This document shows positions 1 to 64,000 of a stretch of DNA of 64,000 nucleotides, piece by piece. Made by a program: the position numbers and the translations under genes. The stretch comes from Adlercreutzia sp. ZJ473 (GTDB taxonomy: Bacteria; Actinomycetota; Coriobacteriia; Coriobacteriales; Eggerthellaceae). Location of the stretch: assembly GCF_013185065.1 (NCBI RefSeq), contig NZ_JAAVTO010000001.1, forward strand, positions 1 to 64,000, given 5' to 3'. Each line of letters starts with the position of its first letter. Position 1 is the first letter of the stretch. The notes under the pieces are model-generated. The model was not told the DNA's origin and made no database searches. It saw nothing but the letters and a program-made list of their open reading frames with translations.

Positions 1-1
1 C

Positions 2-142
2 GAGCCCAGCGCGCCCGCTGCGGCCAGCGCGCCCGCCGAGCCCAGCGCGCCCGCCAGGCCCGACGTGGGCGCCGCGCCCGACTCGCCCGACCAGCCCCGC
101 CAGGAAGACGCCGAAGGAGGCGCCGATGCAGCAACGCTATAA
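2..142 (+). CDS. phnI: PhnI C-terminal tail (partial, 5' end outside window)
   Basis: An open frame enters from the left edge and stops with TAA at 140-142, overlapping the phnJ start by 17 bp. The visible 46 residues are almost pure Ala, Pro, Ser, Asp and Glu, so no catalytic part is visible. In C-P lyase operons the gene immediately before phnJ is phnI, the nucleosidase subunit that makes the ribose 1-phosphonate triphosphate intermediate. The assignment rests on position, and the tail would be a disordered C-terminal extension. Identity is inferred; the open frame and the overlap are seen. Confidence 0.55.
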   Translation, partial: EPSAPAAASAPAEPSAPARPDVGAAPDSPDQPRQEDAEGGADAATL

Positions 143-1103
143 CTTCGCGTTCTTCGACGAGGCGTCGAAGCGCGAGATCCGCCGCGCCGTGCTCAAGGGC
201 GTGTGCATCCCGGGGTACCAGGTCCCCTTCGCCTCGCGCGAGATGCCCATCGGGCGCGGGTGGGGAACCGGCGGGCTGCAGATCACGCTGTCGCTCATCG
301 GGCGGGACGACGTGCTCAAGGTGATCGACCAGGGCGCCGACGACTCGGTGAACGCCGTCAACATCAAGAAGCTCGTATGCGACACCACCGACGTGGACGT
401 GACCGACGACACCGCGCGCGCCACGCTCATCCAGTCGCGCCACCGCATCCCCGAGCAGCCCCTCACCTCCAAGCAGATCCTCGTGCTGCAGGTTCCCACG
501 CCCGAGCCCCTGCGCACCTTCGAGCCGAGCGAGGCGGCCACGCGCGTCCTGCACGCCGAGGCCGACTACACGGGCGCGTGGCTTGAGCTGTTCGACCAGA
601 TCGTGGCGTACGACACCACGGTGACCGGCGCCGACCACCCCGTGGTGGTGAACGGGCGCTACGTGATGGCGCCCTCGCCGATCCCGCGCTTCGACAACCT
701 GAAGCTCGACCAGGCCGAGAACCTCACGCTCTTCGGCGCGGGGCGCGAGAAGAAGATCTACGCCGTGCCGCCCCACACCAGCGTGCGACCGCTCGACTTC
801 GAGGACTACCCGTTCGTCCGCGAGCGCTTCGAGGGCGTGCGCTGCGCGCTGTGCGGCGCGGAGGGCGTGTTCTTCGACGAGCTGGAGGACGAGGCCACCG
901 GCGAGGTGCGCTACCAATGCAACGACACGGCCTTCTGCGCGGCGCGTCGCGCGCAGCAGCGTGCGCACGGCGTCGCGCCCGATGACGCGGCGCCCGAAGG
1001 CGCGCCCGACGTAGTGCCCAGCACAGCATCCGACGCAGCGTCCGACGGCTCAGCACCCGATGCGGAGCCCGGCGAAGCGCCCGGCGAGAGGGAGGTGAGG
1101 TGA
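126..1103 (+). CDS. phnJ: Alpha-D-ribose 1-methylphosphonate 5-phosphate C-P lyase PhnJ
   Basis: Radical SAM enzyme that breaks the carbon-phosphorus bond of 5-phosphoribosyl 1-phosphonates, giving an alkane and the 1,2-cyclic phosphate. It is the catalytic subunit of the membrane-independent PhnGHIJ core. The protein follows E. coli PhnJ closely: IPGYQVPF near residue 30 carries the glycyl-radical Gly, GWGTGG lies at 46-50 and FGAGREKKIYAVPP at about 203-216. Four cysteines at 240, 243, 265 and 271 have the C-x2-C-x21-C-x5-C spacing of the family. Residues from about 280 to 325 form an Ala/Pro/Asp-rich tail absent from the roughly 281-residue E. coli protein. The start overlaps the phnI end and phnK follows after one base, so translation is probably coupled. 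Confidence 0.97.
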   Translation: MQQRYNFAFFDEASKREIRRAVLKGVCIPGYQVPFASREMPIGRGWGTGGLQITLSLIGRDDVLKVIDQGADDSVNAVNIKKLVCDTTDVDVTDDTARATLIQSRHRIPEQPLTSKQILVLQVPTPEPLRTFEPSEAATRVLHAEADYTGAWLELFDQIVAYDTTVTGADHPVVVNGRYVMAPSPIPRFDNLKLDQAENLTLFGAGREKKIYAVPPHTSVRPLDFEDYPFVRERFEGVRCALCGAEGVFFDELEDEATGEVRYQCNDTAFCAARRAQQRAHGVAPDDAAPEGAPDVVPSTASDAASDGSAPDAEPGEAPGEREVR

Positions 1104-1104
1104 C

Positions 1105-1977
1105 ATGGCTGAGGAGCTGACCGCGCCCGCTGTCGCGTGCGAGGAGGACGCCCCGCAGCTTTCGGTCAGGGACCTCTCCCTGCGCTTCGGGCGGGGGTGC
1201 CCCGCCTGCCAGGGCGCGGCGTCTGAGCTCGCGGGCAACGTGTGCCCCGCCTGCGGCACGGTGCACGCCGTGCGCGCGGTGAGCCTGGAGGTGTACCCCG
1301 GCGAGATCGTGGGCATCGTGGGGGAGTCAGGCAGCGGCAAGTCGAGCCTCATGCGCTGCGTCTACTTCGACGAGCAGGCCACCGGCGGCGACGTGCGGGC
1401 GCTCCCCTTCGACGGCGGCGCGCGCAACCTGCTCGAGCTCTCCCCGCAGCGCAAGCGCGCGGTGCGCAACCAGGTGTTCGGCATGGTGTACCAAAACCCC
1501 CACCTGGGGCTGCGCATGGGCTTCTCGTCGCTGTCCAACATCGCCGAGGCCATGATCGCCTCGGGCGAGCGCAACGTGGGCGCCATGCGCGCCCGCGGAG
1601 AGGGCCTGCTCGAGCGCGTGAGCATCCCCCTCGCGCGCGCGACGTGCCCGCCGCGCGTGTTCTCGGGCGGCATGCAGCAGCGCGTGCAGATAGCCAAGGC
1701 GCTCTCCGCCAACCCGCCCATCCTGCTGCTCGACGAGGTCACCACCGGGCTCGACCTGTCGGTCCAGGCCGCCGTGCTCGACCTGATCCTGGACATCCGG
1801 CGCAGCTTCAACGTGAGCATGCTGGTGGTGAGCCACGACCTCGGGGTCATTCGGATGCTCGCCGACCGCACGCTGGTGATGCTGTCCGGGCGCGTGGTCG
1901 AGCAGGGCCTGACCGACCAGATCCTGGAGGACCCGCAGCATCCCTACACCCAGAAGCTCGTGAGCTCGCTTTTGTAG
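1105..1977 (+). CDS. phnK: C-P lyase ABC-type ATPase PhnK
   Basis: ABC ATPase that docks on the PhnGHIJ core and drives its conformational cycle; it is not a transporter subunit. Visible motifs are Walker A GESGSGKS at about 73-80, signature FSGGMQQRVQIAK, Walker B ILLLDEV with the D-loop Leu-Asp, and switch His in VVSHDL. Between the first beta strand and Walker A is a Cys4 knuckle, GCPAC...VCPACG, at about 31-51. It is typical of non-enteric PhnK and probably binds zinc. The protein is 290 residues, slightly longer than enteric PhnK (about 250) because of this insert and a short N-terminal extension. It starts one base after phnJ. Confidence 0.95.
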   Translation: MAEELTAPAVACEEDAPQLSVRDLSLRFGRGCPACQGAASELAGNVCPACGTVHAVRAVSLEVYPGEIVGIVGESGSGKSSLMRCVYFDEQATGGDVRALPFDGGARNLLELSPQRKRAVRNQVFGMVYQNPHLGLRMGFSSLSNIAEAMIASGERNVGAMRARGEGLLERVSIPLARATCPPRVFSGGMQQRVQIAKALSANPPILLLDEVTTGLDLSVQAAVLDLILDIRRSFNVSMLVVSHDLGVIRMLADRTLVMLSGRVVEQGLTDQILEDPQHPYTQKLVSSLL

Positions 1978-2065
1978 CGCCCCGCGCAAAGGCGGCCTTT
2001 CGGGCCTTCCCTCGCGAACCATGCCAGCCAGGCGGGCTGGCGCCAAGGAGAAAGAGAGCAAGCAC

Positions 2066-3478
2066 ATGGACGTCAACTCGTGCATCATCCGAGGCGGGGA
2101 CGTGGTGTGCCCTGATCGCGTGCTCAAGGGCCATGACGTGGTCGTGCGCGACGGGCGCATCGAGGCCGTCGTCCCCACCGAGTCCGCCGAGCTCGACCTG
2201 CAGCCGGACGCGGCGTGCGGCGCGCTTCCCGTGATCGACGCGCGCGGGGCCCTCGTCACCCCCGGCCTCGTGGACATCCACTCCGACTACGTGGAGAACG
2301 TCGCCTCGCCGCGCCCGAGCGTCATCATGGATCTGGCGTCGTCGCTGTACAAGGCCGACCGCGAGCTGGTCAGCCACGGCATCACCACCATCTACCACTC
2401 GCTGTCGGTGTACGGCGAGACCATCTTCGACCACAAGCCCATCCGCAGCTTCAGCAACGTGAGCGCGCTGGTCGACCAGGTTGCGGCCATGCGGGCGGGC
2501 GAGGAGCGCGACCACCTGATCCGCCACCGCCTCCACCTGCGCGTCGAGCTCGACGCGGTGCGCCTGCTCGACGAGGTCACCGCGTACGTGGACGCGGGCA
2601 AGGTCGACCTGCTGTCGTTCATGGACCACACGCCCGGGCAGGGGCAATACGCCGACCTCGCGCTTTTCGCAGACACCATCAGGGGGTACCGCGAGGCGAC
2701 CGACGAGGAGGTGCGTGACATCGTCGCGCGCCAGCAGCAGGCGCCCAAGCTCACCGCCGCGCAGGTCGTGAGGCTCGCGCGGCTCGCCGGCGCGCGCGGC
2801 ATCTCGGTGGCGTCGCACGATGACGACAGCGTGGGGAAGGTGGAGGCCATGAGCGGCGCCGGCGCGCGGATCTCCGAGTTCCCCATCACGCTCGAGGTGG
2901 CCCGCGCCGCCCGCGCGCTCGGCATGCGCACGCTCGCCGGCGCGCCCAACGTGCTCATGGGGCACAGCCACTCGGGCAACCTCTCGGCGCGCGAGGCCAT
3001 CGACGCGGGCGGCATCGACGTCTTGTGCAGCGACTACTACCCGGCGGCGCTGCTCGACGCGGTGTTCGTGCTGCGCGACGTGTGCGGGATGGACCTTGCC
3101 GCGGCGTTCGCGCTGGTGACGGCCAACCCCGCGCAGGCCGCGGGGATCGGCGCGGAGCTGGGCTCGATCGAGGCGGGCAAGCGCGCCGACGTGCTGGTGG
3201 TGCGCGAGATCGCGTGCGGCGCGGCGGGCCGCACCATGCCCGTGGTGACGCGCGCCTTCGTGGGCGGCCACTCGGTGTACCGCTCGCACTACCCCGACCA
3301 GCCGAGCGGCTACGGGCGCGACACGCGCGAGGCGCACGCGCGCGCGGGGGCTGCGCAAGCGGAGGCTGCGCCTGCGGCGAGGGCCGTGCCCGCAGCGGAG
3401 GCCGCGCAGGCGGCGGCTGGGCCTGCAGCGGAGGCCGCGCCTGCCGCGGCGGGCTCCCTCGTGGCGAAGGCGGTCTAG
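2066..3478 (+). CDS. phnM: Alpha-D-ribose 1-methylphosphonate 5-triphosphate diphosphatase PhnM
   Basis: Amidohydrolase-superfamily enzyme that removes pyrophosphate from ribose 1-phosphonate 5-triphosphate, giving the 5-phosphate substrate of PhnJ. The protein shows VDIHSDYVEN (the family metal motif), FMDHTPGQGQY, the SHDDDS metal motif and a late LCSDYYP aspartate. I start at ATG 2066 (MDVNSCIIRGGD), where family similarity begins and AAGGAG precedes; an in-frame ATG at 2021 would add an unrelated N-terminus. The last 45 or so residues are an Ala-rich low-complexity tail. Here phnM precedes phnL, not the E. coli order, and phnN is not present in the visible part. Confidence 0.95.
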   Translation: MDVNSCIIRGGDVVCPDRVLKGHDVVVRDGRIEAVVPTESAELDLQPDAACGALPVIDARGALVTPGLVDIHSDYVENVASPRPSVIMDLASSLYKADRELVSHGITTIYHSLSVYGETIFDHKPIRSFSNVSALVDQVAAMRAGEERDHLIRHRLHLRVELDAVRLLDEVTAYVDAGKVDLLSFMDHTPGQGQYADLALFADTIRGYREATDEEVRDIVARQQQAPKLTAAQVVRLARLAGARGISVASHDDDSVGKVEAMSGAGARISEFPITLEVARAARALGMRTLAGAPNVLMGHSHSGNLSAREAIDAGGIDVLCSDYYPAALLDAVFVLRDVCGMDLAAAFALVTANPAQAAGIGAELGSIEAGKRADVLVVREIACGAAGRTMPVVTRAFVGGHSVYRSHYPDQPSGYGRDTREAHARAGAAQAEAAPAARAVPAAEAAQAAAGPAAEAAPAAAGSLVAKAV

Positions 3479-3481
3479 GCC

Positions 3482-4180
3482 ATGGCGCTTCTGAGCATCG
3501 AGGGCCTCTCGAAGTCCTTCACCCTGCATCACGCGAACCGCCGCATCCAGGGCTGCCGCGACGTCAGCTTCTCCGTCGAGGAGGGCGAGTTCGTGGGCAT
3601 CACGGGGAAGAGCGGCTCGGGCAAGTCGACCATCCTGCGCTGCATCTGGCGGACGAACGTGCCCGAGGAGGGGCGCATCCTGTACGACTCCGCGCGCTTC
3701 GGCATGCTCGACCTCATGACCGCGACGCAGCGCCAGGTGGTCTACTTGCGCCGCTACGAGCTCGGCTACGTGTCCCAGTTCCTGAGCGCGCTGCCGCGCC
3801 AAACCGCGTTCGACATCGTGCTGCGCAGCGCGCTCGACGCGCACGGCCCCTCGGGGGAGGGCCTCGCGCGCCGCGAGACCGAGCACATGCTTCGCCACTT
3901 CGGCCTCGGCGAGGATCTCTGGGACATCTACCCGCGCACGTTCTCGGGCGGCGAGAAGCTCAGGCTCAACATAGCCTGCGCCATGATAAAGCGCCCGCGG
4001 CTGCTTCTGCTTGACGAGCCGACAGCGTCTCTGGACAACGCCTCCAAGCTCAAGGTGCGCGCGCTCATCGAGCAGCTGAAGGGCGAGGGGACCACCATGG
4101 TGGGCATCTTCCACGACCTTGAGTTCATGGAGGGGCTGTGCGACCATGAGTTCAACATGCAGGAAGGGATGATGGCGTGA
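3482..4180 (+). CDS. phnL: C-P lyase ABC-type ATPase PhnL
   Basis: Second ABC-family ATPase of the C-P lyase system, needed in vivo and shown to stack on PhnK in the E. coli complex. Motifs: Walker A GKSGSGKST near residue 43, signature FSGGEKLRLNIA, Walker B LLLLDEPTASLD and switch His in GIFHD. The 232-residue length matches the family. It begins 3 bp after phnM stops and its own stop overlaps the GTG start of the next gene, so the operon is tightly packed. Confidence 0.95.
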   Translation: MALLSIEGLSKSFTLHHANRRIQGCRDVSFSVEEGEFVGITGKSGSGKSTILRCIWRTNVPEEGRILYDSARFGMLDLMTATQRQVVYLRRYELGYVSQFLSALPRQTAFDIVLRSALDAHGPSGEGLARRETEHMLRHFGLGEDLWDIYPRTFSGGEKLRLNIACAMIKRPRLLLLDEPTASLDNASKLKVRALIEQLKGEGTTMVGIFHDLEFMEGLCDHEFNMQEGMMA

Positions 4181-5037
4181 GCGCAGAAGAGCTCTTCGAT
4201 ATGACAGAAGGCGGCGCGGGGTCGGTTGACCTGCACGTGCACACCACGACCTCGGACGGGTCGGACACGTTCGCGGAGGTGATCGAGCAGGCGCGCGAGC
4301 GCGGCGTCGGCACGGTCGCCTTCACCAACCACGACACCACGCGGGGCCTCGGCCAGGCGCGCGCTCTCGGCGCGCAGGCGGGCGTGCGCGTGGTGGGAGG
4401 CGTGGAGATAAGCGCGTGGGACGAGAGGCGCGGGCGCAAGGTGCACGTGCTGGGGCTGGGCCTCGAGGAGGGCTCGCCGGCCGTGGAGGAGCTGTGCGCG
4501 CCCTTGCTCGATCGGCGGCGCGCCGCCACGCTCGAGCAGCTCGACCGCATCGTGGAGGCGGGGCTGCCGATTGACGTGGCGCGTGCGCTCGAGTTGGGCG
4601 AGGCGTCGACGTGCCTGTACAAGCAGCACCTCATGGCCGCGATGACCGACGCCTCCTATGCGTCAGCGGAGTACCAGGACTTGTACAGGCGCCTGTTCAA
4701 GGGCGAGGGCCCGTGCGTCCTGGAGATAGACTACGTCGACGCGCGCGACGCCGTGCGCGCGGTGGTGCGCGACGGCGGCCTGGCGGTGCTGGCGCACCCC
4801 GGTCAGCTCGACAGCTACGAGGCGGCGAGCGAGCTGGCGGCGGCGGGCCTCGGCGGCATCGAGTGCTACCACCCCGACCACACGCCCGTCGACCACGTCC
4901 GCTGCAAGCGCCTCGCCGACCGGTTCGGCCTTGTGCTCACGGCGGGCTCCGACTACCACGGCGCCTTCGGCCGCACGCCGCACCTTGGCTTCAGGATCCC
5001 GGAGGACTACGCCCTTCGCCGCGTCCCTTCCCGCTAA
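4177..5037 (+). CDS. phnPP: PHP-family 5-phosphoribosyl 1,2-cyclic phosphate phosphodiesterase (PhnPP type)
   Basis: Member of the polymerase-and-histidinol-phosphatase (PHP) superfamily. Metal-binding motifs are visible: DLHVHTTTSDGSDT near residues 18-31, FTNHDT near 49-54, a central KVHVLGLG, LAHPGQLDS near 205, GIECYHPDH and GSDYHG near 257-262. An E. lenta PHP enzyme from a C-P lyase operon has been reported to hydrolyse both phosphoester bonds of the cyclic phosphate made by PhnJ, in place of PhnP. The operon position here supports the same role. The GTG start overlaps the phnL stop. The alternative is a generic PHP phosphoesterase (TrpH/YciV type), so substrate is inferred from context. 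Confidence 0.85.
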   Translation: MSAEELFDMTEGGAGSVDLHVHTTTSDGSDTFAEVIEQARERGVGTVAFTNHDTTRGLGQARALGAQAGVRVVGGVEISAWDERRGRKVHVLGLGLEEGSPAVEELCAPLLDRRRAATLEQLDRIVEAGLPIDVARALELGEASTCLYKQHLMAAMTDASYASAEYQDLYRRLFKGEGPCVLEIDYVDARDAVRAVVRDGGLAVLAHPGQLDSYEAASELAAAGLGGIECYHPDHTPVDHVRCKRLADRFGLVLTAGSDYHGAFGRTPHLGFRIPEDYALRRVPSR

Positions 5038-5072
5038 CGGGCGGGGTCGACGGCGGGCGGCCCGGCCTTCGG

Positions 5073-5510
5073 CTACTCCTCGGGCTCGACCAGCGTGTTG
5101 TAGAGCTCGTAGAGCTCGGGGAAGGTGCGCTTGATGCTCACGGGCCGAAACGTCGCGCGCTCCACCGTGCATGCGGTGACGTGCCCGCTGACCAGCGGCT
5201 TGTCGTGCGCGGGATCCGCCCCTTCGCGGTAGACCTCCTGCAGGTAGGTGGTCTTGGTGGGCGCGCTCCTCACCACGCGCGTGACCACGAACGCGCCCTC
5301 GCCGTAGCGCAGCGGCTCCCCGTACTGGATGTCCACATGGAAGATGGGGCACATGTAGCCCGCTTCCTCGATCCGCTCGTAGGGAAAGCCGACCTTCTCC
5401 AAGAAGTCGGTGCGCGCGTCCTCGAAGTACAGCAGGTAGTTGGCGTGGTACACCACGCCCATCATGTCGGTCTCGTCGTAGCGCACCTTGATGGGGGTTC
5501 GAACTTGCAT
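5073..5510 (-). CDS. Acyl-CoA thioesterase, hotdog fold (YbgC/FadM/4-hydroxybenzoyl-CoA family)
   Basis: Small hotdog-fold thioesterase of 145 residues. The family signature RYDETDMMGVVYHANYLLYFEDAR lies near the N-terminus (shown here only as RYDETDMMGVVYHANY), with the usual catalytic aspartate in DxMGVVYHxNY. Such enzymes hydrolyse acyl-CoA or aromatic-CoA thioesters; the substrate cannot be read from sequence. I choose ATG at 5510 (MQVRTPIK) because an ACGGAG ribosome site precedes it; upstream in-frame codons extend into the neighbour. It converges on phnPP and lies downstream of the TatD gene on the same strand. Confidence 0.88.
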   Translation of the reverse strand: MQVRTPIKVRYDETDMMGVVYHANYLLYFEDARTDFLEKVGFPYERIEEAGYMCPIFHVDIQYGEPLRYGEGAFVVTRVVRSAPTKTTYLQEVYREGADPAHDKPLVSGHVTACTVERATFRPVSIKRTFPELYELYNTLVEPEE

Positions 5511-5544
5511 GGGTCTCGCTCCGTTCCTCGCGTCGTCCCTCCCA

Positions 5545-6417
5545 TTATGGGGCAAGGCGGGGCTTTTTCGGCGCACATTTCGCCTGGGAGGCGGGTGGGG
5601 AGGAGGGGCGTGCCGCGCGAGCGAGCACCTGCTCGCTCGTGACGGCGAGGGCTTCGGCGAGCTCGCGCCCGTCGGCGCCGCGGGCCTCGGCGAGCAGGCG
5701 GAGCGCCTCCTCGAGCTGGGCGCGCCATGCCGCGGCCGACCACGTCTCGCCCGCGCGGGCGGGGGAGTCGGTCTCCAGCAGCAGCTGCTTTGCGGGGATG
5801 GCGCGCGCGTAGGCGCGCCCGCGCTTGCCGGCGAGCATGCGCGGCCCCACCGAGAAGAGGCAGCCGGCGCGCACCGCGCGGGTGAGCTCGTCGGAGGTTC
5901 CCGAGAACCAGTGGAACACGCAGGCGTGCTGGTCGAGGGCGCCTGAGCGCTCGAGCGCGTCGAGCACGTCGCTCGCCGCGCGCACCGCGTGCAGCGAGAT
6001 CACCTTGGGTGATGCGTCGGCGTTGTCCCCCGCCGCCTTTCCGCAGCATGCCGCCAGCGCGCGCTCGAGCGCTGCGCGTTGGCGCGCGCGGCACTCCTCC
6101 TGTCCGCGCTCGCCCGCGAAGTCGAGCCCGACCTCGCCGACGAACCGCGCCTGGGGCGCGAGCCTCTCGAACTGCGCGACCGCCGCGGCGTCAACGCGCC
6201 CGTCGGCCACCCACCACGGGTGCATCCCGAGCCCCACGCGCACGTTCGCGCTCTCCGCCAGCAGCTCGCGTGCGGCGACGTAGCCCGCAGGCGTCACGGT
6301 GCACGAGAGCGCGCGCACGCCGAGCGCCGACGCGTCGCGTGCGAGCGCCTCGGGGCTCGCGGCGAAGTCCACATGGCAGTGCAGGTCGTAGAGCGCGGGG
6401 CTCTTCACGGGGCTCAC
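5545..6417 (-). CDS. TatD-family metal-dependent hydrolase (DNase)
   Basis: TIM-barrel hydrolase of the TatD family; relatives are metal-dependent 3'-5' exonucleases or RNA-processing enzymes in the cytoplasm. Motifs run in family order: LYDLHCHVDF near residue 10-18 (HxH), GLGMHPWW, VGEVGLDF, ISLHAVRA, FHWFSG and LLLETDSPA. The length, 290 residues, is slightly longer than the usual 255-265 because of a Ser/Pro/Lys-rich C-terminal tail. The 3' end lies 34 bp upstream of the thioesterase start, so the two are probably co-transcribed. Confidence 0.9.
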   Translation of the reverse strand: MSPVKSPALYDLHCHVDFAASPEALARDASALGVRALSCTVTPAGYVAARELLAESANVRVGLGMHPWWVADGRVDAAAVAQFERLAPQARFVGEVGLDFAGERGQEECRARQRAALERALAACCGKAAGDNADASPKVISLHAVRAASDVLDALERSGALDQHACVFHWFSGTSDELTRAVRAGCLFSVGPRMLAGKRGRAYARAIPAKQLLLETDSPARAGETWSAAAWRAQLEEALRLLAEARGADGRELAEALAVTSEQVLARAARPSSPPASQAKCAPKKPRLAP

Positions 6418-6512
6418 GGGGCCTCCTTCGGTTCGTGTTCATTTGCTAGAGGTTGCGGGGCTCGTCGCCTCCCCATGATACGATGCTTCGGGTTTACCTC
6501 AAGACGCGAAAG

Positions 6513-7481
6513 ATGGTTTTCACCGTGGATATGATCGTAGAAGTTCTGAAAGCGCTGCTCATCGGCATTGTCGAGGGCGTTACCGAATGGCTGCCCATCT
6601 CGTCGACGGGCCACATGATCCTCGTTGACGAGTTCGTCAAGCTGCAGGTGAGCCCCGAGTTCCTCGAGCTGTTCCTGGTGGTCATCCAGATCGGCGCCAT
6701 CTGCGCGGTGCTCGTGCTGTACTTCCACAAGCTCAACCCGTTCTCCACGCGCAAGACGCCCGCCGAGCGCAAGGGCACGTGGCGGCTGTGGGGCATGGTG
6801 GTGATCGGCTGCCTCCCCGCCGCGGCCATCGGCCTCACGCTCGACGACTTCTTCAACGAGTACTTCTACAACGCCTGGACGGTGGCGATCGCGCTCATCG
6901 CGTACGGCGTGGTGTTCATCCTGCTCGAGCGCCGCAACCGCCGCCGCGAGGAGGCCTACCTCGCCTCCGTGCGCACCGAGCGCCCGCGCGGCCGCCACGC
7001 GCGCGTCGAGGCTGCGGCCCAGCTCGCCGACACGGCCGAGGACGTCGAGGCGGCGCTGTTCAAGGTGCGCACCGTCGACGAGATCGACTGGAAGACGGCG
7101 CTCAAGATCGGCTGCTTCCAGATGCTCGCGATCATCCCGGGCACGAGCCGCTCGGGCTCGACCATCATCGGCGGCATGCTGTGCGGCTGCTCGCGCACGG
7201 CGGCGGCGGAGTTCACGTTCTTCCTGGCCATCCCCGTGATGTTCGGCTGGGGCTGCCTGAAGGCGCTCAAGTTCATCATCGGCGGCCTGGTCATGAGCAC
7301 CACCGAGATCGCGGTTCTGCTGACGGGCATCGTGACGGCGTTCGTGGTGTCGGTGCTCTCCATCAAGTTCCTCATGGGCTACATCAAGAACAACGACTTC
7401 ACGGCGTTCGGCGTCTACCGCATCGTCGTGGGCGTGGTGGTGCTGGCCTACTTCGGCCTCAAGCTGGCAGGCGTCCTGTAA
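6513..7481 (+). CDS. uppP: Undecaprenyl-diphosphatase UppP (BacA)
   Basis: Integral membrane phosphatase that converts undecaprenyl diphosphate to the monophosphate lipid carrier for peptidoglycan and other envelope polymers. The first signature EGVTEWLPISSTGHMI is near the N-terminus and the second, IPGTSRSGSTIIGG, is central; about eight hydrophobic segments are visible. A charged insertion of about 50 residues (around 130-185, RRNRRREEA onward) separates the two halves and is longer than in E. coli (273 aa). ATG 6513 or ATG 6531 are both plausible starts; an ATG at 6483 would add residues not seen in homologues. Confidence 0.93.
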   Translation: MVFTVDMIVEVLKALLIGIVEGVTEWLPISSTGHMILVDEFVKLQVSPEFLELFLVVIQIGAICAVLVLYFHKLNPFSTRKTPAERKGTWRLWGMVVIGCLPAAAIGLTLDDFFNEYFYNAWTVAIALIAYGVVFILLERRNRRREEAYLASVRTERPRGRHARVEAAAQLADTAEDVEAALFKVRTVDEIDWKTALKIGCFQMLAIIPGTSRSGSTIIGGMLCGCSRTAAAEFTFFLAIPVMFGWGCLKALKFIIGGLVMSTTEIAVLLTGIVTAFVVSVLSIKFLMGYIKNNDFTAFGVYRIVVGVVVLAYFGLKLAGVL

Positions 7482-7489
7482 GGCGCGCC

Positions 7490-8518
7490 CTACAGGCGGT
7501 CGGCGAGCTCCTTCACCAGGCTCTCGGTCTTGTCCCAGCCCAGGCACGGGTCGGTGATCGACTTGCCGAACACGCCGCCGTCGACGGGCTGGTTGCCGTC
7601 CTCCAGGTACGACTCCACCATGAAGCCCTTCACCAGGCCGCGGATGGCCTCGTTGCGGCGGCACGAGTCGAGCACCTCCTTGCAGATGCGGAACTGCTCG
7701 AACGGCCGCTTGCCCGAGTTGTCGTGGTTGCAGTCCACGATCACGGCGGGGTTGCGGTACTTCTCGGACGTGTACGTCTCGGTGAGGCGCTCGAGGTGCT
7801 CGTAGTGGAAGTTGGGGTACGTGCGCCCGTCGAGCCCGATGTAGCCGCGCAGCACCGCGTGCGCGAACGGGTTGCCCGGCGTGGACACCTCCCAGTTGCG
7901 GTAGATGAACTCCTGCGGAGCCTGCGCCGCGTAGATGGAGTTCAGCATCACCGACGTGGAGCCGGCCGTGGGGTTCTTCATGCCCGTCGGCACCGAGAGG
8001 CCCGAGGCCACCAGGCGGTGCTCCTGGTTCTCGACCGAGCGCGCGCCCACGGCCACGTAGGACAGCAGGTCGAGCAGGTACTGGTAGTGCGCCGGGTAGA
8101 GCATCTCGTCGGCGGTGAACATCCCCGTGCCCTCGATCACGTGCAGGTGCATGCTGCGGATGGCCTTCACGCCTTCGAGCAGGTCAGAGGGTGCCTCGGG
8201 GTCGGGGTTGTGGAGGAGGCCCTTGTAGCCGGTGCCCTTGGTGCGCGGCTTGTTGGTGTAGACGCGCGGGATGATGATGATCTTGTCGTCGACCTCCTCG
8301 GCGAGCTTCGCCAGGCGCGTCATGTACGCGAGGACGGAGTCCTCGCGGTCGGCCGAGCACGGGCCGATCACCAGCAGCTTGCGCGCGTCCTCGCCTGAGA
8401 GCACGCGTGCCACCTGCGCGTCGAAGAGCTCCTTCTTCTTCGTGAGCTCAGCCGACAGCGGCATCTCCTCGCGGATGTCCTTGGGGATGGGCAGGCGGCG
8501 CTTGAAGTTCATTGCCAT
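7490..8518 (-). CDS. aroF: 3-deoxy-7-phosphoheptulonate synthase (DAHP synthase, class I)
   Basis: First enzyme of the shikimate pathway, condensing phosphoenolpyruvate and erythrose 4-phosphate. The 342-residue protein matches the AroF/G/H class: LLVIGPCSADRED (PEP site), IPRVYTNKPRTKGTGYKG, GARSVENQEHR, KNPTAGS, DCNHDNSGK and the C-terminal GKSITDPCLGW. Which feedback amino acid controls it cannot be told here. It lies 27 bp downstream of a chorismate mutase gene on the same strand, giving an aromatic amino acid operon. The specific paralogue letter is a convention. Confidence 0.93.
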   Translation of the reverse strand: MAMNFKRRLPIPKDIREEMPLSAELTKKKELFDAQVARVLSGEDARKLLVIGPCSADREDSVLAYMTRLAKLAEEVDDKIIIIPRVYTNKPRTKGTGYKGLLHNPDPEAPSDLLEGVKAIRSMHLHVIEGTGMFTADEMLYPAHYQYLLDLLSYVAVGARSVENQEHRLVASGLSVPTGMKNPTAGSTSVMLNSIYAAQAPQEFIYRNWEVSTPGNPFAHAVLRGYIGLDGRTYPNFHYEHLERLTETYTSEKYRNPAVIVDCNHDNSGKRPFEQFRICKEVLDSCRRNEAIRGLVKGFMVESYLEDGNQPVDGGVFGKSITDPCLGWDKTESLVKELADRL

Positions 8519-8545
8519 GGGTATTGCCTTTCCTTGCCGAGGCGC

Positions 8546-8827
8546 CTACGCGCTCGGCGTCTCCTTCATAACCTTCAGAAGCGTCTCGTAGATCTCGCGC
8601 AGCCCCTGGTCGTACAGGGGGCCTTCGCTGTAGGCGCTGATGCGCTCGAAGATCTCGCCCTCGCGCGCGGGGTCGTAGAGCTTCATGCCGAGGGTCGGCT
8701 TGAGCTCGCGGATGGCCAGGGAGTGGCCGGCGCGCTCGTTGATGAGCGCCACCAGCTGCCGGTCGATCACGTCGATCGCGGCGCGGTGCGCCTCGAGTTC
8801 CATGCGTGCGTGGCTCGTGTCAGGCAT
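8546..8827 (-). CDS. aroQ: Chorismate mutase, AroQ type
   Basis: All-helical AroQ chorismate mutase (93 residues) converting chorismate to prephenate. Family residues are visible: R-x-x-I-D-x-I-D-R-Q-L-V-A-L-I-N-E-R near the start and the following helices with LYDPAREGEIFERI. ATG 8827 (MPDTSHAR) is preceded by AAGGAAGG, a strong ribosome site. Its promoter, leader and first 21 codons are duplicated almost exactly at 10482-10654; this copy keeps the intact gene. It is the first gene of a two-gene unit with the DAHP synthase. Confidence 0.88.
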   Translation of the reverse strand: MPDTSHARMELEAHRAAIDVIDRQLVALINERAGHSLAIRELKPTLGMKLYDPAREGEIFERISAYSEGPLYDQGLREIYETLLKVMKETPSA

Positions 8828-8939
8828 GGTTCGTTCCTTCCTTGGGTTCAAGCGGTAACGAGAAACGGCCCCCGCCAGGCGAGGGCCACTCGTGTGGTGC
8901 CATGATAGCAAAAGGCTTGTCCGGGGCGGCGAACTTCTT
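8765..8939 (-). repeat. Direct repeat, copy 1: aroQ promoter, leader and first codons
   Basis: About 175 bp that recur in the same orientation at 10482-10654 with only a few changes (for example CCCCC versus CCCC at 8870 and CACTCG versus CGCTCG). It contains an extended -10 TGCTATCAT at about 8900-8908, a GC-rich hairpin (GGCCC...GGGCC), the AAGGAAGG ribosome site and the first 21 codons of aroQ. The repeat ends exactly where the coding frames of the two downstream genes diverge. The duplication is seen; its mechanism is inference. Confidence 0.92.
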
Positions 8940-8966
8940 TGGTTAGAGCGCCACGACGTTTCTGGA

Positions 8967-9338
8967 TCACCAGAAGAAGATGGCGTTGATCGTGAAGTAC
9001 AAGATGAGCAACACGACGATCCCAATGGCGATGCCCACGATGGCAATCCACCATCTGATCCATTTCTTTGCTCGCCCTACATCGTTGTAGATCGAGTTCA
9101 GCTGAACAGCATCTAAGTTCTTTTCGCGCACGTCTTGGACGTCGAGGTCGTGTACCAACTCGTCAAGGCTCAGGCCGTAGTAGTCGCTCAGCAGAACAAG
9201 GCGTTGGAAATCCGGATAGGATTGCGCCAGCTCCCACTTGGAGATCGTCTGTCTTGACACCCCGAGCTCGTTTCCTAACTCCTCTTGGGAAAGGTGCTTT
9301 GATTTTCTCAGCTCGATGAGCTTTTCGTTGAAGTTCAT
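8967..9338 (-). CDS. XRE-family transcriptional regulator with C-terminal membrane helix
   Basis: The N-terminal 60 residues form a Cro/cI helix-turn-helix: LIELRKSKHLSQEELGNELG, then VSRQTISKWE, then YPDFQRLVLLSDYYGLSLDEL. The C-terminus has one hydrophobic segment (WWIAIVGIAIGIVVLLIL), so the repressor is probably membrane-anchored, a layout common in Firmicutes and Coriobacteria. ATG 9338 is preceded by AAGGAGGAAG, an excellent ribosome site. The gene is less GC-rich than its neighbours and lies between the two copies of the aroQ 5' repeat. Target genes are unknown. Confidence 0.87.
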   Translation of the reverse strand: MNFNEKLIELRKSKHLSQEELGNELGVSRQTISKWELAQSYPDFQRLVLLSDYYGLSLDELVHDLDVQDVREKNLDAVQLNSIYNDVGRAKKWIRWWIAIVGIAIGIVVLLILYFTINAIFFW

Positions 9339-9690
9339 TTCTTCCTCCTTATGCGGTTGAGCAATGTGTGCAACGTTGCGGCTCAAATGTATCGAGCGAT
9401 GGGGAGGGCAATCAACCAACAATGGTTTGCGATATGTCAACTCAGAACGGCATCTCAGCAAGAACAGGATCCTTCATCGTTAGATTCTGCCATCATAGAG
9501 GTTGGTGAGAAGAGGTTGCGAAACTACAGGGCGAACCTCAGGCATCTTTAAGGCAAGATGGCAAGCTGGGACAAAGTGTGCAAGTGAAATGACAGCTTCG
9601 GAACCATTCGAGTTAAATAGGTGCAGAACCATGTCGCTCAACAGCCATTTCTTTTTAACAGCCTTTTTGACCCGACTGTTAGAAAGAGTG
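9339..9690. other. Lower-GC intergenic stretch without a convincing gene
   Basis: This stretch is visibly more A+T-rich than the rest of the window. Open frames exist on both strands, but none has codon use like the local genes, a ribosome site or recognisable motifs. It probably holds the xre promoter at its left end and decayed DNA to the right. Confidence 0.5.
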
Positions 9691-9817
9691 TCAGATGGCC
9701 TTGTAGGCGCGCTCCTTGCGGCCGCCAGTCTTCTCGAGCAACCCTTCATCGACCATTGCATTAAGCAGCCTTCTCGCCGCGTAGTCCTTTTCGTTAAGCA
9801 GTTTGACAGCGGCGGCT
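9691..9817 (-). pseudogene. Remnant of a winged-helix C-terminal domain
   Basis: Read on the minus strand, about 40 codons end at TGA (9691-9693) with NEKDYAARRLLNAMVDEG followed by LLEKTGGRKERAYK. This resembles the C-terminal winged-helix domain of Fic-like or AlbA_2/RecG-like ATP-binding proteins. An in-frame TAA lies directly upstream and no start or ribosome site is seen, so it is a decayed fragment. The family call is tentative. Confidence 0.5.
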
Positions 9818-9941
9818 GATTAGGCGCTAGGGTTCCGATTGCCATGAATGCCCCGTATTGCTTGATTCAGGACATTGGAAGACACTAGCGGACGATAATC
9901 CCGCAATTTAGGACAATGTCCGCAAATGTCCGGAATCGCCC

Positions 9942-10544
9942 CTACTGGTCTGTCTCGGGTGGCAAAAGATAGCGCCGGCTTCTCGTCGTGCCCGTGGCGA
10001 CGACTCTTCCCTCGGCCACCAGCGCGGAGATGTGGCGCCTCACTGTTCTCCCCGTCACATCGGCGATGGCCGCCACACCGGGCACCGTCGCGTACCCGTA
10101 GTCCCTCATCATCTGGAAGATGACTTCGTCCACGCTAAAGGACGTGCCCATGGCAGATGCGGCGCCTTTGAGGATGGGGATGGATGCCTCGAAGACGTCC
10201 CCCTCGGTCAGCATCGGCTGCGCCCCGCCATACGCCCAGGAGTACTTGAAAAGGTTGCGCGTGCCGCTGCCAAGCGTGTCGGCGCGCCCGATGTTGGCGA
10301 AGAAGTCGGCGATTATGGGGTTCTTGGGCAGTGGGTTGAACCGGTCGGGCGTGAGCGGGCCGATGAAGCGCGGCCTGCTGGCGTTCTCCGTGCGGATGCC
10401 GTCGACGTCTATGACCATCTTCGCCGGGAAGGGGCTCGTGTACTCGCGGTGGATGAGCGTGTTGGCGATGAGCTCGCGGCAGATCACGTCGATCGCGGCG
10501 CGGTGCGCCTCGAGTTCCATGCGTGCGTGGCTCGTGTCAGGCAT
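9942..10544 (-). CDS. Chimeric ORF: AroQ N-terminus fused to C-terminal part of an AlbA_2/RecG-like ATP-binding protein
   Basis: The first 21 codons (MPDTSHARMELEAHRAAIDV, then I) are those of chorismate mutase. The frame then switches without a break to RELIANTLIHREYTSP, IDVDGIRTENASRP, NPIIADFFANIGRADTLGSG and a C-terminal winged helix (VAAIADVTGRTVRRHISALV). That part matches the GHKL-like C-terminal half of AlbA_2-domain transcriptional regulators or RecG-like proteins; the N-terminal AlbA_2 domain is missing. The AroQ ribosome site and leader are duplicated with it, so it could be transcribed. It is most likely a by-product of rearrangement; function is doubtful. Confidence 0.7.
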   Translation of the reverse strand: MPDTSHARMELEAHRAAIDVICRELIANTLIHREYTSPFPAKMVIDVDGIRTENASRPRFIGPLTPDRFNPLPKNPIIADFFANIGRADTLGSGTRNLFKYSWAYGGAQPMLTEGDVFEASIPILKGAASAMGTSFSVDEVIFQMMRDYGYATVPGVAAIADVTGRTVRRHISALVAEGRVVATGTTRSRRYLLPPETDQ

Positions 10545-10654
10545 GGTTCGTTCCTTCCTTGGGTTCAAGCGGTAACGAGAAACGGCCCCGCCAGGCGAGG
10601 GCCGCTCGTGTGGTGCCATGATGGCAAAAGGCTCTCGCGGGGCGGCGAACTTCT
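10482..10654 (-). repeat. Direct repeat, copy 2: aroQ promoter, leader and first codons
   Basis: Near-identical to 8765-8939 in the same orientation. In this copy the -10 reads CATCAT instead of TATCAT. The GC-rich segment at its outer edge forms a complete hairpin with bases beyond the repeat (GCGGGGCG...CGCCCCGC), whereas copy 1 lacks the left arm. This suggests that copy 2 keeps the ancestral upstream flank while copy 1 keeps the intact gene. Confidence 0.9.
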
Positions 10655-10814
10655 TCGCCCCGCCTCGCGGTTTTCCGCTTGCGGCCGGCTGTGAATGCTA
10701 TCACCTCATGTTTCTAAGCTGCCGTTGTTTCTGTCGGGTGATTACAAGCGATAAGCCGTAGCGAGAGCGCGATGAGGCCCACCTGGCGCGGCTCCATGGA
10801 GCACAGGAGATGCT

Positions 10815-11618
10815 TCATCCCCTTTTGGCAATCACGAAGAACGTCATGGACGCGGCATCCTCTGCGATGGGCACGCTTACGCGATTCGCGCGCTTTCCGA
10901 AAAGCTCGATGCCCCAGTCGGTGTCGAAGGTGGGAAGCGATGAGGACCTCACAACCTCGAGATAGTCGTCCATTCCCTCTTGGTATATGAACCGCGCATG
11001 GGGCATGTGGTCGGGGCAGACATTGCCCCAAGACCCCAGAGCTTTGTAGACGAGGAAAACCCCGGTGTCTATCTCGTCAAACGTGACCGATTCCTTGAGC
11101 GCAAAGGGATGGGCGGGCAGAACGGACACATGAAGGTGCTCCGTGCCGAGCTCCCTGCACTCGAGATCGGGGTCATCGAGCTTGTGGGTGAGGATGATGT
11201 ATTGGAACCGGTTGTCTTTGAGGCCGGTTATCAGCTTGTCTTCGTCTTCCTGGGTTACCTCGATATGGGCCGCAGGGAGATCCTTCAGCATCGCGCGCTT
11301 CAAAACGAGGCCCGGAGCCGGAGCGCAGGTGCCGATGCTCACGAGGGTGGAGCCGTCCTGGTTGGCGCGCACATGCTTGACCAGCTCGTCTTCCAAGGCC
11401 AAGATCCTCTTCGCGTATTCGACGGCCATCTCTCCGTTCCCGTTGAGGCGGAGGCGGTTCTTCTCGCGAGTGAAGAGCGGCACCTCCAAGAGCTCTTCGA
11501 GCTTTTGTATGCTGCGTGTCAAAGTAGGCTGGGTTATATGAAGCTTCGAAGCCGCTTCGGACAGCGTCTGATATCGGGAGATTCCCACCAATTGCTCAAG
11601 AAGGTAGAGCTCTATCAC
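10815..11618 (-). CDS. LysR-family transcriptional regulator
   Basis: N-terminal LysR helix-turn-helix is clear: IELYLLEQLVGISRYQTLSE, AASKLHITQPTLTRSIQKLE, then LLEVPLFTREKNRLRLNGNG. The rest is the periplasmic-binding-protein-like effector domain. GTG at 11618 is chosen because GAGGTG lies 6 bases upstream and the HTH begins immediately. The protein is 267 residues, about 25 shorter than usual; the missing part is at the C-terminus. It is divergent from an aldo-keto reductase gene, and the shared 200-bp region contains a T-N11-A type palindrome, so it probably controls that gene and itself. Confidence 0.87.
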   Translation of the reverse strand: MIELYLLEQLVGISRYQTLSEAASKLHITQPTLTRSIQKLEELLEVPLFTREKNRLRLNGNGEMAVEYAKRILALEDELVKHVRANQDGSTLVSIGTCAPAPGLVLKRAMLKDLPAAHIEVTQEDEDKLITGLKDNRFQYIILTHKLDDPDLECRELGTEHLHVSVLPAHPFALKESVTFDEIDTGVFLVYKALGSWGNVCPDHMPHARFIYQEGMDDYLEVVRSSSLPTFDTDWGIELFGKRANRVSVPIAEDAASMTFFVIAKRG

Positions 11619-11715
11619 GAAGGCACCTCGAACAGGACTTGTTCCGTCGTCCAACCAGCCGTTCACATCGTCTGGCTATAAGCATGACGCATAGCCCAAA
11701 TCGCTCTATCGAAAC

Positions 11716-11732
11716 TATACGCCGTGCGTATA
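11716..11732. promoter_or_regulatory. Candidate LysR operator between lysR-type gene and aldo-keto reductase gene
   Basis: TATACG-N5-CGTATA is a perfect 6-bp inverted repeat in the divergent intergenic region and fits the T-N11-A pattern of LysR-family boxes. A further TATAC lies just downstream. Binding by the adjacent regulator is inferred from position. Confidence 0.5.
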
Positions 11733-11818
11733 CCACTATACCTGATTTCGATTTCACAGGCCGCCTCGCACCTCCTATTCTTGAGAAATCACCGAGTCGA
11801 CGACAGAAGGAGATGCCA

Positions 11819-12676
11819 ATGGAATACGCGACTCTGCCCAATGGCCTGAAGATGCCCCTTGAGGGATTCGGGGTCTTCCAAATCCCCGATCTGAAGGAAT
11901 GCGAGGACAGCGTCTACGCTGCGATCAAGAACGGTTATCGGCTCATCGACACCGCCTCCGCCTACGCCAACGAAGAGGCGGTGGGCGCTGCGGTCAAGCG
12001 AGCCGTCGAGGACGGCATCTGCACTCGCGATGAGCTCTTCGTCACCACGAAGCTCTGGATCCAAGATTACCCGGATGCTGAGGCTGCCTTCGAATCGTCT
12101 CTGAAGAAGCTCGGCATGGATTACGTCGACCTCTATCTCCTGCACCAGCCCATAGGCGACTACTACGCAGCCTGGCGCTCGCTTGAGGAGATCTACCGGT
12201 CGGGCAAGGCGAAGGCCATCGGCGTCTGCAACTTCTACTCCGAGCGCATCACCGACCTGTGCCTTCACGTGGACATCAAGCCCATGGTCAACCAGGTGGA
12301 ATGCCATCCGTTCTTCCAGCAGAGCGAAGCTCTGAAGGTAGCGGAAGAATTCGGGTACACGCTAGAGGCTTGGGGCCCGCTTGCGGAAGGAAGCCACGGC
12401 ATCTTCACCCATTCGGCGCTTACCGCCATAGGGGAGAAGCATGGGAAGACGGCGGCCCAGGTGGCGCTTCGCTTCAACGTTCAGCGCGGGATAGTCGTCA
12501 TCCCCAAGTCCGTTCATGAGGAGCGCATCGAGGAGAACTTCGACATCTGGGACTTCGAGCTCACCGACGAGGACATGGAGGCCATCGAAGCCCTCGACCT
12601 CGGTCATAGCGAGATCATCGACCACAACGACCCCGCCACCGCCAAGTTCCTGAGCTCTTTCAGCATCCACGACTAG
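11819..12676 (+). CDS. Aldo/keto reductase
   Basis: NADPH-dependent (beta/alpha)8 oxidoreductase reducing aldehydes or ketones (2,5-diketo-gluconate reductase-like). Catalytic tetrad is visible: Asp and Tyr in DTASAYANE, Lys in TTKLW and His in YLLHQP. The cofactor motif IPKSVHEERIEENF is near residue 235. I place the start at ATG 11819 (MEYATLPNG); AAGGAG ends six bases upstream, whereas ATG 11813 is too close to it. The physiological substrate is unknown. It is divergent from a LysR gene and followed 35 bp later by a cupin gene. Confidence 0.9.
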   Translation: MEYATLPNGLKMPLEGFGVFQIPDLKECEDSVYAAIKNGYRLIDTASAYANEEAVGAAVKRAVEDGICTRDELFVTTKLWIQDYPDAEAAFESSLKKLGMDYVDLYLLHQPIGDYYAAWRSLEEIYRSGKAKAIGVCNFYSERITDLCLHVDIKPMVNQVECHPFFQQSEALKVAEEFGYTLEAWGPLAEGSHGIFTHSALTAIGEKHGKTAAQVALRFNVQRGIVVIPKSVHEERIEENFDIWDFELTDEDMEAIEALDLGHSEIIDHNDPATAKFLSSFSIHD

Positions 12677-12711
12677 GCTCGCTGCTATCCGCCAAGATCG
12701 AAAAGGAGAAC

Positions 12712-13155
12712 ATGATGACCCGCATCGCCGATAAAGCCGAGTTCGAGAAGGAAGACACCTTCGGGGTCGGCGCGCCCAACGAGATCTTCGCCCAGTATTT
12801 CGTGGGCGACTCGTTCCTGAAGCCGCTCAACGAACCGGGTTCCTCTCCCGTGTTCGTCGCGAACGTGACCTTCTCCCCGGGATGCCGCAACAACTGGCAC
12901 ATCCACCATGCGAAGGAGGGCGGCGGCCAGATGCTCCTTTGCACCACGGGCGAGGGCTGGTACCAGGAAGAGGGGAAGGAGGCCGTGAGCCTCACCCCCG
13001 GCACCGTGGTGGAGATCCCCGCCAACGTCAAGCACTGGCACGGCGCCAAGAAGGACAGCTGGTTCTCCCATCTGGCAGTCGAGATCCCGGGCGTCGACGC
13101 GAGCAACGAATGGTGCGAGCCTGTGACCGACGAGGTCTACGAGGGTCTCGAGTAG
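12712..13155 (+). CDS. Cupin-domain protein
   Basis: Single-domain beta-barrel cupin (147 residues). Metal ligands are visible in motif 1 (NNWHIHHAKEGGGQ, two His and a Glu) and motif 2 (PANVKHWHGAK). This type often sits beside oxidoreductases and carboxymuconolactone decarboxylase-like proteins in stress or detoxification loci. AAAGGAG precedes the ATG. It is probably co-transcribed with the upstream aldo-keto reductase. Enzymatic activity cannot be inferred. Confidence 0.85.
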   Translation: MMTRIADKAEFEKEDTFGVGAPNEIFAQYFVGDSFLKPLNEPGSSPVFVANVTFSPGCRNNWHIHHAKEGGGQMLLCTTGEGWYQEEGKEAVSLTPGTVVEIPANVKHWHGAKKDSWFSHLAVEIPGVDASNEWCEPVTDEVYEGLE

Positions 13156-13866
13156 CGCTTTCACTTGAGGATTGCCTATCCCGATGAAGACATGGGTTTG
13201 GCAAGGTTTGCCTCAGATCTGGTTGAAGACGGCTATGTGACGTGCGGAGCTTTGAACATGACGGCGGTGCTCGCCAAGCGCGTGACTGAGATGGCACCTG
13301 CTCGATCGCCGGGCGCGTTTGTGACGCCCCGTACCATCTTCCCGACAACGGAAGACGGTGCGGGGCTTTTCACGTTTGAAGGCTACGGCATTCACTCCTT
13401 GACAGGGGATTCGGCGTCCGAGCGGCCGCTCTGGCAGCGAGCGAACGTAGCCTATGCCGTAGTCGTTCCCCTGCAGCGCGATGACGTCCATGGCGCCGTT
13501 GGGCACGAACGCCAGGTCGAGAGCGTCCTCTGTCGAGAGACATGCAGGCACTCGCAGGAGCATCCCCGTGAGGCGCGCGGCGCGCCCGGGCACTTTGGCG
13601 GCGATAGCGAGTCTGTTCGCAGCATGATGGACGGGCTGGGCGGCCACCTCTCGTTCGGCCAGGTGAAGGTGTTTGCGTGCGCCCGCAACTGCGATGCGGC
13701 GACGGCGCGCCTGGTGAGGCGTCTCGCTAAACCGTCTAACAATATATGGGCTCGAGGTCAATCAGCTTGGTCCCAGATGGCCCTTCGTGGCCACTGCATC
13801 ACAACATCACCATCAGTTGATCTGCGCTTACCCCGCGCATCCTGATGGCGTATTCCGATTAATGCA
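13156..13866. other. About 700 bp with no assignable gene
   Basis: Long open frames occur on both strands (226 codons forward from 13165, 182 codons reverse from 13761), but neither has a ribosome site, recognisable motifs or convincing codon use. The forward frame starts only 9 bp after the cupin stop. The segment from about 13740 onward becomes A+T-rich. It could be a decayed gene; I cannot name it. Confidence 0.45.
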
Positions 13867-13894
13867 TTGACAGATTTGAATATATAGATATACT
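13867..13894 (+). promoter_or_regulatory. Promoter of the ArsR-controlled permease operon
   Basis: TTGACA at 13867-13872 and TATACT at 13889-13894, separated by 16 bp, form a near-consensus housekeeping promoter. A start site near 13901 would place the proposed operator right at the beginning of the transcript. Confidence 0.75.
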
Positions 13895-13904
13895 GGCTTC
13901 AACG

Positions 13905-13917
13905 TATTGATGTTTGT
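13905..13917. promoter_or_regulatory. Candidate ArsR operator, copy 1
   Basis: ATTGATGTTTGTC just downstream of the permease promoter is the exact reverse complement of GACAAACATCAAT at 15598-15610, in front of the arsR-type gene. The overlapping TCAACGTATTGA is itself an inverted repeat, typical of ArsR/SmtB sites. Confidence 0.65.
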
Positions 13918-13935
13918 CTATGAATAGGGTAGCGA

Positions 13936-14940
13936 ATGGAAGCAATCGGAACATTTTTGATGGATCAAGTGCTCAAGATGCAGTGGCTATCTGATCTGGT
14001 GGCCATGCTCGTCGGCGCTTTCGGGTTGGATGTCGCCTCCCAATGGGGAGGAACGCTCCATTTCTTCATCTACGACACCATCAAGATCGTCATTCTTTTG
14101 TGCGTGATGATCTTCATCATCAGCTACATTCAGAGCTACTTTCCGCCCGAGCGCAGCAAGCGCATACTCGGAAGGTTCAAGGGTATCTGGGGCAACATCG
14201 TAGGAGCGCTCCTCGGTACGGTGACGCCGTTCTGCGCCTGCTCTTCCATTCCGCTGTTCATCGCATTCACCCGTGCGGGCCTCTCGCTCGGCGTGACCTT
14301 CTCCTTCCTCATATCATCTCCCATGGTGGACATCGCCTCCATCATCCTCATCATGAGCATCTTCGGACCTCATGTAGCGGCCATATACACGATCGTCGGG
14401 CTCGTCATCGCCGTCGTAGGCGGAACCATCATCCAGCACCTGAACATGGACGACCAGGTTGCCGACTTCGTTCGCGGGGAGGCGGTGGATGCCGGTCAGG
14501 CTGAGGCCATGACGAAGAGGGAGCGTGCGTCCTACGCGCTCGGCCAGACCGGCGAGACGTTCAAGAAGGTGTTCCCGTTCATCCTCGTCGGCGTCGCTAT
14601 CGGTGCGCTCATCCACAACTGGATCCCCCAGGGCATCATCGAGGCCGTTCTCGGCGACGGCAATCCGTTCGCCGTGGTGCTCGCAACGCTCATTGGCGCG
14701 CCCGTCTACGCCGACATCTTCGGCACGATCCCCATCGCCGAGGCGCTTTTCGGCAAGGGCGTGGGGCTGGGCACCATCCTCGCGTTCATGATGAGCGTCA
14801 CGGTGCTCTCGATCCCGTCGCTCACCATGCTCTCGCGCGTGGTGAAGCCCAAGCTGCTCGCTACGTTCGTCGGCATTTGCATCGGAGGCATGATCATAAG
14901 CGGATACCTCTTCAACTGGCTGCAACCCCTATTCGTGTAA
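13936..14940 (+). CDS. ArsP/YraQ-family permease (DUF318)
   Basis: Polytopic membrane protein of 334 residues with eight or so hydrophobic segments. The family hallmark TPFCACSSIPLFIAFTRAG, with its conserved cysteines, is at about 96-114, and a second conserved block GAPVYADIFGTIPIAEAL at about 255. Characterised relatives (ArsP) export trivalent methylated or aromatic arsenicals; others have unknown substrates. The neighbouring thioredoxin-like protein, ACR3 remnant and ArsR regulator support a metalloid role. It has a near-consensus promoter with an operator shared with the arsR gene. Confidence 0.85.
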   Translation: MEAIGTFLMDQVLKMQWLSDLVAMLVGAFGLDVASQWGGTLHFFIYDTIKIVILLCVMIFIISYIQSYFPPERSKRILGRFKGIWGNIVGALLGTVTPFCACSSIPLFIAFTRAGLSLGVTFSFLISSPMVDIASIILIMSIFGPHVAAIYTIVGLVIAVVGGTIIQHLNMDDQVADFVRGEAVDAGQAEAMTKRERASYALGQTGETFKKVFPFILVGVAIGALIHNWIPQGIIEAVLGDGNPFAVVLATLIGAPVYADIFGTIPIAEALFGKGVGLGTILAFMMSVTVLSIPSLTMLSRVVKPKLLATFVGICIGGMIISGYLFNWLQPLFV

Positions 14941-14950
14941 GGAGAAGAAA

Positions 14951-15328
14951 ATGGGTTTGTTCGGAAAGATGTTCGGCAAAGACAAGGACGAGAAGAAGAG
15001 CTGCTGCTGCGAGATGGAGATCGTGGAGGCGCCCGAGGACGAAGAGACGACCGACGCCTGCGGCTGCGGACGCGGCTGCGAAGCGCCATTCGGCGACGCG
15101 GTCACGCTCACGGTGCTCGGCCCCGGATGCAAGCGCTGCCATGAGCTCAACGACAACGCGCTCGCCGTTGCGGTGAAGCCGGGCAGGACGGTGAACGTGG
15201 AGTACGTCACCGACCCGATCGCCATAGCTGAGGCGGGCATCATGTCCACGCCCGCGCTTCTCGTGGACGGCAAGGTGGTTTCCCAGGGCAAGGTGCTCAC
15301 GGCTGCCGAAATCGAAGGATTGCTGTAG
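14951..15328 (+). CDS. Thioredoxin-like small redox protein with Cys-rich N-terminus
   Basis: C-terminal 75 residues form a glutaredoxin/thioredoxin fold of the 'redox-active disulfide protein 2' type: LTVLGPGCKRCHELNDNA (CxxC), then IMSTPALLVDGKVV with the cis-proline. The N-terminal third is charged and carries CCC near residue 17 and CGCGRGC near residue 39, possibly extra metal or metalloid ligands. It lies 10 bp after the permease with an AAGGAG site. In other genomes this protein pairs with ArsP/YraQ permeases, so it probably supplies thiols to or senses the transported metalloid. Confidence 0.8.
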   Translation: MGLFGKMFGKDKDEKKSCCCEMEIVEAPEDEETTDACGCGRGCEAPFGDAVTLTVLGPGCKRCHELNDNALAVAVKPGRTVNVEYVTDPIAIAEAGIMSTPALLVDGKVVSQGKVLTAAEIEGLL

Positions 15329-15360
15329 CTGCTGCGGCGACCGGGAAGGAGCGTGCCGAT

Positions 15361-15557
15361 GAGCAAGAATAATGTTCGCGCTTGCGCTTATCTTCCTGGC
15401 CGTTGCCGCAGTCACGTTCGGTTTGGCCTCTGGCGAGGCGTTCGCTGTCATAGTTGGTCCGCTCATCGAGGTTCCTGTGCTGATTCTTCCGGCGAATGCT
15501 TCGCTTGCTTCGGGTAGGAGGTGGCACGTGCTCGGGGGTGGATGCTCGAAAGTCTGA
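15361..15557 (+). pseudogene. acr3: Frameshifted C-terminal remnant of an ACR3 arsenite efflux transporter
   Basis: After MSKNN (frame from ATG 15361) a single-base shift leads into FALALIFLAVAAVTFGLASG and EAFAVIVGPLIEVPVLI, which matches the C-terminal transmembrane end of ACR3-family arsenite permeases (usual ending FGxxSGxAFAxVVGPLxEVPVL). The first nine-tenths of the gene is absent. An ORF of 61 codons from ATG 15372 persists but cannot work as a transporter. It lies between the thioredoxin-like and arsR-type genes, where an ars operon would carry acr3. Confidence 0.75.
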
Positions 15558-15565
15558 AAAGGCAC

Positions 15566-15610
15566 TTGACGAACACGGGCTCCTGCCACAATATATCGAC
15601 AAACATCAAT
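15566..15610 (+). promoter_or_regulatory. arsR-type gene promoter with operator copy 2
   Basis: TTGACG at 15566-15571 is followed after 17-20 bp by an A/T-rich -10 candidate (CAATATATC). The operator GACAAACATCAAT at 15598-15610 overlaps the predicted start site. It is identical, inverted, to the site before the permease gene, so the regulator probably controls both units. Confidence 0.6.
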
Positions 15611-15638
15611 GCCAATCGATAATCAGATGTGGGAGATC

Positions 15639-15914
15639 ATGGATCTAGAGAAGACAGCATTGTTATTCAAAGCACTCGGAGACGAGAACCGGCTTCGGAT
15701 ACTGGAGCTCATTGCTGCGAAGGAGGATCTTTGCGCATGCCGCATACTCGATGAGCTGGAGATTACGCAGCCGACCCTCTCGCACCACATGAAGATCTTG
15801 AAGGATGCGGGTCTGGTCAACGCGCGAAAGCAGGGGCGCTGGATGCATTATTCAATCAGCGACGGCGCCATGCAAGAGGGCATTGAGAGCTTGCAGCGTT
15901 TCTGCATGAGCTAG
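15639..15914 (+). CDS. arsR: ArsR/SmtB-family metalloregulator
   Basis: Small winged-helix repressor released from DNA by arsenite or related metalloids. The DNA-recognition helix is LEITQPTLSHHMKILKDAGL; the metal-site region EDLCACRIL resembles the As(III)-binding ELCVCDL motif of ArsR. The start is uncertain: ATG 15639 (MDLEKTALLFKALGD) begins at the family N-terminus, but ATG 15609 and 15627 are in frame. 15609 lies inside the proposed operator, so I disfavour it. The 3' end overlaps the convergent hypothetical gene by 63 bp. Confidence 0.88.
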   Translation: MDLEKTALLFKALGDENRLRILELIAAKEDLCACRILDELEITQPTLSHHMKILKDAGLVNARKQGRWMHYSISDGAMQEGIESLQRFCMS

Positions 15915-16379
15915 ACGAGCTGCGTCTGGAGGGGCAGTGACGTCGTTTATGCTGAATCGCGTGAACCATGCCCGGCTTCTCCTTTTCTTGGCAACGGCGT
16001 AGGGGGTTGCCTCGTTCGCTCTGAAGCGGCTCGCGTTGGCAAGATACGTCCAGCCGACCTCGTTGCCGTCCGAGTCGATCAGGACATAGAGGTTCGGGTC
16101 CGGGGTTCTCTCGACGCGCCCGGAAGCGCGGGCCCCGCTTTCGTCCTGGGCCTGCCATGACAGCTCGCCCTGATCCTCCTGGCCTTCTGCGAAGCTCAGG
16201 AATCTCCCGCTGTTTTGCCCGGGCTCCAGATACGTGCCTCTGAGCTCGAAGCCTTCGGCGGCTCCTTGGCGCATGTCCTCCAGCTCGGCAGCGGCCCCGA
16301 TCGAGAACACGGAAAGCGCGACTACTGCCAGAAGGCCCAATCCTGCAGCTACGTAACAGCCCGAACGCTTGAAGCTCAT
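15852..16379 (-). CDS. Hypothetical exported or membrane-anchored protein
   Basis: A 175-residue protein starting MSFKRSGCYVAAGLGLLAVV, a hydrophobic signal or anchor segment, followed by a soluble domain rich in polar residues (GTYLEPGQNSGRF, ELSWQAQDESG, DPNLYVLIDSDGNEVGW). No family recognised. GAGGGGG lies upstream of ATG 16379. Its 3' end overlaps arsR tail to tail by 63 bp, so one of the two termini may be less constrained than it appears. Confidence 0.55.
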   Translation of the reverse strand: MSFKRSGCYVAAGLGLLAVVALSVFSIGAAAELEDMRQGAAEGFELRGTYLEPGQNSGRFLSFAEGQEDQGELSWQAQDESGARASGRVERTPDPNLYVLIDSDGNEVGWTYLANASRFRANEATPYAVAKKRRSRAWFTRFSINDVTAPPDAARLAHAETLQALNALLHGAVAD

Positions 16380-16524
16380 AGCGAACACCCCCTCGGGATG
16401 GAGCGGATCGGCTTCGCGCAAAGCGCAACCTCATTGTGCTCTGTTTTGCGCAGGAAGCAATCCAGGCAGGCATGTTCCGCACAAAGCACAACCGGGGGAC
16501 GGAGGTCCTCCATGGAAGTTGAGC

Positions 16525-16725
16525 ATGAAACCGACCCAGTTGACCGACCCAGTGCCGACCCAGTTGACCGATCCAGTTGCAAGGCTGTGTGTCGTCCTGA
16601 CGGGCGGGCCTCTCAGCATAAGCAAGGCGATGGGGCTTCTCGGTCTTTCGCAGAAGCGCAATTTCCGAGAAAGGCATCTGAACCCGGCGCTTGAGTTGAA
16701 TTGCATCGAGCGAACGATGCATGTC
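16525..16725 (+). pseudogene. Remnant of a Fic/AlbA_2-type C-terminal winged helix, with tandem duplication
   Basis: Forward frame reads PTQLTDPVPTQLTDPVARLC, then ISKAMGLLGLSQKRNFRERH and LNPALELNCIERTM. This matches the common C-terminal ending of Fic and AlbA_2 proteins (TDPVxxLL..., LGLxxRxxFRxxYLxPALExGxIExT). The QLTDPV segment is duplicated (GACCCAGTTGACCGA occurs twice at about 16528-16575), there is no start or ribosome site, and the frame is lost before the usual PDKPxSxxQKY end. It is a decayed fragment. The remainder of 16380-16831 holds nothing else I recognise. Confidence 0.6.
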
Positions 16726-16831
16726 CGATTACGGCTACCTTTTGAACGCGCACGGCATATACTCTTACGTGAGACATGAAGGAGCCGGATCCATGGTCGT
16801 AGGCACATAAGAACGCGAGCGAAGGAGAACC

Positions 16832-17365
16832 ATGTACTGCTGCAGCGAATACGACTCACCCATGGGGAAGCTCACCATCGCGAGCGACGGCGTGGCCGTG
16901 TGCGGGCTCTGGCTTGAGGGGCAGAAGTACCATGGAGCCACCGTGTCCGAAGAGATGGTGCGAAGCGACGAGGCCGGCGGGCTCGCCGAGCTGCGCGCAT
17001 GGCTCGACGCCTACTTCGCCGGCGAGCGACCCGACCCTGCGAGCGTGCCCTTGGCACCCATCGGGAGCGAGTTCCGGCAAGCGGTCTGGCAGAAGCTGCT
17101 CGAGATTCCCTACGGCGAGCTGACCACCTACGGCGCCATCGCGCAGGCCCTCAAGGAGGAGCGCGGGAAGGCCTCGGCGCTCGCGGTGGGAGGAGCCGTG
17201 GGGCACAATCCCATCTCCATCATCATCCCGTGCCACCGCGTGGTGGGCGCAGACGGGAGCCTCACTGGCTACGCGGGAGGCCTCGCGCGCAAGACGTGGC
17301 TGCTCGAGCATGAGGGCGTCGACATGGGGAACCTCTATGCGCCCAAGAAGGGCACGGCGCTGTAG
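16832..17365 (+). CDS. ogt: Methylated-DNA--protein-cysteine S-methyltransferase
   Basis: Suicide DNA-repair protein that moves alkyl groups from O6-alkylguanine to its own cysteine. The active-site motif IIIPCHRVVG is at about 127-136, preceded by the helix-turn-helix region YGELTTYGAIAQAL and followed by LTGYAGGLARKTWLLEHEG. The 177-residue length matches Ogt/MGMT. AAGGAG lies 6 bases before ATG 16832. It stands alone between two decayed loci. Confidence 0.95.
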   Translation: MYCCSEYDSPMGKLTIASDGVAVCGLWLEGQKYHGATVSEEMVRSDEAGGLAELRAWLDAYFAGERPDPASVPLAPIGSEFRQAVWQKLLEIPYGELTTYGAIAQALKEERGKASALAVGGAVGHNPISIIIPCHRVVGADGSLTGYAGGLARKTWLLEHEGVDMGNLYAPKKGTAL

Positions 17366-17617
17366 GGACCGCATCGCTGACAGTGGTACAGGGCTCTGCG
17401 CCAGACGGAGAGGGGGCTTGCGCGGTCGGGGGTCGCACGGGCGGTGGGCTTTCGGCGTCAAGGAGGGCGCTGGCGTTTGCCTGGCGAAACGGAGAATCGG
17501 ACCCGCAAGAGGCGGGGCGGTTCATTCGTCAGCCGAGCCGCAGCGGGTCGACCAGGCCCTTCTCTCTATAGATGGAATCGCGCAATGATGTTCCAAAAAG
17601 CGCACAGAAACTGCCAT
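17366..17617. other. Intergenic region between ogt and the AbiE operator
   Basis: No supported gene. On the minus strand a short frame from an ATG at 17615 (31 codons) starts directly at the outer edge of the palindrome, with GAGGTG of the palindrome placed as a ribosome site. A second reverse frame ends IYREKGLVDPLRLG at a TGA near 17530 and may be a gene remnant. Neither is convincing. Confidence 0.35.
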
Positions 17618-17662
17618 ATTTTCACCTCAAAGTTGCGTATAATGCAACTTTGAGGTGAAAAT
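17618..17662. promoter_or_regulatory. Perfect 19-bp inverted repeat framing TATAAT: AbiE operator/promoter
   Basis: Two 19-bp arms (17618-17636 and 17644-17662) are exact reverse complements around the 7-bp centre GTATAAT. The centre carries a consensus -10 hexamer and the right arm carries GAGGTG, 6 bases before the antitoxin GTG. AbiEi-type antitoxins are known to repress their own operon by binding inverted repeats at the promoter. Bound antitoxin would therefore cover both -10 and ribosome site. Confidence 0.85.
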
Positions 17663-17664
17663 AA

Positions 17665-18267
17665 GTGCTCATGACAACAAAAATGCTCCAAGAAAAACTG
17701 TCCTCCTACGGAGCGCCGAAGAACAAGATTGCCCGCATGGCGAGGAATGGCGAACTCACGCGCATCGTGAAGGGCCTTTACGAAACCGACGCCTCGACGC
17801 CGCCCGAATACCTGGCGGCGAGCATCTACGGTCCGTCGTACATCTCCTTCGAATACGCGCTCGCCCGTCGCGGCATGATTCCCGAAGCCGTGCCCGTCGT
17901 GACGAGCGCCACCTTCGAAAAGGGCAAGGCCAAGCGCTACGACACTCCCTTCGGCACCTTCACCTTCCACGACGTGCCCTCGCGCGCCTTCCCCTGGGGG
18001 GTCGAAGTGGTCGTGGAGGGCGACTACGCCTATCGCATCGCGAGTCCCGAGAAGGCCCTGTGCGACACGCTTTGGCTTCGCTCTCCCGTTGCCAACTACC
18101 GCGAGCTCGAGGCCCTCCTCTTCGACGACCTCCGCCTCGAGCCCTCAGAGCTTCGCGACTTGGACTCCCGGGCCATAGCCGATCTTGTCGGGCGATACCG
18201 CAGCACGAACATTGGCAAGCTGGCCAAGTACTTGGAAAGGAAGGCCCGTTATGAACTCCGCTCTTGA
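17665..18267 (+). CDS. abiEi: AbiEi-family antitoxin
   Basis: DNA-binding antitoxin and autorepressor of a type IV toxin-antitoxin (AbiE) system. The N-terminal winged helix is visible (MLQEKLSSYGAPKNKIARM, ELTRIVKGLYETD), followed by the AbiEi core: YLAASIYGPSYISFEYALAR, RYDTPFGTFTFHDV and ASPEKALCDTLW. The 200-residue length is typical. GTG 17665 is 6 bases after GAGGTG; ATG 17671 is an alternative. Its last codons overlap the original toxin start at 18251. The gene appears intact. Confidence 0.87.
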   Translation: MLMTTKMLQEKLSSYGAPKNKIARMARNGELTRIVKGLYETDASTPPEYLAASIYGPSYISFEYALARRGMIPEAVPVVTSATFEKGKAKRYDTPFGTFTFHDVPSRAFPWGVEVVVEGDYAYRIASPEKALCDTLWLRSPVANYRELEALLFDDLRLEPSELRDLDSRAIADLVGRYRSTNIGKLAKYLERKARYELRS

Positions 18268-18825
18268 GTGAAGGCAGGCTCCGACATGCAGTCGGCGTTT
18301 CTCAAGGGGAACACGCGCGAGCATCTGCTCCTTTTCTACCCCCAGGAGAGTTTTTCGGCGGGCGTTCCACGAGACGAGAAGATAAAGATCAAGTTCGAGG
18401 TGGACGTGAACCCACCGGCGCTCGCGACCTTCGAGCGGCGCTACCGGCTGCTGCCCGCGCCCTATGAGGTGAACCTGTACGACCGGCCGTCCCTGTTCGC
18501 CGGCAAGATCCACGCGGTCTTGTGCCGTGGCTGGAAGAACCGCGTCAAGGGCCGCGACCTTTATGATTACCTCTTCTATCTCGCGCGCGGCGCGAAGGTG
18601 AACCTGCCGCACCTCCAGGAGCGCCTTGCGCAGACGGGCCATTGGGACTCCCGGGAAAAGCTCACCGTGGAACGCTTGCGCCAGCTGCTGGCCGACCGTT
18701 TCGACGGCATCGACTACAAGGCAGCCGCCCGCGATGTGGAGCCGTTCTTGTCCGACGGGTCTTCGCTGGTCCTTTGGTCCCCAGAGCTGTTCAAACAGGC
18801 AACCGAGCAGCTTGAGGCGATTTAG
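18251..18825 (+). pseudogene. abiEii: AbiEii-type nucleotidyltransferase toxin with the catalytic N-terminus deleted
   Basis: AbiEii toxins normally begin about MNxALE and run about 280-300 residues, with a GG(S/T)...DxD nucleotidyltransferase site in the first 100. Here ATG 18251 encodes MNSALE and then stops (TGA 18269-18271). In a different frame from about 18268, the C-terminal part continues for 185 codons: SAFLKGNTREHLLLF, KIKFEVDVNPPA, SLFAGKIHAVLCR and KGRDLYDYLFYLARG. The segment carrying the GG and DxD motifs is gone and the junction is out of frame. A GTG at 18268 could still start the remnant, but it would lack catalysis. Confidence 0.8.
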
Positions 18826-19053
18826 GCGGCTGCGGACGCAAGCTGTGGCAAGGTGGCAAGCGACGGCAGGAGCTCTCGCAAACGCAGAAGAAGACATCGG
18901 AAGCGTCATGATTGAGCGGATGGCGTATGCGCCTGCCGAGTCGGTTTTCCTTTGCGCGCGCGGCGCCCGCTCGCCACAGGCGGGCGCGAAAGCGCTAGAA
19001 TAGTGCGTCACCCCCTGAACCAGATCACGAGACGAACGCGAAGGAAGACGCCC

Positions 19054-21468
19054 ATGCCCCTCGACCTCGACACCCTCAACGCCCCGCAGCGCGAGGCGGT
19101 GCTCACCACGGAAGGCCCGCTGCTCGTGCTGGCGGGCGCCGGCTCCGGCAAGACGCGCGTGCTCACGTTCCGCATCGCGCGCCTCATCGAGCAGGGCGTC
19201 TACCCGTGGCAGATCCTGGCCATCACGTTCACCAACAAGGCCGCCGCCGAGATGCGCGAGCGTCTCGGCGCGCTCGTGGGCCCGAGCGCGCGTGGCATGT
19301 GGGTGTCCACCTTCCACAGCATGTGCGTGCGCATCCTGCGCGCCGACGCCGAGCGGATCGGATTCACCAAGGGCTTCACCATCTACGACACCGACGACCT
19401 GAAGCGCCTGTACAAGGAGATCATGGCCGAGCTCGACGTCGACCCGAAGCGCTTCCCCGTCAACGCGCTCATGAACCGCATCTCCCAGGCGAAAAACGAG
19501 CTCATCGTGCCCGGAGACTTCGAGAAGCAGGCCCTCGACCCGGTGGGGAAGGTGGCCGCGCGCGTGTACGCCCGTCTGCAGGAGCGCCTGCGCGCCGCGA
19601 ACGCGTTCGACTTCGACGACCTGCTGCTCTACGCGTACCTGCTGCTGAAGAACCACCCCGACGTGCTCGACGCCTACCAGCAGCGCTTCCGCTACATCAT
19701 GGTGGACGAGTACCAGGACACCAACCACGCGCAGTACGAGATCACCATGCTGCTGGCCGCCGCGCACCAGAACATCATGGTGGTCGGCGACGACGACCAG
19801 TCCATCTACAGCTGGCGCGGGGCCGACCTGCGCAACATCCTCGAGTTCGAGAGCGACTTCCCCGAAGCGCACGTGGTGAAGCTCGAGCAGAACTACCGCA
19901 GCGTGGGCAACATCCTCGCCGCGGCGAACGCGGTCATCGCGAACAACCAGCACCGCAAGCAGAAGCGCCTGTTCACGGCCGCGGAGGACGGCGACAAGAT
20001 CAACGTGTACATGGCCACCGACGAGCGTGACGAGGGCCGCTGGATCGCCGGCGAGATCGAGAAGCGCCGCGGCGAGGGCATGGGCTACGACGACATGGCC
20101 GTGTTCTACCGCACGAACGCCCAGTCGCGCATGCTCGAGGACATGCTGCTGCGCGCGGGCGTGCCCTACCGCATCGTGGGCGGCACGCGGTTCTTCGACC
20201 GCGCGGAGATCCGCGACGTCATGGCCTACCTCACGCTGGTGATCAACCCCGCCGACGACATCGCCGCCAAGCGCGTGATCAACGTGCCCAAGCGCGGCAT
20301 CGGGCGCACGACCGTCGAGCGCATCGAGCAGTTCGCGCGCGAGATGGGCATGCCGTTTCTGGAGGCGTCCGAGCTCCTGCTCGCCGACCCGGAGGTGCGC
20401 GCGTCCACGCGCAAGTCGGTGGGCGAGTTCGTGCAGCTCATCAAGACGGCGCGCACGTACTCGGGCGAGCTGCGCCGCGTGATCGAGATGATCGTCGACC
20501 AGGCGGGGCTCGTCAGCGCGCTCGAGGCCGAGGGCACCGACGAGGCGCGCGGGCGCGTGGAGAACATCCAGGAGTTCATGGGCGTGGTGGACGAGTTCGC
20601 CGAGACGCACGATGCCGACGACGCGGACTACGCGGCGCCCACGGCGGGCGCGGGCATGCTGGGGGACGCGCTGACGGGCGCGGATGCGGGCCCCGCCGCC
20701 GCCCCCGACCCCGACGCCGAGCCGGTGCGCGTGCTGCGCGGCGACTCGCTCGCCGACTTCATCGAGTGGGTGCGCCTGCGCACGGACCTCGACACCGTCA
20801 CCGAGGACGGGCACGCCGTCACGCTCATGACGGTGCACTCGTCGAAGGGTCTCGAGTTCGACTGCGTGTTCGTGGCCGGCATGGAGGAGACGCTGTTCCC
20901 GCACATGAACTCGGTGGGCGACGCGGCCTCGGTGGAGGAGGAGCGCCGCCTGGCGTACGTGGCCATCACGCGCGCCCGCAAGAAGCTCTTCCTCACGTGC
21001 GCCCAGCAGCGCCAGATCTTCGGCCAGACCTCGGCGAACCCCACGTCGCGCTTCGTCTCCGAGATCCCCTCCGAGCTGCGCCGCACGTCCGGCGTGGGCT
21101 CGGCGGGCTTCTCCGGCACGGGCTGGGAGAAGCGCGGGAGCCGCCGCGGCATCGCGGGATCGGGCGCGGAGGCGGGCGAGGGGCGCGTGTTCGGGCGCTC
21201 GAGCGCGTCGGGCTCGGCGGGCCGCGCCGACCGGTCGCGCGCAGGCCGCTCGGGCCACGGCAGCTTCTCATCGGGCGCGGGCTCGGCGGCCTCGAGGAAG
21301 TCGGGAGCTGCGGCAACGTTCGCCGTGGGAGACGCCGTTGACCATAAAACGTTCGGTCGCGGCAAGGTGACCAGGGTCGACGGTGATACACTGCACGTCA
21401 AGTTCGCCAAGACCGGCCAGACCAAGAAGCTTCTCAAGGACTACGCGCCCATCGTGAAGATCGGCTAG
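19054..21468 (+). CDS. pcrA: ATP-dependent DNA helicase, UvrD/PcrA (SF1A)
   Basis: 3'-5' helicase for nucleotide excision repair, replication-conflict resolution and transcription-coupled repair. Motifs: Q-motif LNAPQREAV near residue 8-16, Walker A AGAGSGKT at 27-34, FTNKAAAEM, motif II VDEYQDTN, motif III VGDDDQSIYSWRGA, QNYRS, MTVHSSKGLEFDCVFV and VAITRARK. The C-terminus ends in a Gly/Ser/Arg-rich linker and a Tudor-like RNA polymerase-binding domain (VGDAVDHKTFGRGKVTRV). An Ala/Asp/Pro-rich insertion lies before GDSLADFIEWV. ATG 19054 follows AAGGAAG. It is 804 residues, slightly above the usual 720-750. Confidence 0.96.
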   Translation: MPLDLDTLNAPQREAVLTTEGPLLVLAGAGSGKTRVLTFRIARLIEQGVYPWQILAITFTNKAAAEMRERLGALVGPSARGMWVSTFHSMCVRILRADAERIGFTKGFTIYDTDDLKRLYKEIMAELDVDPKRFPVNALMNRISQAKNELIVPGDFEKQALDPVGKVAARVYARLQERLRAANAFDFDDLLLYAYLLLKNHPDVLDAYQQRFRYIMVDEYQDTNHAQYEITMLLAAAHQNIMVVGDDDQSIYSWRGADLRNILEFESDFPEAHVVKLEQNYRSVGNILAAANAVIANNQHRKQKRLFTAAEDGDKINVYMATDERDEGRWIAGEIEKRRGEGMGYDDMAVFYRTNAQSRMLEDMLLRAGVPYRIVGGTRFFDRAEIRDVMAYLTLVINPADDIAAKRVINVPKRGIGRTTVERIEQFAREMGMPFLEASELLLADPEVRASTRKSVGEFVQLIKTARTYSGELRRVIEMIVDQAGLVSALEAEGTDEARGRVENIQEFMGVVDEFAETHDADDADYAAPTAGAGMLGDALTGADAGPAAAPDPDAEPVRVLRGDSLADFIEWVRLRTDLDTVTEDGHAVTLMTVHSSKGLEFDCVFVAGMEETLFPHMNSVGDAASVEEERRLAYVAITRARKKLFLTCAQQRQIFGQTSANPTSRFVSEIPSELRRTSGVGSAGFSGTGWEKRGSRRGIAGSGAEAGEGRVFGRSSASGSAGRADRSRAGRSGHGSFSSGAGSAASRKSGAAATFAVGDAVDHKTFGRGKVTRVDGDTLHVKFAKTGQTKKLLKDYAPIVKIG

Positions 21469-21519
21469 CCTCGCCGGCTGCGAGCTCGAGAACGACTAGA
21501 TTCAACAAGGAGCACTGCA

Positions 21520-22878
21520 TTGTCATCACCGGTTATCGTGGTTGGACACCGCAACCCTGACAACGACTCGATCTGCGCCGCTGTCGGCTACGCGTACCTG
21601 AAGAACGAGCTCGCCCGGCGCGAGGGGCGCGCCGACGAGGTCACCTACCTGCCCGCCCGACTGGGCCCTCTGCCGCCTGAGAGCGAGTGGGTGCTCGAGG
21701 CCAACGGCATCCCGGCCCCCCGCATCATCCCGCACGTGCACGCGCGCATCGCCGACGTCATGACCACCGACCTCGTGACCATCAACCATGACGCCACGGT
21801 GCTCGAGGCGGGCCGCCTGCTGCGCCAGAACAACATCCGCTCGCTCGTGGTCACCAACGACGACGGCACCTTCCGCGGCCTCATCGCCACGCGCGCCATC
21901 GCGAACCGCTACATCTCGGCCACCGACCTGCTCGACGAGGGCGAGACGAACTCCATGGCCGTGGCGGCCTCGCTCATCGAGTCGCTCGGGCAGCGCGTGA
22001 GGGAGCTCACCGAGGAGAACGTGCTCGTGCTCGACGCGGAGGGCCTGCTCAAGGACGCCGTCGAGGACCTCATCTCCAGCGAGCTCCGCGAAGGCGTGGT
22101 CATCGACGACGACGGCTTCTGCATCGGCATCGTCACGCGCTCCGACATCGCCACGGGCCCGCGGCGCAAGGTCGTGCTCGTCGACCACAACGAGACGCGC
22201 CAGGCCGCGCCCGGCATCGAGGAGGCCGACGTGGTGGAGATCATCGACCACCATCGCATCGCCGACGTGATGACCTCGAACCCCATCCAGTTCTTGAACC
22301 TGCCGGTGGGCTCCACGGCCACCATCGTCACCATGGAGTTCCGCAAGCACGGCGTGGAGATCCCGCGCAACATCGCGGCGGTGCTGCTGTCGGCCATCAT
22401 GACCGACACGGTGATCCTCAAGTCACCCACGGCCACGCAGGTCGACAGCGACCAGGTGGCGTATCTGGCCGAGATCATCGGCACCGATCCCACCGAGTTC
22501 GGCCTGCAGGTGTTCCGCACGCGCGGCGGCGAGGACGACATGCCGGTGAAGGATCTTGTTGAAGCTGACTCCAAGGAATTCCTGCTCGGCGACAAGACGG
22601 TGCTCATCGCGCAGCATGAGACGGTCGACCTGGCCGCCGTCATGAGCCGCGAGCAGGAGATCCGCGAGCACATGCGCTCCCTTCTGGAGGCGAACGGCTA
22701 CGAGTTCGTGCTGCTCATGGTGACCGACATCGTGGCCGAGGGCAGCCAGTTCATCTGCGAGGGCAACCGCCGCGTGGTGAACCGCGTGTTCGGCATCGAG
22801 TGCACGGGCGAGGGCGGCACCTGGATGCCCGGCATCCTCTCGCGCAAGAAGCAGGTTGCCGCGAAGATCCTCGGGTAG
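21520..22878 (+). CDS. Manganese-dependent inorganic pyrophosphatase with CBS domains
   Basis: Family II (DHH) pyrophosphatase that hydrolyses PPi to phosphate, with a regulatory CBS insert. The N-terminal DHH motif VVGHRNPDNDSICAAVGYAY is followed by a CBS pair (about 68-230: VMTTDLVTINHDATVLEAGR and LIATRAIANRYI). Then come the second metal motif VVLVDHNE, IIDHHRI, and the DHHA2 domain near the C-terminus. Such enzymes are inhibited by AMP and ADP and activated by diadenosine polyphosphates through the CBS domains. TTG 21520 is the start, with AAGGAG 7 bases before. It lies between pcrA and a peptidase gene, 12 bp from the latter. Confidence 0.92.
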   Translation: MSSPVIVVGHRNPDNDSICAAVGYAYLKNELARREGRADEVTYLPARLGPLPPESEWVLEANGIPAPRIIPHVHARIADVMTTDLVTINHDATVLEAGRLLRQNNIRSLVVTNDDGTFRGLIATRAIANRYISATDLLDEGETNSMAVAASLIESLGQRVRELTEENVLVLDAEGLLKDAVEDLISSELREGVVIDDDGFCIGIVTRSDIATGPRRKVVLVDHNETRQAAPGIEEADVVEIIDHHRIADVMTSNPIQFLNLPVGSTATIVTMEFRKHGVEIPRNIAAVLLSAIMTDTVILKSPTATQVDSDQVAYLAEIIGTDPTEFGLQVFRTRGGEDDMPVKDLVEADSKEFLLGDKTVLIAQHETVDLAAVMSREQEIREHMRSLLEANGYEFVLLMVTDIVAEGSQFICEGNRRVVNRVFGIECTGEGGTWMPGILSRKKQVAAKILG

Positions 22879-22890
22879 GGGAGCGCCGTC

Positions 22891-24117
22891 ATGAACCCCC
22901 AGCGGCTGCTCGACTCGTTCCTCGCCATGACCGCCGTCGAGAGCCCCTCGTGGCACGAGGCGGCGATGGCCGACTTCTGCACACGTGAGCTCGAGGGCAT
23001 GGGCTTCGCCGTGGCGCTCGACGACTCGGCGGAGGTGACGGGCTCGGAGGTCGGCAACCTCGTCGCCCATTTGCGCGGCACCGCGCCGGGGCACATCGCG
23101 TTCTCGGCCCACATGGACACGGTGGTGCCGTGCGCGGGCATCCGCCCGGTGATCGAGGCGCGCCCGGCGGCGGCGTGCGGCTGCGAGGACGCCGAAGGCG
23201 CCGAGGGGGAGGTCGAGGTCATCTGCTCGGCGGGGGAGACGATCCTCTCGGCTGACGACAAGGCCGGCATCGCGGCCATCTTCGAAGGCGTGCGCGCGAC
23301 GCTCGAGGCGGGCGCCCCGCGCCCCGATCTCACGGTGGTGCTCACCACCTGCGAGGAGCAGAGCCTGCTGGGCGCCTCCGCGCTCGCCCCCGACGTCTTC
23401 GCCCGCGCCGCCGCGATGGCGGATGAGCGAACGAATGTTTCACGTGAAACATTCGCAGAACCCGATCCCGTGCCGTGCTTCGTGCTCGACGCCGACGGGC
23501 GCCCGGGCTCCATCATCGTCGGCGCCCCCTTCCACTACACGCTGCGCGCCCGCTTCACGGGCCGCGCGGCGCACGCGGGCGTCGAGCCCGAGGCGGGGGC
23601 GAGCGCCATCCAAATGGCCGCGCATGCCGTGGCGAGCATGCCGCTCGGGCGCATCGACGAGCACACCACCGCCAACGTCGGCGTCGTCAGCGGCGGCGCG
23701 GCGGTGAACATCGTCCCCGAGAGCTGCTGCGTCGAGGGGGAGTGCCGCTCGCTTTTCGAGGACCGCGTGAACGCCCAGCGCGACGCCATGACGCGCGCGT
23801 GCGAGGAGGCGGCGGCCCGCTTCGGCGGCGCGGTTGAGGTGAGCTGGACGGTCGACTACCCGGGCATCCTCTTCAGCGAGGACGCGCCCATCGTGTCCAG
23901 CCTGGCCAGGGCTGCGAAGGCGGCGGGCCTCGAGCCGCGGCTCGCCCTGTCGGGCGGCGGCGCCGACGCCAACGTGCTCTCGACCAAGGGGGCCTGCGCC
24001 ATCACGCTCGGCATCGGCATGACGAACTTCCACACCTGCGACGAGCACATCGCCGTGCGCGACCTTGAGGGGTCCGCCCGCTACGTCGAGGCCATAATCG
24101 CCGAGTACGCCCGCTAA
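22891..24117 (+). CDS. M20-family metallopeptidase (peptidase T-like)
   Basis: Zinc-dependent exopeptidase or amidohydrolase of the M20 clan, cytoplasmic. Motifs: FSAHMDTVVP (metal His and catalytic Asp), LSADDKAGIAAI, VLTTCEEQSLLG (catalytic Glu), the dimerisation lid TGRAAHAGVEPEAGASAI and the terminal GMTNFHTCDEHI. The 408-residue length fits. Compared with typical peptidase T-like proteins there is an extra acidic loop (CGCEDAEGAEGEVEV). Codons 182-187 (NVSRET) are spelled so that the DNA forms a consensus parS site. It starts 12 bp after the pyrophosphatase gene and is probably co-transcribed. Confidence 0.9.
   Translation: MNPQRLLDSFLAMTAVESPSWHEAAMADFCTRELEGMGFAVALDDSAEVTGSEVGNLVAHLRGTAPGHIAFSAHMDTVVPCAGIRPVIEARPAAACGCEDAEGAEGEVEVICSAGETILSADDKAGIAAIFEGVRATLEAGAPRPDLTVVLTTCEEQSLLGASALAPDVFARAAAMADERTNVSRETFAEPDPVPCFVLDADGRPGSIIVGAPFHYTLRARFTGRAAHAGVEPEAGASAIQMAAHAVASMPLGRIDEHTTANVGVVSGGAAVNIVPESCCVEGECRSLFEDRVNAQRDAMTRACEEAAARFGGAVEVSWTVDYPGILFSEDAPIVSSLARAAKAAGLEPRLALSGGGADANVLSTKGACAITLGIGMTNFHTCDEHIAVRDLEGSARYVEAIIAEYAR
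23432..23455. other. parS chromosome-partition site inside the M20 peptidase gene
   Basis: TGTTTCACGTGAAACA at 23436-23451 is an exact match to the consensus ParB-binding parS 16-mer, and flanking bases extend it to a perfect 24-bp palindrome. ParB loads at such sites and organises the origin region with ParA and SMC. Sites inside genes are known. This implies the window lies in the origin-proximal part of the chromosome. The sequence match is seen; ParB use is inferred. Confidence 0.9.
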
Positions 24118-24248
24118 CGCGCCTTTGCGCGCTCGCTAGCGCGCCGCCCGGCGTGGTAATTTTCTCGAAAAAAATTCGCTCGGCGGCCGCGCACCTCGTC
24201 ACAGGGCGCAAACTCTTCCTCTGACCTGCGCGTTTCCGCTCCCCGGGG

Positions 24249-24303
24249 TATGGATACTCCCGGGTGCGTGGCGTTTGACAAGCTGGCGAAAGGCGCATAA
24301 TAT
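24249..24303 (+). promoter_or_regulatory. rpsL (str) promoter with upstream shared motif
   Basis: TTGACA at 24275-24280 and TAATAT at 24298-24303 are 17 bp apart. Immediately upstream, TATGGATACTCCCGGGTGCG (from 24249) continues TGG and matches, in 20 of 23 positions, a segment in the rplB leader at about 47531. The transcript would have a leader of about 130 nt before rpsL. The remaining sequence back to 24118 shows no gene. Confidence 0.72.
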
Positions 24304-24439
24304 ACCACTTCGCGTCTCAAAGAGGCGTTAGCTTTCACGCACTTCGCCGCTGCTGTTTGTGAGGCGGCAGCGACGAGGGCATGCGGCCTCAAGCCCAAGG
24401 CGAGGGGCCGCAGTCGGTAGAAAAAGGAAGGAATGAGTC

Positions 24440-24811
24440 TTGCCTACTATTAACCAGTTGGTCCGCAAGGGCCGCAAGAAGACGGCTGACAAGTCCAAGA
24501 CGCCGGCACTCAAGGGCAACCCGCAGAAGCGCGGCGTGTGCACTCGCGTGTACACCACCACGCCGAAGAAGCCGAACTCGGCTCTGCGCAAGGTCTGCCG
24601 TGTGCGCCTCGTCAACGGCATGGAAGTCACCGCCTACATCCCCGGTGAGGGCCACAACCTGCAGGAGCACTCCATGGTGCTCATCCGCGGCGGCCGTGTG
24701 AAGGACCTGCCTGGCGTTCGCTACAAGGTCATTCGCGCCGCCCTCGACTGCGCGTCGGTTGACAAGCGTCGTCAGGCTCGCAGCCGCTACGGCGCCAAGC
24801 GCCCCAAATAA
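24440..24811 (+). CDS. rpsL: 30S ribosomal protein S12
   Basis: Decoding-centre protein of the small subunit, first gene of the str cluster. The 123-residue protein starts at TTG 24440 ([13 protein letters not shown]) after AAGGAAGG and shows the streptomycin-related loops [12 protein letters not shown] and [11 protein letters not shown], with [14 protein letters not shown] near position 85-98. The Lys residues at which resistance mutations arise are the wild-type form. It ends 122 bp before rpsG; a GC-rich hairpin (CGCCGGC...GCCGGCG) lies between. Confidence 0.97.
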
Positions 24812-24933
24812 GTAATCGCTAAGTCGCGCGGGCTAAGAGAAGCGCCGCGCCGGCAGGAGGCCGGCGGCAGGCGGAGCCTAATGGGCCGAAGGAAAGCGGC
24901 CTCGAAGCGCGCAGAGGAAAAAGGAGTTAGTAC

Positions 24934-25404
24934 ATGCCGCGTCGTGCAGCAGCAGTCCGTCGTGAAACCCAGCCGGACGCAAAGTACAACAACCGTCTCG
25001 TCACGCAGCTGATCAACAAGGTCCTGCTTGACGGCAAGAAGTCCATCGCCGAGGGCATCGTCTACGGTGCGTTCGACATCGTGGAGACCAAGACCGGCCA
25101 GGATCCGCTGTCCGTCTTCAAGAAGGCCATGGACAACGTGCGCCCCACGCTCGAGTGCAAGCCCAAGCGTGTCGGCGGCGCCACCTACCAGGTGCCGATG
25201 GAGGTCAACTCCCGTCGCGCCACTACGCTCGCCATTCGCTGGATCGTCGACTTCTCGCGCAAGCGCAAGGAGCACACCATGAAGGAGCGCCTCGCCAACG
25301 AGATCATCGACGCCTCCGAGAACACCGGCGCGTCCATCAAGAAGCGCGAGGACATGTACAAGATGGCCGAGGCAAACCGTGCCTTCTCGCACTACCGTTT
25401 CTAG
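24934..25404 (+). CDS. rpsG: 30S ribosomal protein S7
   Basis: Primary assembly protein of the 30S head. The 156-residue protein has the family blocks [35 protein letters not shown] in the form [15 protein letters not shown], and the C-terminal [23 protein letters not shown] read through to the stop. In E. coli S7 represses the str mRNA; the corresponding spacer here contains hairpins but no clear homology. AAAAGGAG precedes the ATG. Confidence 0.97.
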
Positions 25405-25422
25405 GGCAAGGTGAGAGTGAAC

Positions 25423-27540
25423 ATGGCAAAGATCGATCTGAGGGATACGCGCAACATCGGCATCATGGCCCACATCGACGCGGGCAAGACGACCACCACC
25501 GAGCGCATCCTCTACTACACAGGCAAGACTCACAAGATCGGCGAAGTCCACGACGGCGCCGCGACCATGGACTGGATGGTCCAGGAGCAGGAGCGCGGCG
25601 TGACCATCACCGCCGCCGCCACCACGTGCTTCTGGAAGTACCCCGGCGGTGCGGCTGACGGCAAGGAGTATCGCTTCCAGATCATCGACACCCCCGGCCA
25701 CGTTGACTTCACCGCCGAGGTGGAGCGCTCCCTGCGCGTGCTCGACGGCACCGTCGCCGTGTTCGACGCCGTCGCCGGCGTGCAGCCCCAGTCCGAGACG
25801 GTCTGGCGCCAGGCCGAGCGCTACGGCGTTCCGCGCATCGCCTTCATCAACAAGTACGACCGCGTGGGCGCTGACTTCTTCCACGCCATCCAGACCATGC
25901 GCGACCGCCTCGACGCGAACGCCGTGGCCGCCCAGATCCCGATGGGCGCCGAGGACAAGTTCTGGGGCGTCATCGACCTGGTGACCATGACCGCGTGGGA
26001 CTTCAAGGCCGACGACAAGGGCATGACCTACCCCGAGCCCATGGACGCCATCCCGGCCGAGTTCGCCGAAGACGCCGAGCTCTACCGCCAGGAGCTCCTT
26101 GAGGCCGCCGCCGACTGCGACGACGATCTCATGGAGAAGGTCCTCATGGAGGAGGAGGTCTCAGTCGAGGAGCTGAAGGCCGCCCTCCGCAAGGGCGTCA
26201 TCGCCTGCCAGATCAACCCCGTGTTCGTGGGCTCCGCCTACAAGAACAAGGGCGTGCAGGAGCTGCTCGACGCGGTGGTCGACTACATGCCGTCCCCGGT
26301 CGACATCCCGCCCATCAAGGGCACCAACCCCGACACCGGCGAGGAGGAGGAGCGCCCGGCCGACCCGAAGGCGCCGTTCGCCTCCCTGGCGTTCAAGATC
26401 ATGACCGACCCCTACGTCGGCAAGCTCACCTACCTGCGCGTGTACTCGGGCAAGCTCGACTCCGGCAGCTACGTGACGAACGCCGTCAAGGGCAAGAAGG
26501 AGCGCATCGGCCGCCTGCTGCAGATGCACTCCAACCAGCGCGTCGACATCGACAGCTGCTCCGCGGGCGACATCGTGGCTGTCGTGGGCCTCAAGGACAC
26601 CTCCACGGGTGACTCCCTGTGCGCCGAGGACGCCCCCATCGTCCTGGAGTCCATGGAGTTCGCCGACCCGGTCATCGACATCGCCGTCGAGCCGAAGACG
26701 AAGGCCGAGCAGGACAAGATGTCCATCGCCCTGCAGAAGCTCGCCGAGGAGGACCCGACGTTCCGCGTGTCCACCAACCACGAGACCGGTCAGACCATCA
26801 TCGCCGGCATGGGCGAGCTGCACCTCGAGATCATCGTCGACCGCCTGCTGCGCGAGTTCAAGGTCGAGGCGAACGTGGGCAAGCCCCAGGTCGCCTACCG
26901 CGAGCGCCCGGGCAAGGAGGTCCTCAACGCCGAGGGCAAGTTCGTGCGCCAGTCCGGCGGTCGCGGCCAGTACGGCCATGCGGTCATCAACATGTACCCG
27001 CAGGAGCCGGGCGCGGGCTACGAGTTCGTCAACAAGATCGTGGGCGGCGTGGTTCCCAAGGAGTACATCCCGTCCATCGACAAGGGCATCCAGGAGGCGC
27101 TGAACTCCGGCGTCCTGGCCGGCTACCCGGTCGAGGACGTGAAGGTCGAGCTCATCGACGGCTCCTACCACGACGTCGACTCCTCCGAGGCTGCGTTCAA
27201 GGTCGCCGGCTCCATGGCCATCAAGGACGCGCTGCGCAAGTCCAACCCGGTCATCCTCGAGCCGGTCATGGCCGTCGAGGTCGAGACCCCCGAGGAGTAC
27301 ACCGGCTTCGTCATGGGCGACATCCCGAGCCGCCGCGGCATGATCCAGGGCCAGGACAAGCGCGGCAACGCCAACGTGATCAGCGCGAAGGTGCCGCTCG
27401 GCAACATGTTCGGCTACGCCACCGACCTGCGTTCCGGCACTCAGGGTCGCGCGGTGTACACCATGCAGTTCGACTCCTACGAGCCGGTTCCCAAGAGCGT
27501 TCAGGAAGAAATCATCAGCAAGGCTGGCGGAAACGCGTAA
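25423..27540 (+). CDS. fusA: Translation elongation factor G
   Basis: GTPase that drives translocation on the ribosome. G-domain motifs are [14 protein letters not shown] (P-loop), RGVTITAAA (switch I), DTPGHVDF and [10 protein letters not shown]; domains II-V follow, with [14 protein letters not shown] and RGQYGHAV. The total is 705 residues. ATG 25423 (MAKIDLRD) is the family start, with a nearby AAGGTGAGAG. Unlike the classical str operon there is no tuf gene downstream: rpsJ follows directly. Confidence 0.97.
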
Positions 27541-27576
27541 GCGCCCCGCAACAGGCTATCTTTGGAGGTAAGGTAA

Positions 27577-27885
27577 GTGGCTAATCAAAAGATTCGCATC
27601 CGACTCAAGGGATACGATCATGAGATCGTGGATCAGTCCACGAAGCTCATCGTCGACACCGCCCAGAAGACGGGTGCCAAGGTTTCCGGTCCTATTCCGC
27701 TGCCGACGGAGCGCAACATGTACTGCGTCATCCGCTCGCCGCACGTCAACAAGGACTCTCGCGAGCAGTTCGAGATGCGCACGCACAAGCGCCTGATCGA
27801 CATCCTCGAGCCGACCCCGAACACGGTCGACTCGCTGATGCGCCTCGATCTTCCTGCTGGCGTTGACATCGAGATCAAGCTGTAA
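27577..27885 (+). CDS. rpsJ: 30S ribosomal protein S10 (NusE)
   Basis: S10 of the 30S head, also a NusB partner in antitermination. The 102-residue protein starts at GTG 27577 ([19 protein letters not shown]) behind GGAGGTAAGG and shows [20 protein letters not shown] and the end [10 protein letters not shown]. It follows fusA after 36 bp with no obvious promoter or terminator, so str and S10 genes probably form one transcript. Confidence 0.97.
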
Positions 27886-27900
27886 GGGGGTTGCTCGAAC

Positions 27901-28521
27901 ATGATTAACGCTATTTTTGGCAAGAAGATCGGCATGACCCAGATCTTCGCCGAGGACGACACCGTCGTCCCCGTGACGGTCATCCAGGCTGAGCCCAACG
28001 TGGTCTGCCAGGTGAAGACCGCCGAGACCGACGGCTACGAGGCTGTCCAGCTGGCGTTCGGCTACGTGAAGCCGCGCCGCGTCAACCGCCCCATGGCCGG
28101 TCACTTCGAGAAGCAGGGCATCGAGCCGAAGCGCTACCTGCGCGAGGTTCGCGTGGAGAACGCCGCCGACTATAAGGCGGGCGACCTGCAGACCGTGGCC
28201 GCGTTCACCGACGTCAAGAAGGTCGACGTCCAGGGCACCTCGAAGGGCAAGGGCTTCGCCGGCGTCATGAAGCGCTGGGGATTCCGCGGCGGCCCGGGCG
28301 GCCATGGCGCGCACTTCCATCGCGCTCCGGGTTCCGTGGGCCAGTGCGCCACGCCCTCCCGTGTGTTCAAGGGCCTCAAGCTCCCGGGCCACATGGGCTG
28401 CGACACCGTCACCGTGAAGAACCTCGAGGTCGTTCGCATCGACGAGGACCAGAACCTCATCCTGGTCAAGGGCGCGGTTCCGGGTGGCAAGAACGGCATC
28501 GTGCGCGTTCGCATGGCTTAA
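27901..28521 (+). CDS. rplC: 50S ribosomal protein L3
   Basis: Large-subunit protein near the peptidyl-transferase centre. The 206-residue protein begins [20 protein letters not shown] and contains the loop [20 protein letters not shown] and [25 protein letters not shown] lies upstream of ATG 27901. Order rpsJ-rplC-rplD-rplW is the usual S10 order. Confidence 0.97.
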
Positions 28522-28553
28522 GTTCTCGTTTACGTTAAGGAGCTGCTAATACT

Positions 28554-29180
28554 ATGACAACCATTGAGATCAAGGACGTGAAGGGCGCTGCAGCCGGCAC
28601 CGCTGAGCTCGCAGAGTCCGTGTACGGCATCGAGCCGAACGTTCACGTCATGCACCACGTCGTCACGGCGCAGCGCGCCTCCTGGCGACAGGGCACCGCT
28701 AACACCCGCACCCGCGGCATGGTCCGCGGCGGCGGCAGGAAGCCGTGGCGCCAGAAGGGCACCGGCCGTGCCCGCCAGGGCACCATCCGCGCTCCCCAGT
28801 GGAAGGGCGGCGGCGTCGTGTTCGGCCCCCACACTCGTTCCTACGAGATGAAGGTCAACCGCAAGGAGGTCAAGCTGGCCATGCGCTCTGCGCTCTCCGC
28901 CAAGCTGGCTGACGGCGAGCTCGTGGTCGTGAAGGACTTCGGCTTCGAGAAGCCCCGCACCAAGGACGCCGTGGCGGCCCTGAAGGCGCTCGGCCTCGAG
29001 GGCAAGCGCATCACGCTCATCATCGGCAACGAGGATGTGGAGACGTTCTTGTCGTTCCGCAACATCCCCGAGGTGAACATCGTCCCCGTGGGTGACATCA
29101 ACACCTACGAGCTCATTGACAACAAGGCGCTCGTGATCGTTGACACCTGCCTGGCTCGCATCGAGGAGGTGCTTGCATAA
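28554..29180 (+). CDS. rplD: 50S ribosomal protein L4
   Basis: Exit-tunnel protein (208 residues). The extended loop is visible as [20 protein letters not shown] and [19 protein letters not shown]. In gamma-proteobacteria L4 represses the S10 operon; no equivalent site is identified here. AAGGAG precedes ATG 28554. Its TAA overlaps the rplW ATG by one base. Confidence 0.96.
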
Positions 29181-29467
29181 TGAACAAGGATCCCCGCGAG
29201 GTCATCATCCGCCCCGTCATCACGGAGCACAGCTATGACATGATGGAGAAGAACACCTTCACCTTCGAGGTGGCCAAGGACGCCAACAAGGTCGAGATCC
29301 GTCAGGCCGTCGAGGCCATCTTCGACGTGACGGTCACGAAGGTGAACACCCTCAACGTGAAGTCCAAGCCGAAGCGCCTGCGCGGCCCCATCGGCCGCAC
29401 CCGCACCTGGAAGAAGGCCATGGTCACGCTGAAGGAAGGCGACACCATCGAGATCTTCGCCAGCTAA
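29180..29467 (+). CDS. rplW: 50S ribosomal protein L23
   Basis: L23 forms the docking site for trigger factor, SRP and SecYEG at the exit tunnel. The 95-residue protein contains VIIRPVITEHSYDMMEKNTF, VNTLNVKSKPKRLRGP and GRTRTWKKAMVTLKEGDTIE. It is the last gene of this block: an intrinsic terminator follows at 29523 and rplB, its normal neighbour, is 18 kb away. Confidence 0.96.
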   Translation: MNKDPREVIIRPVITEHSYDMMEKNTFTFEVAKDANKVEIRQAVEAIFDVTVTKVNTLNVKSKPKRLRGPIGRTRTWKKAMVTLKEGDTIEIFAS

Positions 29468-29522
29468 GGCGAGCTAAGGCAAGCGTAGGAGCGCCGCAGG
29501 GCGCGCCATATCGCAGCGAAGG

Positions 29523-29548
29523 GAGGCACCCGCGAGGGTGCCTCTTTT
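29523..29548 (+). terminator. Intrinsic terminator after rplW
   Basis: GAGGCACCC (29523-29531), tetraloop GCGA, GGGTGCCTC (29536-29544), then TTTT. A perfect 9-bp stem with a T run, 55 bp after the rplW stop, ending the first ribosomal block. Confidence 0.88.
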
Positions 29549-29612
29549 GCGTGTCGGGGGAGGCGCGTGCGAGGTGGGTTCGCGCGGGTGCGGCGGGCGC
29601 GTCATCTGGCTG

Positions 29613-30788
29613 CTATGATTTGACCCTCTTTGATCCTTGCAGGCTTGCGCGGACCGCTTCCTCCACCTCGCTTGCGACGGCACGCGCCTCGTGCGCGCTC
29701 ATTCCCGCGCGCTGCCCGACTGCCACGAGGTCGGCGTGCTCGATGCCGCGTCCCTTCCCGTTCACGGTGGTGGCGCGTTCCCCGTTCATGCCCTCATTTC
29801 GCGTGAGGTCGTAGGCGGGGGAAAGCTCCCAGGCGCCCTTGTCCTCGTCGAAGAGGAACGAGAAGTTCTTGGCGTGGTCGTCCCTGTTCTCGGCGAACAC
29901 GTTGAAGCACATGAGGCGGTAGAGCTGCTCGATGCTGTCGAAGCTGTCTGTGAGCCGCAGGATCAAGCGCATGAGCAAGTCGTAGTCGAGGTTGGGAATG
30001 CGGTGCGACGTCTCAAGCAGGCCGCCAGCGGAGACCATATGGACCTTGCGGGTGTCGCCTTGCGCGTCGACACGTCGGTCGAACCGTCGGACGCCGAAGT
30101 ATCCGGCGCACTTTCGGGAGGGGAAGAGCTTCGTTTCGGGCATGACGATGCCGCAGCGTTGGGCGGCGCAGGCCATGCGGTACTCGTGCAGGCCGATGTC
30201 GGCGTCGTCATGCGAGGAGGGGAACTTGATGATCCAATCCTCGCCGCCGATCTCCGTCATGATCTTCGGCCTCGCGCCTCCCGATGATCCGCCGAGGGCG
30301 AACAGCGCATCGAGGTCATCTGAGAAATCAGTGCTCAGCAAGCGCGCGCATTCCGCGGCGATGCCGTCGAGATCCCCAGGGCCCTGGGAGTTGCCAAGCT
30401 GTGCTGCGGGGACGTATTCAAGCGCGCCGAGGCCGCTTGCGCCAACAATGGAGAGACGTGCGAGGGCTCCTATCTCGAAGGGATTTGAGCCGTGGCGCTG
30501 CAGGAGCCTGTCGACGAGGAGGCGCCCCCATCCGTCAGGCAGGCTGTCGTCGAACACGCCGAACATCCCGTCGAGTGGATGGGGCTTGGCAACGAACACG
30601 CGCTTTTCAAGCGGGAGGCTGAACGGGCTGATGCTGAAGCCGTTGGCGAGCCACTCGTCGCTGTATTCAAACGCGAGCAGACCCTCAGGGTCTTGTGCGA
30701 GCGTTCCGACGACGCGCCCTCGGTGGACGACGTTGAGGGACTCGGGTTCTTCGGCGAACGGAGGAGGCGACATGGGCTGCGTGGGCAT
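29613..30788 (-). CDS. hipA: HipA-family serine/threonine kinase toxin
   Basis: Kinase toxin of a HipBA-type toxin-antitoxin system; E. coli HipA phosphorylates glutamyl-tRNA synthetase and induces growth arrest. Visible are the N-terminal HipA_N region (FSLPLEKRVF, MFGVFDDSLPDGWGRLL), the P-loop-like GGSSGGARPKI near 166-176, catalytic NRDDHAKNFSFLFDED, and metal-binding YDLTRNEGM. The 391-residue length is slightly below E. coli HipA (440). It starts 2 bp after the antitoxin gene. ATG 30788 or an ATG five codons later (MSPPPF) may be the start. Confidence 0.9.
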   Translation of the reverse strand: MPTQPMSPPPFAEEPESLNVVHRGRVVGTLAQDPEGLLAFEYSDEWLANGFSISPFSLPLEKRVFVAKPHPLDGMFGVFDDSLPDGWGRLLVDRLLQRHGSNPFEIGALARLSIVGASGLGALEYVPAAQLGNSQGPGDLDGIAAECARLLSTDFSDDLDALFALGGSSGGARPKIMTEIGGEDWIIKFPSSHDDADIGLHEYRMACAAQRCGIVMPETKLFPSRKCAGYFGVRRFDRRVDAQGDTRKVHMVSAGGLLETSHRIPNLDYDLLMRLILRLTDSFDSIEQLYRLMCFNVFAENRDDHAKNFSFLFDEDKGAWELSPAYDLTRNEGMNGERATTVNGKGRGIEHADLVAVGQRAGMSAHEARAVASEVEEAVRASLQGSKRVKS

Positions 30789-30790
30789 GG

Positions 30791-31069
30791 CTATCTTCTT
30801 GCGTTGATGACGTCTTGGATGGAGGCATACTCCCTTTTCGCGAAGAGCACGTCGAAGTCATCCTCGCGGTTCAGGGCGATCGAGATCTTGATGAGCGACT
30901 CAAGCGAGATCTGATGCGTCTGCTCGAACCGCTTGTACGATCCCAAGCTCATGCCCGCCTTCCTGCTCATTTGCGTCTGGGTGAGTCCGAGCTCTCGGCG
31001 CCGCGCCCGGACACGCTGCGCCAGCGCAGCGGCAATCTCGCAAGGGGTCTGTTGCTCAAAACTTATCAT
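30791..31069 (-). CDS. hipB: HipB-like XRE antitoxin
   Basis: Small helix-turn-helix protein (92 residues): LAQRVRARRRELGLTQTQMS, RKAGMSLGSYKRFEQTHQIS, LESLIKISIALNREDDF. It should bind the operon promoter and neutralise the adjacent HipA-like kinase. The upstream stretch 31070-31130 is A/T-rich (AAAATATGAGTC before the ATG) and likely holds the promoter. The gene pair is on the strand opposite to the flanking ribosomal and transporter genes. Confidence 0.85.
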   Translation of the reverse strand: MISFEQQTPCEIAAALAQRVRARRRELGLTQTQMSRKAGMSLGSYKRFEQTHQISLESLIKISIALNREDDFDVLFAKREYASIQDVINARR

Positions 31070-31364
31070 GACTCATATTTTAGCTCTGATGATGAGAAAT
31101 CACAAGAAAGGGCGCTAATATGAGCCTTTTAAGTTTTCGAGACATACGCTGTTCGATGATTCGTCAAGGGTGAAGGACACATTGCGGGCATCTCGGGTGC
31201 GCTTTGGCTTAGGCGTGCGGCGAGCGTTCTGGACGCCGTCGACGTCTTGGACTTGCCTGCGCGGCGCGGTTTTTCCGTGGGCGGGTAGGCGCAGGCGGGC
31301 TCTTCGGCGGGCTGATCGTGTATCGTAAGGGAAAAGGACAGAGGCGAAGTGAGGAGCGCGGGGC

Positions 31365-32066
31365 GTGGCTTTCGTTGAGTTTCGCGAGGTGAGCAAGGTC
31401 TACCGCATGGGCGAGGTCGAGGTGGCCGCCGTCGACGGGATGAGCTTTGAGATCGAGCGCGGCGAGTTCGTCGTGGTGGTGGGGCCGTCGGGCGCCGGCA
31501 AGACCACGCTGCTCAACATGCTCGGCGGCATGGACGGCTGCACGAGCGGCTCCATCACGCTCGACGGGCGCGAGATCAGCGGCATGGACGAGCGCGCGCT
31601 CACGCAGTACCGCCGGCTCGACATCGGCTTCGTGTTCCAGTTCTACAACCTCGTGCAGAACCTCACGGCGCGCGAGAACGTGGAGCTGGCGAGCCAGATC
31701 TGCCCCGAGCCGCTCGACGCCGACGAGGTGCTCGCCCAGGTGGGGCTCGGCCATCGCGCCGACAACTTCCCCGGGCAGCTCTCCGGCGGCGAGCAGCAGC
31801 GCGTGGCCATCGCCCGCGCGCTCGCGAAGAACCCCAAGCTGCTGCTGTGCGACGAGCCCACGGGCGCCCTCGACTACCAGACGGGCAAGGCCATCTTGGC
31901 GCTTCTGCAGGACACCTGCCGCGCCACGGGGCGCACCGTGGTGGTCATCACGCACAACTCCGCCTTCACGGCCATCGCCGACCGCGTGATCCACGTGCGC
32001 GAAGGGCGCGTGGCCGCCATGGAGGTCAACGCGCACCCCGCCTCGGCCGAGACGCTCGAGTGGTGA
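31365..32066 (+). CDS. ABC transporter ATP-binding protein (MacB/LolD type)
   Basis: ATPase subunit of a type VII (MacB-like) ABC system. Motifs: Walker [10 protein letters not shown] near residue 41-49, Q-loop QFYNL, signature [15 protein letters not shown], Walker [13 protein letters not shown] and switch His in VVITHN. GTG 31365 is the start, with GAGGAG upstream. The adjacent 999-residue permease begins 10 bp downstream; the pair probably works as a membrane complex acting on envelope or exporting a peptide. The substrate is unknown. Confidence 0.92.
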
Positions 32067-32076
32067 GGCTGCGCGC

Positions 32077-35076
32077 GTGACCAGCTCGTTCGGCAAAAAC
32101 CTCCTGCGCTCCGTCACGGGCTCGCTCGGGCGCTTCGTGGCCATCGCCGCCATCGTGGCCCTCGGCTGCGGCTTCTACGCGGGGCTGCGCATGACGTGCC
32201 CCGACATGCTGCTGTCCGCCGACGCGTACTACGACGGCTCGGACCTCTGCGACGTGCGCGTGGTGGCGCCGCTCGGCCTCGAGGAGGCGGACGTAGAGGC
32301 GCTGCGCGCGGTCGAGGGCGTGTCGGCCGTCATGCCGGCGTACGAGACCGACGTCATGGCCACCATGGGCGGCGAGCAGTACGCCGTGCGCGTGCACTCG
32401 CTCGCCGAGGAGGGCTCGCCCGAGCTCAACCGGCTTGAGCTCGCGGAAGGGCGCCTGCCCGAGCGCGCCGACGAGTGCGTGATCTCGGCCGACCGCGTGA
32501 TGGGCTCGCCCGTGGGCGTCGGCGACGCCGTCACGCTCACCGAGTGCACCCAGGAGCTCGACGACACGCTCGTCACGCGCACGTTCACGGTCGTGGGCTT
32601 CGCGCACGCGCCCTACTACGTGGCCTCGACGGCCATGGGCTCCACCTCGCTCGGCTCGGGCAGCATCCAGCAGTTCATGTACGTGCTTCCCGGCGCGTTC
32701 TGCGAGGACGTGCCCTACGCGGAGGCGTTCGCGCTGGTGGAAGGCGCGAAGGACGAGTTCTCGGGAGACGAGGCGTACCAGCGCCTCGTCGACGCGGCCT
32801 GCGCGAACGCGGAGGGCGTGTCCGCCGAGCGCGCGCCGGGAAGCCTCGCGCGCTTCCGCGCGCAGACCCAGGCCACCCTCGACGAGGCGCGTGCCGAATA
32901 CGCCGCCGAGCGCGACCGCGCATATGCCGAGCTCGATGACGCCCAGGCGCAGCTCGACGAGGCGGCCGCCGCCATCGAGGCGAGCGAGGCGCGCATCGCG
33001 CAGGGGCAGGCCGACTACTACGCGGGCACTGCCGAGCTGGCGCGTCAGCGCGCCGCGGTCACCGAGCAGCTTGACGCCGCCGAGGCGCAGATCGACGCGC
33101 AGCAGGAGCAGAGCGCCGGCGTCGAGGGCGCCGAGGTCTACCTCGGCGGCGCCCGCGCCGAGCTCGCGGGGCGCCGCGCCCAGGCGATCGCGCAGTTCGC
33201 CGCCGCCGAGCAGGCGCTCTCCCAGGCGGCCGACCAGCTCGAGGACGCCCGCGCGCAGCTGGCGGAGGGGAAGGCGGCCTACGAGCGCAACCTCGCGCGC
33301 TACGAGGAGTCGCGCGTCGAGGCCGAGAGCCAGCTCGCGAGCGCCGAGGACGAGATCAACCGCTCGCAGGAGGCGCTCGACGGCCTCGCCGAAGACGACG
33401 CCGCGTGGCTCGTGATGGATCGCGCCAAGCTCACCGGCGCGGTGAGCTTCGAGTCCGACGCGCACCGCATCGACTCCATCGCGCAGGTGTTCCCCTTCAT
33501 CTTCTTCCTGGTGGCGGCGCTCGTGGCGCTCACCACCATGACGCGCATGGTGGAGGAGGAGCGCGTGCTCATCGGCACCTTCAAGGCGCTCGGCTACTCG
33601 CGTGCGCGCATCACCTCGAAGTACCTCGTCTACGCCGCGGCGGCCTCCGTGACGGGCAGCGTCGCGGGCATCGCCCTCATGAGCCAGGTGCTGCCGGCCG
33701 TCATCATGGAGGCGTACTCGATCATCTACGCCGTGCCGCCCGCGGCGCTGCCCATCGACGCGCCCATCGCGCTCGCCGCCGCGGGGCTCGGCGTGGGCGT
33801 GACGCTTCTCGCCACGTTCGCCGCCGCAGCTGCCACGCTGCGCGAGCAGCCCGCGCACCTCATGCTGCCGCGCGCGCCGAAGGCGGGCAAGCGCATCCTG
33901 ATCGAGCGCATCCGGCCTTTGTGGCGGCGCGCGTCGTTCAGCTGGAAGGTCACCCTCCGCAACCTCTTCCGCTACAAGAAGCGCTTCGTCATGACGGTCA
34001 TCGGCATCGCGGGCTGCACGGCGCTCCTGCTCACGGGGCTGGGGCTGCAGGACTCCATCAACGACATCATCGACAAGCAGTTCGGCGAGATCGTGAGCTA
34101 CAACGTGGTGGTCACCGCGGACGCCGCCGCCGACGAGGACGTGCTCGACGAGGTGGGGGAGCACGTGGGCGTAAGCGCGCTGGCGCAGGAGGAGCCCATG
34201 GTCGCGCGCACGCAGGCGGGCGCCGACGTGCGCATGACGATGGTCGTGCCCGAGGACCCGGACGCCTTCACGGATCTGTGGGCCCTGCGCGAGCGCATGG
34301 GGCATGCGCCCGTGGCGCTCGACGGCGAGAGCGTGGTGGTCACCGAGAAGCTCGCCTCGACGCTCGGCATCGGCGTGGGGGACGAGCTCGTGCTCTTCGA
34401 GCAGGACGTCATGGGCAACGCCGCAGGGGCGGGACGCGCGCTCAAGGTGACGGGCGTGGCGGAGAACTACATCGCCAACTACGCGTTCGTGGGCGAGGAG
34501 GCCTACGGGACCGTCTTCGGGCGATCACCTGAGTACCGCACGCTGTTCGGCACCGTGGGCTCAAGCGCGTCGGCGCACGAGGCGTTCGCCGAGGCCGCGC
34601 GTGCGGTCGACGGCGTGAAGACGGTCACGTTCAACGACGAGACGATCGACACGTACCGCACCATGCTCAAGAGCGTGAACATGGTGGTCGTGGTGCTGGT
34701 GGTGGCCGCGGCGGCGCTCGCGTTCATCGTGCTGTACAACCTCACCAACATCAACATCACCGAGCGCGTCCGCGAGATCGCCACGCTGAAGGTGCTCGGC
34801 TTCACCCGCCGCGAGGTGGACCTCTACATCTACCGCGAGACCATGCTGCTCACCGTCATCGGGTGCGTGGCGGGGCTGCTCCTCGGCATTGTGCTCGAGG
34901 GCTTCGTGGTGGTCACCGCCGAGGTGGACTACGTGATGTTCGGCCGCGAGATCCACGCCGCGAGCTTCGCGGCGGCCTTCGCGCTCACGCTCGCGTTCGC
35001 CGCCTTCGTCATGCTGGTCATGCGCGGCAAGCTGGCGAAGGTCAACATGGTGGAGAGCCTCAAGAGCAACGAATAG
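32077..35076 (+). CDS. FtsX/MacB-like ABC transporter permease with coiled-coil extracytoplasmic domain
   Basis: A 999-residue permease. An N-terminal membrane helix (FVAIAAIVALGCGFYAGLRM) is followed by a large external region (about 40-450). The second half of that region, about 280-440, is Ala/Glu/Gln-rich heptad sequence predicted to form a long coiled coil (ERDRAYAELDDAQAQLDEAA onward). Two FtsX-type three-helix blocks follow (about 470-580 and 870-990), separated by a second MacB-like external domain. The C-terminal half contains TLRNLFRYKKRFVMTVIGIA and EIATLKVLGFTRREVDLYIY, both family signatures. Such proteins transmit ATPase movements across the membrane rather than moving small solutes. 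The GTG start follows the ATPase gene by 10 bp. Confidence 0.9.
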   Translation: MTSSFGKNLLRSVTGSLGRFVAIAAIVALGCGFYAGLRMTCPDMLLSADAYYDGSDLCDVRVVAPLGLEEADVEALRAVEGVSAVMPAYETDVMATMGGEQYAVRVHSLAEEGSPELNRLELAEGRLPERADECVISADRVMGSPVGVGDAVTLTECTQELDDTLVTRTFTVVGFAHAPYYVASTAMGSTSLGSGSIQQFMYVLPGAFCEDVPYAEAFALVEGAKDEFSGDEAYQRLVDAACANAEGVSAERAPGSLARFRAQTQATLDEARAEYAAERDRAYAELDDAQAQLDEAAAAIEASEARIAQGQADYYAGTAELARQRAAVTEQLDAAEAQIDAQQEQSAGVEGAEVYLGGARAELAGRRAQAIAQFAAAEQALSQAADQLEDARAQLAEGKAAYERNLARYEESRVEAESQLASAEDEINRSQEALDGLAEDDAAWLVMDRAKLTGAVSFESDAHRIDSIAQVFPFIFFLVAALVALTTMTRMVEEERVLIGTFKALGYSRARITSKYLVYAAAASVTGSVAGIALMSQVLPAVIMEAYSIIYAVPPAALPIDAPIALAAAGLGVGVTLLATFAAAAATLREQPAHLMLPRAPKAGKRILIERIRPLWRRASFSWKVTLRNLFRYKKRFVMTVIGIAGCTALLLTGLGLQDSINDIIDKQFGEIVSYNVVVTADAAADEDVLDEVGEHVGVSALAQEEPMVARTQAGADVRMTMVVPEDPDAFTDLWALRERMGHAPVALDGESVVVTEKLASTLGIGVGDELVLFEQDVMGNAAGAGRALKVTGVAENYIANYAFVGEEAYGTVFGRSPEYRTLFGTVGSSASAHEAFAEAARAVDGVKTVTFNDETIDTYRTMLKSVNMVVVVLVVAAAALAFIVLYNLTNINITERVREIATLKVLGFTRREVDLYIYRETMLLTVIGCVAGLLLGIVLEGFVVVTAEVDYVMFGREIHAASFAAAFALTLAFAAFVMLVMRGKLAKVNMVESLKSNE

Positions 35077-35080
35077 ATCA

Positions 35081-35109
35081 TTCCGCCCGTCCTGACGGAG
35101 CGGGCGGAA
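35081..35109 (+). terminator. Gene-end hairpin of repeat element copy A
   Basis: TTCCGCCCG (35081-35089) pairs with CGGGCGGAA (35101-35109) directly after the permease stop. No T run follows. It is the first part of the composite intergenic element that continues to 35232; a terminator or 3'-end stabiliser role is inferred. Confidence 0.55.
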
Positions 35110-35114
35110 CTGCT

Positions 35115-35232
35115 CGACGCTGCGAAGGGCCGAGGCACCCACCCTTGCCCCTTGTTTGGCACGCTGCGCGGCGCGAAGGCCGCTTGGTGCCAAGGCGGGG
35201 CAATTGAGGGCACCTCAGCCCTTCTCGCTGAC
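35115..35232 (+). repeat. Structured intergenic repeat, copy A
   Basis: CGACGCTGCG, a 101-nt nested hairpin (35124-35224) and TCGCTGAC. Pairs inside: GAAGGG/CCCTTC, CGAGG/CCTC, GCCCC/GGGGC, TTGGCAC/GTGCCAA and GCGGC/GCCGC. The TTGGCAC/GTGCCAA stem replaces TTGGGGC/GCCCCAA of the other copies with both arms changed, so pairing is kept. See also 54943-55061 and 60768-60883. Confidence 0.85.
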
Positions 35233-35252
35233 GCTTGCGAACGAGATGCGAC

Positions 35253-36641
35253 TCAGATGCTCTGACGACGGCAGGCGGCTTCGATGCGGAGGGTGAGCAT
35301 GGCGCCGGTGTCGTAGGCGCGGCTGCCGGCGACGTCTTCGTCGCAGGTCACGTTGAAGCCCACGAGGCGCTCCCCGCCGTCGCCCGCGTCCTCGTACACG
35401 TAGACGACCGTCATGTCGCCGTCCTCGAGAATCTCCGCGCGGCGTCCTTCGCCCATCTCCACGCTTCCCGCCGAGATGAACAGCGTGCCCGAGACGGCGA
35501 TGGTGTTCGTGGGGATGCTGCCCGGGTAGGCGTCAGCCGCCTGCGGCGCGCTCCCGGCGAGCTCGGCGGCCATGGCCGCTCCCGCGCACGCGCCCTGGAG
35601 CGCGGCGCTCTTCCAGATGCCCACCACGCGGCGCTCACCCGACACCAGCTCGAGGGCCTGGGCCACGTCGCCTGCGGCGTACACGTCGGGGTCGCTCGTG
35701 CGCATGAACTCGTCGACGAGGAGCGCGCGGTCGACCTCGAGCGCGCCTTGGGGCAGGAAGCCGAGGTTCGACCTCACGCCGTGCGCCACGATGATCTCGT
35801 CGAAGCAGTCCGTCTCGCCGGTGGAGAAGGTGACCGCGAGCTTGCCGGAGGGGGCGGCGGCCGTGGCGTCGGCGGCCGCGACCTCCACGCTCTTGATGGT
35901 CTGCCCGAGCCGCAGCTCGATCCCCTTCGCGACAAGCCCGCGCTCGAACCGCTCGGCGGCTGCGGGCAGCGCGTTGAAGTCGAGCACGTGCGGGTTCATG
36001 CCCACGAGCGTGCATGTAACGCCGTGGCGCAGGCACGCCTCGAGCGACTTGAGCGCCACCATGGACGCGCCGCTCACCAGCACGCGGCGGCAGGCGTCGT
36101 CCTCGAGCACGCGCTTGAGCCGGCAGGCGTCGTCGAGCGTGCGCAGCACCAGGGGCTCGTAGCCCTCCGTCGCGGGGAAGCCCGCCGTGGAGGGGTGCGC
36201 GCCTGAGGCGATCAGGCACTTCTCGTACGAGAAGTCGCCTTGCGGCGTGCGGATGAGGTGCGCGGCGACGTCGAGCGCGGTGACGGGGCAGCCCAGGTGC
36301 ACCTCGGCGCCCAGGCAGGCGAGCTCGTCGGCGCTCCACGGGAAGCACTCCTCGTAGGCCTTCTCGCCGCCCGCGTAGTAGGAGGTGAGGATGGGGCTGT
36401 AGGGGAGCGTGGCCGCGTCCGAGAACACGTGGACGTCCCCGGCGTAGCCCGCGCGGCGCAGCGCGATGAGCGCGTTCACGCCCGCCGTGCCGTATCCGAT
36501 GACGGCCACGCGCACAGGGACGGCGCCCGCGGCGTTCTCCTGACCCACGGAGGCGCTCGCGCCTGCAGAGGCGCCCGCAGCCCCTTCGGCCTTCGCGGCT
36601 TGATCGTCCTGCGAAAGGCCGGCTTGCTCGATTCTGCTCAT
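35253..36641 (-). CDS. FAD/NAD(P)-binding oxidoreductase (NADH oxidase/nitrite reductase-like)
   Basis: Pyridine nucleotide-disulfide-oxidoreductase-fold flavoprotein (462 residues). The FAD-binding Rossmann motif is RVAVIGYGTAGVNALIALR near residue 45; CLIASGAHPS, the second (NAD-binding) fold RRVLVSGASMVALKSLEACL, and the FAD-binding DVYAAGDVAQAL are all visible. An Ala/Ser-rich leader of about 40 residues precedes the first fold. No CxxC redox pair of thioredoxin reductase type is seen. ATG 36641 follows GAGGAGTGAGAAG. It is the second gene of a unit with an Fe-S oxidoreductase, so the two probably form an electron-transfer pair with unknown donor and acceptor. Confidence 0.85.
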   Translation of the reverse strand: MSRIEQAGLSQDDQAAKAEGAAGASAGASASVGQENAAGAVPVRVAVIGYGTAGVNALIALRRAGYAGDVHVFSDAATLPYSPILTSYYAGGEKAYEECFPWSADELACLGAEVHLGCPVTALDVAAHLIRTPQGDFSYEKCLIASGAHPSTAGFPATEGYEPLVLRTLDDACRLKRVLEDDACRRVLVSGASMVALKSLEACLRHGVTCTLVGMNPHVLDFNALPAAAERFERGLVAKGIELRLGQTIKSVEVAAADATAAAPSGKLAVTFSTGETDCFDEIIVAHGVRSNLGFLPQGALEVDRALLVDEFMRTSDPDVYAAGDVAQALELVSGERRVVGIWKSAALQGACAGAAMAAELAGSAPQAADAYPGSIPTNTIAVSGTLFISAGSVEMGEGRRAEILEDGDMTVVYVYEDAGDGGERLVGFNVTCDEDVAGSRAYDTGAMLTLRIEAACRRQSI

Positions 36642-36672
36642 CTTCTCACTCCTCATGATCTCTTGGGCGCCG

Positions 36673-37950
36673 TCACGCGAAAACCTGGGCGAGCCAAGGC
36701 CCGTACTCGCCGGACCACATGCCGCCGAGCTGGGCGAACACCGTGTCCCAGTCGAGCTGGTTCTCGAACAGAAGCTCGGTGTAGTGCTTGTTCGCCACGT
36801 CGCGCGGCTCGCTCATCAGGCGGAAGGCGTAGGTGTAGGTGCAGGTGGGGCACATGGTGACCACCGTCGAGCCGTCGGGGGCGAAGGAGAGCTTGGAGTC
36901 GGCCTGGCTCGCCTGGCGGTTGGGGTCGAACGCGCTCACCGCGCCGCCTGCGCCGCAGCACCCGTTGAAGATGGTGATCGCGCCGGGCGCGCCGTCCGCC
37001 GCGCCAAGCGTGCCGGGCGTTGCGCCAGTTGCCCCGCAGGCCCCGCAAGCCGTGCTCGCGTCCGCTTCCACGCCGAGCGCGCGGCACGTCTCCTCGAGGT
37101 AGCGCCCGTCGCGGTCTTGGCACGACTTCGACAGGCAGAGCGTGCCCTCGGGCAGCGCGCGCTTGCCCGTGAAGCCGTGCGCGGTCAGAAACGCCGGCAG
37201 CAGGGTGACCGCCACGTCAAGCCCGCGGCGCCCGAGCGTCGAGCGCATGGCGTTCGCGCACCCCGGGCACACGCACACGATCTCGCGCGCGCCCGAGAGG
37301 GCCACCTCGTCGGCGATGCGGTCGCACAGCGCCTCGGCGCGCTCGAAGAAGCCGGCGCTCTTCAGGGGCGAGCCGCAGCAGTGGTCGATCAGGGTGGTCT
37401 TCCCGCCGAGCTCCTCCATGGTGGCGAAGATCTCGCGCGTGAGGTCGGGGCCGTAGGCGGCCAGCGAGCAGCCGGGGAAGAACGCCACCGCGCAGTCGGT
37501 CTCGGCGGCATGCCCCTCGGATTCCGCATGGCGCACCAGGTCGGCAAAGCCGATGCCGTGGATGGCGCGGTACGCGGTGAAGATGTCCCACTCCTGGTCC
37601 ACCATCACGCTCGACCAGGCGCCGCGCTCGATGAGCCCGAGGCTTTGGAAGTCCACGCGCGCGTTGTAGATGAGGTCGCACACGTCGTTGTGCGCGAAGC
37701 AGGTGTTCTTGCACGAGGTGCAGAAGAAGCAGCCGCGCACGGCCTGCATGAGCGCCCCGTCGCCCAAGATGCGCGCGGCGAGGTCCTCGCGCGACCCGGC
37801 GGCGCGCTCGTGGGCCAGAAGCGCCCGGGCGATCTCGCCGAGCGTCATGTTCGCGCTGGTGAGCGACGAGCACGCGTCCACGCAGTGGCCGCACTGGGTG
37901 CACTGCCCCAAAAACTTCCAATAGGCGTCAGAGCGTTCGAGCAAGCCCAT
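36673..37950 (-). CDS. (Fe-S)-binding oxidoreductase with CCG domains
   Basis: Protein of the heterodisulfide reductase B/D and glycolate oxidase iron-sulfur subunit group (425 residues). Near the N-terminus are two ferredoxin-type motifs, CTQCGHCVDAC and CFFCTSCKNTC. Downstream are two CCG-type cysteine clusters: FFPGCSLAAYGP with DHCCGSPL, and later IFNGCCGAGG with MCPTC. These bind iron-sulfur clusters and can reduce disulfides or quinones. ATG 37950 (MGLLERSDAYWKF) follows GAGGAGG. The flavoprotein gene starts 31 bp downstream. The electron acceptor is not evident. Confidence 0.86.
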   Translation of the reverse strand: MGLLERSDAYWKFLGQCTQCGHCVDACSSLTSANMTLGEIARALLAHERAAGSREDLAARILGDGALMQAVRGCFFCTSCKNTCFAHNDVCDLIYNARVDFQSLGLIERGAWSSVMVDQEWDIFTAYRAIHGIGFADLVRHAESEGHAAETDCAVAFFPGCSLAAYGPDLTREIFATMEELGGKTTLIDHCCGSPLKSAGFFERAEALCDRIADEVALSGAREIVCVCPGCANAMRSTLGRRGLDVAVTLLPAFLTAHGFTGKRALPEGTLCLSKSCQDRDGRYLEETCRALGVEADASTACGACGATGATPGTLGAADGAPGAITIFNGCCGAGGAVSAFDPNRQASQADSKLSFAPDGSTVVTMCPTCTYTYAFRLMSEPRDVANKHYTELLFENQLDWDTVFAQLGGMWSGEYGPWLAQVFA

Positions 37951-38438
37951 GGCGTTGTCCTCCTCGTCAAGCGGCGCCTCCGCGTGTGAGCGGCGATCGG
38001 CGAGCGGTGATCGCTGTGCGGAGGCGTATAAAGCTGCAGCCCCATACGATACCCCACTTCCCAACCCTGCGCAAAGCAGATGCTGATCCTCGCTCCGGCC
38101 GTGCCGTCAGGCCCGATCAATGGCCTGGGACGCATGCCCCAGCTTTCTAGGATGTAACAAACGCCATGAATCTCGTAGCAAAGGAGAATTCTTCTGTCAA
38201 TAGCCGGTGATATCATATTGTACAAGTGTAAACAGCCGTATACTTTTTTGTCACGATGCATGTGCAAGCTTATGACCTGCGAAAACGAAGAGCGTGACGA
38301 ATTGGTCTAGGGATGAGGAGCTTGGCGGAGGCGCGTTTTGCGCCGATCGCCCCGCCAAAGCGTGAAGAGATTGTGAAAAATCACAATCGGAGGCCTCGCG
38401 GCAGGTGGGAAGCCGCATGGGAGATTCGGGTGGTTGGA
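37951..38438. other. Divergent intergenic region between Fe-S oxidoreductase and surface protein
   Basis: It is A/T-rich around 38150-38290 and must contain both promoters. A weak candidate toward the surface protein is TTGTAC (38218-38223) and TATACT (38239-38244), only 15 bp apart. GATTGTGA-AAAA-TCACAATC at 38369-38388 is a perfect 8-bp inverted repeat just upstream of the chosen start, a possible operator or mRNA hairpin. ATG 38313 is in frame with the surface protein. Confidence 0.45.
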
Positions 38439-41400
38439 ATGTTTGAGCGACTGGTCGATGCGAAGGGAACGTTCGAAGGCAAGGTTCTCTCGGTTCTCCT
38501 GTCGGTTGCCCTCGTGCTCAGCGTGACGAACGTGTTCGCGTTTGCTGAGGCCGGAGGCGTCGTGAGCAAAGACGCCAAGACCGAGCAGGCTGATCCGACC
38601 ACGTCCGCCGACAAGAGCAAAGGCACCGCTGCGTCCGAATCCGCCACTTCTGGCGACACGAAGGAGTCCGCGGGCGAGAAGAAGGCTGCCCCGTCGGCTT
38701 CCAGCACGGCGGCGGTTGCGCATGACCCGCATGCCGTCCTTCCCACCCCGCCGCTTGTCGAGGCGAACCTTGACGAGGCCGTGGTCACCTTCGACCTTGA
38801 GAACGCCTACGTCGAGGTGAAGGGGCAGAAGCTCGCCGGCACCAAGAAGATCCAGATGAAGATCGAGAAGTCGAAGGATCTCACGTTCCGCGCCAACGCT
38901 AACGCCGGCTACAAGATCGCCAGCATCAAGGCGAAGAACTCCGCGACCGAGAACGTCCCCATCTCCACCCAGGGCGATGTGTCTGCGATAGCCGCCGACC
39001 ACGTCAACAGCACCCTCGTGGTGGTGGTCAAGGTCGAAGCCGACGAGGCCGCCGAAGCTGCTCCGGCATCTGACACGACTCCCATAACCAACGAAACCGA
39101 CATCAAGGCGGAAGGGAAGGCTGGCGAGCCTGAGGCCGGGACCGAGGGCGAGGCTGGAGCTGAGGCTGGGAAAGAGGCTGCGACTGGGGGTGAGCCTGAA
39201 GCTGTGACCGCGTCCGAAGGTGAGTCCGAGATCCCAGAGGCTTCTGAGGCGTCGGAGGCGTCAGAGCCGTCTGATGCTGTCAAGGCTCCCGAAGTCGAAA
39301 CACCTGAAGCTTCCGAGTCCGAAGGCTCCGAATCTCCTGAAAACGAGTCTGTCGAGCCTGCTGAGAACCCCGCTGAGCCTCAGGGCGCCAGCGCTGGAGC
39401 TGGCGAAAATGATGCAACTGACGCTGACGGCCAGGCTGATGCTGATGGCAAAGATGCGAACGGCAAGGAAGACGCAGTTGACGGCGAGGATGCTGACGAC
39501 GTCGAAGCTGCAGCCGACGAAGTGGCTGACGACGCAGAGCCTGCCGACAAAGCCTCTGCTGACGAAGCGACTGACGACAACGACAAAGCGGCGTCTGACG
39601 GCAAGCCTGCCGATGACGAGGCCGCTGGCAAGGACGAAGCTGCGGCTGATGACGAGGTCGTTGACAAGGTTGAGGCCGCTGACAATGGCAAGGCCGCTGC
39701 CGACGATGACAAGGCCGCTGCCGACGATGAGGTCGTCACCGTCCACGCCGACGTGAGCAGCCCCGCCTTCGAGGGCTACGCCTACGTGGGCGACGTGATC
39801 GTCAAGGTGACCGCCGGCGAAGGCATCCTCCCCGAGGGCACTGCCGTGGAGGCCGTCGCCGTCGAGCGCCAAGACGTGATCGACGCCGTGAGCGACAAGG
39901 TGGAGGCACAGGGCAAGGAGCTCCAAGACGCCGTGGCCATCGACGTGACTCTCCTCGACAAGGACGGCAACACCATCCAGCCTGACGGCGCCGTGAATGT
40001 GTGCTTCTTCAACGCGAGCGTCGAGGGCGAGGAGGTCGGCGTCTACCGCGTCTCCGACGACGCTGCCAAGGTGGAGACCATCGGCACCCGCCAGGCCACT
40101 TCCGACGTCCAGAGCTTCGACGTGGACCACTTCACCGACTACGTCATCGCGGGCTTGAGCCTGTTCTCCGCAGAGGCTTCCCAGAGCGTGAAGCAAGGCA
40201 CGATCAGGTTCGATCCGAATAGCGAGATGGGCGCGACAGGTACGGCCTTCACGAGGGAGTTCTCAGACGGAAAGTACACCTTGCCGGGAATAGCGAGTAC
40301 AGACTTTGTGAACGAGGGGCATACCTTTGTCGGGTGGTCGACGAATAAGGCCGGCAACGGCTCGAACTACACGCCCCAGCAAATCGCTGTCGAGGATGGC
40401 CAGACCTACTATGCGATCTGGCTCTCGAACAATCCGAGCCCAAACCAGGCGGTTCGAGCGGAGTACTTCATCCGTATAGATGGAGAGATGCCCTATGAGC
40501 CTGACGCTGCGTCGCATTCGAAATACTTCCCTTCGGGAGGTTGCGGCCATGGCATCCTTTGGTCGTCAGGTACTGGCAGGGTGAAATCCGATATAGCGAT
40601 AAACAACAACCTTGCTGCCGTTGAGGCCAACATCGGAGTGGGGCCGACCAATGATGATATTACGGCGGCTGTGAACGATTGGAATGCGAAAAATCCGGGT
40701 AATCAGGTCACTTTTGACCCCGCAAAACAGAAGGTAACCTGGTATGTTATCAAGAAACTTGACGATTATTATCTTGGGCCTCACTACAATGTGGATGGCA
40801 TCATCCAGAATCTCTCGAGCCATACGGTCACCTATGATCCCAACGGGGGAGACAGCCGCGTTCCGGAGAGGAGCACGTATACAGAGGGATCTACCGTCAA
40901 TGTAAACTTCAATATGATTCCATCTCGCTCAGGCTATACGTTCCTCGGCTGGAGCGATAGCGCCACGGCATCTGAGCCTCAGTACAAATCTGGTGAAACC
41001 ACCTCTTTCATGATGCCAAACGCGGACGTCACGCTCTATGCGATATGGAAAGCTCAAAATGTTGTCCTAACTTATGACGGCAATGGTGGCGCGACCGAGC
41101 AAGGGAATAATGCGTATACCGAAACCCATGAGGTTGCCACGACATTCGAACTGAAGGCAAACGAGTTCAAGAGAGCTGGCTATAGCTTCGAAGGTTGGGC
41201 GATTAGCCCTCAGGGAGGCGTGAAATATACTGACAAGGCCAGCTACACGATGCACGCCGCCAACACAACGCTCTATGCCGTATGGAAGCCGAATGGGGAC
41301 ACCCCGTATAAGGTCGAGTACTACTACATGAATGACAATGGCACTTACTCTACCGTAGCCGACTCTTCGGTCGAGCGTTCCGATACCACTGACACTAAAG

Positions 41401-43691
41401 CTACTGTGACCGATACGGATAGGGTTCCCTTGCGAGATGACTACATCTTCGATACGAACGCTAAAAACGTGCTTTCCGGCAATATCGCCGGCGATGGCTC
41501 CCTTGTGCTTAAGGTCTACTTCAAAAAGCAGTTCACGGTAACCTATCTGCCTGGAGACCTCGCTAAGCCTGGCTCCAAACAGCAGGTCACTTCGGGCCTC
41601 GACTACGGCGCTCAAACCCCGGCCGCTCCGGCCTACAAGGGTCAGCCCGGCTACACCTTCACGGGCTGGAGCCCCGAGGTCGCCGGCACCGTCACCGGCT
41701 CGGTCACCTACACCGCCCAGTGGACCCAGGACGTCTACGCCGTCACCTACACCGACGGCGTCGAGGGCGAGGAGGTCTTCGCCGACCAGAAGCACGAGAG
41801 CCTGACCTACGGCACCGCCACCCCCGCGTTCGACGGCGCGGGCGACGCCACCGCCCCGGCGCGCGCCGGCTACACCTTCACGGGCTGGAGCCCCGAGGTC
41901 GCCGGCACCGTCACCGGCTCGGTCACCTACACCGCCCAGTGGACCCAGGACGTCTACGCCGTCACCTACACCGACGGCGTCGAGGGCGAGGAGGTCTTCG
42001 CCGACCAGAAGCACGAGAGCCTGACCTACGGCACCGCCACCCCCGCGTTCGACGGCGCGGGCGACGCCACCGCCCCGGCGCGCGCCGGCTACACCTTCAC
42101 GGGCTGGAGCCCCGAGGTCGCCGGCACCGTCACCGGCTCGGTCACCTACACCGCCCAGTGGATGACGAATCCCAATGCTAGGTATGAAGTGCAGCATTAC
42201 CGTCAAGATGTTGTCGGTGATGGTTACTCCCTGTTCGAGATGCTGGAGGGTACGGGTTCTGCAGGCGCTGAGGTTACAGCGGCGCCGAAGAATTACAAGG
42301 GCTTTACGCATGTGATGACTGGCGATTCGGTTGAGTCCGGCGTCATCGCTGGCGATGGCTCACTTGTCCTTAGGCTGTACTACGACCGCGATCTCTACGC
42401 GGTGAATGGGGTTATCGACAACGACGGTTCGGTCGAAGGCAACAACCAAGAGGCACGCTATCAGGCATCTTCCGAGTCCATGACCTTTACGGCTGCGAGT
42501 GGGTATCGCATCGTCTCGATCGCCGTCAACGGCGAACCTCAGAGCGTCGCACCCGGCACGACCTCCTACACATTCGGGCCCATCCCCAGCGTTGACAGAG
42601 ACTATATGGTTAACGTTAAGACGGCCGCTCTCGGCTCAATTGTCGCGATTGCTCCTAGCGGGCAGAAGACCTATGATGGCGCACCGCTTATCCCAGGTGC
42701 CGCCGTCTTCGAGGGGCTGCCGGCGGGATATACGGCCGAGGCTGTTATCTCGGGTGAGCAGACTAATGCAGGCAGTTCCGCAAGCACGCTGTCGAACGTC
42801 GTGGTCCGCGATGCCGACGGCAACGACGTGACGGGGAACTTTGCCATTGAAGTCAAGGACGGTACGTTGGTCGTTGACCCTGCTCCCGCCATCATCACGG
42901 TCGACAGCTCTTCCAAGCAAGTCGGCACGGCTGATCCAGCGTTTGCAGGCTCGGTTGCCGGCCTAATGAGCCAGGGCGATCTGGGCGTCGTCACCTACTA
43001 CCGCATTGGCGACGAAGAGGCTGTGGGTTCGTATCCCGACGTGCTTGTGGCCAGCTATGCAAGTAATCCGAACTACACGGTGGAAATCGTTCCCGGCACC
43101 TTCACCATCACCGAAGAGCCTGTTTCTGAAGAGCCCGCGCCCGATACGCCCGGCGGCACGACCCCCGAAGGCCCCACGCCGGGCAGCCCCGGCGGCACAA
43201 CTCCCGGTGGCGCCGCTCCGGGTGGCACTACGCCGGCTCCGGGCGGCACGACTCCCGGCAGCATCATTCCGGTGATTCCGGCACCGCCGACGCCGGCGCA
43301 AATCCCTGGCACGGTGCCTGATGGGGCCGCCGCCCCCGTCATCACGCCTCTCGTCGACGCGCTCGAGGGCGCGGCCGAGATCGTCATCGGCGAGGACGCC
43401 ACGCCGCTCGCCGACATCGGCGACGAGGCCACCCCGCTGGCCGAGCGCCACGTGAGCTGCTGGGTGCACCTCTACATCATTCTCGGCATCATCGTCACGC
43501 TCGTCTACGCGGCATGCGTGGCGGCTCGCCGCGCGCTGTTCTCGCACCGCCTCAAGAAGTACGAGGACGACATCGCGGGCGACGACGGCTCGCCTTCGAG
43601 GGAGCCTGCCCATGAGGGCTTCGGGCTCGGCCCGGTCCCGATGGCTCCGCGGGGCGCGACGGCGACGGCGTTCGCGAGCCAGAGCGAATAG
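38439..43691 (+). CDS. Large surface protein with Listeria-Bacteroides repeats and MBG domain
   Basis: A 1750-residue secreted, membrane-anchored protein. A signal peptide is near the start (KVLSVLLSVALVLSVTNVFA). A 230-residue Asp/Glu/Ala-rich low-complexity segment follows (about 39090-39740). Then come InlB B-type Listeria-Bacteroides repeats (YDPNGG...GYTFLGWS...VTLYAIW), an exact tandem duplication of 73 residues (nucleotides 41722-42159), and MBG-like sequence (YDGAPLIPGA...NAGSS). A Pro/Gly/Thr linker, one transmembrane helix (YIILGIIVTLVYAACVA) and a cytoplasmic tail end it. No LPxTG sortase motif is seen. It is probably an adhesin. ATG 38313 is an alternative start adding 42 residues before the signal peptide; I prefer ATG 38439. 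Confidence 0.85.
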   Translation: MFERLVDAKGTFEGKVLSVLLSVALVLSVTNVFAFAEAGGVVSKDAKTEQADPTTSADKSKGTAASESATSGDTKESAGEKKAAPSASSTAAVAHDPHAVLPTPPLVEANLDEAVVTFDLENAYVEVKGQKLAGTKKIQMKIEKSKDLTFRANANAGYKIASIKAKNSATENVPISTQGDVSAIAADHVNSTLVVVVKVEADEAAEAAPASDTTPITNETDIKAEGKAGEPEAGTEGEAGAEAGKEAATGGEPEAVTASEGESEIPEASEASEASEPSDAVKAPEVETPEASESEGSESPENESVEPAENPAEPQGASAGAGENDATDADGQADADGKDANGKEDAVDGEDADDVEAAADEVADDAEPADKASADEATDDNDKAASDGKPADDEAAGKDEAAADDEVVDKVEAADNGKAAADDDKAAADDEVVTVHADVSSPAFEGYAYVGDVIVKVTAGEGILPEGTAVEAVAVERQDVIDAVSDKVEAQGKELQDAVAIDVTLLDKDGNTIQPDGAVNVCFFNASVEGEEVGVYRVSDDAAKVETIGTRQATSDVQSFDVDHFTDYVIAGLSLFSAEASQSVKQGTIRFDPNSEMGATGTAFTREFSDGKYTLPGIASTDFVNEGHTFVGWSTNKAGNGSNYTPQQIAVEDGQTYYAIWLSNNPSPNQAVRAEYFIRIDGEMPYEPDAASHSKYFPSGGCGHGILWSSGTGRVKSDIAINNNLAAVEANIGVGPTNDDITAAVNDWNAKNPGNQVTFDPAKQKVTWYVIKKLDDYYLGPHYNVDGIIQNLSSHTVTYDPNGGDSRVPERSTYTEGSTVNVNFNMIPSRSGYTFLGWSDSATASEPQYKSGETTSFMMPNADVTLYAIWKAQNVVLTYDGNGGATEQGNNAYTETHEVATTFELKANEFKRAGYSFEGWAISPQGGVKYTDKASYTMHAANTTLYAVWKPNGDTPYKVEYYYMNDNGTYSTVADSSVERSDTTDTKATVTDTDRVPLRDDYIFDTNAKNVLSGNIAGDGSLVLKVYFKKQFTVTYLPGDLAKPGSKQQVTSGLDYGAQTPAAPAYKGQPGYTFTGWSPEVAGTVTGSVTYTAQWTQDVYAVTYTDGVEGEEVFADQKHESLTYGTATPAFDGAGDATAPARAGYTFTGWSPEVAGTVTGSVTYTAQWTQDVYAVTYTDGVEGEEVFADQKHESLTYGTATPAFDGAGDATAPARAGYTFTGWSPEVAGTVTGSVTYTAQWMTNPNARYEVQHYRQDVVGDGYSLFEMLEGTGSAGAEVTAAPKNYKGFTHVMTGDSVESGVIAGDGSLVLRLYYDRDLYAVNGVIDNDGSVEGNNQEARYQASSESMTFTAASGYRIVSIAVNGEPQSVAPGTTSYTFGPIPSVDRDYMVNVKTAALGSIVAIAPSGQKTYDGAPLIPGAAVFEGLPAGYTAEAVISGEQTNAGSSASTLSNVVVRDADGNDVTGNFAIEVKDGTLVVDPAPAIITVDSSSKQVGTADPAFAGSVAGLMSQGDLGVVTYYRIGDEEAVGSYPDVLVASYASNPNYTVEIVPGTFTITEEPVSEEPAPDTPGGTTPEGPTPGSPGGTTPGGAAPGGTTPAPGGTTPGSIIPVIPAPPTPAQIPGTVPDGAAAPVITPLVDALEGAAEIVIGEDATPLADIGDEATPLAERHVSCWVHLYIILGIIVTLVYAACVAARRALFSHRLKKYEDDIAGDDGSPSREPAHEGFGLGPVPMAPRGATATAFASQSE
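41649..42159 (+). repeat. 219-bp tandem repeat in the surface-protein gene
   Basis: Two successive 219-bp units (41722-41940 and 41941-42159) appear identical at nucleotide level, and the 73 bp before them repeat the last third of the unit. Each encodes 73 residues ending GYTFTGWSPEVAGTVTGSV. Exact identity indicates recent duplication and likely length variation between strains. Confidence 0.92.
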
Positions 43692-43950
43692 GGAAGGGCT
43701 GAGCACGCCGAAACCATGAGATGCGGCGCGGGCGCCAGGGCAATCCCGGCGCCCGCGCTGCGCGTTCATGCCGCGCTCGCTCCTCCTCCGCATCCCTCCC
43801 GCCCGCTTGCGCCGCATGTCAAACGTGATTTGCCTTCTCCTCGTTTCTGCCTAATCCGTGTGCTTTTGCGCTGTTCCTGCGATAGAATGATGCCCAAGCA
43901 CAACGAGGCGCCCGCAAGGGCGCACGGGAGATGAAGGAGAGAAACCCCTC

Positions 43951-45294
43951 ATGAAGGTCAACCAGAAGAAGCTCGAGCCCGGCAAGGTCCGCCTCGAGGC
44001 CGTCGCCACCGTCGACGAGGTCAGCAACGTCCTGCAGGCGGCGCACGTGGCGTTCGCCCAGTCCATGGGCTTGCAGCCGCAGCAGGGCAAGACGGTCGCC
44101 GAGGTCGCCGAGGAGCACATGGGCATCAAGAACCTCGACTCCATCGTGGAGGCCAGCGCCATCGAGGCGCTCGTCCCGCTCGCGCTCGACAAGAAGAACA
44201 TCGTGCCTCTGTTCCCGCCGAAGGCCGAGCCGAAGTCGCCGTTCAAGCGCGGCCGCCAGTTCTCCTTCGACGTGGAGGTCACGCTGAAGCCCGCCTACGA
44301 GCTCTCCTCGTACGACCCGGTCGAGGTCACCGTCCAGCCCTACCGCTTCAACGAGGCCGTCGTCGACGCGCAGATCGAGGAGATGTCGAAGCGCTACACC
44401 TCCTTCGTCGCAGACGACCCCCGTCCGGTCGAGAAGGGTGACAGCTGCCTCATCGCCATGAAGTGCTTCGAGAAGGGCGAGGAGCTCAAGGGCCTCAGCA
44501 CCGAGGGCCGCACCTACACGGCCGGCAAGGGCTACATGCCCGAGGGCTTCGACGAGGCGATCCTGGGCATGCAGCCGGGCGAGACGAAGCAGTTCACCTT
44601 CGAGGGCCCCGGCATCGATGACGACTTCAACGAGATCACGCAGGTCATCGACTGCACGCTCACGGTGAAGGAGATCCAGAAGGAGGCGGTCCCCACCATC
44701 GACGACGAGTGGATCGCCAAGAACATGCCCATGTACAAGGACCTCGCCGCGCTGCGCGCTGACATCGGCCGCAACCTCGAGCGCCAGGACCGCGAGCAGT
44801 ACGACACCTACTGCATGCAGGCGGTCGCCTCCGAGCTCGGGCGCCGCTTCCAGGGCAAGATCGCCGACGAGGCCTACGAGGCCATGCGCGACAACCTCGT
44901 GCAGAACCTGCGCGTCAACCTGCAGCAGCAGGGCAAGGACTGGGAGGAGTTCGTGCAGGAGAACGGCGGCGAGCAGCAGTTCGGCATGATGCTCATGCTC
45001 CAGACGCGCGAGATGCTCGTGCAGGGCTTCGCGCTCGACGCGGTGTTCCGCCACGAGAAGCTCACGCTCACCGACGACGACATCAACGCCGCCTGCCACG
45101 TGATGAACCCGCAGGCGAACCCCAAGCAGATTCGCCAGCAGTTCGAGCAGTCGGGCCGCGGCTTCGCCCTGCGCGAGTCGGCCGAGCGCATGAAGGCCAA
45201 CCGCTGGGCGCTCGAGCACGCGATCGTGAAGCATCCCGAGGAAGCGCCTGCCGCAGCGCCTGAGGCGCCCGCAGCCGAGGAAGCCGCGGAGTAG
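43951..45294 (+). CDS. tig: Trigger factor-like chaperone/PPIase
   Basis: A 447-residue protein with trigger-factor architecture: N-terminal domain (about 1-110), a central FKBP-type peptidyl-prolyl isomerase domain (DSCLIAMKCFEKGEE, GFDEAILGMQPGETKQFTFE) and a long helical C-terminal chaperone domain (about 245-420). The ribosome-binding signature GFRxGxxP on L23 is not present, so it may be a divergent or second trigger factor. An Ala/Pro/Glu tail ends it. GAAGGAGAG lies upstream of ATG 43951, and a TAGAAT -10 candidate is at 43883-43888. It is 7 bp upstream of the YgiQ gene. Confidence 0.8.
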   Translation: MKVNQKKLEPGKVRLEAVATVDEVSNVLQAAHVAFAQSMGLQPQQGKTVAEVAEEHMGIKNLDSIVEASAIEALVPLALDKKNIVPLFPPKAEPKSPFKRGRQFSFDVEVTLKPAYELSSYDPVEVTVQPYRFNEAVVDAQIEEMSKRYTSFVADDPRPVEKGDSCLIAMKCFEKGEELKGLSTEGRTYTAGKGYMPEGFDEAILGMQPGETKQFTFEGPGIDDDFNEITQVIDCTLTVKEIQKEAVPTIDDEWIAKNMPMYKDLAALRADIGRNLERQDREQYDTYCMQAVASELGRRFQGKIADEAYEAMRDNLVQNLRVNLQQQGKDWEEFVQENGGEQQFGMMLMLQTREMLVQGFALDAVFRHEKLTLTDDDINAACHVMNPQANPKQIRQQFEQSGRGFALRESAERMKANRWALEHAIVKHPEEAPAAAPEAPAAEEAAE

Positions 45295-45301
45295 CCCGCC
45301 C

Positions 45302-47470
45302 TTGCCGCACGCGAAGCCCCGAGAGAACAAGGCCGCAGCCCCCGCGCGAAAGGAGGCTGCGGCCTTTTCGCGCCCTCGCGGCGCGCACGGCTCGCACGGC
45401 GCGAAGGGCGCTCGCAGCGCCCGCGGCGCCCACGGCTCGCACGGCGCGAAGGGCGCTCGCGGCGCCCACGGCTCGCAGCAGCCCCCGCAGCCCCCGCGCC
45501 CCACGGCCGCTGACTTCCTGCCCATGACGCGCGAGGCGGCGGCCGCGCGCGGGTGGGACGAGCTCGACTTCGTGTACGTGTCGGGCGACGCCTACGTCGA
45601 CCACCCCTCGTTCGGCCACGCCATCATCACGCGCCTGCTCGAGGCGCACGGCTACCGCGTGGGCGTCATCGCGCAGCCCGACTGGCGCGACCCGGCCTCC
45701 GTCACCGTGCTCGGCGAGCCGCGCCTGGGCTTTCTGGTGTCGGCGGGCAACATGGACTCCATGGTGAACCACTACACCGTGGCCAAGAAGCGCCGCCACG
45801 CCGACGCGTTCACGCCGGGCGGCGAGGCGGGGCGGCGCCCCGACCACGCGGCGGTGGTGTACGCGAACCTCATCCGCCGCACCTACAAGAAGACGCCCGT
45901 CATCCTCGGCGGCATCGAGGCGAGCCTGCGCCGCCTGGCGCACTACGACTACTGGTCGGACTCCCTCAAGCGCTCCATCCTGCTCGACTCAGGCGCCGAC
46001 CTCGTGAGCTACGGGATGGGGGAGCACTCCATCATCCAGATCGCCGACGCGCTCGCCGCGGGGCTCTCCGTCTCCGACCTCACGTTCATCGACGGCACCG
46101 TGTACCGGGCGCGCTCGCTCGAGCACGTGTACGACTACGAGCTCCTGCCCTCGTGGGACGCGATCCGCGCCGACAAGCTGAAGTACGCCGAGAGCTTCGC
46201 CGTCCAGTACGACAACGCCGACCCCGTCCGCGGGAAGCGCCTGGTCGAGCCCTACTCCGACCACGAGTTCGTGGTGCAGAACCCGCCCGCGCCCCCGCTG
46301 ACCACCTCCGAGATGGACGCGGTCTACCGCCTGCCGTACGCGCGCACGTGGCACCCCGCCTATGACGCGGCCGGCGGCGTGCCCGCCATCGCCGAGGTGA
46401 AGTTCAGCCTCGCGAGCTGCCGCGGCTGCTTCGGCGAGTGCTCGTTCTGCGCGCTCACGTTCCACCAGGGGCGCGTCATCTCGGCGCGCAGCCACGAGTC
46501 GCTCCTCGACGAGGCGCGCCTCATCACGCAGGACCCCGGGTTCAAGGGCTACATCCACGACGTGGGCGGCCCCACGGCGAACTTCCGCGCGCCGGCCTGC
46601 TCGCACCAGCTCGAGCGCGGCGCGTGCGCGCGCAAGCGCTGCCTTGTGCCCGAGCCCTGCCGCGCCATGGACGTGAGCCACGCCGACTACGTGGAGCTTC
46701 TGCGGAAGCTGCGCGCGCTGCCGGGCGTGAAGAAGGTGTTCGTGCGCTCGGGCATCCGCTTCGACTACGTGATGGCCGACCCCGACCCCGCGTTCCTGCG
46801 CGAGCTCGTGGCCCACCACGTGTCGGGCCAGCTCAAGGTGGCGCCCGAGCACGTGTCCGACGAGGTGCTGCGCCACATGGGCAAGCCCTCCCGCGCGGTG
46901 TACGACGCGTTCGTGCGCGCCTACGAGGCCGAGAACGAGCGCGCGGGCAAGAAGCAGTACCTCGTGCCCTACCTCATGTCGTCGCATCCCGGCTCCACGC
47001 TCAAGGAGGCCGTCGAGCTCGCCGAGTTCTGCCGCGACATGGGCTACAACCCCGAGCAGGTGCAGGACTTCTACCCCACGCCCTCGACCATCTCCACCTG
47101 CATGTACTGCACCGGCGTCGACCCGCGCACCATGCAGCCCGTCTACGTGCCGCGCTCGCCGCACGAGAAGGCCCTGCAGCGCGCCCTCATCCAGTACCGC
47201 AACCCCGCCAACTACGACCTGGTGGCCGAGGCGCTCGCGAAGGCGGGCCGCCGCGACCTCATCGGCTACGGCCCCGAATGCCTCATCCGCCCCCGCAAGC
47301 CCCGCAAGCGCAACCCCGCGGAAGACGGCGCGAAGGGGGAGGGCGCGAGGGGCGCGAAGTCCGCGCGGGACCCGAAGGGCGCCGCCCGCCCTGCGCCCGC
47401 GAAGTCTCAGCGCGCCGGGCGTCCCCCGAAGGCCAACGGCCGCAAGGGCGGCATCCGCAAGAGACGATAA
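45302..47470 (+). CDS. YgiQ-family radical SAM protein
   Basis: Radical SAM protein with a B12-binding-like N-terminal region, widespread but functionally unassigned. Visible are DFVYVSGDAYVDHPSFGHAI, VILGGIEASLRRLAHYDYWS, the radical SAM cluster CFGECSFCAL (CxxxCxxC), HDVGGPTANFRAP, APEHVSDEVLRHMGKP and the C-terminal DFYPTPSTISTCMYC. Both ends are low complexity: an N-terminal (GAHGSHGAKGAR) repeat encoded by near-identical DNA repeats at 45370-45475, and a Lys/Arg/Gly/Ala C-terminus. TTG 45302 is 7 bp after the preceding stop; the functional core could start later. Confidence 0.9.
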   Translation: MPHAKPRENKAAAPARKEAAAFSRPRGAHGSHGAKGARSARGAHGSHGAKGARGAHGSQQPPQPPRPTAADFLPMTREAAAARGWDELDFVYVSGDAYVDHPSFGHAIITRLLEAHGYRVGVIAQPDWRDPASVTVLGEPRLGFLVSAGNMDSMVNHYTVAKKRRHADAFTPGGEAGRRPDHAAVVYANLIRRTYKKTPVILGGIEASLRRLAHYDYWSDSLKRSILLDSGADLVSYGMGEHSIIQIADALAAGLSVSDLTFIDGTVYRARSLEHVYDYELLPSWDAIRADKLKYAESFAVQYDNADPVRGKRLVEPYSDHEFVVQNPPAPPLTTSEMDAVYRLPYARTWHPAYDAAGGVPAIAEVKFSLASCRGCFGECSFCALTFHQGRVISARSHESLLDEARLITQDPGFKGYIHDVGGPTANFRAPACSHQLERGACARKRCLVPEPCRAMDVSHADYVELLRKLRALPGVKKVFVRSGIRFDYVMADPDPAFLRELVAHHVSGQLKVAPEHVSDEVLRHMGKPSRAVYDAFVRAYEAENERAGKKQYLVPYLMSSHPGSTLKEAVELAEFCRDMGYNPEQVQDFYPTPSTISTCMYCTGVDPRTMQPVYVPRSPHEKALQRALIQYRNPANYDLVAEALAKAGRRDLIGYGPECLIRPRKPRKRNPAEDGAKGEGARGAKSARDPKGAARPAPAKSQRAGRPPKANGRKGGIRKRR

Positions 47471-47479
47471 AAAACGTTC

Positions 47480-47749
47480 TTGAAATCCTTCCTGCGCGCG
47501 CATATAATGTTTCCTTGCGTCTGCGTGTGTTATGGATACACCCGGACGCGTGGTTAGACGGAGTCGCGGCGCCGAGCCTCCATCGGCGCATGATCGGCAA
47601 TCGCCTGGCCATGTAACGTAGAGGAGGTCCTTGGTGTGCGGAGAGGCGCGCGAGCAAGGGTCTCGGCGAGCTGCCGCCGGCGTTCCACCTGCCGTCACCA
47701 GGCGCGGGGCGCAGGCACGCTAGCTCGAAGGTACAGGAAAGGTTGAACT
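47480..47749 (+). promoter_or_regulatory. Promoter and long leader of the rplB block
   Basis: TTGAAA (47480-47485) and TATAAT (47503-47508) with 17 bp between them form a strong promoter 10 bp after the YgiQ stop. The leader is about 235 nt and carries GGATACACCCGGACGCGTGG at about 47534-47553, similar to segments near rpsL and rplE. It also carries several GC-rich inverted repeats before GAAAGG and the rplB GTG. Such leaders in ribosomal operons are often autoregulatory; this is inference. Confidence 0.75.
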
Positions 47750-48580
47750 GTGGGTATTAAACAGTACAAGCCGACAAGCCCCGGCCGACGCTTCCAGACG
47801 GTCTCCGACTTCGCGGAGATCACCACGTCGAAGCCGGAGAAGTCGCTGCTTGCGCCGAAGCCTAAGAAGGCAGGGCGCAACAACTACGGCCGCATCACCA
47901 CCCGTCATCAGGGTGGCGGCAACAAGCAGCGCTACCGCATCATCGACTTCAAGCGCAACAAGGACGGCGTGCCCGCCAAGGTCGCCACGATCGAGTACGA
48001 TCCCAACCGCTCGGCTCGCATCGCCCTTCTGCACTACGTCGACGGCGAGAAGCGCTACATCATCCACCCCAAGGGCCTCAAGGTAGGCGACATGGTGGTA
48101 AGCGGCCCCGAGGCCGACATCAAGCCCGGCAACGCCCTGCCGCTGGCCAACATCCCCGTCGGCACGCTCGTCCACAACGTCGAGCTGCAGCCGGGTCGCG
48201 GCGCGGCGATCGCCCGCTCCGCCGGCACCAGCATTCAGCTCATGGGCAAGGAAGGCAAGTACGCCATCCTGCGCATGCCCTCCTCCGAGATGCGCCGCGT
48301 GCTCCTCACGTGCCGCGCCACCATCGGCGAGGTCGGCAACGCTGAGCACTCCAACATCAAGATCGGCAAGGCCGGCCGCAAGCGCTGGATGGGCGTTCGC
48401 CCCACCGTCCGCGGCACCGTCATGAACCCGGTCGACCATCCGCATGGCGGCGGCGAGGGCAAGAACAAGTCCGCTGGCCGTCATCCGGTCACGCCGTGGG
48501 GCGTTCCCACCAAGGGCCATCGCACCCGCAACCCCAAGAAGGCGTCGAGCCGCTTGATCATTCGCCGTCGCAAGAAGTAG
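47750..48580 (+). CDS. rplB: 50S ribosomal protein L2
   Basis: Universal large-subunit protein needed for subunit association and peptidyl transfer. The 276-residue protein starts at GTG 47750 ([18 protein letters not shown]) and shows RQHQGGG-type [17 protein letters not shown] and the conserved C-terminal [18 protein letters not shown]. It normally follows rplW; here it starts a new transcription unit. Confidence 0.97.
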
Positions 48581-48604
48581 CGCGTGACACTTTAAGGAGT
48601 AAAA

Positions 48605-48880
48605 GTGAGCAGAAGTTTGAAAAAGGGTCCTTTCGTAGAACCGCGCCTTCTGGGTCGCATCGAGGCTATGAACGCGGCTGGCGAAAAGAACGTCATCAAG
48701 ACCTGGTCCCGTGCCAGCACCATCTTCCCCGAGATGGTCGGCCACACCATCGCCGTTCACGATGGTCGCAAGCACGTGCCGGTATACATCACCGAGTCCA
48801 TGGTTGGCCACAAGCTGGGCGAGTTCGCCCCGACCCGCACGTTCAAGGGTCATTCGGCCGACAAGGGCAAGAAGCGATAG
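48605..48880 (+). CDS. rpsS: 30S ribosomal protein S19
   Basis: 30S head protein of 91 residues, GTG start ([20 protein letters not shown]), with [20 protein letters not shown] and the basic C-terminus [12 protein letters not shown]. It follows rplB by 24 bp with TAAGGAG upstream. Confidence 0.97.
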
Positions 48881-48894
48881 GATAGGGGTGAACA

Positions 48895-49236
48895 ATGGAA
48901 GTTAAGGCAGTATCCCGCTACGTTCGCGTCTCCCCTCGCAAGGCTCGCGTCGTTGTCGACCTGGTTCGCGGCAAGTCCGTCGAGCAGGCTCGTGAGATTC
49001 TGGCATTTACCAACCGCGCCATCGCGGAGACCGTCGAGAAGACGCTCAACTCCGCCGTGGCCAACGCTGAGCACAACAACCACCTGCGCGCCGACACGCT
49101 CGTCGTGAAGGCCGCCTACGTGGACGAGGGTCCGACGCTGAAGCGCATCCGCCCGCGTGCCAAAGGCTCTGCGTCGCGCATCAACAAGCGCACCAGCCAC
49201 ATCACCATCATCGTCGCACCGCGAGAGGAGGCATAA
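48895..49236 (+). CDS. rplV: 50S ribosomal protein L22
   Basis: Exit-tunnel protein (113 residues): [20 protein letters not shown] at the start and [20 protein letters not shown] in the beta-hairpin that lines the tunnel and binds macrolides. It follows rpsS after 14 bp, in the usual order. Confidence 0.97.
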
Positions 49237-49241
49237 AGTCC

Positions 49242-49952
49242 ATGGGTCAGAAAGTCAGCCCTACTGGGTTCCGCCTGGGCATCACCGAGGATTGGCGCAG
49301 CCGTTGGTACGCCGACAAGAACTACGCCGCTACCCTCGAGAACGATCTTGCCATCCGCAAGTTCCTGGACACCTACCTTGCCCGTGCCGCTGTCTCCAAG
49401 GTTGAGATCGAGCGCGCCGGCGACAAGATCAAGGTCATCATCACCACGGCCCGCCCGGGCGTGGTCATCGGCAAGAAGGGCGCCGAGATCGACGCCCTGC
49501 GCAAGAAGCTCGAGAAGGTCGCCTCCGGCCCCGTCTCCGTCGAGGTCGTCGAGATCAAGCGTCCCGAGCTTGACGCCGTGCTGATCGCCCAGTCCGTGGC
49601 CGAGCAGCTCGAGGGCCGCGTCGCCTTCCGCCGCGCCATGCGCAAGGCCGTCCAGTCCGCCCGCAAGTCCGGCGCCAAGGGCATCCGCATCCAGTGCTCC
49701 GGCCGCCTCGGCGGCGCCGAGATGAGCCGCCGCGAGTGGTACCGCGAGGGTCGCGTGCCGCTGCACACCCTGCGCGCCAAGATCGACTACGGCTTCGCCA
49801 CCGCCGCCACCACCATGGGCTCCATCGGCGTCCAGGTGTGGGTCTACCACGGTGACGTGCTCCCCGGCCAGAAGGCTCCGCAGCCGGCTCTCGAGGGAAG
49901 CTCCCGCCCGAGCCGCCGTCGCAACGATCGTAACGAGAGGGGGCACAAGTAA
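49242..49952 (+). CDS. rpsC: 30S ribosomal protein S3
   Basis: mRNA-entry-site protein with a KH domain (236 residues). Start [22 protein letters not shown] loop [20 protein letters not shown], and GLGGAEM-type [20 protein letters not shown]. The C-terminus is basic and Ser/Pro-rich. Its stop overlaps the rplP start by one base. Confidence 0.97.
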
Positions 49953-50374
49953 TGCTCGTACCTAAGCGCGTCAAGCACCGCAAGGTGCAGCGTGGTTCCA
50001 TGAAGGGCAAGGCCAAGGGCGGCACGCGCCTGAACCACGGTTCTTACGGCATCCAGGCCCTTGAGGCCCACTGGATCACCAACCGCCAGATCGAGGCAGC
50101 TCGTATCGCCATGACCCGCTACATGAAGCGTGGCGGCAAGGTGTGGATCACGATCTTCCCCGACAAGCCGATCACCTCGAAGCCCGCCGAGACCCGCATG
50201 GGTTCCGGCAAGGGCAACCCCGAGGGCTGGGTAGCTGTCGTCAAGCCGGGTCGCATCATGTTCGAGATCGACGGCGTTGACGAGGAGACGGCCAAGGAGG
50301 CCCTGCGCCTCGCCATCAACAAGCTGCCCATCAAGTGCAAGATTGTCACTCGCGAGACGGAAGGGCAGGAATAA
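49952..50374 (+). CDS. rplP: 50S ribosomal protein L16
   Basis: L16 (140 residues) of the tRNA-binding corridor: [40 protein letters not shown], and the arginine-loop [20 protein letters not shown]. It overlaps rpsC by one base and abuts rpmC. Confidence 0.97.
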
Positions 50375-50569
50375 ATGAAAGCAGCAGAGATTCGTGAACT
50401 TTCTGCCGAAGACCTGCAGGCGAAGTTGAAGGAGGCGCGTGCTGAGCTGTTCAACCTGCGCTTCCAGATGGCCACGAGCCAGCTCGACAACACCGCCCGC
50501 GTCAAGCAGGTTAAGAAGGACATCGCGCGCATCCAGACCGAGATGCGTGCTCGTGAGCTGAGCGCGTAG
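50375..50569 (+). CDS. rpmC: 50S ribosomal protein L29
   Basis: Two-helix L29 (64 residues) near the tunnel exit: [40 protein letters not shown], then [16 protein letters not shown]. It starts immediately after the rplP stop. Confidence 0.95.
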
Positions 50570-50589
50570 CTTAAGGGAAGGTGTGAGAA

Positions 50590-50850
50590 ATGACTGAAGA
50601 GCGCAATTTGCGTAAGGTCCGTCAGGGCGTCGTGGTCAGCGACACCAATGACAAGACCATCGTGGTAGCCGTCGAGCAGCGCAAGCCCCATCCGGTGTAC
50701 GGCAAGATGATGACCACCACGAAGAAGTTCCATGCCCATGACGAGAACAACGAAGCCGGCGTCGGCGACACCGTTCAGATCATGGAGACGCGCCCGCTGT
50801 CCAAGATGAAGCGCTGGCGCCTCGTGAAGATCGTCGAGAAGGCCAAATAG
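50590..50850 (+). CDS. rpsQ: 30S ribosomal protein S17
   Basis: OB-fold S17 (86 residues): [60 protein letters not shown]. It follows rpmC by 20 bp with GGGAAGGTG upstream. Confidence 0.96.
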
Positions 50851-50900
50851 CGCGTGTGCGTTGCATGCAGCTATCTTTTTAGGAAAGTTAGGTAAAGCAT

Positions 50901-51269
50901 ATGATTCAGATGCAATCCATGCTCGCGGTGGCCGACAACTCCGGCGCTCGCAAGGTGCAGTGCATCAAGGTCCTCGGCGGCTCCAAGCGCCGCTATGCGG
51001 GCCTCGGTGACGTGATCATCTGCAGCGTGAAAGAGGCTATGCCCAACGGTAACGTGAAGAAGGGCGAGGTCGTCCGCTGCGTGATCGTGCGCGTGAAGAA
51101 GGAGGTCCGTCGCGCCGACGGCTCCTACATCCGCTTCGACCAGAACGCCGCCGTTCTGATCAACAACGACGGCTCTCCGCGCGGCACCCGCATCTTCGGG
51201 CCCGTCGCTCGCGAGCTCCGCGACAAGAAGTACATGAAGATCGTGTCTCTGGCACCGGAAACGCTCTAA
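50901..51269 (+). CDS. rplN: 50S ribosomal protein L14
   Basis: L14 (122 residues) at the subunit interface: [60 protein letters not shown]. First gene of the classical spc operon; the 50-bp gap after rpsQ shows no clear promoter. Confidence 0.97.
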
Positions 51270-51283
51270 GGGAGGTGTCAGTC

Positions 51284-51601
51284 ATGAAAATGCATGTGAA
51301 GAAGGGCGATACCGTCAAGATCCTGTGCGGCAAGGACAAGGGCAAGCAGGGCAAGATCCTGCGCTCTATCCCGCAGAAGCAGCGCGTGGTCGTCGAGGGC
51401 GCCAACATGATGAAGAAGGCCATGCGCCCGACTCAGGCGAACCCGCAGGGCGGCATCTCCACCGTGGAGGCCCCCATCCACGTCTCCAACGTGATGCTGG
51501 TGTGCCCGCACTGCAACCAGGCGTCCCGCGTCTCCAAGCGCGTGAACGAGGCCGGCAAGAAGGTCCGCGTCTGCAAGAAGTGCGGCAAGGACATCGACTA
51601 G
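51284..51601 (+). CDS. rplX: 50S ribosomal protein L24
   Basis: KOW-domain assembly initiator (105 residues): [39 protein letters not shown], then a C-terminal zinc-ribbon-like part with CPHC and CKKCGKD. ATG 51284 follows GGGAGGTG; the upstream GTG 51275 overlaps that site and is rejected. Confidence 0.96.
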
Positions 51602-51723
51602 GCCGACCTTGGCGGCACAGGAGCCGCGTCTAGCTCCGGTCGTTGGACGAAGCCAACTCCCTCCGCTAGCCACGTCTCCTGCACTCGCCAAGCTCACCCT
51701 CGTAGGGGATGAGAGATAATTAT

Positions 51724-51758
51724 CTGCCGCCGCAAGAGCGGCGGCAGAACGCTATTTT
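51724..51758 (+). terminator. Hairpin terminator between rplX and rplE
   Basis: CTGCCGCCGC (51724-51733), loop AAGA, GCGGCGGCAG (51738-51747), followed by AACGCTATTTT. A perfect 10-bp stem with a short T run suggests (partial) termination within the spc cluster before the next promoter. Confidence 0.7.
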
Positions 51759-51769
51759 GAGCGCATGGG

Positions 51770-51895
51770 TTGACCGGGGAGGGGCTTTCAGGTAAAGTCT
51801 CTTCTTCGGGCGCCCATGCGCTCTATGGCCCTGGGATACCAGGGACGCGGGGTCGGAAATCCCGCGTTTAATTCATCGACGGAAAGGTTTCACCT
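51770..51895 (+). promoter_or_regulatory. Internal promoter and structured leader of rplE
   Basis: TTGACC (51770-51775) and TAAAGT (51793-51798) are exactly 17 bp apart. The leader of about 90 nt has CCCTGG-GATA-CCAGGG (51829-51844), then GCGGGG...CCCGC, and contains GGATACCAGGGACGCGGGG, related to motifs near rpsL and rplB. It could be a ribosomal-protein-binding leader (in E. coli, S8 binds near the rplE start), but no known motif was matched. Confidence 0.7.
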
Positions 51896-52441
51896 ATGGC
51901 TCCTCGTTTGAAGGAAAAGTATCAGAACGAGATCGTCGCCAAGCTCGAGAGCGAGCTCGGCATCACCAACGTCAACCAGGTTCCGCGTCTCGAGAAGATC
52001 GTCGTGAACATGGGCGTGGGCGCTGCCGCCGGCGACTCCAAGCTGCTCGACGCCGCCATGAACGACATGCGCATCATCACCGGCCAGCAGCCCTGCGTCA
52101 CCCGCGCCAAGAAGTCCATCGCCGGCTTCCACGTGCGCGAGGGCCAGGCCATCGGCTGCAAGGTCACCCTGCGCGGCAACCGCATGTGGGAGTTCCTCGA
52201 CCGCCTGCTGGCGACCGCCCTTCCCCGCGTGCGCGACTTCCGCGGCATCTCGCCGAAGAGCTTCGACGGCCGCGGCAACTACACGCTCGGCATCACCGAG
52301 CAGCTGATCTTCCCCGAGATCGACTACGACAAGATTGATCGCACCCGCGGCATGGACGTCACGTTCGTGACCACGGCTGACGATAACGAGAGCGCCTTCG
52401 CGCTGCTTTCCGCGCTGGGCTTCCCGTTCAAGAGCAAGTAA
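51896..52441 (+). CDS. rplE: 50S ribosomal protein L5
   Basis: 5S rRNA-binding protein (181 residues): [26 protein letters not shown]-type [40 protein letters not shown], and [20 protein letters not shown] at the end. It starts a new unit behind the promoter at 51770. Confidence 0.97.
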
Positions 52442-52448
52442 ACCAGAC

Positions 52449-52475
52449 AGCCGCCTCGCAAGGGGCGGCTTGTTT
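52449..52475 (+). terminator. Hairpin with T-rich tail between rplE and rpsZ
   Basis: AGCCGCC (52449-52455) pairs with GGCGGCT (52464-52470), followed by TGTTT. The loop TCGCAAGG is like that of the secY terminator. It could cause partial termination in the operon. Confidence 0.5.
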
Positions 52476-52542
52476 GCGTAACCTCAGGCAACAAGACCTG
52501 AAGCATGGGGTTTCGGGTCTTTAAGCAAGAAAGAAGGAATGC

Positions 52543-52728
52543 ATGGCTAAGAAATCGATGATCGCCAAAGCCAAGCGCGAGCCGAAGTTCTCCACGCGTC
52601 AGCACAACCGCTGCACGCGTTGCGGACGCCCCCGTGCTTACTATCGCAAGTTCGGCCTGTGCCGCATCTGCTTGCGTGAATTGGCCAACAAAGGCGAGCT
52701 GCCCGGCGTGACCAAGTCTTCCTGGTAA
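52543..52728 (+). CDS. rpsZ: 30S ribosomal protein S14 type Z (zinc)
   Basis: Short, zinc-binding form of S14 (61 residues) with two CxxC pairs: [20 protein letters not shown] and the following C. It begins [20 protein letters not shown]. The zinc form implies dependence on zinc supply; a zinc-independent paralogue would be elsewhere if present. AAGAAAGAAGG lies upstream. Confidence 0.96.
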
Positions 52729-52831
52729 GAGCTGGCACACGTTTAGGGTGTGTCGACGTGAAAGGCGGAGGCGCTAAGGGCGCCGACGAACCGAACGCTC
52801 GGCTCATCACGAATCAAAGGAGAAAACAAAC

Positions 52832-53230
52832 ATGACAATGACCGATCCCATCGCAGATATGCTTACGCGCGTGCGTAATGCCCAGTCTGCCGGCAAGGAA
52901 ACGGTGTCCATGCCCTCGAGCAAGAAGCTCATCGAGATTGCTCGCATCATGGACCAGGAGGGCTACATCCGCGGTTACGAGGTAATCGACGGCGAGCCCC
53001 GCGCGACGCTTGAGATCACGCTGAAGTACGGCCCGAAGAAGGCCAAGACCATCCGCGGCATCAAGCGCATCTCCAAGCCCGGCCTGCGCATCTACGCCGG
53101 CAAGGACGAGCTGCCCCGCGTGCTCGGCGGCCTCGGCACGGCAATCATCTCGACGAGTCACGGCGTCATGACCGACCGCGATGCCCGCAAGAAGGGCGTC
53201 GGCGGCGAGGTCATCGCTTACATCTGGTAG
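52832..53230 (+). CDS. rpsH: 30S ribosomal protein S8
   Basis: S8 (132 residues), 16S central-domain assembly protein and spc autoregulator in enterics: [40 protein letters not shown], and [23 protein letters not shown] 52832 or 52838 may start it; AAAGGAG favours the first. Confidence 0.97.
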
Positions 53231-53249
53231 GAAAGGGAGGTATTGCATT

Positions 53250-53789
53250 ATGTCTCGTATCGGCAAGATGCCCGTCACCGTTCCTGCTGGCGTTGACGTG
53301 ACCATCGACGGCACCACGGTGACCGTCAAGGGCCCCAAGGGTGAGCTCACGCGCACCTTTCAGCCCTGCATGACCATCACGCAGGAGGGCAGCGAGATCA
53401 TCGTCTCCCGTCCTGATGACACCCGTGAGTCCAAGAGCTTCCACGGCCTGACCCGCACCCTCATCCACAACATGGTCGAGGGCGTGTCTGCCGGCTTCTC
53501 CAAGAAGCTGCAGCTCGTGGGCGTCGGCTACCGCGCCGCGCTCAAGGGCAAGGACCTCGAGATGCAGCTCGGCTACTCGCACCCCGTTCTGGTGGAGGCC
53601 CCCGAGGGCATCACCTTCGAGGTTCCCAGCCAGACCGAGATCGTCGTCTCCGGCCCCTCCAAGGAGCAGGTCGGCCAGGTTGCCGCGAACATCCGCAAGT
53701 GGCGCAAGCCGGAGCCCTACAAGGGCAAGGGCATCCGCTACGAGGGCGAGCATGTCCGTCGCAAGGTTGGCAAGGCTGGCAAGGACTAA
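53250..53789 (+). CDS. rplF: 50S ribosomal protein L6
   Basis: L6 near the factor-binding site (179 residues): [33 protein letters not shown], and [20 protein letters not shown] at the end. ATG 53250 follows AAAGGGAGG; earlier in-frame codons overlap rpsH and are rejected. Confidence 0.97.
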
Positions 53790-53823
53790 GCGTCCGCTCG
53801 GTATCTGATTGAAGGGATTATCA

Positions 53824-54192
53824 ATGAATAAGCTTCAGAAAAAGCAGGCCGGGTTGGCACGTCGCCATCGTCGCGTTCGCGCGAAGATCTCTGGCACGGC
53901 GGCTCGTCCTCGTCTGTGCGTTACGCGCAGCAACAACAACATCTACGTTCAGTTCGTCGATGACGTTGCCCACACCACCATCTGCGGCGTCTCCACGCTC
54001 GGCCCTGAGTTCAAGGCCACGGGCAAGAGGGGCAGCAACGTCGAGGGCGCCTCTGCCCTCGGTGAGATCGCCGGCAAGCTGGCACTGGAAAACGGCGTGA
54101 CGGAAGTTGTGTTCGACCGTGGCGGCCACCTGTATCACGGACGCGTCAAGGCTCTGGCCGAGGCTGCCCGTGAAGCTGGTTTGAAATTCTAG
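53824..54192 (+). CDS. rplR: 50S ribosomal protein L18
   Basis: 5S rRNA-binding L18 (122 residues): [40 protein letters not shown], and [23 protein letters not shown] 53824 is chosen over an upstream TTG because GAAGGG lies just before it. Confidence 0.96.
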
Positions 54193-54207
54193 AAGGGGTT
54201 TTAGCTT

Positions 54208-54735
54208 ATGGCTCGTAAACAACAGCAGGAGAACGCCGTTCCTGAGCTCCAGGAGCGCGTCGTCAGCATCAACCGCGTTTCCAAGACCGTCAAGGGCGGC
54301 CGCCGCATGCAGCTCACGGCACTCGTGGTCGTCGGCGACGGCAAGGGCCGCGTCGGCGTGGGCATGGGCAAGTCCGCCGAGGTCCCCACCGCCATCAAGA
54401 AGGGCGTCGAGGACGCGAAGAAGAACATGTTCTCGGTCCCGCTGACCGAGGGCGGCACCATTCCCCACGAGGTGCTCGGCGAGTACGGCGCCGGCCGCGT
54501 GCTGCTGAAGCCGGCCGTTCCCGGTACCGGCGTCATCACCGGCGGCTCCGTCCGCGCGCTGCTCGAGCTTGCCGGCGTGAAGAACGTCATCGGCAAGTCC
54601 CTCGGCACCGACAACGCCATGAACATCGTGAAGGCTGCCGCCGAGGGCCTCAAGTCCCTCGAGAGCCCGGCTGAGGTTGCCGCTCGTCGCGACAAGTCCG
54701 TCGGCGAGATCTTTGGCTGGAAGGAGCAGAAGTAA
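54208..54735 (+). CDS. rpsE: 30S ribosomal protein S5
   Basis: S5 (175 residues) of the accuracy centre: [40 protein letters not shown], and [20 protein letters not shown]. Its stop overlaps the rpmD ATG. Confidence 0.97.
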
Positions 54736-54926
54736 TGTCTGACGCGAAGAAGACCCTGCGCATCACGCAGGTGAAGAGCGCCATCGGTCGCAAGGCCGAC
54801 CAGGGCAAGACGCTCAAGGCTCTCGGCCTCGGCAAGATCGGCCGCACGGTGGAGCAGGTGGACAACGAGTCCGTCCGCGGCATGATCTTCAAGGTGAAGC
54901 ATCTTATCGAAGTTGAAGAGCTTTAG
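54735..54926 (+). CDS. rpmD: 50S ribosomal protein L30
   Basis: L30 (63 residues): LRITQVKSAIGRKADQGKTL, KALGLGKIGRTVEQVDN. The last codons (IEVEEL, stop) form the left arm of a perfect 13-bp hairpin whose loop holds the stop codon; repeat element copy B follows. Confidence 0.95.
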   Translation: MSDAKKTLRITQVKSAIGRKADQGKTLKALGLGKIGRTVEQVDNESVRGMIFKVKHLIEVEEL

Positions 54927-54938
54927 CTCTTCAACTTC
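54909..54938 (+). terminator. Gene-end hairpin of repeat element copy B
   Basis: GAAGTTGAAGAGC (54909-54921) pairs perfectly with GCTCTTCAACTTC (54926-54938); the loop TTTA and next base include the rpmD stop. The left arm is coding sequence of rpmD. No T run follows. Compare 60732-60761, which has the same geometry with unrelated sequence. Confidence 0.75.
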
Positions 54939-54942
54939 TACG

Positions 54943-55061
54943 CCGACGCTGCGGTTTCGTACGGCACCTAGCCTAGCCCCTTGTTTGGGGCGCGGCGCGG
55001 CGCGAAGGCCGCTTGGCCCCAAGGCGGGGCTATTCCAGGCACCGCACGAACCCTCGCTGAC
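54943..55061 (+). repeat. Structured intergenic repeat, copy B
   Basis: CCGACGCTGCG, a 100-nt nested hairpin (54953-55052) and TCGCTGAC. Pairs: GGTT/AACC with TCGT/ACGA, CGG/CCG, TAGCCCC/GGGGCTA, TTGGGGC/GCCCCAA and GCGGC/GCCGC. The centre is almost identical to copy C but the outer stem differs in sequence and still pairs. Confidence 0.85.
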
Positions 55062-55260
55062 TTAATCGTTCATGTGAGGGGCAGTTGGCTGTAACGGATA
55101 AGGGCATATTAATGTTCTTATTCGGGTATAATGCTGTTCGGCGCGCCTTTTCTCGAGGTGCGCCGTTGGCATAGTATTTGGAAGTTTGCTGGCGGCGAGC
55201 TGCCAGCATCGGGGGAGGGGCGAACCTGCTCCCCTGAAGCGTAATAAGGAGATTGACTCA
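55062..55260 (+). promoter_or_regulatory. rplO promoter and structured leader
   Basis: A/T-rich sequence with a consensus TATAAT at 55127-55132; no good -35 at 17 bp (GCATAT), but GGG lies before the -10. The leader of about 120 nt holds three inverted repeats: GGCGC...GCGCC (55140-55164), GCTGGC...GCCAGC (55190-55209) and GGGGAGGGGC...GCTCCCC. AAGGAG precedes rplO. A regulatory leader is possible but not proved. Confidence 0.6.
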
Positions 55261-55710
55261 ATGGAACTCAAGGATCTGAAGCCTGCTGAGGGCTCTAAGA
55301 AGAACCGCAAGCGCGTGGGCCGCGGCCCTGCGTCCGGCCATGGCAAGACGGCCGGCCGCGGCATGAACGGCCAGAAGTCCCGTGCCGGCGGCGGCAAGGG
55401 CCCGGGCTTCGAGGGCGGCCAGACGCCGCTCGCCCGTCGTCTGCCGAAGCTCCCCGGCTTCCGCAACTTCAACCGCGTGGAGTACCTGCCGGTGAACGTG
55501 AGCCGCCTCGAGGCGAAGTACGAGGCCGGCGAGGTCGTCGACGGCGAGTCCCTGTGCGCCAAGGGCATCATCAAGCATGCCGACGCGCTCGTGAAGGTGC
55601 TCGGCGACGGCGAGATCACCAAGGCCCTCACGGTCAAGGTCGATAAGGTTTCTGCTTCCGCCAAGGCGAAGATCGAAGCAGCTGGAGGAAAGGTCGAAGA
55701 GCCTTGCTAA
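55261..55710 (+). CDS. rplO: 50S ribosomal protein L15
   Basis: L15 (149 residues): [40 protein letters not shown], and [23 protein letters not shown] 55261 follows AAGGAGATTGACTCA. Its TAA overlaps the TTG start of secY, so translation may be coupled. Confidence 0.96.
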
Positions 55711-56984
55711 GCTCGATCATAGACGCGTTCAAGGTACCGGAGCTGCGCAAGAAGATCCTCTTCACGCTGGCGATCCTCGCGCTCTACCGCTTCGGCGCCT
55801 ATGTGCCGGTCCCGGGCATCCCGTTCCATGACTTCGCCACGGCCTTCGCGGACACCGGCGTCGCCATGACGATGCTCGACCTGTTCACCGGCGGTGCGCT
55901 GTCGAACTTCTCGGTGTTCTCGCTGGGCATCATGCCCTACATCACCGCATCGATCATCATGCAGCTGATGCAGGGCGTCATCCCCGCCGTGGGCCGCTGG
56001 GCGCGTGAGGGCGACTCCGGTCGCCGCAAGATCACGCAGGTCACGCGCTACCTCACGCTGGGCCTGGGCCTCATCAACGCCATCGGCTACCTGCTGCTGT
56101 TCAAGTCGCCGGCCTACGGCGTGGTGTTCTCCACCGAGGTCCCCGAGATCGTCACCGACATCGTCATCGTGTTCACGCTGGTCGCCGGCACCGCCTTCAT
56201 CATGTGGATGGGCGAGCTCATCACCCAGCGCGGCATCGGCAACGGCATGTCGCTCATCATCTTCGTGAGCATCGTGTCCCGCGTGCCCTCCGCCATCTTC
56301 TCGTCCGTGAACCTCACGGGCGATCTGGGCATGGGCATCGCGCTCACCATCCTGATCCTGGCCGTGGTGCTCGTGTGCATCCCGCTGATCATCTACGTGG
56401 AGCGCGCGCAGCGCCGCATCCCGGTGAACTACGCCAAGCGCGTCCAGGGACGCAAGATGATGGGCGGCCAGTCCACCTACATCCCGCTGAAGGTGAACGC
56501 CGCGGGCGTCATCCCGATCATCTTCGCGAGCTGCATCATCTACTTCCCGGCGCAGCTGGCGGCCATCTTCAACGTGGATTGGCTGACGACGTTCGCGAAC
56601 TGGTGCTCCACCGGCGTGGTGAACTGGATCCTCACGCTCGTGCTCATCGTGTTCTTCGCGTACTTCTACACCTCCATGGTGTTCAACCCCGAGGAGACGG
56701 CTGACAACATCCGCAAGCAGGGCGGCTTCATTCCGGGCGTGCGTCCGGGCTCGGCCACCGTCACCTACATCAAGAACGTGATCCACCGCATCACGCTGCC
56801 GGGCGGCCTGTTCATCGCCTTCATCGCCGTGGTGCCCACGATCATCTTCTACTTCACGGGCAACCAGCTCATCCAGTCGTTCGGCGGCACCTCGATCCTC
56901 ATCATGATCGGCGTCGCACTTGACACCATGAGCAAGGTCGAGAGCCAGCTGAAGCAGCACAACTACGAGGGCTTCTTCAAGTAG
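55704..56984 (+). CDS. secY: Protein translocase subunit SecY
   Basis: Channel subunit of the Sec translocon (426 residues, ten hydrophobic segments). Family blocks: [20 protein letters not shown] (TM1), [20 protein letters not shown] (TM2), [15 protein letters not shown], and [20 protein letters not shown] (cytosolic loop). TTG 55704 overlaps rplO by 7 bp and has GGAGGAAAGG upstream. map, infA and the alpha operon do not follow adk. Confidence 0.97.
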
Positions 56985-57007
56985 GGAAATCTCGCACGTT
57001 AACTGGA

Positions 57008-57045
57008 GAGAGGACCCGTCTCGCAAGGGGCGGGTCCTCTCTTTT
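57008..57045 (+). terminator. Intrinsic terminator after secY
   Basis: GAGAGGACCCG (57008-57018) pairs perfectly with CGGGTCCTCTC (57031-57041), followed by TTTT. It separates secY from adk, which then needs its own promoter (TAGAAT at 57049). Confidence 0.9.
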
Positions 57046-57093
57046 GCTAGAATAGAACCACCAATCTGTCCACCATCGAAAGGATCGACTGAA

Positions 57094-57720
57094 ATGAACA
57101 TTGTGTTGCTGGGTGCACCGGGTGCCGGCAAGGGCACGCAGGCGGCGAAGCTCGTCGAAGAGGAGGGCCTGTGCCACATCTCCACGGGTGACATTCTGCG
57201 CGCGGCGGTGAAGAACCAGACTCCTCTGGGCGTGAAGGCCAAGGGCTACATGGACGCCGGCGATCTGGTGCCGGATGACCTGATCATCGACCTCATGAAG
57301 GAGCGCATTCAGCAGCCTGACACCGAGAAGGGCGTCATCCTCGACGGTTTCCCGCGCACGACCACCCAGGCCGTGGCGCTCGACACCATGCTCGCCGAGC
57401 TCGGCCGCCCGCTCGACGCGGCGCTGCTGATCGACGTGGAGGCCGAGGTCATCGTGAACCGCCTCTGCTCGCGCCGCATGTGCAAGGAGTGCGGGCACAT
57501 CGGCTCCGCCGCTGACGCGGCGTGCCCGAAGTGCGGCGGCGAGATGTACCAGCGCGACGACGACAACGAGGCCACGGTGCGCAACCGCCTCGACGTGTAC
57601 GAGAAGTCCACGAGCCCGCTCATCGACTACTACCGCGGCTGCGAGCTGCTCGTCACCATCGACGGCGACCGCGACCCGCAGGTGGTCTACGCCGACGTCA
57701 AGGAGGCCCTGAAGCTCTAG
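57094..57720 (+). CDS. adk: Adenylate kinase
   Basis: Interconverts ATP plus AMP and two ADP. P-loop GAPGAGKGTQ at 7-16, AMP site STGDILR, hinge DGFPRTTTQA, and a long LID with a Cys4 zinc knuckle (CKEC...CPKC) as in Gram-positive enzymes. The total is 208 residues. AAAGGA lies before the ATG. It follows secY in the usual order but is isolated by terminators on both sides. Confidence 0.97.
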   Translation: MNIVLLGAPGAGKGTQAAKLVEEEGLCHISTGDILRAAVKNQTPLGVKAKGYMDAGDLVPDDLIIDLMKERIQQPDTEKGVILDGFPRTTTQAVALDTMLAELGRPLDAALLIDVEAEVIVNRLCSRRMCKECGHIGSAADAACPKCGGEMYQRDDDNEATVRNRLDVYEKSTSPLIDYYRGCELLVTIDGDRDPQVVYADVKEALKL

Positions 57721-57763
57721 GCTCCGCCTGCCCTGACGGTACCTGCGCTCTCTTGGGGACGTG

Positions 57764-57797
57764 ATCCCGCGCCAGCGTGTCTGGCGCGGGATTTTTT
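57764..57797 (+). terminator. Intrinsic terminator after adk
   Basis: ATCCCGCGCCAG (57764-57775) pairs perfectly with CTGGCGCGGGAT (57781-57792), with T run to 57797. A consensus TATAAT starts three bases further on (57800-57805), serving the next gene. Confidence 0.9.
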
Positions 57798-57816
57798 CGT
57801 ATAATGGTGGACTGAC

Positions 57817-59994
57817 ATGCCTACCATTCGCCAGAACATCTCCTACGCCTACAAGCGCTCGGTCAAGCCCTACCGCGCGTCGATCGCCCACATCGTGCGC
57901 TCGGTGGCGGTGCTCTTCCTCGCAGCGCTGCTGCTCGAGGTGTTCGTCTTCAACTACAACTACTTCGCCACGCTGTCGAACAAGCCGATCAACCTGAAGG
58001 ACCAGATCGAGCTTGCGAAGGGCGACGACGGGCTGTTCCGCCTGACGGCGGTCGACCACGTGATGGAGTTCAAGAACCTCAACACCGAGGTGCGCAACAT
58101 CCGCATCGACTTCGACGAGCACCAGCCGGCGCAGAACCTGCGCGTGAAGGTCCAGTTCACCGACGACGCGCACCACACCTACTTCGACTCCACCGAGTAC
58201 ACCGTCGGCGTGCCCGAGGTGGACGTCTCCACGTACGTCACCGAGAGCGAGTACATCAACCTCAACACCGCGGGCTACGTGAACAACCTGCGCATCGAGG
58301 TCGTCGGCGACGAGGTGACCTACCCCATCAAGCTCTGGACGGTCTCGCTCAACGCGCACTGCCCCTTCACCTTCAGCGGCGCGCGCTTCACCGCGGCGTT
58401 CGGCCTGCTTCTGCTGTGCTTCATGTTCCGCCCGCGCTCGTCGATCTACCGCATCAACATCGTGGAGAACCCGCGCCGCTCGAAGGCGGGCGTCATCGGG
58501 ATGGTCGCCGTCGAGATGGCGCTCGTGAGCTCGCTTCTGTTCTTCGGGTCGAACCTCGTGGGCGTGGCCACCTCGAGCTACAACTTCGGCTCGTGGGACG
58601 GCACCTCGGTGGTGAACACCTTCGAGGTGGGGGGCGACAACGCCCAGCAGTACGCCGAGCTCGCGCGCGCCATGGCCAAGGGCCAACTCTACCTCGACGA
58701 GGAGCCGCCCCAGTGGCTGCAGGACATGCCCGACCCCTACGACAAGGGCGCCCGCGACGAGGCGCAGAAGGAGACGGGCGAGGCGTACCTGTTCGACGTG
58801 GCCTACTACGAGGGGCACTACTACGTGTACTTCGGCGTGGTGCCGGTGCTTCTGTTCTACCTGCCGTTCTACCTGGTGACGGGTGCGAACTTCCCCACGG
58901 CCATCGGCGTCCTCATAGCGGCCCTCGCCTTCATCCTCGGCTGCTCGGCGCTGCTCGACCGCTTCGCGCGCTACCACTTCAAGCGCGTGAGCCTGGGGCT
59001 CTACCTGCTGCTGCAGATCCCGCTCGTGTTCTGCTGCGGCATCCTCTACCTGGTGAAGTTCCCCACGTTCTACTCGCTGCCCATCATGTGCGGGCTGGCG
59101 TTCTCGGTGTGGGGGCTGTACTGCTGGATGCGCGGGCGCCTCTCGAAGCACGCGTGCGCGTGGTATCTGGCCGGGTCGCTCTGCATGGCGCTCGTGGCGG
59201 GGTGCCGCCCGCAGCTGCTCGCGCTCTCGCTCTTGGCGTTCCCGCTGTTCTGGCGCACCTACATCACGAAGCGCCGCCTGCTCACCCCGGCGGGGGCGCG
59301 CGAGTTCGCGTGCCTGGTCGCGCCGTACGTGGTGGTGGCCGCGGGCATCATGGGCTACAACTACGCGCGCTTCGGGTCCCTCACCGACTTCGGCGCCAAC
59401 TACAACCTCACGGTGAACGACATGACCAAGCGCGGCATGAACGTCGGCCGCCTCGCGCCTGCGTTCTTCGCGTACTTCCTGCAGCCGCCCAACGTCACCG
59501 GCACGTTCCCGTTCATCCAGGCGGTGGACTTCAGCACCACCTACATGGGGCAGACCATCAAGGAGGTCACCTTCGGCGGCATCTTCGCGTGCCTGCCCGT
59601 GCTGTGGATCCTGCCGTTCGCGCGCCGCATCCTCGACCTGCGCCGCCGCGCGCGCTCCACGCGCACCATCATGGGCGTCATCGTGGTGCTGCTCGCCTCG
59701 GGCGTGCTCGTGGCCCTGCTCGACGCGGAGATGGCGGGCATCCTGCAGCGCTACTACGCCGACTTCAGCTTCATGTTCCTGGCGGCGGTGGTGCTCCTGG
59801 CGTTCATCGTGAACGAGAACATGGCGGCGGGCTCGACGGCGCACGTGATCGGCATGAAGGTGCTGCTCGTGCTGGTCGCGCTCAGCGTGCTGTACAGCGC
59901 GCTTCTGTGCTTCGTGCCCGAGACGGGCTGGTACTCGGACATCTATCCGTGGGCCTATCAGGATATAATTGAAACCGCCCAATTCTGGACCTAA
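57817..59994 (+). CDS. Polytopic membrane protein, possible GT-C-like glycosyltransferase
   Basis: A 725-residue protein. One N-terminal helix (VAVLFLAALLLEVFVFNYNY) precedes an extracytoplasmic domain of about 150 residues. About ten further hydrophobic segments follow between residues 190 and 720. A second soluble loop contains GGDNAQQYAELARAMAKGQL and a Tyr-rich YYEGHYYVYFGVVPVLLFYL; near the C-terminus ILQRYYADFSFMFLAAVVLL resembles the last loop of GT-C membrane transferases. No metal motif is certain, so the function is open. It sits 15 bp upstream of nagB, after its own TATAAT. Confidence 0.6.
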   Translation: MPTIRQNISYAYKRSVKPYRASIAHIVRSVAVLFLAALLLEVFVFNYNYFATLSNKPINLKDQIELAKGDDGLFRLTAVDHVMEFKNLNTEVRNIRIDFDEHQPAQNLRVKVQFTDDAHHTYFDSTEYTVGVPEVDVSTYVTESEYINLNTAGYVNNLRIEVVGDEVTYPIKLWTVSLNAHCPFTFSGARFTAAFGLLLLCFMFRPRSSIYRINIVENPRRSKAGVIGMVAVEMALVSSLLFFGSNLVGVATSSYNFGSWDGTSVVNTFEVGGDNAQQYAELARAMAKGQLYLDEEPPQWLQDMPDPYDKGARDEAQKETGEAYLFDVAYYEGHYYVYFGVVPVLLFYLPFYLVTGANFPTAIGVLIAALAFILGCSALLDRFARYHFKRVSLGLYLLLQIPLVFCCGILYLVKFPTFYSLPIMCGLAFSVWGLYCWMRGRLSKHACAWYLAGSLCMALVAGCRPQLLALSLLAFPLFWRTYITKRRLLTPAGAREFACLVAPYVVVAAGIMGYNYARFGSLTDFGANYNLTVNDMTKRGMNVGRLAPAFFAYFLQPPNVTGTFPFIQAVDFSTTYMGQTIKEVTFGGIFACLPVLWILPFARRILDLRRRARSTRTIMGVIVVLLASGVLVALLDAEMAGILQRYYADFSFMFLAAVVLLAFIVNENMAAGSTAHVIGMKVLLVLVALSVLYSALLCFVPETGWYSDIYPWAYQDIIETAQFWT

Positions 59995-60009
59995 GGAAGG
60001 GATAACGAC

Positions 60010-60747
60010 ATGAAGCTGATCATCGCGAAATCGTACGAGGACATGAGCCGCCGCGCCGCCGACGTGCTGGCTGCGCGCGTGAAGGAGCAGCCGAGCTGCG
60101 TGCTGGGCCTGGCCACGGGCTCGACCCCCATCGGACTGTACGCTGATCTGGTGAGCGACTACGAGGCGGGTGAGATCAGCTTCGCCGACGTGGAGACGTA
60201 CAACCTCGACGAGTACCGCGGCCTTTCCGGCGACCACGACCAGAGCTACCGCTACTTCATGAACGACAACCTGTTCGACCACGTGGACATCGACAAGGCG
60301 CGCACGCACGTGCCCGACGGCGCCTGCGCTGACGCCGAGGAGGCGTGCGCCGCGTACGAGGCGGCCATCGAGGCAGCCGGCGGCGTGGACATCCAGCTCC
60401 TCGGCCTCGGGCACAACGGGCACATCGGCTTCAACGAGCCGTGCGACGAGTTCCCGAAGGCCACGCACTGCGTGCAGCTCACCGAGAGCACCATCAACGC
60501 GAACAGCCGTCTGTTCAACTCCGTTGACGAGGTGCCGCGCGAGGCGTATACCATGGGCATCGGCACCATCATGAAGGCTCGCGAGATCCTCGTGGTGGCC
60601 AACGGCGGGGGCAAGGCCGACATCGTGCGCCGCGCGTTCTTCGGCCCCGTGACGCCCGAGGTCCCCGCGTCCATCCTGCAGTTCCATCCCAACGTGACGG
60701 TGATCGTCGACGAGGAAGCTGGAAGGCTTTGTTCCGATCGTTGCTAA
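60010..60747 (+). CDS. nagB: Glucosamine-6-phosphate deaminase
   Basis: Converts glucosamine 6-phosphate to fructose 6-phosphate and ammonia. Visible are the substrate loop LGLATGSTPIGLY, catalytic Asp in YNLDEYRG, and GLGHNGHIGFNEPCDEF with the catalytic His pair. The total is 245 residues. The C-terminus ends unusually (EEAGRLCSDRC); the codons for the last five residues form the left arm of a hairpin of repeat copy C, suggesting the element has altered or defined the gene end. nagA lies 172 bp downstream. Confidence 0.95.
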   Translation: MKLIIAKSYEDMSRRAADVLAARVKEQPSCVLGLATGSTPIGLYADLVSDYEAGEISFADVETYNLDEYRGLSGDHDQSYRYFMNDNLFDHVDIDKARTHVPDGACADAEEACAAYEAAIEAAGGVDIQLLGLGHNGHIGFNEPCDEFPKATHCVQLTESTINANSRLFNSVDEVPREAYTMGIGTIMKAREILVVANGGGKADIVRRAFFGPVTPEVPASILQFHPNVTVIVDEEAGRLCSDRC

Positions 60748-60761
60748 CGCAACAATCGGAA
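60732..60761 (+). terminator. Gene-end hairpin of repeat element copy C
   Basis: TTCCGATCGTTGC (60732-60744) pairs with GCAACAATCGGAA (60749-60761) with one mismatch; the loop TAAC contains the nagB stop. Same 13-4-13 geometry as copy B, with different sequence. Confidence 0.7.
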
Positions 60762-60767
60762 TGGCTC

Positions 60768-60883
60768 GACGCTGCGAAGCCCTGATGCGCTTCGCCTAGC
60801 CCCTTGTTTGGGGCGCGGCGTGGGCGAAGCCCACTTGGCCCCAAGGCGGGGCTATCCGAAGCACCTCAGGGCTTCTCGCTGAC
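60768..60883 (+). repeat. Structured intergenic repeat, copy C
   Basis: CGACGCTGCG, a 100-nt nested hairpin (60776-60875) and TCGCTGAC. Pairs: GAAGCCCTGA/TCAGGGCTTC, GCTTCG/CGAAGC, TAGCCCC/GGGGCTA, TTGGGGC/GCCCCAA and TGGGC/GCCCA. The inner stem differs from copy B (GCGGC/GCCGC) on both arms. Confidence 0.87.
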
Positions 60884-60919
60884 TTTTGTTCAACATAGGT
60901 GGCTGGAAAGGACGTGCCC

Positions 60920-62068
60920 ATGATAATCAAGAACGGCTTGGCGTTTGACGGCGAGGGGTTCGTCGCGCGTGACGTGCTCATCTCAGGCGGCGTGTTCGCC
61001 GAGGCGGACGCGGCTGCCGGCACTGCGGGCGCGGGCGCGGACAGCGAGGGCGACGTCATCGACGCCGCCGGCTGCTACGTGATCCCCGGCTTGGTGGACC
61101 TGCACTTCCACGGCGCCGCGGGCGGCGACGTGTCAGACGGCGACGACGGCGGGCTGCACGCGATGGGCGCCTACGAGGCGTCGCGCGGCATCGGCGCCAT
61201 GTGCCCGGCCACCATGACGCTGTCCGAGGAGATCCTCGGACACGCGCTGGGCGTCGCGGCGGCCTTCGAGCCGGCTGACGACGAGGCCGAGCTCGTGGGC
61301 GTCAACATGGAGGGCCCCTTCATCTCGCCCTCGAAGGTGGGGGCGCAGAACCCCGAGTACGTGCACGTCCCCGACGCGGCGATGTTTCGCCGCCTCCAGG
61401 AGGCGTCCGGCGGTCTCATCAAGCTGGTCGACATTGCGCCTGAGGAGCCCGGCGCCATGGAGTTCGTCGAGGAGCTGGGGGGCGAGGTGCGCGTCTCGCT
61501 CGCGCACACCTGCGCCGACTACGACACGGCCGCGCTCGCCTTCGAGAAGGGCGCGCGGCACCTCACGCACCTGTACAACGCCATGAACTCCATGCACCAC
61601 CGCAAGCCCGGCCCCATCCCGGCGGCGGCCGAGCGCGACGACGTGACGGCTGAGATCATCGCCGACGGCGTGCACATCCACCCGGCCATGGTGCGCCTGG
61701 CGTTCAACCTGTTCGGCGACGACCGCATGATCCTGGTCTCGGACACGCTGCGCGCCGCGGGCATGCCCGACGGGGTGTACGACCTCGGCGGGCAGGACGT
61801 CACGGTGAAGGGCTTTGAGGCGCGCATCGACAACGGCGCGCTCGCCGGCTCGGTGAGCGACCTCATGCGCTGCCTCTACGTCGCGGTGCATGACATGCAG
61901 ATACCGCTCGCAAGCGCTGTGAAGGCCGCTGCGGCCAACCCGGCGCGCGCCTTGGGGTTGGAGGGCCGCTACGGCACCTTAGGCGCAGGGGCGGTCGCCA
62001 ACGCCGTCCTGCTCGACCAGGAGACGCTCGAGGTGAAGCAGGTCATCCTCCGCGGCAAGGCGCTGTAG
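60920..62068 (+). CDS. nagA: N-acetylglucosamine-6-phosphate deacetylase
   Basis: Amidohydrolase-superfamily deacetylase giving glucosamine 6-phosphate, the NagB substrate. Metal and active-site motifs: VDLHFHGAAGGDV, NMEGPFISPSKVGAQNPEYV, SLAHTCADY, HLYNAMNSMHHRKPG, and the catalytic Asp in ILVSDTLRAAG. The total is 382 residues. ATG 60920 (MIIKNGLAFDGEGF) follows GGAAAGGA; the upstream GTG 60899 is rejected because the RBS lies after it. Confidence 0.95.
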   Translation: MIIKNGLAFDGEGFVARDVLISGGVFAEADAAAGTAGAGADSEGDVIDAAGCYVIPGLVDLHFHGAAGGDVSDGDDGGLHAMGAYEASRGIGAMCPATMTLSEEILGHALGVAAAFEPADDEAELVGVNMEGPFISPSKVGAQNPEYVHVPDAAMFRRLQEASGGLIKLVDIAPEEPGAMEFVEELGGEVRVSLAHTCADYDTAALAFEKGARHLTHLYNAMNSMHHRKPGPIPAAAERDDVTAEIIADGVHIHPAMVRLAFNLFGDDRMILVSDTLRAAGMPDGVYDLGGQDVTVKGFEARIDNGALAGSVSDLMRCLYVAVHDMQIPLASAVKAAAANPARALGLEGRYGTLGAGAVANAVLLDQETLEVKQVILRGKAL

Positions 62069-62119
62069 GGCCGCTGCGGCGCACGGCGGCGCGCGCCGCG
62101 GGAAGGCTTCCCGGAAAAC

Positions 62120-62155
62120 GAGAGGACCCCCCAGAAGGAGGGTCCTCTCTTCGTT
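62120..62155. terminator. Bidirectional terminator between nagA and the ROK gene
   Basis: GAGAGGACCC (62120-62129) pairs perfectly with GGGTCCTCTC (62140-62149), then TTCGTT; on the other strand CGTTTT follows. It lies between convergent genes and shares GAGAGGACCC with the secY terminator. Confidence 0.85.
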
Positions 62156-62202
62156 CGCAGGGCCTCTCAGCCTTGCGCGGGCCTCTTGCGCGGGCCTCGT
62201 CC

Positions 62203-63579
62203 TTACAGCTCGGGGAGGGAGGCGGCGGCCACGGACTGGCCGACCCGGCGCATCATCTCGTCGGGCAGCGTCACGTTCACCTTCGCCGCCAGCTCGGGGT
62301 GCTCCTCTCCCAGCACGCGGTTGCACTCGCTGATGATGAGGTCCCCGCCGACGCCCGAGGTCACGCGACCCAGGATCAGCAGCGTGTCGATCTCGTAGAA
62401 GGCGCTGTACAGCACGAGGGTGTGCGCCAGGTACACGCCGACGGAGCGGAAGATGTCGAGCGCGCCGGCATGCCCCTCGTTGGCCAGGCCCTGGACCACC
62501 TTCAGCTTCTCGGCGGGGGAGAGCTCGGGGTCAAGCTCGATGCCCGCGGCCGGCGCCAACTTGATCACGCAGTCCTGGCTGAAGTACTTGCAGCCCACGC
62601 CGAAGTCGCCCGACCACTCGTCCTGCATCGCGGTGGGCGCGAGGTCGACCGGCGCGAAGGCCAGCTCGTTGATCCAGCCGAGCACGTTGCCCTCGGCGTT
62701 CACGTAGCCCACGGCCTCGGACGTGCCCATGGCGATGCCGAGGATGTTGCCCTTGCCGGTGGACATGAAGCCCGCCAGCGCCGTCACGTCGCCGTCGTTG
62801 GCCACCACGAGCGGCACGTCGCCGATCTCGGCGGCGGCGCGCGTGTAGATGCTCTTGACCTCCTCGCGGCGCTCGCGCGGCACCTTGATGAACAGCGACG
62901 CCACCATGGGCTGGTTGTTCACGTAGTCGCCCGCGGAGGACACGCCGATGGCGTCGACGCGCGGCATCTTGGAGGCGGCCGTCTTGAAGGCGGTCACGAT
63001 CTCGTTGAAGTGGTAGGTGGGGTCCTCGGTGACCTTGGGGAACCACACGACCTCCTCGGAGTACACCGACTCGCCGTCGATGACGGCCGACACCTTGCGG
63101 TCGGAGCCGCCCGCGTCGAAGCCGATGCGGCAGCCCTCGGTGTGCCCGCCGATGGCCTTGGGGGCCTCGTTGGCGGCGGGGAAGTCAGCCTCGGACACCG
63201 CCACCACCTCGAGGTCCTTCTCGTAGAGGTCGTCCACGAAGCCGTGGTCGAAGGCGCGCTCTCCCTGCGGGCTGTACATGGCGGCGATCTTCTCGGCGAT
63301 GTCGTCGCAGCCGCAGACGTAGACCTTGAAGCCGCCGATGCTCCACAGCGAGAACTTGATGAGGCGCTCGACGTAGCGCAGGTTGGCCTCGGCGAACTCG
63401 CCGCCGCGGATCGCGCTCTCGCGCACGGAGATCAGGCCGTCCTCGCGCTCGACGGCCACCTTGACGGGGTGCGTGGCGCCTTTGAGGTACTCGCGCATCC
63501 ACACGCCGAAGGGGACGTAGTCGCCATCCAGGACGGGCATGTTCTCGACGGAATACTCGATGCCCAGGTAGTTGCTCAT
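62203..63579 (-). CDS. ROK-family protein (sugar kinase-like)
   Basis: Actin-fold sugar kinase or regulator relative, 458 residues. Visible are a phosphate-1-like IGFDAGGSDRKVSAVIDGES near the middle, DAIGVSSAGDYVNNQPMVAS, VVANDGDVTALAGF (adenosine/sugar region with catalytic-type Asp) and GNILGIAMGTSEAVGYV. The N-terminal 150 residues are unusual for ROK proteins (MSNYLGIEYSVENMPV onward). No HTH and no clear ROK zinc motif (CxCGxxGC) are present. With nagA/nagB and an AGE epimerase nearby it may act on N-acetylmannosamine or glucosamine. ATG 63579 follows GAAAGGAAGAAC. Confidence 0.7.
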   Translation of the reverse strand: MSNYLGIEYSVENMPVLDGDYVPFGVWMREYLKGATHPVKVAVEREDGLISVRESAIRGGEFAEANLRYVERLIKFSLWSIGGFKVYVCGCDDIAEKIAAMYSPQGERAFDHGFVDDLYEKDLEVVAVSEADFPAANEAPKAIGGHTEGCRIGFDAGGSDRKVSAVIDGESVYSEEVVWFPKVTEDPTYHFNEIVTAFKTAASKMPRVDAIGVSSAGDYVNNQPMVASLFIKVPRERREEVKSIYTRAAAEIGDVPLVVANDGDVTALAGFMSTGKGNILGIAMGTSEAVGYVNAEGNVLGWINELAFAPVDLAPTAMQDEWSGDFGVGCKYFSQDCVIKLAPAAGIELDPELSPAEKLKVVQGLANEGHAGALDIFRSVGVYLAHTLVLYSAFYEIDTLLILGRVTSGVGGDLIISECNRVLGEEHPELAAKVNVTLPDEMMRRVGQSVAAASLPEL

Positions 63580-63659
63580 GTTCTTCCTTTCTCGGAGAAG
63601 CGTTTGCAAGGGGTGGGGAGGGCCGGTTCTCGTGGGGAGGCCGGCCCTCGCGGGGCCGG

Positions 63660-64000
63660 CTAGCCCTCCAGGATCTCGGTCAGGATGCGCTCGGTCATGG
63701 CCAGGGCGCGCGGCACGTGGAAGGGGCCCTTGAACGTGGAGCCCTTCGTGGAGGGCATGGTGGGCTTGCCGTCGCGGCGCAGATAGCCGTACCACTCGCC
63801 GTACTCCGGGTCGGCGAAGTGCTCGCGCGCGTAGTCGAGCGTCTTGAAGAACCACTCCAGGAAGTACGGGTCGCGCGTGTCGCGGTACGCCTTCGACGCG
63901 GCGATCATGATCTCGTTGTGGGGCCACCACAGCTTCATGTCGTGCTCGTACGCCTCGGGCGGCAGGCCCTTGGCGTCGATGAAGTACAGGAGCCCGCCGT
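63660..64000 (-). CDS. N-acylglucosamine 2-epimerase (AGE) family protein, C-terminal part (5' end outside window)
   Basis: The open frame runs off the right edge. The visible 113 codons read LLYFIDAKGLPPEAYEHDMK, LWWPHNEIMIAASKAYRDTR, WFFKTLDYAREHFADPEYGE and PTMPSTKGSTFKGPFHVPRA. They match the C-terminal end of AGE-family (alpha/alpha)6-barrel epimerases, including the conserved KLWWPHNE and the FHVPRAL His. Family members interconvert N-acetylglucosamine/N-acetylmannosamine or other sugars. It lies 80 bp upstream of the ROK gene on the same strand and is probably co-transcribed. Confidence 0.88.
   Translation of the reverse strand, partial: GGLLYFIDAKGLPPEAYEHDMKLWWPHNEIMIAASKAYRDTRDPYFLEWFFKTLDYAREHFADPEYGEWYGYLRRDGKPTMPSTKGSTFKGPFHVPRALAMTERILTEILEG

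Follow-up and report, generated by a model that had tools for sequence, protein, structure and literature searches.

A duplicated aroQ promoter and gene start around a segment of gene debris in Adlercreutzia sp. ZJ473, possibly left by homologous recombination with one illegitimate joint

How could the promoter and first codons of a housekeeping gene come to stand twice on a chromosome, on both sides of a segment of gene debris, while the gene itself is intact? This question is raised by the aroQ locus of Adlercreutzia sp. ZJ473, which lies in a window of 64,000 nucleotides (the whole stretch of DNA analysed) from a draft genome of 119 contigs. Self-BLAST of the first 20 kb of the window returned a single strong direct repeat (96.6% identity, E 3.5e-79), the inner and outer copies of which are here called R1 and R2 (Table 1), in agreement with the original prediction that the aroQ promoter and 5' codons are duplicated. 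Each copy of about 175 bp comprises the aroQ promoter, leader, ribosome site and 21 codons, as the start of aroQ at position 8827 on the minus strand places 63 nt of the gene within the repeat. The two copies are separated by 1,542 bp of gene debris, and the order on the minus strand is LysR, R2, a fusion of the aroQ start with an SLFN_AlbA_2 fragment, a winged-helix remnant, xre, R1, aroQ and aroF.

Table 1. Features of the aroQ locus (window coordinates)
Feature	Coordinates	Strand	Remarks
aroF, 3-deoxy-7-phosphoheptulonate synthase, downstream of aroQ	7490..8518	-	ORF; name from reading of the sequence and an earlier label
Intact aroQ, chorismate mutase type II, 93 aa	8546..8827	-	Pfam CM_2 E 2.6e-18; 96% identical to AroQ of ZJ176
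R1, inner copy: promoter, leader, RBS and codons 1-21 of intact aroQ	8765..8939	-	Hairpin cut at 8939
J1, 27 nt from R1 to the xre stop codon	8940..8966	.	Boundary at 8939/8940
xre-type HTH regulator with C-terminal hydrophobic segment	8967..9338	-	Pfam HTH_3 E 7e-16
Winged-helix C-terminal remnant, frame-broken	~9690..9830	-	Translation contains stops
Fusion ORF, in frame: AroQ codons 1-21 and C-terminal part of an SLFN_AlbA_2-type ATP-binding/winged-helix protein	9942..10544	-	
J2, 10-bp microhomology CGACGTGATC	10482..10491	-	In aroQ (R1) and a relative of the parent gene
R2, outer copy: aroQ promoter, leader and codons 1-21	10482..10655	-	
Intact upstream hairpin and ancestral flank	10636..10691	-	Common to ZJ176

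The two copies of the aroQ start and an empty site in a relative

R1 and R2 differ at seven columns, all upstream of the gene, and are identical over about 108 bp of gene-proximal sequence and sequence inside the gene. R2-specific differences were found at three upstream columns, including the first base of a putative -10 element (TATCAT to CATCAT), and R1 is unlike R2 in a four-base block near the upstream hairpin. This GC-rich hairpin (about 10636-10668) is whole in R2 alone and truncated in R1, and the intact gene follows the inner copy, both as originally predicted. The predicted folding energy was -26.4 kcal/mol for the hairpin of R2 vs -11.6 kcal/mol for the truncated version of R1, neither being much past that of shuffled sequences. 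A scan of the locus with Rfam gave no match, a promoter and terminator scan returned no sigma-70-like site at the thresholds of the tool and no relevant terminator, and PADLOC gave weak partial matches only. A separate leader hairpin (CGAG...CTCG round a GGCCC stem, window 8850-8900) is kept at aroQ of both close relatives introduced below, the leader of the MAG (L092) folding far better than shuffled sequences (z -4.1). The predicted fold could represent a regulatory leader of aroQ; when a regulon was sought with the exact pattern of the leader, the sole match was aroQ of the same MAG.

Among the genomes compared, the two nearest to the window are those of Adlercreutzia sp. ZJ176 and of a MAG, Eggerthellaceae S26M_St_58 (S26M). 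In ZJ176 the region of the repeat is present in a single copy that continues into the upstream flank of R2. R1, aroQ and aroF, which comes after aroQ in ZJ176 as well, align to ZJ176 as far as position 8939 (97.6%). The alignment of R2 covers the same ZJ176 DNA as that of R1 and continues to position 10691, about 36 bp of flank beyond the repeat. Judged from these alignments, ZJ176 is an empty site for the 1.5-kb insert, of the kind that the original prediction proposed to seek in related strains, and this supports the reading as an insertion; the single copy in ZJ176 also differs from what an old paralogy, with highly divergent copies in all relatives, would have left. As both outer flanks match the single ZJ176 locus, no native DNA appears to be missing. 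Compared with ZJ176, R1 and R2 have eight substitutions and one gap in common, all located between a point just before the RBS and the codons, and because the eight substitutions are common to both copies, the duplication probably took place after the split from ZJ176. R2 would be the copy under less constraint, and gene conversion could blur any such reading of age or constraint. When a signature of recombination was sought in synonymous divergence from ZJ176, aroF and aroQ did not stand clearly apart from other genes: the value was 0.062 for aroF and 0.075, near it, for pcrA, and aroQ, where 1 synonymous change fell on 64.5 sites, offers too little sequence for a distinction. The gene uppP, the value of which looked misaligned, was left out of this comparison.

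The flanks also bear on a tandem duplication followed by loss, which the original prediction had put forward as an alternative. A duplication by way of the 10-bp match at J2 and two subsequent independent deletions would explain the direct orientation in which aroQ and an upstream gene meet at J2, as expected at the joint of a duplication. However, the same upstream flank would then be expected for both copies, whereas past 8939 R1 leads into the xre region and past 10655 R2 continues with the DNA seen in ZJ176. Because the flank of R2, with the hairpin and about 36 bp as in ZJ176, is unlike that of R1, and two additional deletions are needed, this history is not parsimonious and we regard it as distinctly unlikely. 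A misassembly might be suspected from the run of about 108 identical bp in a draft assembly. It is very improbable, as the copies differ at seven columns, both outer flanks have their counterpart at a single ZJ176 locus, the exact run is presumably below common read lengths, and analogous structures exist in two other assemblies.

Contents and joints of the insert

The insert proved to be composed of pieces that have separate relatives, each in other genera. The xre regulator of the original prediction is borne out by its Pfam match, and its homologues with 72-75% DNA identity were found in three other genera of the family (G094, G019 and G023). In the last of these genomes the homologue sits among ORFs called by reading as relaxase-like and tyrosine-recombinase-like (L053 1880-6957), a neighbourhood which suggests that the xre piece was derived from a mobile element. 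For the winged-helix remnant, a C-terminal piece is indeed present, part of which matches another genome (G203) with 76% DNA identity; it is frame-broken and all its Pfam matches were below threshold, so that this element of the prediction stands in part. The predicted ATP-binding-protein fragment is present as well and can now be described as the C-terminal part of an SLFN_AlbA_2-type protein, the reading frame of which continues that of the aroQ start. An intact gene of this type, encoding 480 aa, was found in the single-contig genome of another genus (G162); over 679 bp, its DNA and that of the insert have 89% identity. With respect to this gene the fragment has a dN/dS of about 0.15, a value that may reflect no more than the parent gene.

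In the alignment of the insert with the G162 gene, the first bases are precisely CGACGTGATC, a run of ten that also occurs in aroQ codons 18-21. The original prediction had placed the insertion in codon 21, and the joint does fall at codons 18-21; it is a 10-bp microhomology with a foreign gene, not a specific target. At the other joint, J1, no homologue reaching beyond the xre stop codon was found, from which a parent sequence might be read. When used as DNA query, the insert gave no match in the two genus relatives, only itself in its own genome, with no second copy, and no match in a collection of 72,556 plasmids, and neither junction sequence was found in viral contigs. No integrase or transposase was recognised among the ORFs of the insert (the xre, winged-helix and SLFN_AlbA_2 pieces), no gene for replication or mobilisation was recognised within its 1.5 kb, and a repeat scan detected no inverted-repeat pair at the ends. 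A transposon with target-site duplication was considered and rejected, given a repeat of 175 bp and the absence of a terminal inverted-repeat pair and of a transposase.

Two further histories can be weighed on these contents. In a one-step illegitimate insertion, by template switching or at a staggered break, the incoming piece would have been joined at J1 and J2 with overlapping ends and 175 bp of target copied on both sides. The match of both outer flanks to ZJ176, with no native loss, and the microhomology at J2 agree with such an event, which would, however, require two illegitimate joints at once and finds no internal template in the genome; we consider it unlikely. In a Campbell-type integration, a circular molecule bearing the aroQ start would have entered by a single crossover in the repeat, the expected product of which is exactly an insert between two repeat copies. 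Such a circle would have needed to acquire J1 as well as J2 beforehand, and the insert has neither a recognised replication, mobilisation or integrase gene nor a counterpart among the plasmids searched, so that integration of this type is decidedly improbable.

Repeats upstream of aroQ in sister species

The two relatives have direct repeats of their own upstream of aroQ. In ZJ176, 44 bp (-203..-160 from the aroQ ATG) recur in direct orientation at -1551..-1508 with 93% identity (L110), just after a Mem_trans transporter gene, and enclose about 1.3 kb of cargo with a RhuM/Fic-type gene. In S26M, a 234-bp direct repeat of -278..-48 (85%) has its second copy about 10.4-10.7 kb upstream (L091 11413-11636) and encloses about 10 kb; the outer copy adjoins a DUF4143 ATPase gene and starts with what looks like the 3' end of the gene that precedes aroQ, which is torD-like as judged by reading. 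Another, less similar copy (69%) was noticed in S26M near -9.6 kb (L091 about 12483-12570), upstream of an NrfD-type gene, and may be an old scar or the leader of that gene. As further observations in the window, a Fic-like C-terminal fragment at 16453-16719 is common to ZJ176 in the same aroQ-pcrA interval, and a perfect tandem repeat with 219-bp spacing lies at 41647-42162.

With respect to the ATG, the repeat boundaries are -112..+63 in the window, -278..-48 in S26M and -203..-160 in ZJ176, and have no common core. These boundaries bear on the idea of a site-specific integrative element directed at the 5' end of aroQ and supplying a replacement start. The full promoter and start retained by the intact aroQ and the presence of insertions here in all three genus members would be expected of such an element. 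As the boundaries differ in the three species, without a common att core, and no integrase or recombinase gene was recognised in the insert, both points argue against it and its involvement is extremely improbable.

A scan of 37 aroQ loci outside the genus, drawn from the same family and order and with 0.3-19.6 kb of upstream DNA per locus, found no direct repeat upstream of aroQ. The contrast with the three loci of the genus is suggestive and does not amount to a formal test, the genus cases having been found by looking here. A scan for direct repeats of at least 40 bp and at least 80% identity within 20 kb, run on 435 kb of contig sequence from ZJ473, ZJ176 and S26M, returned the three pairs upstream of aroQ, four other dispersed pairs, three of which touch or sit near a contig end, and a few tandem repeats. 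Such direct repeats are rare elsewhere in these contigs of the three genomes. The best reading is that the interval upstream of aroQ is a hotspot of gene turnover in the genus (n = 3 genomes). A stronger version, in which the interval is a dedicated accretion site where a recombinase-free process adds cassettes and each time duplicates part of the aroQ control region, is quite improbable. If it were true, successive copies of promoter and leader would form an ordered record of gene gains, and the degenerate third leader-like copy of S26M, upstream of the NrfD-type gene, would be an older layer.

A candidate mechanism and its known counterparts

The history that we favour, at somewhat better than even chances, combines such a hotspot with homologous recombination in aroQ-aroF and an illegitimate joint upstream, the process known as homology-facilitated illegitimate recombination (HFIR), with the start of the recipient aroQ left as a scar. 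In the order of events that we infer, the incoming DNA would have come from a close relative and carried xre, winged-helix debris and the SLFN_AlbA_2-type gene upstream of its own aroQ. On the anchor side, ordinary homologous recombination would have taken place within aroQ-aroF, and on the other side codons 18-21 of the recipient aroQ would have been joined illegitimately to the incoming gene at CGACGTGATC. Because this joint fell inside aroQ, the recipient start would have been kept while the donor start was brought in. The promoter and first 21 codons of the resident copy would thus have been left behind as the relic R2, which caps the truncated gene in frame, and the intact aroQ would now run from R1, brought by the new DNA. 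The original suggestion that the incoming DNA supplied a replacement promoter and 5' end fits this model, the crossover itself being presumed. A donor of the same species fits the eight substitutions from ZJ176 that R1 and R2 have in common; no strain of the donor type, with xre, J1, R1 and aroQ and without R2, was found among the genomes compared. Under HFIR, a microhomology joint would be expected at one end and an intact conserved gene at the other, and this mixture is seen here. Two features of an HFIR product are present at the locus, namely a short microhomology at the illegitimate joint and foreign DNA that the relatives lack at this position. To our knowledge, competence is not known for the host organism, and we know of no case of natural transformation in the Eggerthellaceae.

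It is established that naturally transformable bacteria undergo HFIR, with an anchor of homologous sequence and short joints (PMC6382021), and hosts named in works cited there and in PMC5361080 include Acinetobacter, Pseudomonas stutzeri and Streptococcus pneumoniae. The aroQ locus resembles these cases in having foreign DNA beside a conserved anchor, a short microhomology at one joint and no recombinase, and differs in that a natural event is reconstructed from sequence and in that the duplication includes part of the anchor gene. Sequential displacement is described for T6SS and Rhs loci, with immunity-gene arrays of Vibrio cholerae as the example, and the authors propose HFIR as the origin of the scars (PMC5361080). 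There too a new module lies beside a conserved anchor and the displaced resident remnant is kept as a scar, although that remnant is an immunity gene, while at aroQ it consists of a housekeeping promoter with 21 codons. Horizontal-transfer hotspots that lack mobile elements, for which a double homologous crossover was proposed (PMC5635113), similarly have variable genes beside conserved ones and no recognisable integrase, whereas at aroQ one side is illegitimate; small variable segments have been described as arising in the main by illegitimate recombination (PMC2884548).

A target gene also keeps a replacement start in the case of SXT/R391-type elements, which integrate into the 5' end of prfC. 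These elements have a defined att site and an integrase, neither of which was found at aroQ. A literature search on recombination in Adlercreutzia found nothing relevant.

The process is of a known kind, and its recurrence at one housekeeping locus in three of three genus members is the notable part. The locus documents, base by base, how genes that lack integration machinery of their own may be taken into a chromosome next to a conserved gene and leave that gene intact. With three different scars in three sister species and none in 37 other loci, it would provide a natural test of HFIR in gut Actinobacteria.
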